Source: an uncultured Clostridia bacterium (GTDB lineage Bacteria > Bacillota > Clostridia > Oscillospirales > Acutalibacteraceae). From it: 43,310 nt of DNA. The notes beneath the pieces are model-generated. The model was not told the origin of the DNA. It saw only the letters and a list, made by a program, of their open reading frames with translations, and ran no database searches. Positions within the stretch are counted from its first letter, which is position 1. Each line of letters begins with the position of its first letter. The stretch is from NCBI GenBank assembly GCA_946184925.1, contig CAMHHL010000009.1, forward strand, positions 1-43,310, read 5' to 3'. Below are positions 1 to 43,310 of this stretch, one piece after another. Made by a program: the position numbers and the translations under genes.

Positions 1-77
1 CGCGGCAGGAGCAGAAGGCTTTCTCGCGGCAGGAGCAGAAGGCTTTCTCGCGGCAGGAGCAGAAGGCTTTCTCGCGG
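1..77. repeat. 24-bp in-frame tandem repeat (about 3 copies) encoding AARKPSAP octapeptides at the C-terminus of the EAL protein
   Basis: cgcggcaggagcagaaggctttct is repeated head-to-tail three times from base 1, followed by a partial cgcggca. Confidence 0.95.
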
Positions 78-2037
78 CAATGCTTGCCGGCTTGCGCGGC
101 TCGGGCGGCTTGACAGCAGGTCGCGGAGATTTGGTCGTTGAGTGCGGAGCAAACCTTATCAGCTTATCCACGGACGGTTCGTTCGCCGGGTAAACCTTTG
201 AGAACACAAAGCCCTGCACAAAGTTACAGCCCGAGGACTTTGCCTCGGCGAGCTCTTCCTCGTTCTCGACGCCCTCGCAAAGCACGAGAGTGTTGAGGTA
301 ATGGGCAAGCTTGACTATACCTCTCAAAAGCGAATCGCCGCGCTGAGTGAGTGATTTCTCAACAATTCCGCGGTCAACCTTTATGATGTCAATCGGATAG
401 TCGCACAAATCTCTCACCGACGAATAGCCGTTGCCGAAATCGTCAAGCGCGATTCGCACGCCCGTTTCCTTGCAGGCAACGATGTTTTTGACCGCCTTCT
501 CGTTGTCTGAGGCGAGCATATCCTCGGTTATCTCTATTACAAATTTTTCGCGGTCAAACTTGTATTTGTTCAGAATCTCGCCGAAGCGCTGCGTGAAATC
601 ATCCTGAGAGAGCGTCGTTCGCGTAAGATTGCACGAAATCCAGAGGTTGGATTTAACGCCCTTGCTCCACTCCTCAAGCAGAGCGCAGCTGTTCTCGATC
701 ACCTTGTAATCAAGGCTGTCAATCATGTTTGCCGATTCGAGAAGCTCTATATAATCGCCGGGCAGGATTATGCCGTTTTCGGGATTATGCCAGCGCGAAA
801 GAACCTCGGCGCCGCAGGCGCAGTCGGTGTCCGTGTCGAAAATATACTGAACATAAAGCTTGAACTCGTCGTTGTTAATCGCGTCGGAAAGCTTCCTGCG
901 AAGGTTATGCTCATACTCCTCGCGCTTGAGGAGAGCCTCGTCGCTGAACGAATACGGAACAGAATTCTTCTCGGCGCAGCTGTTGCCGGAGGATGCCCTG
1001 AGCACAGCCTTTTCACAGGAAATGTTCGGGTTTTCAATGTGATAAATTCCGGCGTGGAAATGGATGTTGTATTTATCCATATTCTCGTTGTCGATGCTGT
1101 TGAGCTTGTTAATGAGCGTTTCGACAAACTGCGCGGCGCTCTCCTTGGAAGGCGCCTGGAACGCGAGCACAAACGCTCCGTCCGACAGTCTCGCGCAAAA
1201 ATCCCTGTCGCCGGCGGAAGAGGAAATCGTCTCAGCCGCAAACACCTGAACCTCGTCGGACACCGACGTGCCGGTAAAATCCGAGAGCTTAGTCGCGTCG
1301 ATAGTGATGTACGCAAGATAATAAAGCACATAGGTATCGGGCGAAATCTGGCGCGGGAACCAGTATTCAAAGTACAACTTGTTGCCGATTCCGGTGAGCG
1401 TGTCCTCGAGGCGGTCGCGGTCAGCCTTTTTCCTTTTCAGTCTTATTCTGATGATTACGACAATCAGAACCGCGACAACAGCCGCAAGACCGCCGATGAT
1501 GAAGAACAGATAATACGGGAAATCCGACGAACGGTTATCGTAGGAGGTTTCGACCGCCGACCTCAGCATTTCCGATGTATTTGCGGAGCTGAGAGCGGCT
1601 TTGACAGTGGAGCGGAGCTCGTCGGGAGCAATATCGGTGAAGCCGACATACACCTTCTTCTCACTGCCGTCGTGTACAAACGACAGGACAAAGGTTTCGT
1701 CAATCAGCTTTCCTGCGTCGTTCGCAAAATGAGCGGAAACAATCTCGACCTGCTTGTTCTTCGCGAGGCGCTCCTGCTCGTTTTTGTCGCCGGAGCTTAT
1801 ATAAGAAAAGTCAATTTTGCTCTGTTCGGAGAGCTTTTTGAACACTTCGGGGAGAATTCCGCGGTAGCTGTCGCTGTCCCTGTCATAATACTCCAGCGGA
1901 TACATATCCGGGTTGCCTGCTATGTAGACCGTGCTGCCGTTTGTCGGCTCCTTGGTTGTGACAACTCCGGCGCTCGCCTGAACGGGAAAAAGCAGTACCG
2001 CTATTACGATTAACAGTACCGACAGTTTTATTCTCAT
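1..2037 (-). CDS. Periplasmic SBP-like sensor - TM - degenerate GGDEF - EAL protein (c-di-GMP phosphodiesterase candidate), truncated at window edge
   Basis: Reverse-strand translation starting at 2037 (MRIKLSVLLIVIAVLLFPVQASAGVVTTKEPTNGSTVYIAGNPDMYPLEYYD...) stays open to base 1. It contains a TM segment (FPYYLFFIIGGLAAVVAVLIVVIIRI), a degenerate GGDEF site (LSDGAF) and EAL motifs (CGAEVLSRW, CNLTRTTLS, EITED, DDFGNGYSS, IKVDRG, CEGVEN). It is absent from the ORF track because no stop codon lies in the window. Confidence 0.88.
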   Translation of the reverse strand, partial: MRIKLSVLLIVIAVLLFPVQASAGVVTTKEPTNGSTVYIAGNPDMYPLEYYDRDSDSYRGILPEVFKKLSEQSKIDFSYISSGDKNEQERLAKNKQVEIVSAHFANDAGKLIDETFVLSFVHDGSEKKVYVGFTDIAPDELRSTVKAALSSANTSEMLRSAVETSYDNRSSDFPYYLFFIIGGLAAVVAVLIVVIIRIRLKRKKADRDRLEDTLTGIGNKLYFEYWFPRQISPDTYVLYYLAYITIDATKLSDFTGTSVSDEVQVFAAETISSSAGDRDFCARLSDGAFVLAFQAPSKESAAQFVETLINKLNSIDNENMDKYNIHFHAGIYHIENPNISCEKAVLRASSGNSCAEKNSVPYSFSDEALLKREEYEHNLRRKLSDAINNDEFKLYVQYIFDTDTDCACGAEVLSRWHNPENGIILPGDYIELLESANMIDSLDYKVIENSCALLEEWSKGVKSNLWISCNLTRTTLSQDDFTQRFGEILNKYKFDREKFVIEITEDMLASDNEKAVKNIVACKETGVRIALDDFGNGYSSVRDLCDYPIDIIKVDRGIVEKSLTQRGDSLLRGIVKLAHYLNTLVLCEGVENEEELAEAKSSGCNFVQGFVFSKVYPANEPSVDKLIRFAPHSTTKSPRPAVKPPEPRKPASIAARKPSAPAARKPSAPAARKPSAPAA

Positions 2038-2076
2038 ACAAGTACCATAGCCTTTCCGCCCGAATGCACGGGCTAA

Positions 2077-3510
2077 TTACTTTAGGTTGATTTTCTTTCT
2101 TTCGATTCTGCCCCAGTTGAGGCGCTTTTTCTTGTAGCCGATGAACGCCGTCGCTCTGACCCATGCCATGACGAATCTCAGGAGGGTTATCTCAAACAGG
2201 CAGAGAAGCACCGCCTTGAGGGTGTCGGCAGGTGAGATTTTGAGGTCGATTGTCTGGGTTCTGGCGAAGAACGCCGTCAGCGTCAGTATCGAGCCGAAAA
2301 CGGCGTAAATCCCGAAGAAGAGCAGCATGAACGGCACGTTTATCAAGTCCACCAGGAAAGCCAGAACCATGGTGAGAATACCGAATATCTCGATAAACGG
2401 CGAGAGGAGCTCATAAATCAGAAAATAAAAATACGAAACAAAGCTCACTGCGCCGAACTTGGGGTTTGCGAAGATTTTGCGGTGCTTGAGCATCGTCTGG
2501 AACAAACCGAGGTGCCAGCGCTTTCTCTGCTTGCACAAGTCGATCAGACGTTCGGGAGCCTGAGACCAGCAGACCGCGTCGGTCGCGTATTTGATTGAAT
2601 AGGGCTGTTCGTTTGTGACGCAGTACTCATGAAGCTTTACGACGAGCTCCATGTCCTCGCCCATTGTGGAATGGTCATAGCCGCCTGCGGCGATTACGGT
2701 GTCCTTCTTGAAAAGTCCGAACGCGCCCGAGATAATCATCGAGCCGTTGAATTTGTCAAAGAGGATACGCGACGCAAGGAACGAGCGGTCATACTCGAGC
2801 ACCTGCATACACGCCAGAACATTGCTCGGCAGCTTGTAGTTGATGACTCTGCCGCGGTCTATCTGCACGCTGTTTGCAGGGCGGACGGCTCCGCCGACGG
2901 CAACAACGTTGGCGTCCTCGATGACGGGCTTGACAATCTTGCTCAGCGAATCATACTGCAAAACCGAGTCGGCGTCCATGCATATAAAATACGGATAACG
3001 GCAGGCGTTAATTCCCATGTTGAGGGAGTCAGCCTTTCCGCCGTTTTTCTTTCTTATCAATGTGAGCGGAACCTTTCCGCTTACCGACTCATAGATGAAT
3101 TCCTCGGACTGACACATAATCTTGCGCTGAATCGGACGGCGTATGGGCTTCATATCAAACGCCCTGATAAGGCGCTGTGAGGTCGCGTCAGAGGAACCGT
3201 CGTCAACTACGACAATTTCGTAGAGAGTGTAATCGAGTGCGAGCAGCGACCGGACGTTTTCAACAATCGTAACTTCCTCGTTGAAGGCGGGTACGATTAT
3301 GCTTATCGGAACGAAATAGTCCCGGTTGATTGTATTTTTCAGCTTTTCCTGACGGCGTTTCTTGTAAAGCGACGAGGAACCCGTCACAACCGCAACGAAA
3401 AGGAAGGTCGAATAGCCGATGAGGTAGATTACAAAGAACGCCTCGACCCATTCGAGAAAGACCTTGACAAATTCAAAGGCGGCGTCGTTGAAGAGAATGT
3501 TTCTGAGCAT
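2077..3510 (-). CDS. Processive family 2 glycosyltransferase (poly-beta-glycan synthase-like)
   Basis: 477 aa; DDGSSDATS, MDADS and QRKRWHLG motifs; N- and C-terminal TM segments. Confidence 0.9.
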   Translation of the reverse strand: MLRNILFNDAAFEFVKVFLEWVEAFFVIYLIGYSTFLFVAVVTGSSSLYKKRRQEKLKNTINRDYFVPISIIVPAFNEEVTIVENVRSLLALDYTLYEIVVVDDGSSDATSQRLIRAFDMKPIRRPIQRKIMCQSEEFIYESVSGKVPLTLIRKKNGGKADSLNMGINACRYPYFICMDADSVLQYDSLSKIVKPVIEDANVVAVGGAVRPANSVQIDRGRVINYKLPSNVLACMQVLEYDRSFLASRILFDKFNGSMIISGAFGLFKKDTVIAAGGYDHSTMGEDMELVVKLHEYCVTNEQPYSIKYATDAVCWSQAPERLIDLCKQRKRWHLGLFQTMLKHRKIFANPKFGAVSFVSYFYFLIYELLSPFIEIFGILTMVLAFLVDLINVPFMLLFFGIYAVFGSILTLTAFFARTQTIDLKISPADTLKAVLLCLFEITLLRFVMAWVRATAFIGYKKKRLNWGRIERKKINLK

Positions 3511-4601
3511 CAGGTTTCCCCCTTTGCGAATAGTTTCTTGCGGTCGAGCCTGTAGCGCATCATCTCGCCGGCGTAGCGGTCATCGCCGTCGAAAACATCG
3601 AGCAAATCGGCGTATTCGAGTCCGAGACGCTCGAGGCTCTGCGACGCGTTGAATCTGACGTACCACACGCGGCTCCCGAGCTTGCTCTTGAGCACATCGA
3701 CAGTGCGCTCGCACGGATAATTAGCCAGAGCGAACGCTCCGATTGCCTCGTACTCCCAGTTTCCTTCGTCGTTTGCCGAAACAAATTTAACGAGCTGTTC
3801 GTAGGCGTCGTCGCAGTGGTATTTTCCGAAATATCTGATGGCGCTGAAGCGGATTTCCCTGTCGTATTCGTCCGACTTGAGCCGCTTCAGCATCTCGTTG
3901 TCGTAGTCGCCGCCGCAGAACCTGATGTAATCCATTAGCGCGGTCTGCATTTCGACGGAGAATTCGTCCATCTTCTCCCATATCAGGGAGTTAAGCTCGG
4001 ACTTGTCGCCGGTGAAACTCAGCAAGCCGTCAGTGATGAGCTTTTTGTTGTGATAGAATTCGTTGCCGTTGACAATCTCCAGCGCTCTGATTACATATTT
4101 GCTGTTGCCGATTGAATAAACGGCGTGCAGAGCGTTCTCGCGGCTGTAGAGGCTGGGGCTTTTTATCAGCTCATACAAGGAGTCGATGATAACGCCGGCG
4201 TTTTCGCTGTCAAACAGCCTGTATTTCTCGATAATATACGGGAAATACGCCGCCTGAATCTCATTTTTGTGACTGTAAAGCCGGGTAAGCTCCACAAACA
4301 CCGGAGTCATCTCACGGATATACGACTTGATTTCGTCGTGATATTCCGCGTCAAGCTCGCCGAGTGTAACGTCAAACGCCATGAGGTTGCGCGCACGGCG
4401 GAGCTTTTTTGCGAGATACTGAGCATGGCCGTCGTCAACAGTACCGCTCTTGATATGGCGCGTTATTCTGTTTTTAAATTCATTGCTGTAGAGCACAATC
4501 TGATTATCGTTGTGTCTGAACAGGAAGATACAGACGATGTTGAAGATAATCATCGCTACACAAACAGCAAGATAGCCGTAGATAAGTATCTCTACCTTCA
4601 T
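3510..4601 (-). CDS. HEAT-repeat protein with N-terminal TM anchor
   Basis: 363 aa; N-terminal TM, then alpha-helical repeats (e.g. EYEAIGAFALANYPCERTVDVLKSKLGSRVWYVRFNASQSLERLG). Coordinates overlap the ends of both neighbours, which suggests translational coupling. Confidence 0.75.
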   Translation of the reverse strand: MKVEILIYGYLAVCVAMIIFNIVCIFLFRHNDNQIVLYSNEFKNRITRHIKSGTVDDGHAQYLAKKLRRARNLMAFDVTLGELDAEYHDEIKSYIREMTPVFVELTRLYSHKNEIQAAYFPYIIEKYRLFDSENAGVIIDSLYELIKSPSLYSRENALHAVYSIGNSKYVIRALEIVNGNEFYHNKKLITDGLLSFTGDKSELNSLIWEKMDEFSVEMQTALMDYIRFCGGDYDNEMLKRLKSDEYDREIRFSAIRYFGKYHCDDAYEQLVKFVSANDEGNWEYEAIGAFALANYPCERTVDVLKSKLGSRVWYVRFNASQSLERLGLEYADLLDVFDGDDRYAGEMMRYRLDRKKLFAKGET

Positions 4602-6778
4602 TATTTATCTCTCCAGAGTTTTTGAAGCCTGTAATATGAGCTTTTGAGACGTTCGTGATAGGTCACGGTGTTTTCCCAGCCCTTGAGCTCAAAGGGGCTG
4701 AGACTGATTCGCCTGCCGCTTTTTCCGTCGGAAATTCCGGCGAGGAGCTTATCGGCAGTGATATATTCGATTCCGTAGTTGTTGTCATAGTAATCGTCGT
4801 GGATTGTCATTCGCGAAGGGTCGGAAAAATTGAGAAGCTGCCACGGAAGCTTGATCTCGATGTAATCGCCGTTTGAGTTGAAATCCGCGAGCGAGTTGAA
4901 ATCGGGGCTCTCGGGGTTTGCGTTGCCGTAGAGGAGCTTGCCGGTTTCAAAAACCTCGGCAGGAGCCTCAAGGTTGTTATACAGCAGCGGCGTCGCGGTC
5001 TGGAGAATCATATCTATATTTACAAACTTCGGGGAATCCTTGTCGGGAACATTCCCCTTGAGATATGTATCATACTGATAGACGTTCTCGCAGTAGTTTG
5101 AGCGGAGAGCCTCGTATCTCTCCTGAACCATCAGCCTGCTGTTATCCCTTCCGTCGATGACAAGCAGGAAGTCCGCCGCCTTGTCAAACAAAAGGTCAAA
5201 ATTCTCGCAGTAGCTGGAGCCTGTTTTCGGCGTGAGGTCGATTGGGATATACAGCTTTTCGCTGTCGAAGCTCAGCCCCTTTTTGTTGACGAGGAAATAA
5301 ACGAATTTTTCGTCATATTTCATCGAGAGCGACATGTTCTTTTCGCGGCAGAACACGTCCTTTTCGCTCCACTCGGACACATCGCCGTCAACATAGCAGA
5401 CGGATTTCTTCTCGCCCGGGTCGAAGGAGAGCAGACCGAAATACTGCTCGTTGGTCTGGTAGTCCGACCAGTAGGGCGTGCGCTTGAGGTTGACGGCGTA
5501 CATGGTGTTCCATGTTCGCTTGAACCATTCGTCCTGCCATGAGAACACGCAGCAGCCCGAGCAGCCTGCCGCCTTGATGTCGTTGTAGCAATCGACAAGC
5601 GCCTGTCCCTGCTCCTTCTCGGACATATTACCCTGATTTCTTCCGGTGTTCATATCCTTCTGAGCCATTCCGCGCCCGGTCGAAACTCCGAACTCCGAAA
5701 TAACAACCGGCATTGTGTGGTGCTTTGTGAGCATTGAGAGGTAGGCTCTGTATGTGTTCAGCTCTCCGTCCTCATTATAGAATGAGCCGACGTCTGCAAT
5801 CCCAAGCTCGCTCCAGTTCTTTACAAACGAAAGATAGTCGGGATAGTACGGATACACATGATACGAAGCAAACTGTCCCGAGAGGAAATCCTCGGTGCAT
5901 TTGATGTGTTCGACATCCACCTCGGCGCATTTCATAAAGAATCGCTCGACGTCCTCGGGATACTCAAACGGGTCGGTTGTCGGCCAGTTCGAGAACGCGA
6001 CGAGGCGCTGCTGCTTGTAGCGGTTCGATTCATACTCGATAACCTTGTCGCCCACCCTCGCGAGCATAACCTCAAACGGAGAGGCGTCCGCCGTGGTGTA
6101 CATATATTTTCCTTTGAAGGACGTGTAGCCGTCCTTATCCTTTAATTTTTCGTCGGTATAAACGACGGTGACATCCTCCCACTCAACGCCGAGGATATAG
6201 CCGATTACCCACTTTGAGATGTCTTTTCTGTAGCGTCCGGAGCCTGCCGACGCCATTCTGCCGAGAGAGATGTCGCGGTTGCCGTGGATTACGTCAATCG
6301 CGGTGCGGCTGTCGTCGAGCAGCTTGTGATAGAACTCGTCGTCATATGAATCGCGGTGGGAGTTCTGGACATAGTCGTTAACCCACACTCCGTGGATGAT
6401 CCACAAGGGGTTGGGATTGTTCTCGTTATATTCATAGAAAGCGTTGTAGAACACGTCCTGCTGAACGGTGTAGACGCGGATGGTGTTGGCGCCCATCTCC
6501 TGGATATACTTGAACCAACGCTTGTAGGTTTCCTTGTCGATGTCAAAATCGGTTGACCACTCGCCCGGCTCGCCCGAGCCGAGGTTGACGCCCTTAATCT
6601 CGAACGGCTCGTAATCCTTGCCGTTGTTCATGAGAATTTGGTCGCCCTCGGTGCGCATGAACGTTGTGACCTGATCTCCGGGAGAAAGGTCGATATACCA
6701 GCCGAGCTGGAAATACGCCGCGTCAACGCAGAAGTATAAAACCACGATTATTGACACAATGATGATGAATTTTTTCAT
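4601..6778 (-). CDS. Membrane-anchored glycoside-hydrolase-like protein (TIM-barrel, GH2/GH5-like)
   Basis: 725 aa; N-terminal TM; FEIKGVNLGSGEPGEW, MGANTIRVYTVQ, VVISEFGVSTGRG and CCVFSWQDEWFKRTWN resemble clan GH-A barrels; C-terminal carbohydrate-binding-like region. Confidence 0.65.
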   Translation of the reverse strand: MKKFIIIVSIIVVLYFCVDAAYFQLGWYIDLSPGDQVTTFMRTEGDQILMNNGKDYEPFEIKGVNLGSGEPGEWSTDFDIDKETYKRWFKYIQEMGANTIRVYTVQQDVFYNAFYEYNENNPNPLWIIHGVWVNDYVQNSHRDSYDDEFYHKLLDDSRTAIDVIHGNRDISLGRMASAGSGRYRKDISKWVIGYILGVEWEDVTVVYTDEKLKDKDGYTSFKGKYMYTTADASPFEVMLARVGDKVIEYESNRYKQQRLVAFSNWPTTDPFEYPEDVERFFMKCAEVDVEHIKCTEDFLSGQFASYHVYPYYPDYLSFVKNWSELGIADVGSFYNEDGELNTYRAYLSMLTKHHTMPVVISEFGVSTGRGMAQKDMNTGRNQGNMSEKEQGQALVDCYNDIKAAGCSGCCVFSWQDEWFKRTWNTMYAVNLKRTPYWSDYQTNEQYFGLLSFDPGEKKSVCYVDGDVSEWSEKDVFCREKNMSLSMKYDEKFVYFLVNKKGLSFDSEKLYIPIDLTPKTGSSYCENFDLLFDKAADFLLVIDGRDNSRLMVQERYEALRSNYCENVYQYDTYLKGNVPDKDSPKFVNIDMILQTATPLLYNNLEAPAEVFETGKLLYGNANPESPDFNSLADFNSNGDYIEIKLPWQLLNFSDPSRMTIHDDYYDNNYGIEYITADKLLAGISDGKSGRRISLSPFELKGWENTVTYHERLKSSYYRLQKLWRDK

Positions 6779-6793
6779 AAATTCTCCGTAAAA

Positions 6794-8272
6794 TCAATTT
6801 GCGTTTTCGATGAATTTCTTAACCTTGGATTCCGCGCTGTACTGTCTGATGGTTTCTATGTTTTCATCAAGTTTTTCTGAACGCGCGGAGAGAAAATTCT
6901 TCAAATCCTCAATCGCCTCGTCGTAGCTGCGAGGGTTTCTGTCTTTTGGGGTGAGGAGATCATGTTTCTCGTCAAAGGTATAGCCCCACTTCTCGAAGTT
7001 GCGGTCGATTGCGTCGCCGAGGTAGTCCCTGACGCCGTCGATATAGTCAAAGAGATATTCCTCGGAAAAATACGTTTTCCTGAGCTCCTTGTATCTGCTG
7101 ACTATTTTGTCGGTGAAATCCCTGTCCTTGATGAGCATGAAGTACCACAGGCAGTTCTGGAACTCAAAGCCCTCATCGTTAATATGCGATTCCTGATAGT
7201 TATCGCAGGAGGAGTTGAAATCCCAGATACACATGCGGTATTTTTTGTCGATATCCTTATAGATGTAGGTCGAGAGCCAGCCTGCGTCATAGTTGCAGGT
7301 GAACTCGTTTATAAGGAAATAATCAACGAACGATTCGACGTCAATCAAGTCCTTGTAGCCGTAGAGCTTGTTGTCAAAATCATAGGAATAAATCGCCTTT
7401 TCAAAATCGGAAAAGTCCTGTGTGATTGAACGGTTGAGCTCCGGGGTGAGGTTCTGCCTGCCCGGATACATAATCTCGAGCTCGTTTACGGTTCTGAGCG
7501 CGTAATGGGTGAAGGAATCCGCCTTCTTCCATGCTTCCTCATGTCCGCGGTCGAGACAGAGCAGATAGCCGGAGTAGGTGTTGTCCTTCTTGTCAACCGA
7601 AAGGTTGAGGCGCGCGCCGTTTTCGCCCGCGGTTATGCTCTCGGTCATAACATAAAGCCCTTGGTACTCTCCGTTGATAAATGCCTCGCAGAACCTGACG
7701 TTCGGCGCGTAATCCATAATTTCGCCGGCGATGTTATACCACATATAGTTGCGCATGAGGGTTTTGTCGAGGAAGGGACCGTGAAGAACCCAGTCCTGAT
7801 GTGCGCTCATACCCATGACCGGCTGAGGATTGTTCATGCCGTTTTCATCGACGAGCTTGAGCGCGTAGCCCTTTTTGTCGAAATAACGCGAGGAGTTTCC
7901 GCGAATGTGGATTGTAGCCTTGCTCTCAATCGCCGGGGCGTCGTCGATGTGGTTGCGCGTTTCGGCGTTGTCGATGATTTTTATATCAGCCGTAATGCGG
8001 TCGCTGCCGTCGGCGGCGGTTGTATAACCGGCGAACTTATGGTTCAAGTCGTTCAGCGGTTCTCCGGGAATTTCGGCTCCGCCGGTGTTTATCTCAATTA
8101 CGGGAAGATGCGTACAGAATTTTTTGCTGTCGTGATTTGTGCAGACGGGCTTTTCAGCCGCGTCAAGATGCTGATGCACGCGGTTCTTTTCGGGGTGCGC
8201 CATTACCGTCGCCGCCAGAGCGCTCAGAACAAGGAGCACACACGCCGCCGCGCCGAGGATTCTGTATTTCAT
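6794..8272 (-). CDS. CotH-family (kinase-like) secreted protein
   Basis: 492 aa; signal peptide; IHIRGNSSRYFDKKGYALKL, HGPFLDKTLMRNYMWYNIA, EAFINGEYQGLYVMTE and CIWDFNSSCDNY are typical of CotH proteins. Confidence 0.88.
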   Translation of the reverse strand: MKYRILGAAACVLLVLSALAATVMAHPEKNRVHQHLDAAEKPVCTNHDSKKFCTHLPVIEINTGGAEIPGEPLNDLNHKFAGYTTAADGSDRITADIKIIDNAETRNHIDDAPAIESKATIHIRGNSSRYFDKKGYALKLVDENGMNNPQPVMGMSAHQDWVLHGPFLDKTLMRNYMWYNIAGEIMDYAPNVRFCEAFINGEYQGLYVMTESITAGENGARLNLSVDKKDNTYSGYLLCLDRGHEEAWKKADSFTHYALRTVNELEIMYPGRQNLTPELNRSITQDFSDFEKAIYSYDFDNKLYGYKDLIDVESFVDYFLINEFTCNYDAGWLSTYIYKDIDKKYRMCIWDFNSSCDNYQESHINDEGFEFQNCLWYFMLIKDRDFTDKIVSRYKELRKTYFSEEYLFDYIDGVRDYLGDAIDRNFEKWGYTFDEKHDLLTPKDRNPRSYDEAIEDLKNFLSARSEKLDENIETIRQYSAESKVKKFIENAN

Positions 8273-8287
8273 CTTCTCACCTTCTTT

Positions 8288-9895
8288 TTAACCTATATAT
8301 TTTGCTATCGGAGTGCCCGTCATTCGGGTAATCCTTCTTAAAACCGACGATTTCAGGTTGAGACCTGCGTCGCGGACAAAATAGTTGACCTCGCTCATGC
8401 GAACGTCCTCTCTGTCGCCTGCGAGCAGCAGCTTGTAGCCGCTTTTCAGCCATGCTCGGTCGGCTGTTTCACACCGTATGGAGTACGGATAAGCCATTGC
8501 GCACGGCGTGTACCCGAGGTGTGTGTTGATATTTCTCGATATTTCCAGCCAGTCCTTCTGAGCCATCGGCAGAAACTCCGCGACAGTCTCGTTCTCGGCG
8601 CAGTTCGCGCCGTGTCTGCCGTCGTGATTAAACACATGCAAAAACTGGGTGTGGCTCTCCATATCAATTGCGCCGGAATCGTACATTTCCTTAATCTCGT
8701 CCCATGTGCAGTAGGGAGCCGGGTTCTCCTCCATATATCCGGGAGTTACCGTGGCGAGGTCAATCTCGGTGCCGATTACCGAGAGCACAGCCTTCATTCC
8801 GTATTTTTTCAGAATCGGGAAGGCGCGCTTATACACGCCGTATTTTCCGTCGTCAATCGAGAGGATAATTGGCTTTGACGGCATTGTGCCCTTGCCCTCC
8901 AGATAATCGGAAAGCTGACGACAGGTTATGGTTGTGTAGCCGTTTGATTTGAGCCATTTCAAGTCGCTTTCGAACTCGCTCTGATAAATCGCGTATTCAT
9001 CAAAGGCGATTCCGCTCTTGAGGTCGGATTTCGTGACGAACTCATGGTACATCATGACAGGCACGCCGAACACGGACTTTGCGTTTTTGCCGGTCTGCTC
9101 CGCCGAGCCCGTAAGGCTCGATGACTTTCCCTTTACGGCTCTCGCCTTGTAGAAATATGTGCTGTCCCGAGTAACCTTTGTATCGTAGAAATACGGTTCG
9201 TCGGTTCTTCCGGCGAGGGTGTATTCTCCGCTCTGAGAAGCCGAACGGTAGACCTCATAGGAGCTCTTCACATCTGACGAAAGCTCCAAAACCGCGGTTG
9301 TTTCGTCAAGCTGAGTAACCGCCGTTATCTGCGGCTGTCGCAGAGCGTTGAGCGTGTCGGAGCTTTTTTTGGTGCTCTTGTCGGTGACATAAAACCCGGT
9401 GATGCCGGAATCAGCCTTCACGAGCTTTTCAAAGCCCTTGACTTCGCCGAGCATGCGGCTGCCGCCGCTTGTCTTGCCGTAGATTTCAAAGGAAGAATTT
9501 TTCTTTCCCGTCCATCTGAGCATGAACTCGCCCTGCTTTTTCTGCACAACAGCCTGCATAACCGGCGCCTCGGAGACAGCCACGGTGTCGCTTGTCACCG
9601 CCTCTGAGGTTCCGCCCTCGCCGATCAGCTCGAGCTTGTAGGTGTATTTGCGGTCGGGGTTGAGGTATTTGTCGGTGTATGAGGTTTCTTCGCAGTCACA
9701 AATGAACTTGAAGTCCTTCTCGTCCGAATACTTGCGGTAGAGCCTGTATGTATGAGCTTCGCTGCTTTTGTCCCAGCTCAGCTCCGCGTTCCTGCCGCTG
9801 ACGCTCACGCGGAGCGCGGCAGGCTTTTCAGGCGGCGCCGAGCACGCCGTGAGCAATAAAGCGCACAACACAAGCGCGCATAAAAGCCTTCGCAT
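8288..9895 (-). CDS. Lipoprotein with FN3-like repeats and C-terminal polysaccharide deacetylase (NodB-like) domain
   Basis: 535 aa; lipobox LLTACS; FN3-like beta repeats; PVMMYHEF, IILSIDDG, DMESHTQFLHVF, AYPYS. Confidence 0.85.
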   Translation of the reverse strand: MRRLLCALVLCALLLTACSAPPEKPAALRVSVSGRNAELSWDKSSEAHTYRLYRKYSDEKDFKFICDCEETSYTDKYLNPDRKYTYKLELIGEGGTSEAVTSDTVAVSEAPVMQAVVQKKQGEFMLRWTGKKNSSFEIYGKTSGGSRMLGEVKGFEKLVKADSGITGFYVTDKSTKKSSDTLNALRQPQITAVTQLDETTAVLELSSDVKSSYEVYRSASQSGEYTLAGRTDEPYFYDTKVTRDSTYFYKARAVKGKSSSLTGSAEQTGKNAKSVFGVPVMMYHEFVTKSDLKSGIAFDEYAIYQSEFESDLKWLKSNGYTTITCRQLSDYLEGKGTMPSKPIILSIDDGKYGVYKRAFPILKKYGMKAVLSVIGTEIDLATVTPGYMEENPAPYCTWDEIKEMYDSGAIDMESHTQFLHVFNHDGRHGANCAENETVAEFLPMAQKDWLEISRNINTHLGYTPCAMAYPYSIRCETADRAWLKSGYKLLLAGDREDVRMSEVNYFVRDAGLNLKSSVLRRITRMTGTPIAKYIG

Positions 9896-9896
9896 A

Positions 9897-10574
9897 TCAG
9901 TTGGATACCTCGTCGTTCTGCATTACCACGTTGACATATTCAACACCGCCGAGGTCGTAGACGGAATCAATCAGGTTTACGCCGTTGTTCTCAGCCTTTC
10001 GGAGCATTGCGGAGCTAACTTCAAAGATGAACTCGATGTTGTCCTCGGTTGAGTTGCGGACTCTGAGTATAGCCTTGCGCTTGAAGAGATTGTACATGTG
10101 AGCCTGGATTTCAGACTGACGGTTTCTTGAAGCGCGGATGACGATGAGCATGCGGTTGTCGGAGCGGATGAAGCCGAGCACCAGAAGCACAAGGAAGGTA
10201 ATCACGCTGCCGATGCACGCCACGAGATAATCGCCGACGCCGCAGCAGATTCCGACGATGACAGTCCAGAAGATGTAGACCGTGTCGCGGCTGTCCTTGA
10301 TTGCGGTTCTGAAACGGACGATTGAAAGCGCACCGACCATACCGAGCGAAAGCGCGATGTTGTTGCCGATTACCGTCATAACCGTTCCGGTGAGAACAGT
10401 CAGAACCACCAGCGAGGCGTTGAATTTTTTGCTGTAGATTGTACCCTTGTGGGAAAGGTAATAGGAAAGATAAATGAACGCTCCTATCACTGCTGCCACG
10501 AGAACATTCATTATAATGCTTTCGATTGACAGATCACCCGTGTTTTCAAACAGACTGAATAACTTGTCTTTCAT
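9897..10574 (-). CDS. DUF4956 membrane protein
   Basis: Likely start MKDKLFSLFENTG at 10574 with a good SD (TAAGGAG), not the track start at 10658. TM segments followed by VGALSIVRFRTAIKDSRDTVYIFW, typical of DUF4956. Confidence 0.82.
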   Translation of the reverse strand: MKDKLFSLFENTGDLSIESIIMNVLVAAVIGAFIYLSYYLSHKGTIYSKKFNASLVVLTVLTGTVMTVIGNNIALSLGMVGALSIVRFRTAIKDSRDTVYIFWTVIVGICCGVGDYLVACIGSVITFLVLLVLGFIRSDNRMLIVIRASRNRQSEIQAHMYNLFKRKAILRVRNSTEDNIEFIFEVSSAMLRKAENNGVNLIDSVYDLGGVEYVNVVMQNDEVSN

Positions 10575-10587
10575 AAAACCACTCTCC

Positions 10588-11283
10588 TTAAATATGCGTC
10601 TGATACGCGTTCTGTCTTGCGAGAACATACTTGCTGACAGACAGCTCGCTTTTATCAATACAGTTAATCAGATTTTTTATATAGCTCAGCAAAAATCCGT
10701 TGTACTTGACCTCGAGAACAACGTCGTAGGGGTCGAGCACGGGATTCATCAGAAGCTTATCCGAGAACAAATCAAAGCAGCTCTCGGTGGAAACAATCGC
10801 GTTATCAAAGGTAACGCGGATTTTGTTTTCCCTGGCGATGAACGCCTTGCGGTTGTACTGCACGATTGTCTTGGGGCGATAAAGCCGCGACTGCATGAGC
10901 GAGTACATCTCCGCCGCAAACGGCTCGCTGTAGCCGAGGAGCGGCGAATAATCGCATTTTATCAGGCGCTCCGCGTCGCTGCGGCTCAGCCTGAGCGAGC
11001 GCTTGAGCTGCCGTGTTCCCTGCTTTTGCTTGAGCTCAAGCATGGCGAAGTCCTGATTCGGATCATAGCACCTGAGCCTGACCTTGCGCCTGAGCTCAAC
11101 GCCTGCCTGTTTCTCAAAAAAGTCGGTGTCAAAAACAGTGTCAAAATACAGCGAGCGTATCATATAGCCGTGGGTTCCGTTGTGCGGATCCTGAAGCATA
11201 ATCTGCTCCAGCTTGCCCGATGTTCCGAGATATTCCGCAACGCTGATGAGGAATTTTTTCTCCTCACGCATGACCTTGTTCAA
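10588..11283 (-). CDS. VTC-domain (polyphosphate polymerase-like) protein
   Basis: Likely TTG start at 11283, spaced 7 nt from AGGAGGTG. YMIRSLYFDT, ELRRKVRLRCYD, MLELKQK and VLEVKYNGFLLSY motifs. Confidence 0.82.
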   Translation of the reverse strand: MNKVMREEKKFLISVAEYLGTSGKLEQIMLQDPHNGTHGYMIRSLYFDTVFDTDFFEKQAGVELRRKVRLRCYDPNQDFAMLELKQKQGTRQLKRSLRLSRSDAERLIKCDYSPLLGYSEPFAAEMYSLMQSRLYRPKTIVQYNRKAFIARENKIRVTFDNAIVSTESCFDLFSDKLLMNPVLDPYDVVLEVKYNGFLLSYIKNLINCIDKSELSVSKYVLARQNAYQTHI

Positions 11284-11303
11284 GCTGTCACCTCCTGACA
11301 ATG

Positions 11304-11339
11304 AAAAAGCCGACCGCGTTCCTTTGAGAATGCGGTCGG
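11304..11339 (-). terminator. Intrinsic terminator forming the expression platform of the c-di-GMP-I riboswitch
   Basis: Minus strand CCGACCGCATTCtcaaagGAACGCGGTCGGcTTTTT; the 5' arm overlaps the 3' end of the aptamer. Confidence 0.85.
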
Positions 11340-11408
11340 TCTATCATACGAAATCGCTTAGATACCTGACTTTGCGTCCCTGCCTTTCGACAGGTTTGCC
11401 TAACGTTC
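11330..11408 (-). promoter_or_regulatory. c-di-GMP-I (GEMM-I) riboswitch aptamer
   Basis: Minus strand AACGTTAGGCAAACCTGTCGAAAGGCAGGGACGCAAAGTCAGGTATCTAAGCGATTTCGTATGATAGACCGAC. It has the conserved GGCAAACC...GAAA...GGGACGCAAAG core, and a P3 carrying a CUAAG/UAUG tetraloop receptor for the GAAA loop. Confidence 0.9.
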
Positions 11409-11411
11409 GAT

Positions 11412-11440
11412 ATTATACTATATTTCCCGACAAAAATCAA
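11412..11440 (-). promoter_or_regulatory. Sigma-70-type promoter for the riboswitch-controlled operon
   Basis: Minus strand TTGATT - 17 nt - TATAAT, placing the start site a few nt before the aptamer. Confidence 0.8.
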
Positions 11441-11571
11441 TTATGTATTTTCCCGAAAAACCTTGTTAATTTCTTCATAATTTATGATTATTACATTAAA
11501 AATATGCATATTCCCCGGCATACTGCGCCCGGAAAGAGCATTGCGCTCAGTCCGCGGTTTTTGTTATACCA

Positions 11572-12621
11572 TCACGTCTCCGCGGAAAAGCTGCAGACGG
11601 TTTTTCCGCGATAGACTTCGCCCTTTTTCAGTACGGTTGACGGGAATTCCGGAATATTCGGCGAGCACGGATAGTGCTGAGTTTCAAGACAAAAACCGCC
11701 GAAGCGCGGATATCTGATTCCGTTCTTTCCGCACGGAGCGGCGTCGTCCTGAACGAAATTTCCGGTATAAAGCTGAACTCCGGGCTCGGTGGTAAAGGCG
11801 GTGAGAACTATTCCGGATTCTTCACTTTTTGCTCGGGCGAATTCGCGCAGGCTTACGTCTGCGCTGTTTATAATCAGGTTGTGGTCAAAGCCCGAGACAT
11901 ATTTCAGCTGTTCAAAGTTACCGAAAATCTCCGCGCCGATTTTCTTTCCGCTTCGGAAGTCAAGCGGAGTACCGTCCACGCTCAGAATTTTCCCGGTGGC
12001 GAGCTTTTCGCTGTCAATTTCCGTGAAGCTGTCCGCGTTCAGCCGCAGCACATGTCCGAGAATATCCGAGCCGTCGTTGCCGTTGAGGTTAAAATACGTG
12101 TGGTTGGTCAGATTTATGACGGTATCCTCGTCGGATACCGCGACGTATTCGATTTCGAGCGCGTTTTCGTCCGTCAGGCGATAAATCACCTTGCCCTCGA
12201 GCGTTCCGGGATAGCCCTCCTCCGATGGCGGACTGACAAAGCCGAAAACGACCGAATCATTCTCAATCGCGCCGTCAAAGCACCTCCGCGCGAAAGAGCC
12301 GTGAAGGTGGTTTTGCCCCTCGTTTTTTTCAAGCGCATAGGTCTTGCCGCCGAGTGAAAACTCAGCGCCTCTGATGCGGTTCGCGAATCTTCCGACGAAC
12401 GCGCCGAAGAAGCTGCTGCCCTTCTCATAGCCGCTCAGATTGTCATAGCCGAGAGCGACGTCACGCATCTTGCCGCACTTGTCCGGCACAAGAATGCGCT
12501 GAACGGCGCAGGCGTAGCTCAGCACGCTCACCTGCATTCCGCCTTCGTTAATCAGATTATAGCGAAAAACCTCTCTGCCGTCGGCTGAAAAACCGAAGCT
12601 CTCCTTCGATATTCTTGTCAT
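11572..12621 (-). CDS. galM: Aldose 1-epimerase
   Basis: 349 aa; VALGYDNLSGYE, VGRFANRI, LTNHTYFNLNG, GFDHNLII, EPGVQLYTGNF, CLETQHYPCSPN. Confidence 0.92.
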   Translation of the reverse strand: MTRISKESFGFSADGREVFRYNLINEGGMQVSVLSYACAVQRILVPDKCGKMRDVALGYDNLSGYEKGSSFFGAFVGRFANRIRGAEFSLGGKTYALEKNEGQNHLHGSFARRCFDGAIENDSVVFGFVSPPSEEGYPGTLEGKVIYRLTDENALEIEYVAVSDEDTVINLTNHTYFNLNGNDGSDILGHVLRLNADSFTEIDSEKLATGKILSVDGTPLDFRSGKKIGAEIFGNFEQLKYVSGFDHNLIINSADVSLREFARAKSEESGIVLTAFTTEPGVQLYTGNFVQDDAAPCGKNGIRYPRFGGFCLETQHYPCSPNIPEFPSTVLKKGEVYRGKTVCSFSAET

Positions 12622-12625
12622 GATA

Positions 12626-13153
12626 TTACCTTCTGCGCTTGTTGTCCTCGATTATCTGAGTGACATAGCGGATGAACTCGCTCTCGTTGCCGGCGGAAAA
12701 GCTGCCCTTTTTAAACGCGTAGACCATTCCCTCTCCGGCGAGAAGAATATAGTAGTGCTCGGTTACGAAAAGCTTTTTGAACTCGGAGTACGCGACCTTT
12801 ATCGGCTTTTCTCTGTCCGAGGATTCGCTGATGAGCTCTTCGCCGGTGAGCGTTGCGGTAACAGTGACCTCACCCTTGTTGTTGGTGTCCTCGGAAAAGC
12901 GTTTTCCGCCTGCCTTGACCGCTGAAAAATAGCGGAACAAAAGCACAAACATAACTATGACGCACATCGCGAAAATTGCCATGTTCGCATAGGCGAGACC
13001 GTTGACGATGCTCATCGCCAGATTCACGCCGAAAACAATTCCCAGCAGAATATAGCTCACGATTATCGGCGGTGAGGTGAGGTGCAGATAGCGGTACAGT
13101 TCTTTTTCAATATCAAACGAACGCTGAAATCGGTTGACGTATTTCGGTGTCAT
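12626..13153 (-). CDS. YcxB-like membrane protein
   Basis: 175 aa; two TM segments followed by a YcxB-like C-terminal domain (VAYSEFKKLFVTEHYYILLAGEGMVYAFKKGSF). Confidence 0.6.
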   Translation of the reverse strand: MTPKYVNRFQRSFDIEKELYRYLHLTSPPIIVSYILLGIVFGVNLAMSIVNGLAYANMAIFAMCVIVMFVLLFRYFSAVKAGGKRFSEDTNNKGEVTVTATLTGEELISESSDREKPIKVAYSEFKKLFVTEHYYILLAGEGMVYAFKKGSFSAGNESEFIRYVTQIIEDNKRRR

Positions 13154-13213
13154 GATTATCCTCCGTTTATTTGGATTAACGATATTATATAATGAAAAAA
13201 CAGAAAAAGCAAT

Positions 13214-13242
13214 CCCCCGAGCGAAGGAGAAATGCTCGGGGA
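13214..13242 (-). terminator. Intrinsic terminator downstream of the ABC ATPase
   Basis: CCCCGAGC...GCTCGGGG stem with a T-rich tract (GCTTTTTC) shortly after on the minus strand. Confidence 0.6.
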
Positions 13243-13314
13243 AATCGCTTTAGAAGAGTTTAGAAGTTTTGAAAACCTTTAGAAAGAAATGAAATTATCA
13301 ACAAATTAATCGGT

Positions 13315-14463
13315 TTAATACTTGGCGCACTCGGGAGCATTCGCGTTCGCGGAAGCCTCGTCAAACCAGATGAGGTTGTTTCCGCTCTCCTCGTCAAAGA
13401 GTTGAATAAGCTCGGGAGCAACGTCAAAGTTGATTTCCTTGCCCATGGATACATCGGCGCCGAGTCCGATTGTCGGGATAACCATTACAATATCGTCGTC
13501 GCCGCTCTTGGCGTGGATGTTGTATTCGGTACCCATCATCTCGCTGACTTCAATCTTGGCGGAGAGCTTGCCGCTTCCGACGGTGATGTGCTGCGGACGG
13601 ATTCCGGCTACGATTGAGGTGGACTTGCAGTCTCTTGATTTGAGCGCCTTCTGCTGGAAGTCGCTGAGCTCGAATTTTACTCCGCGGATTTCAGCATAAT
13701 ACTTGCCGTTTTCGAGCAGGAGCTTGCTGCCCTTGAAGAAGTTCATCACGGGCATTCCGATGAATCCGGCTACGAACAGATTGACAGGCTTGTTGAAGAG
13801 GTCCTGAGGAGTACCTATCTGGTTGACATAGCCGTCCTTCATAATAACGATACGGTCGGCGAGCGTCATAGCCTCGGTCTGGTCGTGAGTTACATACATA
13901 AATGTTGTGTCAATTCTTTTTCTGAGCTTGATGATCTCGGCACGCATCTCATTCCTGAGCTTAGCGTCAAGGTTCGAGAGAGGCTCGTCCATGAGGAAGA
14001 CCTTGGGGTTTCTTACCATAGCTCTGCCGATAGCGACACGCTGTCTCTGACCGCCGGAGAGAGCCTTCGGCTTGCGGTCGAGGTACTGGGTGATGCCGAG
14101 GATTTTCGCGACCTCGTTAACCTTCTCCTCAATCTGCGCCTTGGGAGTTCTCTTGAGCTTGAGAGCGAACGCCATGTTGTCGCGCACGGTCATGTGGGGA
14201 TAGAGCGCATAGTTCTGGAAAACCATGGCAATATCTCTGTCCTTGGGAACAATGTCGTTCATAAGCTTGCCGTCGATATAAAGCTCACCCTCGGAGATAT
14301 CCTCAAGACCTGCAACCATTCGCAGGGTTGTGGACTTACCGCAACCGGAGGGACCGACAAGAACAATGAACTCCTTATCCGCGATAGTAAGGTTTACGTC
14401 ATGAACGGCGGTAACCTTGTTGTCATAGATTTTCTTGATTCCCTTTAAAATTACTTCGGACAT
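13315..14463 (-). CDS. Sugar ABC transporter ATP-binding protein (MsmX/UgpC type)
   Basis: GPSGCGKSTTLRMVAG Walker A, LSGGQRQRVAIGRA signature, VFLMDEPLSNLDAKLR Walker B, TOBE-like C-terminus; start taken as MSEVILKGIKKIYD at 14463. Confidence 0.93.
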   Translation of the reverse strand: MSEVILKGIKKIYDNKVTAVHDVNLTIADKEFIVLVGPSGCGKSTTLRMVAGLEDISEGELYIDGKLMNDIVPKDRDIAMVFQNYALYPHMTVRDNMAFALKLKRTPKAQIEEKVNEVAKILGITQYLDRKPKALSGGQRQRVAIGRAMVRNPKVFLMDEPLSNLDAKLRNEMRAEIIKLRKRIDTTFMYVTHDQTEAMTLADRIVIMKDGYVNQIGTPQDLFNKPVNLFVAGFIGMPVMNFFKGSKLLLENGKYYAEIRGVKFELSDFQQKALKSRDCKSTSIVAGIRPQHITVGSGKLSAKIEVSEMMGTEYNIHAKSGDDDIVMVIPTIGLGADVSMGKEINFDVAPELIQLFDEESGNNLIWFDEASANANAPECAKY

Positions 14464-14964
14464 AAAAACGACTTTGACGATAATGCCTCCGCAAAACCGC
14501 CTCGCAGGCAACCGCTTTGTGTTGCTCCGCATTACGGCAGGTCTCCACACTGCCGCACCGTAAGTCTGACGGTGTTGATAAACCTCCTTTTGGATGTACG
14601 CCGCTCATACAGTGGAGTGAGCAAGCGCCATTAAAATGGAAAATAATATCGAAGAAGTCCTCCGACACCTTTAGTGTAAATGATAATTCAAAAAAATAGT
14701 ATATCCGTATGTTATATAAATATGTCAAAATGTTACATTTGCAACGAAATGCACATTTTTGAGTATTTTGCGCGGGCACACTCTGATTTTATATGAAAAA
14801 AACACGCCAGAAAACCGCATAAAATCTGCATTTTTCGACTAAGCTTGTCCGTAATGTATTTTTTTCGTCACAATTTATATGTATTTTTAATTCTAATTCA
14901 GAATATTTTCGCTCGTCACTTTGCACAAACAAAAAGCTCATTGTTAAAAAATTAACCAGGATAT

Positions 14965-14996
14965 TATAATGCTTTTGTCAATAAAATTGACTAAAA
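14965..14996 (+). promoter_or_regulatory. Promoter -10 and overlapping palindrome upstream of the sugar SBP gene
   Basis: TTGTTA (14941-14946) - 18 nt - TATAAT (14965-14970), followed by TTTTGTCAATAAAATTGACTAAAA (14973-14996). Confidence 0.5.
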
Positions 14997-15152
14997 TCGC
15001 GCTCGCAACCGTTAATATGTAACATTATTCTATGTTTGTGTCACATTCGACTATAGCTAAATGTTATATTTGGCAGTAAAATAACATTGAACAACACCCG
15101 AGGCAGCGGCCTCAGGGCAAAATTTCAAATCTATTAACAGGAGGAATTGTTA

Positions 15153-16475
15153 ATGAAAAAGTTATTGGCAATCATTCTCGCGGCATTGATGCTCACAGCA
15201 GCGCTCGCATCCTGCGGCGGCGGAAGCTCTGAGGAGAAGAAAGACTCCGGCAGCAGCGGCGAGAAGGCAAAAGCAATCACCGTAAACATCTGGGACGCAA
15301 ACCAGCAGAAGGGTATTCAGGAAATTGCTGACAAGTGGACAGAGACTTCCGGCGTTAAGGTTAACGTAGAAGTTGTTGACTGGGACAACTACTGGACGCT
15401 TCTCGAAGCAGGCGCTTCCGGCGGCACAATGCCCGACGTATTCTGGATGCACTCCAACACAGCTCAGATGTATATGGAGAACGACGTTCTTCTCAAGCTC
15501 AACGATTACATCGACAAAGAGAAAATCGACATGAGCAAGTACTATGAAGGCGTTAAGAACCTCTACACACGCTCCGACGGCGGCGTTTACGCGCTCCCCA
15601 AGGATCACGACACCATCGCTCTTCTCTACAACAAGGCTATCTTCGACGAATACAAGGTAGACTACCCCACAGACGAGTGGACATGGGAAGACATGTATGA
15701 AGCAGCCAAGAAAATCACAGACGGCTCCAAGGGCAAGGTCTATGGTATGGCTATGAACACATCAAACAACCAGGACGGCTGGTACAACCTTATCTACAGC
15801 TACGGCGGCAAGGTTGTTACAGACGACCACAAAAGCACAACAATCGGCTCCGACGAAGCTAAGGCAGGCATGGAAATGTGCCGCAAGCTCCTCACAGTAG
15901 GCGCTCCCCAGTCTGTAGTTGCCGAGACAGGCACAGACTCCCTCTTCATGTCCGGTAAGGTCGGTATGATTACTCAGGGCTCCTGGATGATCAACTCCTT
16001 CTACACCGCAGAGAACCACGACGATTACGCTTGGGCTCTTCTCCCCTATGCTGATGTTAACGGCAACGGCAAGTGCGAGAAGGAAGAGCGCTGGTCAGCT
16101 TACAACGGTCTCGGTTGGGCAGCTTCCGCAGCTGTTTCGGATCCTGATTCCTGCGCAAGCCTCATCGCTTACTTCTGCTCCGAGGAAGGTCAGAAGCTCC
16201 AGGCTGAAAAAGGCGTTACCATGGGCGGTATGACAGGCGTTTCCGACGCGTTCGCATCTGCTTTCAAGGGCATGGACGTTTCTCCGTTCCTTAAGGCTGA
16301 AGAGTACAGCCTCTACTTCCGTCCCTACACCCGCAAGACTACTGTTTGGGAGGACGCTCTCCAGCAGGCAGGCGCGTTCCTCGATCCTTGGCAGAATCCT
16401 GACGACGCAGACCTGATGGCTAAGGCTTGCGACAACGCTCAGAAGATTATCGAAGACGCAATCGCAGCTGAATAA
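15153..16475 (+). CDS. Sugar ABC transporter substrate-binding lipoprotein
   Basis: MKKLLAIILAALMLTAALASCGGG lipoprotein signal; family-1 SBP features (IWDANQQKGIQEIADKW, PDVFWMHSN); SD aggagg. Confidence 0.93.
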   Translation: MKKLLAIILAALMLTAALASCGGGSSEEKKDSGSSGEKAKAITVNIWDANQQKGIQEIADKWTETSGVKVNVEVVDWDNYWTLLEAGASGGTMPDVFWMHSNTAQMYMENDVLLKLNDYIDKEKIDMSKYYEGVKNLYTRSDGGVYALPKDHDTIALLYNKAIFDEYKVDYPTDEWTWEDMYEAAKKITDGSKGKVYGMAMNTSNNQDGWYNLIYSYGGKVVTDDHKSTTIGSDEAKAGMEMCRKLLTVGAPQSVVAETGTDSLFMSGKVGMITQGSWMINSFYTAENHDDYAWALLPYADVNGNGKCEKEERWSAYNGLGWAASAAVSDPDSCASLIAYFCSEEGQKLQAEKGVTMGGMTGVSDAFASAFKGMDVSPFLKAEEYSLYFRPYTRKTTVWEDALQQAGAFLDPWQNPDDADLMAKACDNAQKIIEDAIAAE

Positions 16476-16510
16476 TCACTGTTTTATAAGAAACTGATTT
16501 GTTATTAATA

Positions 16511-16537
16511 CCGGTGGGTCGGGCTACGACCCGCCGG
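16511..16537 (+). other. Intercistronic hairpin between SBP and first permease
   Basis: CCGGtGGGTCGggctaCGACCCgCCGG with no good U-tract; probably an mRNA-stabilising or attenuating hairpin. Confidence 0.6.
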
Positions 16538-16569
16538 CATCGGAATAATTCTCGGCAAAGGAGGGACTT

Positions 16570-17472
16570 ATGAAACAAAAAGCACTAAAGAAAAAGCGTA
16601 CCAAAGCGCAGAAGCGCGAAGCGATTTGGGCTATTTGTTTTATCGCTCCGACAATCATCGGACTTATAGTTCTGAACTTCTACCCGGCGTTTGACACCCT
16701 TTGGCAGTCGTTCTGTAAGACCGGAGACTTTGGTAAAGGCAATATTTTCATCGGTTTTGAAAACTACGCCAAGGTTTTCACCGCGAGTGAGACCTGGCAT
16801 TCTCTCTGGAACACCGTCAAGTACGCGCTCATTGAAGTGCCGTTCGGCGTTGTTATCGCGCTGATTCTTGCGGTATTCCTCAACAAAAAGCTCAAGGGAA
16901 CCTCGCTGTTCCGCACAATCTTCTTCCTGCCCATGGTCTGCGCCCCCGCGGCTGTCGCCATGGTATGGAAATGGCTTTATAACCAGCAGTTCGGACTTCT
17001 GAACAATATGCTCGGCACGGACATCGCATGGATTTCCGACCCGGCTCTGGCTTGGGTCTCCATCGGCGTAATCGGCGTATGGTCGATTATCGGTTACAAC
17101 ATGGTACTGTTCATCTCGGGACTTCAGGAGATTCCGGGCGACTACTACGAAGCGGCTGAAATTGACGGCGCCACAGGCATCCGCCAGTTCTTCCACATCA
17201 CCGTTCCGCTTCTCTCACCGACGACCTTCTTCATCGTTCAGACACGTATCATCGGCGCGCTGACAATCTTCGACTTCATGTTCATGGTAATGGACAAAAC
17301 GAACCTCGCGCTCGAGAATACGCAGTCCATCGTTTACGTTTTCTACACCTACGCGTTCACAAACGGTAACAAGGGCTATGGCGCAGCAGTTGTTATATTC
17401 CTCGTAATCTTCATTATGATTGTTACCTTCATTCTCCAGCGCGCAGAGAAAAAACTCGTATATCATCCGTAA
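16570..17472 (+). CDS. Sugar ABC transporter permease (MalF/UgpA type)
   Basis: 300 aa; multiple TMs; EAAEIDGATGIRQFFHITVPLLSPT (EAA loop). Confidence 0.93.
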   Translation: MKQKALKKKRTKAQKREAIWAICFIAPTIIGLIVLNFYPAFDTLWQSFCKTGDFGKGNIFIGFENYAKVFTASETWHSLWNTVKYALIEVPFGVVIALILAVFLNKKLKGTSLFRTIFFLPMVCAPAAVAMVWKWLYNQQFGLLNNMLGTDIAWISDPALAWVSIGVIGVWSIIGYNMVLFISGLQEIPGDYYEAAEIDGATGIRQFFHITVPLLSPTTFFIVQTRIIGALTIFDFMFMVMDKTNLALENTQSIVYVFYTYAFTNGNKGYGAAVVIFLVIFIMIVTFILQRAEKKLVYHP

Positions 17473-17490
17473 GAAAGGGGGAACTGATTT

Positions 17491-18333
17491 ATGCAAAGCG
17501 CTCGTGCGAGAAATATCGCAAGTAAAATAGTTATGTACGTTGTGCTGATTATCATGGCGTTCATCATGCTGGTTCCCTTCGTGTGGATGATTCTCACAGC
17601 ATTAAAAACGAATCAGGAAGCAATCTCTGTTGACCCGTTCTACATCTTCCCCGCCCACGGCTGGCACTGGGAGAACTTCGGCGAAGTATGGCAGAGCTAC
17701 AACTTCCTCGTTCTCTATAAGAACACCCTGCTCATGATCCTGTTCCGTGTTATCTGCGCTTGTCTCACAGCGACAATGGCAGGTTACGCGTTCGGCAGAC
17801 TGAGATTCCCGGGCAAGAACTTCTTCTTCGCCCTGATTCTTGTTCAGATGATGATTCCTTCGCAGATTTTCATCATTCCTCAGTACCTGATGGTTTCCGA
17901 CCTCGGATTGCTCAACACGGTTTCCGGTCTTGTATTCCCGGGTATCGTCACCGCGTTCGGTACATACCTTCTCAAAACCGGTTACGAGGGACTTCCGAAG
18001 GATTTGGAAGAAGCCGCGGATATCGACGGCTGTAACATCGGTCAGCGCTTCCTGCGCATTATGATGCCGCTCACACGTTCGTCGATGGTATCTCTGGGTA
18101 TCTTCACGGCGCTGTTTGCGTTCAAGGATCTCATGTGGCCCATGATCGTCTGCACAAAGGCTGAGACAACCACACTTTCAGCCGGTCTCGCAAAGATGCA
18201 GGGACAGTTCAGCAGCAACTATCCCACAATGATGGCGGCGGCTGTTCTGGCGGTTGTTCCGATGATAGTTATTTATGTGATTTTCCAGAAACAGTTTGTT
18301 GAAGGAATAGCTACCTCGGGCGGCAAGCTGTAA
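17491..18333 (+). CDS. Sugar ABC transporter permease (MalG/UgpE type)
   Basis: 280 aa; multiple TMs; EEAADIDGCNIGQRFLRIMMPLTRS EAA loop. Confidence 0.93.
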   Translation: MQSARARNIASKIVMYVVLIIMAFIMLVPFVWMILTALKTNQEAISVDPFYIFPAHGWHWENFGEVWQSYNFLVLYKNTLLMILFRVICACLTATMAGYAFGRLRFPGKNFFFALILVQMMIPSQIFIIPQYLMVSDLGLLNTVSGLVFPGIVTAFGTYLLKTGYEGLPKDLEEAADIDGCNIGQRFLRIMMPLTRSSMVSLGIFTALFAFKDLMWPMIVCTKAETTTLSAGLAKMQGQFSSNYPTMMAAAVLAVVPMIVIYVIFQKQFVEGIATSGGKL

Positions 18334-18373
18334 GTTCTTTATCTCTGATAAAGTTTCTTGAAATCAAACTGAT

Positions 18374-18412
18374 AGCCGGAGGTATTACAGGCGTAATATC
18401 TCCGGCTTTTTT
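18374..18412 (+). terminator. Intrinsic terminator after the ABC transporter operon
   Basis: AGCCGGAGgTATTACaggcGTAATAtCTCCGGCTTTTTT. Confidence 0.9.
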
Positions 18413-18508
18413 CTTGTATATTTATGAAATTAATGGTAAACTTTTATCAGAACGAAACAGGCAAGGCGTTTTGACAAAAGTTTATCATCCAAGTCGGAGG
18501 TGATTATA

Positions 18509-19408
18509 ATGCATTTTAAAGAAGAAGAACCCGGTTTGTATGTGACACCGAAGGTGCGTTGCCTTGTTTATCAGCAGCGCATTACGGACGAAATCTACCT
18601 CAAGCTTTGCGGAGTTGAGCACTGCTTGCCGGACTATTATTTTGACACAAACGGCAGGGACGGCTTCCACTTTCATGTAATCCTGAAGGGCAAGGGCACT
18701 TTGTCGGTTAACGGAAAAGAACAGCAGCTTCGCTTCGGTCAGATGTTCATGACCAAGCCCGGAGAAAACACATGGTACAAGGCGGACTCAACCGACCCGT
18801 GGGTTTACTGCTGGATGACATTTGACGGAAAGCTTTCCGAAAAATGTGCCGAGGACGCCGGGTTCGTAAGCGGCGTCAATGCGCTTGATTGTCATGTTGA
18901 CCCTCAGAAGTTTTTCGCCATTGTGACCAAGGTGCTCGACCAAACCGACCTGAAAACGGCAAACGTCTACTCGCGAACAGGACTTCTGCTCGAATACATC
19001 AGCGTTGCGGTGGACTCTTACTCCCATCAGGAAAAAATGAAGGGAAAAAAGGATGTCAGCTCCTCGGTAGACTATGTGCAGTTCGCGGCGGACTTCATAT
19101 ACCAAAACTATGCGACCGCCAAAATCAACGATGTAGCGAGATACGTGGGGCTGCACCGCAGTTATCTCACGAACCTCTTTAAGAAAAGAATGGGCATTTC
19201 TCCGCAGGAATACCTCATGCAGTGCAAGATTCACCGGGCTTGCAAAATCCTTAAGGAAACGGACAACCCCATTCAGGAAATAGCGCGGCAGGTGGGCTAC
19301 GACAACCCGCTCACCTTCTCAAAGACCTTTAAGAATTTCTACGGAATCAGCCCGAAGCAATATCGGAAATCATGCAGGCAAAAAGCCGAAGATACGGAGG
19401 AAACATGA
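18509..19408 (+). CDS. AraC-family transcriptional regulator (cupin + HTH_18)
   Basis: Start at 18509 after GGAGGTGATTATA. Cupin-like N-terminus; INDVARYVGLHRSYLTNLFKKRMGISPQEYL and IQEIARQVGYDNPLTFSKTFKNFYGISPKQYR. Confidence 0.93.
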   Translation: MHFKEEEPGLYVTPKVRCLVYQQRITDEIYLKLCGVEHCLPDYYFDTNGRDGFHFHVILKGKGTLSVNGKEQQLRFGQMFMTKPGENTWYKADSTDPWVYCWMTFDGKLSEKCAEDAGFVSGVNALDCHVDPQKFFAIVTKVLDQTDLKTANVYSRTGLLLEYISVAVDSYSHQEKMKGKKDVSSSVDYVQFAADFIYQNYATAKINDVARYVGLHRSYLTNLFKKRMGISPQEYLMQCKIHRACKILKETDNPIQEIARQVGYDNPLTFSKTFKNFYGISPKQYRKSCRQKAEDTEET

Positions 19409-21594
19409 GCATTCGATACATTGAAGAAACAAAACAGATCATTCTCGAAACCAAGAACACCGCATATCAGATGAAAATTGACGAGCTCGGATATTTGCAG
19501 CACCTTTATTACGGCGCGAAGCTCGGTCAGAACGATATGTCCTATCCTTTCAGAATATATGACCACGGCTTCTCCGGCAACCCTTATGACATGCGCCTCA
19601 ACCGCGCGTACTCACTCGATTCAATGCCCCAGGAGTACACCTCCTTCGGCGTCGGAGATTTCAGAGTCACAAGCATCAGAGCGTCGTGCTCCGACGGCAG
19701 CCGCTGTGCTGAGTTCCGCTATGTTGAGCACGAAATACGCGAGGGCAAGTATTCAATCCCCGGGCTTCCGTCGGTTTATGACAACGGCGACACCGTGCAC
19801 ACTCTTGTCGTCACGCTGATAGACAAGCCCGCGAACATCAAAATCAAGCTCTACTACGGCGTTTTCGAGGAGCTCGACATCATCACACGCGCGGCGGAGA
19901 TTATCAACGCCGGCTACGAGATTGTATGGCTGAGAAAGGCGAGCTCGATGTGTCTTGAGCTTCCGTTCGGCAAGTGGGACATGATTCACTTCCACGGGCG
20001 CCACTGCATGGAGCGCCAGCCCGAGCGCGTTCCGCTCTTCCACGGAATTCATACGCTTGAATCCGGCAGGGGAATGTCAGGTCATCAGCACAATCCGTTT
20101 GTCATTCTTTGCGACCATGAAGCCACCGAGGACAGCGGAGCTTGCTACGGTGCGATGCTGATGTACTCAGGCAACCACAAGACGGAAATTGAGCGAGACC
20201 AGTTCGACAACGTGAGGATCGTTACCGGCGTCAACGACGACCGCTTCCGCTGGGAGCTTTACTCCGACGCGTCGTTCTACACCCCCGAGGTTATCCTGAC
20301 CTGCGCCGAGGGCTTGACTCAGCTTTCGCACAATTATCACCGCGTTATCCGACACAATGTCGTGCGCGGAGAGCACAAGCTCAGCCACCGTCCCGTCCTG
20401 ATTAACAACTGGGAGGCGACCTACTTCGATATCACCGAGGAAAAAATCCTCTCAATTGCCGAAAAGGCAAAGGAGCTCGGCATCGAAATGTTCGTGCTCG
20501 ACGACGGTTGGTTCAAGAACCGCAACGACGACAACGCCGGTCTCGGCGACTGGGTTCCCGACACAAAGAAGCTCCCGAACGGGCTCGACGGACTGATCTC
20601 GAAAATCAACGATATGGGACTAAAGTTCGGACTTTGGATTGAGCCCGAGATGGTCAACGAGGACTCCGACCTCTACCGCGCTCATCCTGACTGGGCTCTC
20701 ACCGCGCCCAACCGCGCGCCGATGATGGCACGCAACCAGCTCGCGCTCGACCTCTCACGCCGGGAGGTTCACGAATATCTCTTTAACACAATTTCAGACT
20801 TACTCGAAAAATATAACATCTCATACATCAAGTGGGACTTCAACCGTCCGCTTGCCGACGTATATTCCCACTCAACCCCATCGCCGAAGCAGGGCGAGGT
20901 AGCTCACCGCTATTACCTCAGCCTATACAGGCTCTATGAAAAGCTGACCGAAAAATTCCCCCATATTCTCTTTGAGGGCTGCGCCGGAGGCGGCGGCCGC
21001 TTCGACACCGGTATGCTCTACTATTCGCCGCAGATTTGGTGCTCCGACAACACCGACCCGATTTCGAGACTGAAAATTCAGTACGGAACCTCGTTCGGCT
21101 ATCCGAGCTGCACCGTGGGCGCGCATGTCAGCGCTTCGCCGAACCATCAGACAGGCAGGAAAACTCCTCTCTCCACACGCGGGATCGTAGCCATGTCGGG
21201 AACCTTCGGCTATGAGCTTGACCTCACCGCGCTCTCCGACGAGGACTGCGAGGAAATCAGGGAACAGGTCAAGCGCTTCAAGGAAATCGAGCCGATTGTC
21301 CACGACGGCAAGCTCTACCGCCTCAGCCAAATGAGCGACAGCACCCACTATGTGGCGTGGCAGTATGTCAGCGCCGACCAAAGCCGCAGTCTGCTCAACA
21401 TTGTTGTGACGAACCCTCTGGCAAACTCCGCGCCGGTTCACGTCAACCTGAAAGGGCTTCTCCCCGACGCTGTTTATTCCGTCAACGGAGAGTTTGAGTG
21501 TCTCGGCTCCGCTCTTATGGGCGGCGGCTACACCTTCCCGAGGCTGACAGGAGACTACCCGGCAATGCAGCTTGACATCATAAAAACAAAGTAA
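19405..21594 (+). CDS. Alpha-galactosidase, GH36
   Basis: Start MSIRYIEETKQ after ggagg; FVLDDGWF, GLWIEPEMVNEDSDLY, YIKWDFNRPL, FEGCAGGGGRFD, WCSDNTDPI. Confidence 0.95.
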   Translation: MSIRYIEETKQIILETKNTAYQMKIDELGYLQHLYYGAKLGQNDMSYPFRIYDHGFSGNPYDMRLNRAYSLDSMPQEYTSFGVGDFRVTSIRASCSDGSRCAEFRYVEHEIREGKYSIPGLPSVYDNGDTVHTLVVTLIDKPANIKIKLYYGVFEELDIITRAAEIINAGYEIVWLRKASSMCLELPFGKWDMIHFHGRHCMERQPERVPLFHGIHTLESGRGMSGHQHNPFVILCDHEATEDSGACYGAMLMYSGNHKTEIERDQFDNVRIVTGVNDDRFRWELYSDASFYTPEVILTCAEGLTQLSHNYHRVIRHNVVRGEHKLSHRPVLINNWEATYFDITEEKILSIAEKAKELGIEMFVLDDGWFKNRNDDNAGLGDWVPDTKKLPNGLDGLISKINDMGLKFGLWIEPEMVNEDSDLYRAHPDWALTAPNRAPMMARNQLALDLSRREVHEYLFNTISDLLEKYNISYIKWDFNRPLADVYSHSTPSPKQGEVAHRYYLSLYRLYEKLTEKFPHILFEGCAGGGGRFDTGMLYYSPQIWCSDNTDPISRLKIQYGTSFGYPSCTVGAHVSASPNHQTGRKTPLSTRGIVAMSGTFGYELDLTALSDEDCEEIREQVKRFKEIEPIVHDGKLYRLSQMSDSTHYVAWQYVSADQSRSLLNIVVTNPLANSAPVHVNLKGLLPDAVYSVNGEFECLGSALMGGGYTFPRLTGDYPAMQLDIIKTK

Positions 21595-21607
21595 CAGGAG
21601 CAAGCAA

Positions 21608-22297
21608 TTGAACCCTAACAAAATTATTTGGTCTGAAGAAAAAGAAAAAATCAAAAGTCTGCCATTTAAGGAGAAAATCCGCTATATCAGAATGTACTTC
21701 TGGATTCCGATTGTGCTGATTATCTTCGTCATCGGCTTCGGAACCTTTCTCGCGATACGCATCGCAACCAACATTCCCGACAACTGGCTGATGGTGACGT
21801 TCGCGAACACCACCGCTAACGTCGGCACAGGCTCCGACTTGTGGAAGGACTTCACCGAACACGCCGGATACGACCTGACGCAGAAAAAGGTTGAATTCAA
21901 CGCCGAATCCTACTTTGATTACCTGCAAAATCAGGCGAGCGGCAACGCGTACTTCAACACCTTCGTAACCCTTGCCGACACCGGCGAGCTGGACGCAATC
22001 ACCATGGAGAAGGACTCGCTCACAGCGCTCGGTCAGAGCGGTCGTCTGCTCGACCTGAATGACAGGCGCTGCGCGTCAATCAAGAAGAAATACGGCGACA
22101 GATTCCTCTACTACACTCCGCCGAAGGACGACGAGGAGCACAAGGAGCCGATTGCCGTCGGAATTGACCTCAGCGACAGTATTCTCGTCACCGAGCAGCA
22201 CATTTACGGCGACAGCTGCGCGCTCGGAATCGGCGCAAAGAGCGAAAACCTGAAGGAAGTCGAGGACTTCATCGACTATGTTTTGAAGGAGGGATAG
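21608..22297 (+). CDS. Membrane-anchored protein with partial solute-binding-protein-like ectodomain
   Basis: TTG start with aggag SD; one TM (FWIPIVLIIFVIGFGTFLAI); ectodomain reminiscent of SBPs (AESYFDYLQNQASGNAYFNTFVTLADTGELDAITM...LLDLND). Confidence 0.6.
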   Translation: MNPNKIIWSEEKEKIKSLPFKEKIRYIRMYFWIPIVLIIFVIGFGTFLAIRIATNIPDNWLMVTFANTTANVGTGSDLWKDFTEHAGYDLTQKKVEFNAESYFDYLQNQASGNAYFNTFVTLADTGELDAITMEKDSLTALGQSGRLLDLNDRRCASIKKKYGDRFLYYTPPKDDEEHKEPIAVGIDLSDSILVTEQHIYGDSCALGIGAKSENLKEVEDFIDYVLKEG

Positions 22298-22300
22298 GCG

Positions 22301-23095
22301 GTGCACGGATTTATTAACTCATTCATGAGCAACGAGAGCGCGTTCGGAAGAACGATGACGAAGGTCGGCATCATAATCTGCGCCAACCTGATGTTTGTGC
22401 TGTTCAGCCTGCCGGTCATCACAATCGGCGCGTCATACACCGCGCTGTATCACGTTATGCTCAAGACGCTCCGCTCCGGCGGCGTGACTAACCCCTTCAA
22501 GCAGTTCTGGATTGGATTCAAGACCAATTTTCTGCAATCAACGCTCGTGTGGGTAGGGTTTGTGGCTCTCGGGCTGTTCGGCTATTACGACGTGCTCATC
22601 TGCAAGCAGGCAGGAGAACCGATAAGCTTTCTGCGCTACGGGCTTTATGCGATGGGAATTGTGATGGTGCTTCTGTTCATCTATACCATGCCGTCCATCG
22701 CGGCGTTCGAGGGCAAGATTTCAGCCCACATCCGCAACGCAATCTACTTCGCGTTTCACAAGCCGTGGTGGATTCCCGTCAACCTGTTTTTTCAGGTTTT
22801 TCCGCTGTATCTGACCTACAGCGACCCGCAGCTGATGCCGCTTTACGCTTTTTGCTGGTTCTTCTTCGGCTTCGGCGCGATAACAATGCTGACATCACGT
22901 CTGCTTATAAAAGACTACAACCGCTTTCTTCCCCTTGTTGACGATTTCGGCGATTTCATCCTGACCGAGGACGGCAAGAAGATCATGCCCGGAAGTCCCG
23001 AGGAAGAAGCTCTCAATAACAGCGGCGACGTATCAGGCGGACGCGATATGTCCGAGGAAGAAATGATACGCGAGCTGCAAAAACTCGATATGTAA
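22301..23095 (+). CDS. DUF624 (YesL-type) membrane protein
   Basis: GTG start; 264 aa; TM topology; NLMFVLFSLPVITIGASYTALYHVMLK is typical of DUF624. Confidence 0.75.
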   Translation: MHGFINSFMSNESAFGRTMTKVGIIICANLMFVLFSLPVITIGASYTALYHVMLKTLRSGGVTNPFKQFWIGFKTNFLQSTLVWVGFVALGLFGYYDVLICKQAGEPISFLRYGLYAMGIVMVLLFIYTMPSIAAFEGKISAHIRNAIYFAFHKPWWIPVNLFFQVFPLYLTYSDPQLMPLYAFCWFFFGFGAITMLTSRLLIKDYNRFLPLVDDFGDFILTEDGKKIMPGSPEEEALNNSGDVSGGRDMSEEEMIRELQKLDM

Positions 23096-23110
23096 CAAGA
23101 CGGTGATATT

Positions 23111-24394
23111 ATGAATATAGAATTACTCATAAACAAGCTTAACAACAGCGGCTTCAGGGAGGAGCTGTCGGTGCTCTACGGCAGTGACGCCGGAGTGCTC
23201 TACTCGCAGAGACAGCGTTATTCAAAAGCCGCGGAGCGCTTCCGCGAAATCTTTCAAAGCCGCGAGGACGTGCATCTTTTCTCCGCGCCCGGCCGCTCTG
23301 AAATCGGCGGAAACCACACTGACCACCAGCACGGCTGCGCACTCGGCGCGGCGGTGAACCTCGATGTCGTTGCCGTCGTCGCCTTTCACGACGAGGGCGT
23401 AATCCGCCTTTACAGCGAGGGCTACGGAATGACCGAAATCGACCTCTCCGACCTCGGAGTTCACGAGGATGAAAAGGGCAAGTCAATCTCAATCGTCCGC
23501 GGAATCGCGGCGAAGTTCGCCTCAATGGGCGTGAAAATCGGAGGCTTTGACGCATATTCCGTCTCCGACGTGCTCTCGGGCAGCGGACTTTCGTCGTCGG
23601 CAGCCTTTGAAACGCTTGTCGGAACAATCATTGACGTACAATACAACGACGGCAAGGCAGGAGAAATCGAGATAGCTAAAATCGGTCAGTATGCCGAGAA
23701 CGTTTACTTCGGCAAGGGCAGCGGACTGCTCGACCAGATGGTTTGCTCGGTCGGCGGATTTGTTTTTCTCGATTTCAGAGACACCGACAATCCCGTTGTC
23801 GAGAAGCACAGCTTTGACTTTGCGGCTTCGGGCTATAACCTCTGCATAACCGACACCAAGGGCAGCCACAGCGACCTCACCGACGACTATGTTGCTGTTC
23901 CGGCAGAGATGAAGAGCGTCGCCGAATGCTTCGGCAAGGAGGTTCTCCGTGAGGTTGACGAGAAGGAATTCTTCAAGGCTATTCCCTCTCTGCGCGAGAA
24001 ATGCTCCGACCGCGCGATTCTCCGCGCCATTCACTTCTTCGGCGAGAATCATCGCGCGATTGACGAGGCTGACGCGCTTGACAGAGGCGACATCGAGCGC
24101 TTTTTCAGGCTTTATCGTCAGAGCGCCGCGTCCTCGGCTGACCTTCTGCAAAATCTCTATTCAACCAAAAAGCCGCTCGAGCAGGGGATTCCGCTGGCTA
24201 TCGCGGTCAGCAGAACCGTACTCGGCGAGAACGGAATGGTCAGGGTTCACGGCGGCGGATTTGCCGGAACGATTCAGGCGTTTGTGCCGCTTGACAGAAC
24301 CGAAGCATACCGCGAGAAGATGGACGCGCTGTTCGGCGACGGAAGCTGCTATGTGCTGCGCATTCGTCCCGTCGGCGGCGTTAAGATAGCATAA
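23111..24394 (+). CDS. galK: Galactokinase
   Basis: APGRSEIGGNHTDHQHG, VLSGSGLSSSAAFE, VHGGGFAGTIQAFVP. Confidence 0.94.
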   Translation: MNIELLINKLNNSGFREELSVLYGSDAGVLYSQRQRYSKAAERFREIFQSREDVHLFSAPGRSEIGGNHTDHQHGCALGAAVNLDVVAVVAFHDEGVIRLYSEGYGMTEIDLSDLGVHEDEKGKSISIVRGIAAKFASMGVKIGGFDAYSVSDVLSGSGLSSSAAFETLVGTIIDVQYNDGKAGEIEIAKIGQYAENVYFGKGSGLLDQMVCSVGGFVFLDFRDTDNPVVEKHSFDFAASGYNLCITDTKGSHSDLTDDYVAVPAEMKSVAECFGKEVLREVDEKEFFKAIPSLREKCSDRAILRAIHFFGENHRAIDEADALDRGDIERFFRLYRQSAASSADLLQNLYSTKKPLEQGIPLAIAVSRTVLGENGMVRVHGGGFAGTIQAFVPLDRTEAYREKMDALFGDGSCYVLRIRPVGGVKIA

Positions 24395-24406
24395 CCGGAG
24401 GAAATT

Positions 24407-25900
24407 ATGATTTGCACAGACATTCAAAGACTGATTAATTATTCGATAGATAACAACCTTATCACAAAGGACGACGAGCTTGTCGTCCGCAATATGCTGA
24501 TGGACGCTCTGCGCGTTCCCGAGTGGGACGACGATGCAGGAGCAGCTGAGCCCGGCAACGACATTGACGAGATTCTTGCGCCGCTTATTGATTTCGCGTG
24601 CAGAGAGGGCGTAATCGAGGACACCGCCGCGAACCGCGACCTCTTCGACACCAAGCTCATGGGAATCCTCACCCCCATGCCGCGCGAAATCATCCGCGAT
24701 TTCCGCGGGAAATATGAGGTTTCTCCCGAGGCGGCGACGGAGTGGTACTTTGACATCAGCCAAAAGCTCAACTATGTCCGCGCCGGCAGAATCGCCAAGG
24801 ACATGAAGTGGAAGTATTCTTCCGAATACGGCGCTCTCGACATCACCATCAACCGCTCAAAGCCCGAGAAGGACCCGCGCGACATTGCGAAAGCCGGAGC
24901 GACGGCTTCCGTCGCATATCCCAAGTGCCAGCTCTGCGCCGAAAACATGGGCTACGCCGGACGTCAGAACCACCCTGCGCGCCAGAACCTGCGCCCGATT
25001 CCGATAAAAATTGACGGCGGCGACTGGTATCTCCAGTACTCGCCCTACGGATATTATAACGAGCACTGCATTGTGTTCAACAGCGAGCACATTCCGATGG
25101 TGATTGACGCCGCTGTTTTCAACAAGCTTTTCGACTTTATCGGACAATTTCCGCACTATTTCGTCGGCTCCAACGCCGATTTGCCGATAGTCGGCGGCTC
25201 AATCCTCAGCCACGAGCACTTCCAGGGCGGTCACTACACCTTTGCGATGGCGACTGCTCCCGAGGAGGATGAATTTGAACTTCCGGGCTATCCCGAGGTT
25301 CACTTCGCGACGGTAAAATGGCCGATGAGCGTTATCCGCGTGAGGAGCGAGAACCGCGGACAGCTCTCAAAGGCGTGCGCAAAAATTCTGCAAGCATGGC
25401 GCGGCTACACCGACGAGGGCGCGAACATCTTCGCGTTCACCGATAACACCCCTCACAACACAATCACTCCGATTGCGCGCATGAAGGACGGGCTGTATGA
25501 ATGCGACCTCGTGCTCCGCAACAACATCACATCCGAGGAAAGACCTCTGGGAGTTTATCACCCGAACCCGGCGCTCCACCATATCAAGAAGGAGAACATC
25601 GGGCTCATCGAGGTCATGGGGCTGGCGGTACTTCCGGCTCGTCTCGCGACTGAGCTTGAAGCCGTCAGAAAAGCGCTCATAAACGGCGACGACCTCACCG
25701 CAAATCCGCAGACGGCAAGCCACGCAGAGTGGGCGGCTGAATTCATGCCGAGACACCCCGAGTTTAACGCCGAGAACGCCATGGACATCATCCGTGCCGA
25801 GGTCGGCGCAGTGTTCGAGCAGGTACTGCTCGACGCAGGAGTGTTCAAGCGCGACGCAAAGGGCAAGGCGGCGTTCATGAGATTCATCGGTTCCTTGTGA
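24407..25900 (+). CDS. galT: UDP-glucose--hexose-1-phosphate uridylyltransferase (Firmicute type)
   Basis: 497 aa; NHPARQNLRPIPI, YSPYGYYNEHCIVF, SILSHEHFQGGHY. Confidence 0.93.
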   Translation: MICTDIQRLINYSIDNNLITKDDELVVRNMLMDALRVPEWDDDAGAAEPGNDIDEILAPLIDFACREGVIEDTAANRDLFDTKLMGILTPMPREIIRDFRGKYEVSPEAATEWYFDISQKLNYVRAGRIAKDMKWKYSSEYGALDITINRSKPEKDPRDIAKAGATASVAYPKCQLCAENMGYAGRQNHPARQNLRPIPIKIDGGDWYLQYSPYGYYNEHCIVFNSEHIPMVIDAAVFNKLFDFIGQFPHYFVGSNADLPIVGGSILSHEHFQGGHYTFAMATAPEEDEFELPGYPEVHFATVKWPMSVIRVRSENRGQLSKACAKILQAWRGYTDEGANIFAFTDNTPHNTITPIARMKDGLYECDLVLRNNITSEERPLGVYHPNPALHHIKKENIGLIEVMGLAVLPARLATELEAVRKALINGDDLTANPQTASHAEWAAEFMPRHPEFNAENAMDIIRAEVGAVFEQVLLDAGVFKRDAKGKAAFMRFIGSL

Positions 25901-25906
25901 TTAGCA

Positions 25907-26473
25907 ATGACAGAATATGAACGCATGCTGCAGGGGCTGAATTACGACCCCTGTGATGATGAAATAATGAATGAACAGCGGAAATACCAGGACGCGCTGT
26001 GGGAGTTCAATCAGCTCAAGCCGTCCGATATCGCCGCAAAAATAAAATATATGAAGGAAAACTTTGCCGAATGCGGCGACGACTGCTACATCGAGCTTCC
26101 GTTCCGCGCGAACTGGGGCGGTCATCACGTGCACTTCGGCTCGGGAGTTTACGCGAATTCCAACCTCACTCTGGTTGACGACGGACACATCTATGTCGGC
26201 GACCGGGTTATGATTGGGCCGAACGTCACCGTCGCAACCGCAAATCATCCGCTCGAGCCTGAGCTCCGTGAGAAGGGCTTGCAGTATAACCGCGACGTGA
26301 GAATCGGCGAAAACACCTGGCTCGGCGCCGGGGTAATCATCGTGCCCGGCGTGACAATCGGCAAGAACACCGTCATCGGCGCCGGCAGCGTAGTCACCCG
26401 GGACATTCCCGACAACGTGCTCGCCGTCGGAAATCCGGCACGGGTTATACGCGAAATCGGCACGAAAAAATAA
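25907..26473 (+). CDS. Sugar O-acetyltransferase (maltose/galactoside acetyltransferase-like)
   Basis: 188 aa; left-handed beta-helix hexapeptides, VTVATANHPLEPELREKGLQYNRDVRIGENTWLGAGVIIVPGVTIG. Confidence 0.92.
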   Translation: MTEYERMLQGLNYDPCDDEIMNEQRKYQDALWEFNQLKPSDIAAKIKYMKENFAECGDDCYIELPFRANWGGHHVHFGSGVYANSNLTLVDDGHIYVGDRVMIGPNVTVATANHPLEPELREKGLQYNRDVRIGENTWLGAGVIIVPGVTIGKNTVIGAGSVVTRDIPDNVLAVGNPARVIREIGTKK

Positions 26474-26486
26474 TACGGAGGACGCT

Positions 26487-27431
26487 ATGTTTGATATTTT
26501 GACAATCGGCGAAATGCTGATAGACCTTACCCAGACCGGAGTTTCCGACGCGGGAATTCCGGTGTACACCGCGTTTCCGGGAGGAGCGCCGGCGAACGTT
26601 GCCGTAGCGGCTGCGAAGCTCGGCGCAAAAACCGCATTCATCGGCAAGGTCGGAAACGACGCCTTCGGCAAGCTGCTTGTTGACACCGTGAAGCAAAACG
26701 GCGTCAACGCAGACAACATGATTGTCAGCGACAGCGCGAACACCACACTTGCCGTCGTCTCTTTGCAGGAGAGCGGCGAGCGTGACTTTTCGTTCTACCG
26801 CAGGGGCTTTGCGGACACTCTGCTCTCGGATGACGAAATCTCCGACGAAACTCTGAAAGACACCAGGATCCTGCACTTCGGCTCGGTCAGCCTGACCGAT
26901 GAACCGGCGCGAAGCGCCACGCTGAACGCCGCACTCCGCGCGAAAAACACGGGCGCGACAATCACCTATGACCCCAACTACCGCGCGAGCCTCTGGGAAA
27001 GCGCCGACGAGGCGATTGAGCAGATGAAGGCTCCGCTCGACATAGTTGACATTCTCAAAATTTCCGACGAGGAGCTTCCTCTGCTTGCCGGAACCGACGA
27101 CGCGGAATCGGGCACAAAGCTACTCAGCGACAAGTACGGAAAAATGCTGATTTTGCTCACCCTCGGCGCAAAGGGAGCCTACTACCGCTTCGGCGATTTG
27201 ACCGGAATGTGCGAGGGTGTGAAGGTCAAGGTTGCCGACACAAACGGCGCCGGCGACACCTTCTTCGGAGCTTTTCTGAGTTCTATGGCGCGGCTCGGGA
27301 AATTCAGCCCCTCAGAACTCACCGAAAACGAAATCAGGGAGCTCGTCAGCTACTCCAACAAGGCGGCGAGCATAACAACCTCAAGGAGCGGCGCAATCCC
27401 TGCTATGCCAACATCGGAAGAAATGAAGTGA
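26487..27431 (+). CDS. PfkB-family carbohydrate kinase (probable fructokinase)
   Basis: FPGGAPANVAVAAAKLGAKTAFIGKVGNDAFG and DTNGAGDTFFGAFLS motifs. Confidence 0.88.
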   Translation: MFDILTIGEMLIDLTQTGVSDAGIPVYTAFPGGAPANVAVAAAKLGAKTAFIGKVGNDAFGKLLVDTVKQNGVNADNMIVSDSANTTLAVVSLQESGERDFSFYRRGFADTLLSDDEISDETLKDTRILHFGSVSLTDEPARSATLNAALRAKNTGATITYDPNYRASLWESADEAIEQMKAPLDIVDILKISDEELPLLAGTDDAESGTKLLSDKYGKMLILLTLGAKGAYYRFGDLTGMCEGVKVKVADTNGAGDTFFGAFLSSMARLGKFSPSELTENEIRELVSYSNKAASITTSRSGAIPAMPTSEEMK

Positions 27432-27435
27432 TTAT

Positions 27436-29283
27436 ATGAAATCCACCGCAAAATGGGAGAAAGAATTCGCGGACAGGTTCGCGGCACGTTTTGACGAGCT
27501 CAAGGAGCTGTACTGCAAGGTATATAACAACGACATCAGGGCGTTCCGCTGGCTCGCAGGCGCAATGCACGAGTATTACCAAAAGCGCGGCGCGGAGCTC
27601 AGAAGGCTCGACCGCGAGCGCGAAAAAACGCCTTTCTGGTACAGCACCAACGACATGGTCGGAATGATGCTGTATGTTGACAACTTCCGCGACAACCTCA
27701 GCGGGGTTCGGGAGAAAATAGATTACATCAAGGAGAGCGGCGTCAACTACCTGCATCTCATGCCGCTGCTCAAAAGCCCCGTGGACAGGAGCGACGGCGG
27801 CTATGCCGTGGCGGATTTCCGCCGCGTTCAACCGGAGCTCGGCACAATAAAAGACCTCGAAGCGCTGACCTCGGAATGTCACAAGAACGGAATCAGCGTT
27901 TGTCTCGACTTTGTGATGAACCACACAAGCGAGGATCACGAGTGGGCAAAGGCGGCGCGCTCGGGCGACGAAGAAATGCGCAAGCGCTACTTCTTCTTTG
28001 ACGGTTGGGACATTCCGCGCGAATTTGAACGGACTGTTCCGCAGGTGTTCCCCACAACTGCTCCCGGTAATTTCACCGAGCTTGAGGACGGAAGCATCGT
28101 GATGACGACGTTCTATCCCTATCAATGGGATCTCAACTACGGCAACTGCGTGGTGTTCAACGACATGGTGTGCAACATGCTCTATCTCGCCAACCGCGGA
28201 ATCGACATCATCCGCCTTGACGCTGTTCCGTACATATGGAAGGAGCTCGGCACAAGCTGCCGCAATCTTCCCACCGTTCACAAGCTTGTGCGCATGATGC
28301 GCATTGTCTCCGAGATTGTGTGCCCGTCCGTGCTTTTGCTCGGCGAGGTCGTTATGGAGCCGAAGAAGGTGGCTCCGTACTTCGGCACCGGGGAAAAGCC
28401 CGAGTGTCACATGCTCTACAACGTCACCACGATGGCGAGCACCTGGCACACTGTCGCGACGAAGGATGTAAGGCTTCTGGCGCGCCAGATGGGACAGCTT
28501 GCTCAGCTGCCGAAGGATTATGTTTTTCTCAACTATCTGAGATGTCACGACGACATTGGCTGGGGACTGGACTACGTTTATCTTGCGTCACTCGGCATGG
28601 CGGAGATTCCTCACAAGAAGTTTTTAAACGACTATTTCACCGGAAAATTCGAGGGCAGCACCTCAAAGGGCGAGCTGTATAATGACGACGAAAGCCTCGG
28701 CGACGCCCGGCTTTGCGGCACTACCGCCTCGCTCTGCGGAATTGAAGCCGCGCTTGCGGAAAACGATTCCGACGCGCTGAAAAAGGCTGTTGACTGCGAC
28801 ATAATGCTGCACGCCTACATGCTCAGCCAAAGCGGAATTCCCGTAATCTACAGCGGCGACGAAATCGCCGGGCTGAACGACTACACCTATCACGACAACC
28901 CCGACAAGGCGGCTGACAGCCGATATCTCCACCGGGGAAAATTCGACTGGAAAAAGGCGGAGAACAGAAACGATTCAAAGACCGTCGAGGGAAAAATCTA
29001 CCAAAGCATCGTAAAGCTTGAAAAAATCAGACGCGAACACAAGGCGTTCACCGCTTCGGCTGATTTTTCGGTTCTCGACACCGGCTCGGACGCTGTTCTC
29101 GGGCTCAGGCGAGAGTACGAGGGCGAAAAGCTGTACGCCTACTTTAACTTTAGCGGCAGTGAACAGCTGACGTTCTTTGACGCCATAATTTCCGGAACTG
29201 ATTTGATGACCAACGAGGAAATCCGCGGCTTGTCCGAAACACTGGAGCCCTACGGATTTTTATGGATACTATGTGTGAAATAA
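27436..29283 (+). CDS. GH13 amylosucrase/sucrose-hydrolase-like enzyme
   Basis: DGGYAVADFRRV, DIIRLDAVPYIWKELGTSCRNLPTVH, LLGEVVMEP, NYLRCHDDIGWGLDY resemble amylosucrases (GH13_4). Confidence 0.85.
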   Translation: MKSTAKWEKEFADRFAARFDELKELYCKVYNNDIRAFRWLAGAMHEYYQKRGAELRRLDREREKTPFWYSTNDMVGMMLYVDNFRDNLSGVREKIDYIKESGVNYLHLMPLLKSPVDRSDGGYAVADFRRVQPELGTIKDLEALTSECHKNGISVCLDFVMNHTSEDHEWAKAARSGDEEMRKRYFFFDGWDIPREFERTVPQVFPTTAPGNFTELEDGSIVMTTFYPYQWDLNYGNCVVFNDMVCNMLYLANRGIDIIRLDAVPYIWKELGTSCRNLPTVHKLVRMMRIVSEIVCPSVLLLGEVVMEPKKVAPYFGTGEKPECHMLYNVTTMASTWHTVATKDVRLLARQMGQLAQLPKDYVFLNYLRCHDDIGWGLDYVYLASLGMAEIPHKKFLNDYFTGKFEGSTSKGELYNDDESLGDARLCGTTASLCGIEAALAENDSDALKKAVDCDIMLHAYMLSQSGIPVIYSGDEIAGLNDYTYHDNPDKAADSRYLHRGKFDWKKAENRNDSKTVEGKIYQSIVKLEKIRREHKAFTASADFSVLDTGSDAVLGLRREYEGEKLYAYFNFSGSEQLTFFDAIISGTDLMTNEEIRGLSETLEPYGFLWILCVK

Positions 29284-29308
29284 TAACGAAAAGGCATAAG
29301 GTGAAATT

Positions 29309-31720
29309 ATGCGAAAAATTATTCATATAAACGACGGATGGGAGTTTACTCCGTCATTTGACGACGAATTTCTGAGCGGCAAGGGCACGGCGGAAGAGGT
29401 TCGCCTGCCGCACACCTGCAAGGTTATTCCATACGACTACTTTGACGAGAGCATCTATCAGATGGTCTGCGGCTACCGCAAAAAGCTCAATTTGAGCGAA
29501 CGCGGCGACCGGCGCGCGTTCGTCTGCTTCGGCGCGGCGGCGCACTATGCGAGGGTTTACCTTGACGGCGAGCTCATCGGCGAGCACAAGAGCGGCTACA
29601 CCGCGTTTGAGCTCGAGCTTGTCACCGACAATCCCTCTCCCCTGCTCGTTGTTGAGCTCGACACGCGCGAGAGCCTGAACTTTCCGCCGTTCGGCAAGGT
29701 TATCGACTATCTGACCTACGGCGGACTTTACCGCGAGGTAAGACTCGAATACCGCGCCGAAAGCTACATCGGCGATGTGTTCGCAAAGCCGTCGGTGCCC
29801 GAATCCGTGAGAGTTACGCCGAGAATGAAGCCAAAGATGGTCTCGGTTCTCAAATTTGACGGAAGGCTTGACTGCGAGCTTGACATCATCGGAAGCGCGG
29901 ACGAGGTGCGTCTTGCCGTAACCGAAAAGGGCGGCGATAAGGTGCTCGGCGAGCTCACTTCCCCTCAAAAGAAAAGCTACAGCCTCACCGTCCCGGAGGC
30001 TCACCTTTGGGACGCGCTCAGTCCCGCGCTCTATGAGCTTGATGTACAGCTGATTAAGGGCGGCGAGGTCACTGACGAGGTCAAGACCGCCTTCGGCTTC
30101 CGCAGGGCGGAATTCAAAAGCGACGGCTTCTTCCTCAACGGCAGAAAGTTCAAGCTGCGCGGTCTCAACCGCCACCAGAGCTATCCGTTCGCAGGCTACG
30201 CCATGCCGCGCTCAATGCAGCGGCTCGACGCGGATATTCTCAAGAGCGAGCTCGGCTGTAATGCGGTCAGAACCTCGCACTATCCTCAGTCACATCATTT
30301 TATCGAGCGGTGTGACGAGCTGGGAATGCCTGTTTTCACCGAAGCTCCCGGCTGGCAGAACCTCGGCGACGACGAATGGAAGGACGTCGGCGTAGAGGCG
30401 GTAAAGGAAATGGTGCGCGAATACCGCAACCATCCTTCGATAATACTCTGGGGAGTTCGAATCAACGAAAGTCCCGACGACCATGATTTTTATGTCCGCA
30501 CCAACGAAGCGGCGCGCACACTTGACCCGACGCGCGCTACAGGAGGCGTTCGCTGTCACAAGCACAGCGAGCTCCTCGAGGACGTTTATACATACAACGA
30601 CTTCGTCCACGACGGAGTTCAGCCCGGCTGCGAGCCGAAGAAAGCTGTAACCTCCGACATGAACAAGGCGTATCTCATTTCGGAATACGGCGGTCATATG
30701 TATTCCACCAAAGCCTTTGACGACGAGGAACACCGCCTCGAGCACATGCTCCGTCACGCCCGCACTCTCGACGCGGTAGCCTCTCACGACGATATTGCCG
30801 GCTCGTTCGGCTGGTGCATGTTCGATTACAACACGCACAAGGAGTTCGGCTCCGGAGACAGAATCTGCTATCACGGCGTTTGCGACATGTTCCGCAACAA
30901 GAAGCCGGCGGCGCTGCTATACGCCATCCAGGACAGCAAGGACACTATTCTCGGGCTGAGCTCGTCGATGGATATCGGCGACCACCCGGCAACCAACCGC
31001 GGACGCGTATATATCCTCACGAACGCCGACAGCGTCCGTTTCTATAAAAACGACAGCTTTATTCACGAATATACTCACGAGGGCAGCGAATTCCCGAACC
31101 TCGCTTATCCCCCGATTGAAATCACCGACTATATCGGCGACCGGATAGAGGAGAACGAGGATTTCACCCCGAAGCAGGCGAGATATGTCAAGGACATTCT
31201 CAACGAGAGCTCACGGTTCGGCATGAACAATCTCTCCGCCGACGCAAAACGCAAGGCGGCATACCTCATGATGAGGTACGGAATGGACGCCGACGCGGCG
31301 TATCGTCTGTACGGAAAATACATCGGAAACTGGGGCGACAAGAGCACGGTTTTCCGCCTTGAAGCCTACAAAAACGGCAGGCTTGTCAAGGAGCTCAGCG
31401 TATCCCCGTTTGAAAAACGTATCCTAACAGCCGAGGTTGACCACACAAAGCTTGTCGAGGGCGAGACCTATGACGTGGCGGCGGTTCGCATTAAGATGAC
31501 CGACCAGAACGGAAATAATCTCCCCTACTGCTTCGAGACGGTGAGGACGGAGGTCTCGGGCGAGATTGAGCTCATAGCCGAAAGCCCCGTCATTCTCCGT
31601 GCCGGAATGAGCGGTCTCTACGTCCGCACAAAGGGCAGGGAGGGCAAGGCGTCCCTCACACTGAGTGCGCCCGGATGTGACAGCGTGAAGATTGATTTTG
31701 AAATTTCACTCAACAAATGA
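29309..31720 (+). CDS. Glycoside hydrolase family 2 (beta-galactosidase-like)
   Basis: 803 aa; FFLNGRKFKLRGLNRHQSYPFAG, IILWGVRINES (NE acid/base), YLISEYGGHMY. Confidence 0.88.
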   Translation: MRKIIHINDGWEFTPSFDDEFLSGKGTAEEVRLPHTCKVIPYDYFDESIYQMVCGYRKKLNLSERGDRRAFVCFGAAAHYARVYLDGELIGEHKSGYTAFELELVTDNPSPLLVVELDTRESLNFPPFGKVIDYLTYGGLYREVRLEYRAESYIGDVFAKPSVPESVRVTPRMKPKMVSVLKFDGRLDCELDIIGSADEVRLAVTEKGGDKVLGELTSPQKKSYSLTVPEAHLWDALSPALYELDVQLIKGGEVTDEVKTAFGFRRAEFKSDGFFLNGRKFKLRGLNRHQSYPFAGYAMPRSMQRLDADILKSELGCNAVRTSHYPQSHHFIERCDELGMPVFTEAPGWQNLGDDEWKDVGVEAVKEMVREYRNHPSIILWGVRINESPDDHDFYVRTNEAARTLDPTRATGGVRCHKHSELLEDVYTYNDFVHDGVQPGCEPKKAVTSDMNKAYLISEYGGHMYSTKAFDDEEHRLEHMLRHARTLDAVASHDDIAGSFGWCMFDYNTHKEFGSGDRICYHGVCDMFRNKKPAALLYAIQDSKDTILGLSSSMDIGDHPATNRGRVYILTNADSVRFYKNDSFIHEYTHEGSEFPNLAYPPIEITDYIGDRIEENEDFTPKQARYVKDILNESSRFGMNNLSADAKRKAAYLMMRYGMDADAAYRLYGKYIGNWGDKSTVFRLEAYKNGRLVKELSVSPFEKRILTAEVDHTKLVEGETYDVAAVRIKMTDQNGNNLPYCFETVRTEVSGEIELIAESPVILRAGMSGLYVRTKGREGKASLTLSAPGCDSVKIDFEISLNK

Positions 31721-31755
31721 GCACTTTGGCGGCGCGTTCCGACCCCATGCGCCGC

Positions 31756-31790
31756 GTAAAAGCTCCCGCGCTTCTGCATGGGAGCTTTTA
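31756..31790 (+). terminator. Intrinsic terminator downstream of GH2
   Basis: TAAAAGCTCCCgcgcttctgcatGGGAGCTTTTA. Confidence 0.8.
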
Positions 31791-31843
31791 TACTAAGTAT
31801 CTGCTGAACTCAACAAGAATTGAACACATCAACAGGAGTAGCT

Positions 31844-33796
31844 ATGCAACAGGATTTTTATGATTATAAAGAAGCGCTGAAGCTCGGACAAAAGAACTGC
31901 AAGGCAAAACTTTCCGCGGAAGAGAACCCGTATCTGCCCGTGCTTGACGACATTGTGCCGCCTGAAAAATCGCTGACCGGAACACACCTCGGTGTTACTC
32001 AGATCCCGGTCTGGTTCATAGTCGGAACAAAAACAGCCGGCAGGGTCAACGCCTTTGCCTCGAACTTCATGCCGATTCTCGAAGAAGGAACAGAATTTGC
32101 CGACAAATGGGAAACGCTCTACCGCTCACACCTCAGCGAGGGAATCCGCGACCCGATAAAGGTCTATGAGTATCTCAACCGATATTATGTTGAAGAAGGC
32201 AACAAGCGCGTAAGCGTGCTGAAATACTGCAACGCATACAGCGTAGCGGCGGACGTAATCCGCATTTTGCCCGAAAAATCAGACGACGAAAAAATCAAGC
32301 TCTACTATGAGTTTGTCGAGTTCCACCGCATCACCGGAATCAACTTTGTGGAATTCACAAAGCTCGGGAGCTATCACTCTCTGCTCAGCGCGATGGGAAA
32401 GCAGTTTTACACTCGCTGGAGCGTTGAGGAACAGCGCCGTTTTTCGGGAGCGTACTACTTCTTCGAGAAGGCGTACCGCGAGAGCGGCGGCGGCAAGCTC
32501 AAGATGACGATCGGCGACGCGATGCTCAGCTATATCAAGATTTACGGTTACTCTCAGCTTCAGAACGCAGGCGAGACGGAAATCGGCTTCAACCTGAAAA
32601 AAATGTGGGAAGAAATCGCCCTGAACGAAAAGACCGAGGCGATTGAAATCAAGGCGGAGCCGTCCGAGGAGAAGAAGCCCTCGCTGCTCTCCAAGGTTCT
32701 GCCGCTGAGCAAGCCGGCGGTGCTCAGGGCAGCGTTTGTGTATGACGTTCACCCCTCAAAATCCGGCTGGGTCAACGACCACGAGCTCGGCAGAAAGCAC
32801 GCCCAGACCGTTCTGGGAACTCAGGTTGAGACCTCGGTCTACATAATGGAGGACATTGAAAGGCTCCCCGAGGTGCTCGAGAAGGCGGTCGCCGACAACA
32901 ACAAGCTGATTTTCACAACCTCTCCGCGAATGCTCAAGGCGGCTCTCAAGGCGGCGGTTGACCATCCCGAGGTCACCGTCATGAACTGCTCGCTTAATAT
33001 CTCGCACCGCTATGTGCGAACCTACTATACACGAATGTATGAGGTCAAGTTTATCCTCGGCGCGCTCGCCGGGTCGCTGACCGAAAGCGGACGGCTGGGC
33101 TACATCTGCGACTATCCGATTTACGGTCAGATTGCAGGAATAAACGCCTTTGCGCTGGGCGCTCAGATGGCAAATCCGCGCGCGAAGGTTTTTCTTGAAT
33201 GGTCGTCCGTCAAGGGCGCCAAGGAAGCCGCCCTCTCGCTCGGCAGACAAAATATCCACATCATCTCCTCGCTCGACAGCTCGCGCTTTGACAATGACGA
33301 CCGCGTGAGCTACGGTCTTTCCCACGTTGAAAACGGAAATTCACGGCTGCTCGCGAGCCCTGTTCTGAAATGGGGAGTATATTATGAGAAAATTCTCCGC
33401 TCAACGCTCAGCAACACGATCCAGAGCGAATACGCCGAGAGTGACCGCGCGCTGAACTACTTCTGGGGAATGTCCGCCGGAGTTGTTGACATCGAATATT
33501 CAAAGGAGCTGCCGCTTTCGTCGCGCAGATACGCCGACTTCTTCCGCGACAGCCTTATCCGCGGCGCCGGCAGACCTTTTTTGACGCCGTTCTTCACCCA
33601 AAGCGGCGAAATCATCGGCTATCACCAGCGCGAGCTGAGCCTCAACCAGATTATCAACATGGATTACCTCGTGGATAATGTCATCGGAAGCATTCCTGCC
33701 TATGACGAGATGACACCTGTCGGTCAGACAACCGTAGACATGGTCGGCGTTCATCAGTCCAAGCAGGAGCCAAGCGTGGCAGAGGTGCACGAATAA
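31844..33796 (+). CDS. BMP/Med-type periplasmic-binding-like protein with N-terminal ParB-like domain, apparently cytoplasmic
   Basis: Start at 31844 after aggag; no signal peptide; ParB-like EYLNRYYVEEGNKRVSVLKYCNAYSVAADVIRILP; C-terminal BMP-like RAAFVYDVHPSKSGWVNDHELGRKHAQ...GRLGYICDYPIYGQIAGINAFALGAQM. Confidence 0.7.
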   Translation: MQQDFYDYKEALKLGQKNCKAKLSAEENPYLPVLDDIVPPEKSLTGTHLGVTQIPVWFIVGTKTAGRVNAFASNFMPILEEGTEFADKWETLYRSHLSEGIRDPIKVYEYLNRYYVEEGNKRVSVLKYCNAYSVAADVIRILPEKSDDEKIKLYYEFVEFHRITGINFVEFTKLGSYHSLLSAMGKQFYTRWSVEEQRRFSGAYYFFEKAYRESGGGKLKMTIGDAMLSYIKIYGYSQLQNAGETEIGFNLKKMWEEIALNEKTEAIEIKAEPSEEKKPSLLSKVLPLSKPAVLRAAFVYDVHPSKSGWVNDHELGRKHAQTVLGTQVETSVYIMEDIERLPEVLEKAVADNNKLIFTTSPRMLKAALKAAVDHPEVTVMNCSLNISHRYVRTYYTRMYEVKFILGALAGSLTESGRLGYICDYPIYGQIAGINAFALGAQMANPRAKVFLEWSSVKGAKEAALSLGRQNIHIISSLDSSRFDNDDRVSYGLSHVENGNSRLLASPVLKWGVYYEKILRSTLSNTIQSEYAESDRALNYFWGMSAGVVDIEYSKELPLSSRRYADFFRDSLIRGAGRPFLTPFFTQSGEIIGYHQRELSLNQIINMDYLVDNVIGSIPAYDEMTPVGQTTVDMVGVHQSKQEPSVAEVHE

Positions 33797-34398
33797 TGAG
33801 AATTTTAGCAGTATCCGACGTTCCGTCAGACCGTTGGTATAAGTTTTACAAGCCCGGAAAGCTCGACGAATTCGACTTGATTCTCTCCTGCGGAGACCTC
33901 AAGCCCGAGTATCTTGAATTTTTGGTGACGATGGCGCGTTGTCCGCTGATTTATGTTCACGGCAACCACGACGAGGGCAACGGACGCGACCCTCAGGGGT
34001 GTATATGCGCCGACGACCGAATCATCGAATACGGCGGTCTGAGAATTCTCGGGCTGGGCGGTTCGTATCAGTACCGCGAGGGAAAGTATATGTTCACTGA
34101 ACGCGCGATGAAAAGCCGCGTCAAAAAGCTCTGGCTTCCGCTGAAAAAGCACCGCGGCTTTGACATTCTGCTCACCCACGCCCCGGCGCTCGGGCTGAAT
34201 GACTTCGAGAATATTTCGCACAGGGGGTTCGACTGCTTCAACACCCTGATGGAAAAATATGAGCCGCGATATTTTATCCATGGACACATTCACCTCAACT
34301 ACGACTTCCGCCTTCCGCGGAAATCACAAAAGGGCAAAACAACGGTCATCAACGCGTTTGATTACTGCATTATTGACACCGGGGAGGACGAAGAATGA
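33796..34398 (+). CDS. Metallophosphoesterase
   Basis: LILSCGDLKPEYLEFL, YVHGNHDEG, DILLTHAPALGLND, FIHGHIHLNY. Confidence 0.9.
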   Translation: MRILAVSDVPSDRWYKFYKPGKLDEFDLILSCGDLKPEYLEFLVTMARCPLIYVHGNHDEGNGRDPQGCICADDRIIEYGGLRILGLGGSYQYREGKYMFTERAMKSRVKKLWLPLKKHRGFDILLTHAPALGLNDFENISHRGFDCFNTLMEKYEPRYFIHGHIHLNYDFRLPRKSQKGKTTVINAFDYCIIDTGEDEE

Positions 34399-35063
34399 AC
34401 CAAATGGCAAAGAGAGTAATAATGAGCGTGCTCGGCGTCGCAATCTGCGGCGTCAGCGTCGGAATGTTCAAATTCGCCGCGCTCGGCGTTGACCCGTTCC
34501 AGTCACTGATGAGCGGACTGGACGCGGTAATCCCCATCAATTTCGGCACGCTGTATGTCATCGTGAACGTGGTTCTGCTGCTGTTCGCGTTGATTTTCGA
34601 CCGCAAAAAAATCGGTATCGCAACCTTCATCAACCTCTTCCTGCTCGGATACATCGTCGAATTCTCCCAGTCAATATGCGAACGGCTGATGCCCGACGCT
34701 CCGATATGGCTGAGAATTCTGATTCTGGCGGTCGCGATAGTAATCCTCTGCCTTTCCTCCGCACTCTACTTCACCGCGGATTTGGGCGTTTCCACCTACG
34801 ACGCCGTCGCGCTCGTCTGGTCGCAAAAACAGAGCAAAATCAAATTCCCGGTATGCCGCGTTGTCTGCGACTTCGTTTGTGTGGCGCTCGGAGTTGCGCT
34901 GCTGTTCATCTCCGGACAGAGCGTCGGCGAGATTTTCGGCTCGGTCGGAATCGGAACGATTATCACCGCCTTCTTCATGGGACCGCTGATTTCGTTCTTC
35001 AACGTTCACGTCGCGCAGCCCATACTCGGAAAACCGAAAACAAACGACAAAAATCAAGGCTGA
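34395..35063 (+). CDS. YczE/YyaS/YitT-family membrane protein
   Basis: 222 aa; polytopic; GVSVGMFKFAALGVDPFQSLMSGL...GTLYVIVNVVLLL. Confidence 0.75.
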   Translation: MNQMAKRVIMSVLGVAICGVSVGMFKFAALGVDPFQSLMSGLDAVIPINFGTLYVIVNVVLLLFALIFDRKKIGIATFINLFLLGYIVEFSQSICERLMPDAPIWLRILILAVAIVILCLSSALYFTADLGVSTYDAVALVWSQKQSKIKFPVCRVVCDFVCVALGVALLFISGQSVGEIFGSVGIGTIITAFFMGPLISFFNVHVAQPILGKPKTNDKNQG

Positions 35064-35134
35064 TTTTTTGAAATAGAATTATAATCTATCCGTTTTGTGA
35101 TATAATCATAAAAATTTTTTTAAGGAGGAAAAAT

Positions 35135-37504
35135 ATGAAAAGCTCAAAGAAAATTGTCAGCGTATTTCTTTGCGCGGTAATGTGCTGCTCGATGTTCGCA
35201 ATCGGCGCTCAGGCTGCCGCCAAAAAGACAAAGAACTACGTCAAATCCATCAGCGTTGCCCAAAAGGCAACAATCACAATTCCTGCTGACAAGAAAACCC
35301 TTGCCAAAAACTACAAAGTAACCGTCAAGGTCAGCGGCAAGGCTTCAAAGGCGTTCACCGCCAAGTCGAACAAGACCGCGGTTGCCGCCGTCAAGGTTGT
35401 CGGCAGCAAAATCAAGGTCACGGCGAAGAAAGCCGGAACAGCCAAAATCACCGTAACCACAAAGGCAAAGAACCTCAAGAGCAAAAAGCTCAGCAAAACT
35501 CTCACCGTCACAGTCAAGAAGAAAAAGCCTGTAACACCTGCGTCGCTCTCGAAATACTATGTTGACCTGGAGTTAAACTACAACCCTTATGTTGACACAA
35601 GAAAACTGAGCTCGGGTTATCAGGACGTTTATGAAATGATTAATAACCCCAACCCGGACGCCGCTTATTATGCTGTAACGGCTGACAAGAGCGTAGCGGA
35701 AGCCGCCGCACGCGGAACTGAAATCAAAACAGCGGACAAGGGCACAACAACCGCCGACGTCTTTGAAGAACTGAACGGAACCGATAGAAAGCTCGGCACA
35801 GTCAACATCACGGTCAACGATATCGACACCGCGACCGCAGTAAACAACCTGCTTCTCTCCTATGATAAGCCCGGCATGTATGCCGTCTACTTAAAGCTCA
35901 ATTTTGACAAAAAGACCGCGGACGTCGGCTCACTGTACAGAGAAGCGCTGATTAATAACGCAGAGCTTGGCACCAAGCTTGATGAAAAGGACTTCACACT
36001 CAGCTTCAGCTCAAACAACGAGAAGGTTGCAACAGTAAACGAGGACGGCATCATCACCGGCGTTAAAAACGGTGAAGCGCAGATTACCGGAACCATCACC
36101 TTTGCGGACGAATCCGAAACCGAAGAATACACAACCGTAACGGTTTCCGGCGCCGCTCTCGAGAAGGTCGAGGGATATACCATCGACAACATCCGCGAGT
36201 ATGTTCTCGGTCTTGACACTCCCGTTGAGCTTGCGGACGGCAGCACCGCCCCGATGATCAACTTTGACAACGCAGCTACAACGCCGGCGCTCAAGGCTGT
36301 TCAGGACGCTATCGAGGAAGAGCTCAAAATGTACGGCTCAATCGGCAGAGGTTTCTCCCAGAAATCAAACCACTCAACCGACGTCTACAACGCGACAAGA
36401 GACAAGGTTCTCGACTTCTTTTCAGCAGATCCCGAGCTCTACACCTGTTTCTATGTCAACAGCACAACCGACGGTCTCAACAAGCTCGCCTCTGCTCTCA
36501 TCGAGAGCAAAGACGACCTCGTGCTCACCACCAGAATCGAGCACCACGCCAACGACCTCAGCTGGCGCGAGCGCTGCAACAAGGTTCTCTATGCCGAGGT
36601 TGACGAGCAGGGACGCGTTATCTACGACGATATCGAGAAGCTCCTCAAAAAGAACAAGGTAAAGATTGTTTCCGTATCCGCCGCGTCTAACGTCACAGGC
36701 TATGTCAACGACGTTCACAGAGTTGCAAAGCTCGCCCACAAGTACGGCGCTATGATAGTTGTTGACGGCGCTCAGATTGTTGCTCACCGCAAATTCTCGA
36801 TGATGGGCGACCTCAACGACCCGACCGACGACATCGACTTCATTGCTTTCTCCGCTCACAAGATGTATTCACCCTACGGCGGCGGCGCTGTTGTAGGTCT
36901 CACCTCAGAGCTCAACAAGCACGTGCCCACCTTCTACGGCGGCGGCACAATCAAGGTTGTCGGCGACGACTGGCGTATTCTCAAGGACGCCCCGGCGGTT
37001 TATGAGGCAGGCTCACCCAACTATCCCGGCGTTGTCGGTCTCGGAAAAGCGATTGACGTGCTTTCCACAATCGGCATGGACAAAATCGAAGCACACGAGA
37101 AGGTTCTCAACCGCAAGATTATTGACGGGCTCAAAAAGCTCGACAATGTCATCATCTACGGCGACACCGAGAACATCGACGACAGAGTAGGCGTTGTCAC
37201 CTTCAATTTCTCTGACATCAATACCTACTTCATTTCCCAGAAGCTCTCCGAAATCGGCGGCGTAGCCACACGACGCGGCGCGTTCTGCGCTCACCCCTAT
37301 GTATGGAGACTGATGGGTATTTCCGACGAAACCGCAAAGTCCTTCGAGAACTGCACGGACGTCAACACCGCTGGTATGGTTCGCGTAAGCTTCGGAATCT
37401 ACAACAACGAGCAAGACGTTGACAAGTTCCTCGAGCTTATGCCGAAGGTTATGGAAGAAGCCATGAAGCTTCAAAAAACAACTCCCGCAAACCCGCTCTA
37501 TTAA
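35135..37504 (+). CDS. Secreted Ig-like/Lys-rich N-terminal region fused to class V aminotransferase (cysteine desulfurase-like)
   Basis: Signal peptide MKSSKKIVSVFLCAVMCCSMFAIGAQAAA; BIG2-like SSNNEKVATVNEDGIITGVKNGEAQITG; INFDNAATTPALKAVQ; IVVDGAQIVAHRKFS; FIAFSAHKMYSPYGGGAVVG (PLP Lys); RRGAFCAHPYV (SufS-like Cys). Confidence 0.88.
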   Translation: MKSSKKIVSVFLCAVMCCSMFAIGAQAAAKKTKNYVKSISVAQKATITIPADKKTLAKNYKVTVKVSGKASKAFTAKSNKTAVAAVKVVGSKIKVTAKKAGTAKITVTTKAKNLKSKKLSKTLTVTVKKKKPVTPASLSKYYVDLELNYNPYVDTRKLSSGYQDVYEMINNPNPDAAYYAVTADKSVAEAAARGTEIKTADKGTTTADVFEELNGTDRKLGTVNITVNDIDTATAVNNLLLSYDKPGMYAVYLKLNFDKKTADVGSLYREALINNAELGTKLDEKDFTLSFSSNNEKVATVNEDGIITGVKNGEAQITGTITFADESETEEYTTVTVSGAALEKVEGYTIDNIREYVLGLDTPVELADGSTAPMINFDNAATTPALKAVQDAIEEELKMYGSIGRGFSQKSNHSTDVYNATRDKVLDFFSADPELYTCFYVNSTTDGLNKLASALIESKDDLVLTTRIEHHANDLSWRERCNKVLYAEVDEQGRVIYDDIEKLLKKNKVKIVSVSAASNVTGYVNDVHRVAKLAHKYGAMIVVDGAQIVAHRKFSMMGDLNDPTDDIDFIAFSAHKMYSPYGGGAVVGLTSELNKHVPTFYGGGTIKVVGDDWRILKDAPAVYEAGSPNYPGVVGLGKAIDVLSTIGMDKIEAHEKVLNRKIIDGLKKLDNVIIYGDTENIDDRVGVVTFNFSDINTYFISQKLSEIGGVATRRGAFCAHPYVWRLMGISDETAKSFENCTDVNTAGMVRVSFGIYNNEQDVDKFLELMPKVMEEAMKLQKTTPANPLY

Positions 37505-37514
37505 AAATCTCAGC

Positions 37515-37543
37515 AACCGGCTCAAAACGAGCCGGTTCTTTTT
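37515..37543 (+). terminator. Intrinsic terminator
   Basis: AACCGGCTCaaaacGAGCCGGTTcttttt. Confidence 0.88.
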
Positions 37544-37602
37544 ATCTAACCATTGAATAACATGATATAATACGATATAATAGAAAAATGCGGAGGTGGA
37601 TT

Positions 37603-37914
37603 ATGGCTTCTTCAAAGGATTATCTGGAATATATTCTCGGTCAGCTCAGCGAGCTCGACGATATTACATACCGCGCGATGATGGGCGAATACATCCTATA
37701 CTGCAAATGCAGGATTTTCGGCGGCATTTATGACAACCGCTTTCTCGTCAAACCGACAAAATCGGCAAAGGCGCTCATGCCCGACGCCGCGCTTGAGCTC
37801 CCCTATGACGGCGCGAAGGGAATGCTCCTTGTCGATAACACCGACGACAAAGAGTTCCTGAGCGAGCTTCTCGGCGCAATGTACGACGAACTCCCTGTGC
37901 GAAAAAAGAAATAA
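37603..37914 (+). CDS. TfoX N-terminal domain protein
   Basis: Start MASSKDYLEYIL after ggaggtgg; TYRAMMGEYILYCKCRIFGGIYDNRFLVKPT. Confidence 0.8.
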   Translation: MASSKDYLEYILGQLSELDDITYRAMMGEYILYCKCRIFGGIYDNRFLVKPTKSAKALMPDAALELPYDGAKGMLLVDNTDDKEFLSELLGAMYDELPVRKKK

Positions 37915-38078
37915 CACAACAAACCACCGCTTTCAAAACCGTGCTTCCATTCATCAGCAAATAATGTTTTATTGTGTCGCAGCAATAAGAAGCCGGTGGT
38001 TTTGTGCCGCGCATTTTTGCTTTGGCTCTTGAAACCGAAAAATAATTGTGAGAATTTTCAAAATTTTTCCATTTCCTA

Positions 38079-38107
38079 TTGAATAATTCTGATTATTGAT
38101 GTATAAT
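38079..38107 (+). promoter_or_regulatory. Near-consensus sigma-70 promoter of a putative small RNA
   Basis: TTGAAT (38079-38084) - 17 nt - TATAAT (38102-38107). Confidence 0.65.
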
Positions 38108-38113
38108 CAAAGC

Positions 38114-38194
38114 ACTGTATTGGTATTATCGGCAATTTTTGCCTGATAATAACCGCCACCGCCGTTTTACTGACCGTAACGGCGGTGGTTTTTT
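38114..38194 (+). ncRNA. Candidate ~80-nt small RNA: two hairpins, the second a rho-independent terminator
   Basis: Hairpin 1 TATTATCGGCAAtttTTGCCtGATAATA (38124-38151); hairpin 2 CCACCGCCGTT...AACGGCGGTGG followed by T6 (38156-38194); no ORF between promoter and terminator. Confidence 0.55.
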
Positions 38195-38298
38195 CGATTA
38201 TGTTAATCCGTTAATCATAATACTAAGTACCGATATATGTTGTTAAAGTTAAATATTTAATTGAAAATAATTAATCAAAAGTTTTATAATATTTTTTG

Positions 38299-38328
38299 TT
38301 GAAAAAAGACATCAAAATATAGTATAAT
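38299..38328 (+). promoter_or_regulatory. Promoter of the 1316-aa secreted protein gene
   Basis: TTGAAA - 18 nt - TATAAT (38323-38328), leaving a ~155-nt leader before ATG 38494. Confidence 0.55.
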
Positions 38329-38493
38329 AAAATGTAAATGTTTTTCGGAGCATTCCAATGCCTGATATTTTTAATATGAGGTCAGCAGGCGGAACATTTT
38401 ACAATTAACAAATAACAATAAACAGTTGAGATTGAGCAGTGCAAGCCTTCCGCTAACTCTCAAACTTTCAACTTTTACAAAGGAGGAAAACTA

Positions 38494-41400
38494 ATGCAAA
38501 AATTTATTAAAAGACCGCTGAGTATCTTGCTCGCGGCACTAATGCTCGTCAGTGTTTTCACGGTTGTGCCCATCACTGCGAGCGCGGCTGATAAGATGGA
38601 AACAGTTAGCCTTTCATCGCGCTGTAACGAAGATGATGAGGCCATAACATTCAGTTCGGACCACTTTTTGTTTGAGCCGGGCGATTATTTGTCCTCGCTT
38701 ACTGACGCCTGGCTGCTCGACGGAGATTATCCCGAAGACAGTTATTTTGACATCACCGCCTTAAACGAAGAAACCATCACGAAGCTGGTGCTCCACAGAA
38801 CCAATAGCGAAAACACCCCTGTTGTCACTGTAAACGGAAATAATGTTTCTTATACGAAATCAGGTTCAAGCTTTACCTTTGATAACATAAATGCTTCTGA
38901 AGTACGGATAGGCGCAAACGGTAATTATGACGAAGAAGGTATATTAGACTGCTATTGCGAGATTGAATCTGTTGACATCTATTATTCCGGCGGCGCTACT
39001 GCTTTTGATGTAGTGTGGAAAAACTGGGACGGCTCCGTTCTCGAAACCGACCAGAAGGTTCCGGAGGGTACCATCCCAACCTACGACGGCGCACCGCCCA
39101 CCAAAGCAGAGACCGAGTTCTACACCTACACCTTCAAAGGCTGGACTCCCTCTGTTACTGCCGTAACCAAAAAAGCGACCTACACGGCGACTTACACCGC
39201 AACGCTGAAAGATGGTGTTACCGAAAAAATGGAAACAATCAGTCTGGCACATCATTGTGATAGCGTTTTCGCCACAAGCTTCAACTCAAACCGCTTTTCA
39301 GTTATCCCTAACGAAGACAACGTGGGGGGAAATCCGGGCAGCTGGGACTTTGATGGTTATGATTATATAAGCTCCTATGCTGACATCAAAGCCAGATACG
39401 GAGAAATCATCACGAAGCTGGTCGTTCACAGTGACAACAGCGGATCCAATCCGGTTGTCACCGCAGACGGAAGCAATATTGCTTACACTCAATCCGGCAA
39501 AAACTACACCTTTGATGGCATCGGCGCTTCTCAAGTCAGGATAGGCTCAGAACATTCCGACACCAAATATCTCACTGTCACAGCAATTGACGTCTATTTT
39601 GTTGGCGGCGCTACTGCTTTTGATGTAGTCTGGAAAAACTGGGACGGCTCCGTTCTCGAAACCGACAAGAACGTTTCCGTGGACACCATCCCAACCTACG
39701 ACGGCGAAAAACCCACAAGACCCGGCAACGATATGTACAGCTACACCTTCAACGGCTGGACGCCTGAGGTTGTTGCGGTAGCAGGCGAAGCAACCTACAC
39801 CGCTGCCTTTACCTCAACGGCGAATTACTCTGAAGCAGATGTGCAAAAACGCACGATTACTCTGCCCAACCATCAAGACCCGTTCAGCACTAACCGCTTT
39901 TCTGTCGAACCGGGTTCGAATGTATTCAATGATAACGGATGGGAGCTTGACGGCGATTATGACGATGGCAGCACGATTTCGATTTCTGCCCTGAACGGAG
40001 AAAAGATTGTAAAGGCTGTATTATACAGAAGCGAAGGCGATAATCATCCTATTATAGTTGCAGATGGACAAACTGTCGTCGGCACACAGAACGGCAGCCA
40101 GTTCACCTTCGAAAACATGAGCGCTTCTGAATTCACTATAGAACCAAATAAGAATTATGATACCTTTACGCTGGACAGCTGTCTGTCTGTCAATAAGATT
40201 GACATCTATTATATCGGCGGAACTCCCGGATATACCGTAACATGGAAGAACGCGGACGGCACAACTCTCGAAACCGACGAGGATGTTATCGAAGGCACGA
40301 TGACGAACTATGACGGCTCAACGCCCCAAAAGGCACCTACAGATGAGTTTGAATACAAGTTTATCGGCTGGGATCCCGAGGTTGATGACGTATACCAAGA
40401 CACTACCTACACCGCGCAGTATGAAGAAGTACCGCATTTCAAAATCACATGGAAGAACGAGAACGGCTCGGTTATTGACAGTACCTACGTTTTGCCCGGC
40501 GCAGCGCCCACCCACAGCACTCCCAAAAAGGCTGAAACCACTTATTATACCTACACATTCACCGGATGGACGCCCGAGGTCGTTGCGGCAACGGAAAACG
40601 CTGAATACACCGCAACCTTCAAGGCAGTTCACAAGCCCGCGAACATCACTACCGGCAAATATATCCGTATGGGCTCTTACAACGGCGTGCCTGTTGACTG
40701 GTACTGCCAGAGAGTCAACAGTACCGGATATATGATGCTCTGTAAATACGGTCTTAAAGCCGGCAGATTCGGCTCCAACGCAACCTACAAAACGAGTGAT
40801 ATTCATAAATGGCTCGAAGGTTCCTTTGCAACCGATTTGGGCTTGACAAAGGCTGAGCTTAGCATTGTGCGCACCGTCAACCTTTCTTCGACAAACGGCG
40901 ACGGTTCCGATCGCTTCATCATCCCGTCTTATGACAATGACGAGCTGAACAAAGGTCAAAAGGTTAATGCTCCGTATAACATCAACAACCCATCAAGCCT
41001 CTTAAGCATTTACTGGCTCCGCACAGCAAGAGACACCAGCAACGCAAGAGTCATCAACCACTCCAAGGACGGCTCGCCCGTTGCGACCGTTGCCGCACGC
41101 TACAGCGGCGTTACAAATTCACAGTGGATTCGTCCGATGTTCTATCTGGATACCACCGCTGTAAAGAAACTCGCTTGCGAAGGCACGGGCACAGCGGCTG
41201 ATCCATATGTATTTGAGCAGAGATACAATGTTACCTCAAACGTCACACCAAGCGGCAGCGGTACTGTTACGGCAACAGCGGCGCGTGACGGTCAGACAAT
41301 CTTCAGCGGTTCTATGCCGAAGGAAATGGTAACCGGCGCAGAGATTACTCTGACAGCAACACCCGCGACAGGCTATGTGCTCAAGAGCCTTACCGTAACA

Positions 41401-42444
41401 GACGCTGACGGCGCACCCGTTCCGGTTAACGGCAACAAGTTCACCATGCCCGAGAGCGATATCACCATAACGACTGAGTTTGAAAAGCTGAAGTTCACCA
41501 TAACATGGCAGGACGACGAGGGCTCCGTTATTGACACAGCAACAGTCGAATACGGCGAAGTACCGACTCACGCTGAACCCGTAAAGGAATCTACCGACGA
41601 ATTTGATTACACCTTTGCCGGCTGGTCTCCCGAGGTTACTGCCGTTACAGCCGACGCAACCTACACCGCAACTTTCAACAGCACAAAGCGTTCCTACACC
41701 ATCACATGGAAGAACGGCGATGATGTTCTTGCAACCGACTCCGTCACTTACGGAGAAACTCCTGTTTATACAGGCGAAACTCCCGCGAGGGCTGCGGACA
41801 ACGAGTACATCTACAAGTTCGCCGGCTGGTCTCCCGAGGTTACTGCTGTCACAGGCGACGCGGAATACTCCGCACAGTTCACATCCGAGCCGAAACCTGT
41901 TTCCGACACTTACACTACAGAGGACGGCAAAGTTGTCGAGCTCGCCGGGACCTTCACTCGCGACGCGGACGACAAGGCTAACTTCGGCATCGGCAACGTG
42001 TTCAAGAATCTTGAAATCCTCGGTGTTCAGAAAAAGCACAGCGATGCGGACGAGAGCCGCGGAGTTCGTTTCGTTACGGTAATCGACAACGAAGTTGTTC
42101 AGGACGCCGAAGACTACGGCTACATCGCAGTTGCAGGCGACGACATGAATGACGCGAGAGAGAAAATCGCGGACGTAACTCTCGACACTGTTTCCGCGAA
42201 AAACGTGTTCACCTGCAAGGGAACCGACAACACTGTCAGCGGAGACTACGGAAAGTATAGCTCCGACAAGAGCTATAAGTACGTCACCTTCGCGATTAAC
42301 AACATCAGAGAGAAGGGCGTCGCGGTTATGTTCTATCTCAAGGACAAGAACGGCAACGTCTACTACGCGCCTTACACAAACAAATCAGGCGATAGCTTCA
42401 ACAACTGCGCGGTAGACTGGGCAGCTCTTACCGGCAGCAACTAA
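38494..42444 (+). CDS. Large secreted repeat protein (Listeria/Bacteroides-type InlB_B repeats and a DUF6273-like domain)
   Basis: Signal peptide MQKFIKRPLSILLAALMLVSVFTVVPITASA; repeated VxWKNxDGSVLETDxx...TFxGWTPEVxAVxxxATYTATF units; KYIRMGSYNGVPVDWYC...SIYWLRTARDTSNARVI...SQWIRPMFYLD resembles DUF6273; no LPXTG or dockerin seen. Confidence 0.85.
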   Translation: MQKFIKRPLSILLAALMLVSVFTVVPITASAADKMETVSLSSRCNEDDEAITFSSDHFLFEPGDYLSSLTDAWLLDGDYPEDSYFDITALNEETITKLVLHRTNSENTPVVTVNGNNVSYTKSGSSFTFDNINASEVRIGANGNYDEEGILDCYCEIESVDIYYSGGATAFDVVWKNWDGSVLETDQKVPEGTIPTYDGAPPTKAETEFYTYTFKGWTPSVTAVTKKATYTATYTATLKDGVTEKMETISLAHHCDSVFATSFNSNRFSVIPNEDNVGGNPGSWDFDGYDYISSYADIKARYGEIITKLVVHSDNSGSNPVVTADGSNIAYTQSGKNYTFDGIGASQVRIGSEHSDTKYLTVTAIDVYFVGGATAFDVVWKNWDGSVLETDKNVSVDTIPTYDGEKPTRPGNDMYSYTFNGWTPEVVAVAGEATYTAAFTSTANYSEADVQKRTITLPNHQDPFSTNRFSVEPGSNVFNDNGWELDGDYDDGSTISISALNGEKIVKAVLYRSEGDNHPIIVADGQTVVGTQNGSQFTFENMSASEFTIEPNKNYDTFTLDSCLSVNKIDIYYIGGTPGYTVTWKNADGTTLETDEDVIEGTMTNYDGSTPQKAPTDEFEYKFIGWDPEVDDVYQDTTYTAQYEEVPHFKITWKNENGSVIDSTYVLPGAAPTHSTPKKAETTYYTYTFTGWTPEVVAATENAEYTATFKAVHKPANITTGKYIRMGSYNGVPVDWYCQRVNSTGYMMLCKYGLKAGRFGSNATYKTSDIHKWLEGSFATDLGLTKAELSIVRTVNLSSTNGDGSDRFIIPSYDNDELNKGQKVNAPYNINNPSSLLSIYWLRTARDTSNARVINHSKDGSPVATVAARYSGVTNSQWIRPMFYLDTTAVKKLACEGTGTAADPYVFEQRYNVTSNVTPSGSGTVTATAARDGQTIFSGSMPKEMVTGAEITLTATPATGYVLKSLTVTDADGAPVPVNGNKFTMPESDITITTEFEKLKFTITWQDDEGSVIDTATVEYGEVPTHAEPVKESTDEFDYTFAGWSPEVTAVTADATYTATFNSTKRSYTITWKNGDDVLATDSVTYGETPVYTGETPARAADNEYIYKFAGWSPEVTAVTGDAEYSAQFTSEPKPVSDTYTTEDGKVVELAGTFTRDADDKANFGIGNVFKNLEILGVQKKHSDADESRGVRFVTVIDNEVVQDAEDYGYIAVAGDDMNDAREKIADVTLDTVSAKNVFTCKGTDNTVSGDYGKYSSDKSYKYVTFAINNIREKGVAVMFYLKDKNGNVYYAPYTNKSGDSFNNCAVDWAALTGSN
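38989..39666 (+). repeat. Pair of near-identical ~64-nt direct repeats inside the secreted protein gene
   Basis: ggcggcgctactgcttttgatgtagtNtggaaaaactgggacggctccgttctcgaaaccgac at 38989 and again at 39604. Confidence 0.9.
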
Positions 42445-42461
42445 TTAAAGGAGAAATGAAC

Positions 42462-42593
42462 ATGAAGGAATATAAAGTACCTGAAATCGAAAAGATTGAA
42501 TACGGCACCGAGGACACCCTTACGGAGAGCAACGAGGACAACAAGACAGTTTCCGACATCAACGAGCTCCTCAATGAACCCACCGCTCCTTGA
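42462..42593 (+). CDS. Small peptide, 43 aa (paralogue 1)
   Basis: MKEYKVPEIEKIEYGTEDTLTESNEDNKTVSDINELLNEPTAP*; AAAGGAG SD 8 nt upstream; shares its N-terminal ~25 aa with the next ORF. Confidence 0.75.
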   Translation: MKEYKVPEIEKIEYGTEDTLTESNEDNKTVSDINELLNEPTAP

Positions 42594-42607
42594 CGCAGGG
42601 TGTTGCT

Positions 42608-42751
42608 ATGAAAAAAGAATATCGCTCACCTGAATTCGAACCTATAAAGTATTCAGTTGAAGACGTATTGCTTGAGAGCAATACTAACCCTACCAATCCC
42701 ACTAACCCGACCGGAACCGACGGCTGGGAAGAACACATAAACAAACCATAA
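42608..42751 (+). CDS. Small peptide, 47 aa (paralogue 2)
   Basis: MKKEYRSPEFEPIKYSVEDVLLESNTNPTNPTNPTGTDGWEEHINKP*; homologous to the upstream ORF in its first ~25 aa; followed directly by a terminator. Confidence 0.75.
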   Translation: MKKEYRSPEFEPIKYSVEDVLLESNTNPTNPTNPTGTDGWEEHINKP

Positions 42752-42756
42752 TTTCA

Positions 42757-42793
42757 GCGGAGACAGTTCACCTTGAATTGTCTCCGCCTTTTT
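42757..42793 (+). terminator. Intrinsic terminator after the small-peptide genes
   Basis: GCGGAGACAgttcaccttgaatTGTCTCCGCcTTTTT. Confidence 0.93.
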
Positions 42794-42800
42794 CGAACAA

Positions 42801-42891
42801 ATCCCCAAAATCGGACTTGGGGCAGTCGCACTAAGTCGGCAAAAACACGACCGAGCAGCCCGAAAGGACTGCCCGGTTCAGTTTTGGGGAT
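42801..42891. repeat. 91-bp element bounded by 10-bp perfect inverted repeats, with internal hairpins
   Basis: ATCCCCAAAA (42801) ... TTTTGGGGAT (42882); internal CCGAGCAGCCC-GAAA-GGACTGCCCGG hairpin; GGGCAGTC/GACTGCCC alternative pairing. Confidence 0.7.
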
Positions 42892-43051
42892 ATCTGAAAG
42901 AGGGGTTTAAGCTTTATTTTCCCAGCGCAGGGATAAGATTAACAAGGAATCTGCGATTCGCTTGCCCTGAAGGGTGCGCGGCGGCTGTTAGTTTTATATA
43001 CATTTATATATCTTCGCTTCTGAGATAAAATCAATCGGGTTGAGTTTTACA

Positions 43052-43145
43052 CCAGAAACGCCCTAACGGTTCATCTGATTATTATTTATTCTTTATTCAT
43101 TATTCACTATTCATTGAGCCGTAACGTCAGTTACGGCGTTTCTGG
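43052..43145. repeat. 94-bp inverted-repeat element with terminal 11-bp arms and an internal perfect hairpin
   Basis: CCAGAAACGCC (43052-43062) / GGCGTTTCTGG (43135-43145); internal CCGTAACgtcaGTTACGG (43119-43136); AT-rich core. Confidence 0.8.
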
Positions 43146-43310
43146 CGCGCTGAAAGTTCGTTTCTCCTTTGCTCTGTCCGTTGCTATCGAACCCTGCCGT
43201 CGTGTGTTTGAAAAAGTTTCATCAACGCTCCTCACTAAACTATTTAGGTTCTTTTGCGGTTTTCAACGAAGCAATTAATATTCTTTTAATCTCCAAGCAA
43301 TCGTCAATCA

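Follow-up and report, generated by a model that had tools for sequence, protein, structure and literature searches.

A c-di-GMP-I riboswitch, very probably a transcriptional ON switch, ahead of an exopolysaccharide-type operon in a gut Clostridia genome

The leader and the genes behind it

The window, by which we mean the whole stretch of 43,310 nucleotides that was analysed, carries a short leader and a run of genes that reaches the contig end. The features, in the order of transcription, are:

11412-11440, minus strand: sigma-70-type promoter, TTGATT-17 nt-TATAAT, 10/12 matches
11328-11410, minus strand: c-di-GMP-I (GEMM-I) aptamer, RF01051, with covariation in 11 orthologues
11304-11339, minus strand: intrinsic terminator, 8-bp stem plus UUC/GAA, 6-nt loop, U5, about -19 kcal/mol
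11291-11295, minus strand: Shine-Dalgarno sequence GGAGG, 7 nt upstream of the TTG start at 11283
10588-11283, minus strand: VTC-domain protein, first operon gene (PF09359, E 1.4e-36)
9897-10658, minus strand: DUF4956 membrane protein (PF16316, E 1.7e-12)
8288-9895, minus strand: lipoprotein-like protein with fn3 and polysaccharide deacetylase domains, PgaB/IcaB-like (PF01522)
6794-8272, minus strand: CotH kinase-like protein (PF08757, E 7.9e-58)
4601-6778, minus strand: membrane-anchored glycoside-hydrolase-like protein, 725 aa (weak PF03198 match), kept in operon orthologues
3510-4601, minus strand: HEAT-repeat membrane protein (PF13646)
2077-3510, minus strand: membrane GT2 polysaccharide synthase, PgaC/IcaA-like (PF00535)
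1-2037, minus strand: degenerate-GGDEF/EAL protein, predicted c-di-GMP phosphodiesterase, open at the contig end (PF00563, E 1.2e-57)

The first-pass annotation of this DNA had placed a TTGATT-17-TATAAT promoter on the minus strand, and it is there, at 11440-11412. Similar promoters lie upstream of most orthologous aptamers, and transcription would start at about 11406-11404, 4-6 nt before G20, the first conserved G. The strong terminator described in the same annotation is recovered by folding at 11339-11304, though a simple scanner overlooked it, with its mismatch and long inner part. The 5' half consists of CCGACCGC (11339-11332) and UUC (11330-11328), the loop is UCAAAG, and the 3' half comprises GAA (11321-11319), GCGGUCGG (11317-11310), a C, and UUUUU (11308-11304). 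From the U-tract to the TTG codon at 11283 is 20 nt, in line with the earlier estimate, and conservation of a TTG/ATG-AAYAAGGT context in the orthologues supports this start.

What kind of operon follows? The gene order is kept in relatives, and gene content and comparison agree with the exopolysaccharide type first proposed. The GT2 protein also finds cellulose synthase structures (E 3e-7), while the glycoside-hydrolase-like protein has no relative of solved structure detectable by sequence. A PNAG (pga/ica) operon was considered and rejected: the synthase scores 145 bits against the PgaC/IcaA model TIGR03937 (cut-off 422), and the deacetylase, whose gene is missing in three relatives (L110-L112), scores 122 bits against the PgaB/IcaB model TIGR03938 (cut-off 322). 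The operon thus resembles a synthase-type exopolysaccharide system rather than pga/ica. In the NELoc-2 locus of Clostridium perfringens (PMC2879425), genes for VTC, a small membrane protein, CotH, a protein of about 700 aa, HEAT and GT2 occur in the same order, and there is overlap with the Pel accessory genes CotH/PPP/DUF4956/DUF4832 (PMC7112168), a paper that makes no mention of riboswitches. Compared with these accessory genes and with NELoc-2, the window operon has in addition the deacetylase and the terminal EAL phosphodiesterase. A search of the open-licence literature found no paper tying a c-di-GMP-I riboswitch to CotH, VTC or DUF4956 genes. For the VTC-DUF4956-CotH polysaccharide genes, which are poorly understood, the leader would name a signal.

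Family membership and the ligand pocket

The RF01051 search proposed in the first-pass annotation gives a match to the full model (positions 1-87) at 11410-11328 on the minus strand, with 63.2 bits and an E value of 3.6e-10 over the window; the curated cut-off is 35 bits. A degenerate pattern of the core occurs a single time in the window and in 0 of 100 shuffles. The GEMM-I assignment made earlier from the consensus is thus borne out, and when the whole 2.3-Mb assembly was scanned, this aptamer was the only RF01051 match. P2 is capped by a GAAA tetraloop, and P3 carries the UCUAAG/UAUGA tetraloop receptor just where it had been annotated. The bases that contact the ligand are all there, namely G20 (11400), A47 (11373) and C92 (11332), as positioned by the RF01051 alignment and the published numbering (PMC4744006, PMC3764141, PMC11218506). 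On these grounds the RNA is a well supported member of the c-di-GMP-I (RF01051, GEMM-I) family, and it would be expected to bind c-di-GMP.

Two features give pause. Crystal structures of class-I aptamers contain a P1 helix, and when P1 was sought by pairing the flanks of G20 and C92, the window and most orthologues showed none. The Rfam consensus of RF01051 itself leaves the flanks unpaired and has no P1, so its absence is not decisive for membership. In the RF01051 alignment, moreover, model pair 40-81 is A.C in the window aptamer. Because P1 is lacking and this pair is A.C, the free aptamer may be weak, and one might ask whether the leader has decayed into a constitutive attenuator, its ligand binding lost. 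We think this most improbable, as the contact bases, the tetraloop and its receptor are intact, and P2 and P3 covary among the orthologues together with the terminator.

Is c-di-GMP the ligand? G20 favours c-di-GMP. A GEMM-Ib type switch responding to 3',3'-cGAMP would call for A20, the change associated with cGAMP binding (PMC9481103), and two orthologous aptamers ahead of the same operon, L110 (9872-9959) and L111 (3578-3661), do have A at this position, as do 10 of the 86 readable aptamers of the order. The window aptamer has G at 11400, however, and both canonical diguanylate cyclases of the genome retain the aspartate of GHxxGD. That aspartate argues against hybrid cGAMP synthases. We therefore give cGAMP sensing by the window aptamer very little weight and favour c-di-GMP; since L110 and L111 have A at position 20, ligand choice may vary across the orthologous aptamers.

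A separate variation was seen beside the pocket. In 14 c-di-GMP-I aptamers (L042-L047, L057, L058, L060-L062 and others), pair 21-46 is C-G instead of G-C, and in every case both partners have changed. They include aptamers of nine genomes of the same genus (G004, G012, G017, G050, G058, G075, G079, G083 and G084). Several stand in tandem, and most precede related secreted-protein genes (...NASIAWVKQANGTLVWVPA...).

Exclusive folds of the leader and their conservation

The 5' arm of the terminator (11339-11332) holds most of the P3 3' strand together with the ligand-pairing C92, so that aptamer and terminator are mutually exclusive. The first reading had the arm overlapping P3 and probably P1; folding upholds the overlap with P3, but the P1 part falls away, as the flanks do not pair. 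By thermodynamic folding, which takes no account of ligand, tertiary contacts or kinetics, the truncated window transcript folds as P2 plus P3, and the full leader goes to the terminator fold in all 11 orthologues. As the window transcript grows, the formed fraction of P3 stays at 0.87-0.93 up to 17 nt beyond C92 and has dropped to 0 by 20 nt. Ligand-free P3 is less than 0.3 formed in G005, G044, G087 and L112, even before the terminator emerges, so in these leaders ligand or tertiary contacts must matter.

How widely is the arrangement conserved? We screened 149 relatives and found RF01051 matches in 45. An aptamer immediately precedes each of the seven VTC genes of at least 74% identity, the window's among them, and an eighth aptamer (G005), sited where its contig ends, is followed by the beginning of another such gene. 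Three further loci in gut Clostridia MAGs, from roe deer, sheep and horse, also carry the aptamer, so that the arrangement is kept in seven same-genus relatives and three other loci. More distant relatives of the operon, in Aveggerthella (L113) and Collinsella (L114), have no RF01051 match, and the link between riboswitch and operon is therefore lineage-specific.

The covariation alignment comprises 11 leaders. Pairing across it reaches 97.9% in the aptamer helices, where seven pairs have both partners changed, and 97.7% in the terminator stem, where two do. For each of the two structures, 0 of 500 shuffles reach either the cells-paired or the covariation score, and slid versions score far lower. 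Covariation in the two alternative folds falls on columns that they share. The window is the only leader with A at column 82, and the pairing partner is U both in P3 and in the terminator. For the A that G044 and G087 have at column 81, there is a pairing partner in the terminator but none in P3.

These findings lead us to propose, with considerable confidence, that the leader is a transcription-terminating c-di-GMP-I riboswitch and acts as a pilM-type genetic ON switch. RNA polymerase would start a few bases upstream of the aptamer, and once C92 has been made, the P2/P3 aptamer would be competent for c-di-GMP, which would pair with C92 and lock P3. The 3' arm of the terminator would emerge some 17-20 nt after C92. 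With no ligand bound, this 3' arm would strip away the P3 3' strand and C92, and transcription would stop after about 100 nt; with ligand bound, the polymerase would continue into the exopolysaccharide operon. That ligand should block the terminator had been proposed at the outset, and comparison and folding support the logic, with the direction in the cell still a prediction.

The closest precedent is the pilM riboswitch of Geobacter metallireducens, an ON switch whose terminator takes up the ligand-pairing C75, with an anatomy established by experiment (PMC9262584). Like the window leader, this GEMM-Ib RNA has a class-I fold, a terminator that captures the ligand-pairing C and the aptamer 3' strand, and a short decision stretch. 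Unlike it, pilM senses cGAMP, is drawn with P1 and controls pilus genes, whereas the window RNA has G20, no P1 and an exopolysaccharide operon. Bc1 of the Bacillus cereus group also combines a class-I aptamer with terminators and is reported to activate transcription of reporters; it differs in its 220-nt platform, which has two terminators and affects both transcription and translation (PMC11218506).

One might think that in Clostridia an OFF switch, in which bound ligand causes termination, would be the better guess, as 11 of 12 class-I switches of C. difficile are negatively controlled (PMC3649979). The Cd1 (Cdi1_3) switch of C. difficile flgB belongs to the same aptamer family as the window leader, also controls transcription through an intrinsic terminator and likewise comes from the Clostridia (PMC9262584, PMC3649979), but it is an OFF switch controlling flagella, in which the terminator coexists with the aptamer and an antiterminator competes. 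An OFF design needs such coexistence and competition (PMC9262584). In the window, by contrast, the terminator draws on P3 and C92 themselves and takes over only 17-20 nt after the aptamer is complete. Folded without ligand, all 11 full-length leaders adopt the terminator. An OFF switch at this locus is accordingly very hard to credit, and we retain the ON reading.

Across the genus, a terminator that contains C92 and reaches -14 kcal/mol or better is found in 42 of 46 readable aptamers, versus 13 of 184 block-shuffles, so the ON design looks like a rule of the genus, unlike in C. difficile, where OFF is the known rule. The pilM-type ON mechanism, described for cGAMP in Geobacter, would thereby reach c-di-GMP-type aptamers in a genus of gut Clostridia. 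A looser criterion, an overlap of 6 bp whatever the energy, proved uninformative and was dropped: 46 of 47 aptamers of the genus and 25 of 42 from other families of the order pass it, and so do 109 of 230 shuffles.

The predicted terminal phosphodiesterase and the signal network

It is very likely that the operon extends to the EAL gene at the window end, and the whole is predicted to be co-transcribed. Six other aptamer loci are readable that far; in five (L111, L112, L115, L117 and L118) an EAL homologue stands behind GT2, and in the sixth, L110, there is no phosphodiesterase gene after GT2. In an alignment with the five orthologues the EAL catalytic residues are kept wherever they are covered (L117 is partial) and the GGDEF motif is lost in all, and the protein is therefore predicted to be a phosphodiesterase. 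Since the last gene would then degrade c-di-GMP, switching the operon on should also limit the signal, which suggests self-limiting, negative feedback. At window 1-120 (minus strand) the EAL protein ends in RKPSAPAA repeats, which continue past the contig edge and have no counterpart in the orthologues.

What else in the cell might respond to c-di-GMP? A domain profile search of the genome gives four GGDEF and two EAL matches, and two of the GGDEF proteins, with intact GGDEF and GHxxGD motifs, are canonical diguanylate cyclases. No PilZ, MshEN or HD_5 match was found in the genome. A genome search for c-di-GMP-II riboswitches likewise gave no match, an absence that is only suggestive because the search lacked a positive control. 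The window riboswitch may be the cell's main output for c-di-GMP, although unrecognised protein receptors may exist as well. We suggest tentatively, and at somewhat less than even chances, that in this lineage a single RNA is the sole recognisable c-di-GMP receptor and that its operon ends in its own phosphodiesterase, joining signal, polymer and signal destruction in one self-limiting circuit, with a parallel in the same genus in a Pel-type, HD-domain case. Such a circuit in gut Clostridia would be compact and testable, and its output gate would be an RNA, not a PilZ or PelD protein.

The in-genus case is locus L121 (921-16147, genome G023), where a c-di-GMP-I aptamer with an overlapping terminator stands ahead of a Pel-type cluster. 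The cluster comprises DUF2194, a PelF-like GT, PelG, CotH, VTC, DUF4956 and DUF4832 genes and ends in an HD_5-domain protein; it is a second polysaccharide operon, and its last gene may encode a phosphodiesterase.

A second structured RNA lies in the window. A malK-I RNA (RF03069, 117.5 bits) is found at 14635-14458 on the minus strand, immediately ahead of a gene for a MalK-type ABC ATPase (13315-14445), and its neighbours include divergent genes for a sugar ABC transporter, an AraC regulator and an alpha-galactosidase.

Follow-up and report, generated by a model that had tools for sequence, protein, structure and literature searches.

In the window, by which we mean the whole stretch of 43,310 nt analysed here, two small genes lie in tandem between the gene of a large Sec-secreted protein and a terminator. 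The features of the locus are as follows:

38494..42444 (+): gene of a 1316-aa Sec-secreted protein with signal peptide MQKFIKRPLSILLAALMLVSVFTVVPITASA and InlB/Flg_new_2-like repeats (Pfam Flg_new_2, 1.8e-8)
41932..42441 (+): its C-terminal domain (CTD), of CTD family 2, common to 13 other secreted proteins that precede precursors (blastp clustering, alignment)
42462..42593 (+): candidate precursor peptide gene 1 (ORF1, 43 aa), MKEYKVPEIEKIEYGTEDTLTESNEDNKTVSDINELLNEPTAP (ORF list, family profile)
42462..42521 (+): predicted leader of peptide 1, with Y4, P7 and I9 and a predicted cut after L20, placed by register with lasso and LPP leaders
42528..42530 (+): Ser23 codon of peptide 1, predicted phospho-acceptor at core position 3, the near-invariant Ser at Y+19
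42608..42751 (+): candidate precursor peptide gene 2 (ORF2, 47 aa), MKKEYRSPEFEPIKYSVEDVLLESNTNPTNPTNPTGTDGWEEHINKP (ORF list, genome search, profile)
42608..42670 (+): predicted leader of peptide 2, with Y5, P8, F10, V20 at -2 and a predicted cut after L21
42677..42679 (+): Ser24 codon of peptide 2, predicted phospho-acceptor at core position 3
42680..42712 (+): N-P-T repeat linker of peptide 2, read from the sequence
42719..42748 (+): C-terminal tail DGWEEHINKP of peptide 2, pattern [DE]G[WY]xxx[IV]x[KQR]P
42757..42787 (+): intrinsic terminator at the operon end (14-pair stem and T-run, dG -22.8, z -6.5)

Both small genes are genuine and not chance ORFs. The two leaders share 59% of their residues over 22 aa, in agreement with the earlier note, which had described tandem paralogues of about 45 aa with a shared N-terminus, and a whole-genome search with ORF2 recovered ORF1 at E=0.0016 and a copy on another contig at 2e-5. 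An alternative in-frame ATG of ORF1 at 42456 lies too near the ribosome site AAAGGAG, so 42462 is taken as the start. The layout is also as noted before, with a large secreted protein gene in front and a strong terminator behind: the 1316-aa gene ends 17 nt before ORF1 and 163 nt before ORF2, and the two ORFs are 14 nt apart. The NPT triplets that had been seen in one tail make up the linker of peptide 2. The AF2 model of the CTD is of low confidence (pLDDT 73.5) and gave no confident fold match. Further upstream, positions 35135-37504 (+) encode a 789-aa protein with a signal peptide and Big_2 Ig-like domains; it holds a complete class-V aminotransferase/cysteine-desulfurase-like domain (PF00266, 4e-82) and is apparently a Sec-exported PLP enzyme.

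The peptide family and its leader

About 93 non-redundant members of the family were examined, and no family for them was found in Pfam and NCBIfam. In the 2.32-Mb genome of the organism itself, the family profile gave copies at about 15 loci, on contigs C9, C1, C6, C7, C8, C11, C12, C57, C60, C69, C72, C95, C109 and C139; the C109 peptide may be an assembly duplicate because it is identical to that of C11. Homologues of the leader, for which a search had been proposed, are also present in 35 of 59 relatives. Other genomes have up to 20 precursors; 20, 15 and 14 were counted in G241, G072 and G071, with one or two RREs each. Purifying selection, a second check proposed for the leader, is seen in related pairs, where dN/dS is about 0.1-0.25 for leader and tail alike. 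The tails had been called unrelated, which is too simple a description, since precursor tails form sub-families conserved between species and that of ORF2 recurs on secreted proteins of kinase operons.

The family consensus is K-x-Y-x-x-P-E-[FIL]-E...[FY]-x-x-E-D-[VI]-[IL]-x-x-S, followed by the variable tail. The aromatic residue could serve as anchor in 71 of the 75 genus-centred members and in 31 of 47 from elsewhere, which gave the pattern Y0, P+3, [FIL]+5, [FY]+10, D+14, [VI]+15, [IL]+16 and S+19, in which P+3 is true by construction because the anchor demanded it. Position +15 is V or I in 100% of the wider set, and Ser occupies +19 in 97%. In the genus set, Ser stands at +19 in 62% and at +20 in 32%, the latter chiefly where a leader has an extra residue. 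Counted from the predicted cut, the register becomes Y(-17), P(-14), a hydrophobic residue (-12), [VI](-2) and Ser(+3); within the window, residue -2 is Val in ORF2 and Thr, the ordinary lasso residue, in ORF1. When the leader profile was compared with all PDB sequences, the single match up to E=10 was the TbiA-alpha lasso leader MKEYRSPELK (E=0.31), which is exactly of the kind expected, although weak on its own.

Variant precursors at three places (L092, L093 and L072:6901-7140) carry YERTELE in place of YxxPE, so that the RRE-binding Pro is lost; these variants come after secreted proteins with a YxxAAxxYF-type C terminus.

An RRE, kinase and peptidase module elsewhere in the genome

A look for maturation genes beyond the window had been proposed. 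A PqqD-like RRE gene and a peptidase gene were indeed found on contig C77, the latter of signal-peptidase type; of the other kinds proposed, radical SAM and C39 ABC-peptidase, none was seen among the operon genes, and maturation by either was set aside. The module consists of:

C77:2982-3695: HPr-kinase-like gene, with P-loop GTGKST and a fold match
C77:3699-3965: discrete PqqD-like RRE gene (PF05402, 54.9 bits), the sole such gene in the genome
C77:3955-4434: signal-peptidase-like gene, with invariant Ser24/His63 and signal peptidase I as best PDB match (4nv4, E=1e-3)

The RRE has residues equivalent to the Tyr/Pro pocket of LppB (N33, Y60, D70, F74), and at E<0.1 its profile matched only lasso and LPP RREs in the PDB, namely TbiB1 (2e-8), PbaB1 (3e-8), TfuB1 (6e-8) and LppB (6e-6). 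The kinase retains the conserved P-loop and NDDKP. A PDB search with the single kinase sequence gave no matches, so a fold comparison was needed; the AF2 model (pLDDT 94) has PEPCK (PEP carboxykinase)/HPr-kinase as top fold matches (E about 1e-5). In the peptidase, the 39-residue spacing of Ser24 and His63 equals that of S29 and H68 in LppS. No exporter was found beside the C77 module, and the NTP_transf_5 genes of this genome are on C4 and C14.

Among 51 RRE loci of the genus/order set, about 20 have a precursor on the same strand within about 2.5 kb; an ABC exporter and an NTP_transf_5 gene are present at many loci as well. The order secreted protein, precursor, kinase, RRE, peptidase, exporter and/or nucleotidyltransferase is found in distant families as well (e.g. 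L331, L333), and at two loci (L072, L078) the PqqD-like gene comes after peptide genes. The kinase module also occurs in named records, from rumen/gut Ruminococcus-like and other Clostridia assemblies to Ruminococcus flavefaciens Y1; a precursor was detectable at 15 of 80 such loci, and none was found beside the module of R. flavefaciens Y1. In one record titled Synergistaceae (L274), four tandem small leader-bearing ORFs stand immediately 5' of the kinase gene. Several loci (e.g. L078, L088, L102) have no kinase gene nearby, and the P-loop is missing in eight of 29 kinase-family members (L072:15232-15903, L094:8077-8760 and six more); phosphorylation is therefore not universal, and non-phosphorylating variants must exist. 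The P-loop-less members adjoin RRE, peptidase and exporter genes and are probable pseudokinases.

We searched 392 other Clostridia genomes with both profiles: 55 matched the precursor profile, 99 the RRE profile and 49 both. The RRE is thus present in 49 of 55 peptide-bearing genomes versus 50 of 337 others (Fisher p=7e-28); relatedness inflates this p value, the co-occurrence being partly phylogenetic, and the count by family (20 of 22 families) is the safer figure. Two of the six genomes with peptide and no RRE are matches inside long ORFs and are probably spurious. At the level of sequence, the family, its machinery, their linkage and co-occurrence, the selection and the register are established. 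The RiPP-type precursor pair proposed in the earlier note is supported by the RRE operons, the co-occurrence and the purifying selection on the leader, and we consider it highly probable that both ORFs are precursors of a kinase-type, cyclase-free, LPP-like RiPP pathway of Oscillospirales/Clostridia.

Placement of the precursors behind secreted proteins

A single RRE is set against some fifteen precursor loci in this genome, and most precursor copies are far from an RRE operon. Upstream of 73 of the 93 precursors, on the same strand, an ORF of 100 aa or more ends within 160 nt, in most cases at 12-24 nt, and 45 of 78 lie no more than 30 nt behind a gene of at least 300 aa. By a simple rule, 35 of 42 complete upstream genes encode a signal peptide versus 36% in the background (p=2e-9); of the seven that failed, several seem to have been given a wrong start, and in one the rule overlooked an obvious signal peptide. 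By their C-terminal domains, the upstream proteins group into two main families, with 22 and 14 members. The scattering of the precursors and their placement behind secreted proteins are new here, as are the shared CTDs and the tails that precursors and secreted proteins have in common. Association between tail and upstream CTD was weak and not significant in a Mantel test (p=0.15). Significance was reached by shuffling within genomes (p=0.0005) and by a difference in acidity (32% vs 17%, p=1e-5), but these results do not amount to co-evolution of tail and CTD, because related gene pairs inherit both halves.

Tails are also held in common by precursors and secreted proteins. Of 7957 ORF proteins, 10 have a C terminus of the form [DE]G[WY]xxx[IV]x[KQR]P: ORF2 and nine others, all nine from RRE loci, where their genes lie just upstream of the RRE operon; these nine are small secreted proteins, often with dockerin. 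One, a secreted dockerin protein, stands beside the C77 kinase, and there a P/T-rich linker precedes the tail, like the N-P-T linker of ORF2. A second tail, [IV]D[FW]xxL, is common to lipoproteins and precursors of the same loci. The tail patterns were built after the sequences had been viewed, so the counts indicate specificity and are not an unbiased discovery. At L086:1824-2985, a pair of small secreted proteins with tails xIDFSDLE and DG[WY]xxxIx[KQR]P lies just upstream of kinase-RRE-peptidase genes, with equivalents at L105, L159, L161, L166 and L173.

The tight spacing behind secreted-protein genes, the distance of most copies from the RRE operon and the missing kinase at some loci would also suit unmodified small companions of the upstream protein (a chaperone, inhibitor or assembly peptide) that are retained in the cytosol or membrane and linked to the RRE only indirectly. 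This explanation is improbable, since the conserved part of the peptides is an RRE-docking YxxP motif with a Ser at the kinase position and not a chaperone-like domain, and since the peptides co-occur with the RRE across genomes and have genes within RRE operons.

The proposed pathway and its relation to known systems

The kinase-type, cyclase-free pathway that we prefer resembles that of the linear polyphosphorylated peptides (LPPs) of Bacilli, described in May 2026 for lppA-K-B-S-D-N of Paenibacillus alginolyticus (PMC13381572). In that cluster, which has no cyclase, an HprK-like kinase was shown experimentally to polyphosphorylate Ser3, and a SipW-like peptidase (catalytic S29, H68 and D93) cleaves in an RRE-dependent manner (PMC13381572). 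The clostridial system likewise has a stand-alone RRE, an HprK-like kinase, a SipW-like Ser/His peptidase and no cyclase, together with short precursors bearing a YxxP leader, Ser3 and a variable C terminus; an MsbA-like exporter and an NTP transferase, also parts of the LPP cluster, are linked in many relatives but were not found beside the C77 module of this genome. Differences are also evident. The clostridial leader, YxxPE[FIL]E..[FY]xxED[VI][IL]xxS, is one residue longer than the LPP leader YxxPxVLxHQxIxFETxxS, of which YxxP and Ser are present and VLxHQ and FET absent. By profile scores, the clostridial RRE is no closer to LppB than to lasso RREs. LPP clusters have 1-3 precursors (PMC13381572), whereas clostridial genomes have many, scattered behind secreted proteins; orphan precursors, secreted partners and Clostridia are not mentioned in the main text of that paper (PMC13381572). 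Because the published leader consensus is absent and the RRE is not specific to LppB, we file the system as a clostridial LPP-like variant. A likeness to HprK/PqqD cassettes (NCBIfam SynChlorMet ScmC, HprK-related kinases A/B) is seen in the best NCBIfam match of the kinase gene, ScmC (8e-5); however, this match is far under the curated cut-off, and no radical SAM partner was seen.

Precursors of kinase-type lasso peptides have the RRE motif at -17 to -12 and Ile/Val at -2, and their kinase modifies Ser3 (PMC10368454). The same YxxPx[L/F] at -17 to -12 as in Bsf of Bradymonas (PMC10368454) and paeninodin, the Ile/Val at -2 and phosphorylatable Ser3 position of BsfA, and the B1 RRE, kinase, nucleotidyltransferase and ABC pump are all found in the clostridial system, the last two linked to it in relatives; the RRE is most like lasso B1 proteins, and in the PDB the leader profile matched a lasso leader only. 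It is nevertheless very unlikely that the peptides are cyclised into true lassos: the B2 peptidase (PF13471) is absent from this genome (G000), with none above cut-off in the genus and weak matches in 5 of 59 genomes; no cyclase was seen in the C77 module, three strong Asn_synthase-domain genes lying elsewhere and not beside the RRE; and core position 1 (Y+17) has no conserved Gly, with Thr and Leu predominating, then Ala. Least credible of all are immunity or antitoxin partners of polymorphic secreted toxins, in which a small gene likewise comes after that of a large secreted protein, because the upstream proteins end in conserved C-terminal domains and not in variable toxin tips, and the RRE leader is common to peptides behind unrelated upstream proteins.

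Returning to the LPP-like pathway, we infer all of its biochemistry in this organism from LPP clusters, which have the same parts and in which kinase and peptidase were demonstrated by experiment; the proposed partnership with secreted proteins is drawn from gene placement. Trimming, phosphorylation and export of the peptides are probably the work of machinery encoded outside the window. The stand-alone C77 RRE would dock the YxxPE[F/I] leader, the HPr-kinase-fold enzyme would phosphorylate the near-invariant Ser at core position 3, and the Ser/His signal-peptidase-like enzyme would then cut three residues before this Ser, after the [V/I/T]-[L/I] pair. Export of the core, which is short and acidic or aromatic, would be by an MsbA-like ABC pump, and the NTP_transf_5 enzyme may decorate it further. 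One central module would thus serve many precursors scattered over the genome. Most of these appear positioned for translational coupling to a Sec-secreted, surface-type protein, and for this reason the peptide most likely acts at the cell surface together with the upstream protein.

A more specific arrangement is possible, although we hold it only tentatively: LPP-like peptides may be custom companions of secreted surface proteins, one phosphopeptide per giant-protein operon and one shared module, with the exported peptide binding, anchoring or regulating its protein via the CTD, and the same tail on Sec-secreted lipoprotein or dockerin proteins could act in the peptide's place. If true, this would be a display system not described before.

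With this family, the gene lists of common gut and rumen bacteria grow by many small genes that are in neither Pfam nor NCBIfam; mining based on clusters would miss these RiPP precursors because they are far from their enzymes. In 2026, LPPs were described as having no known role. The genomic rule seen here ties them to the cell surface: across many clostridial families, precursors come directly after secreted proteins, and CTDs and tails are shared. This placement is the first testable clue to the function of a recently described peptide family.
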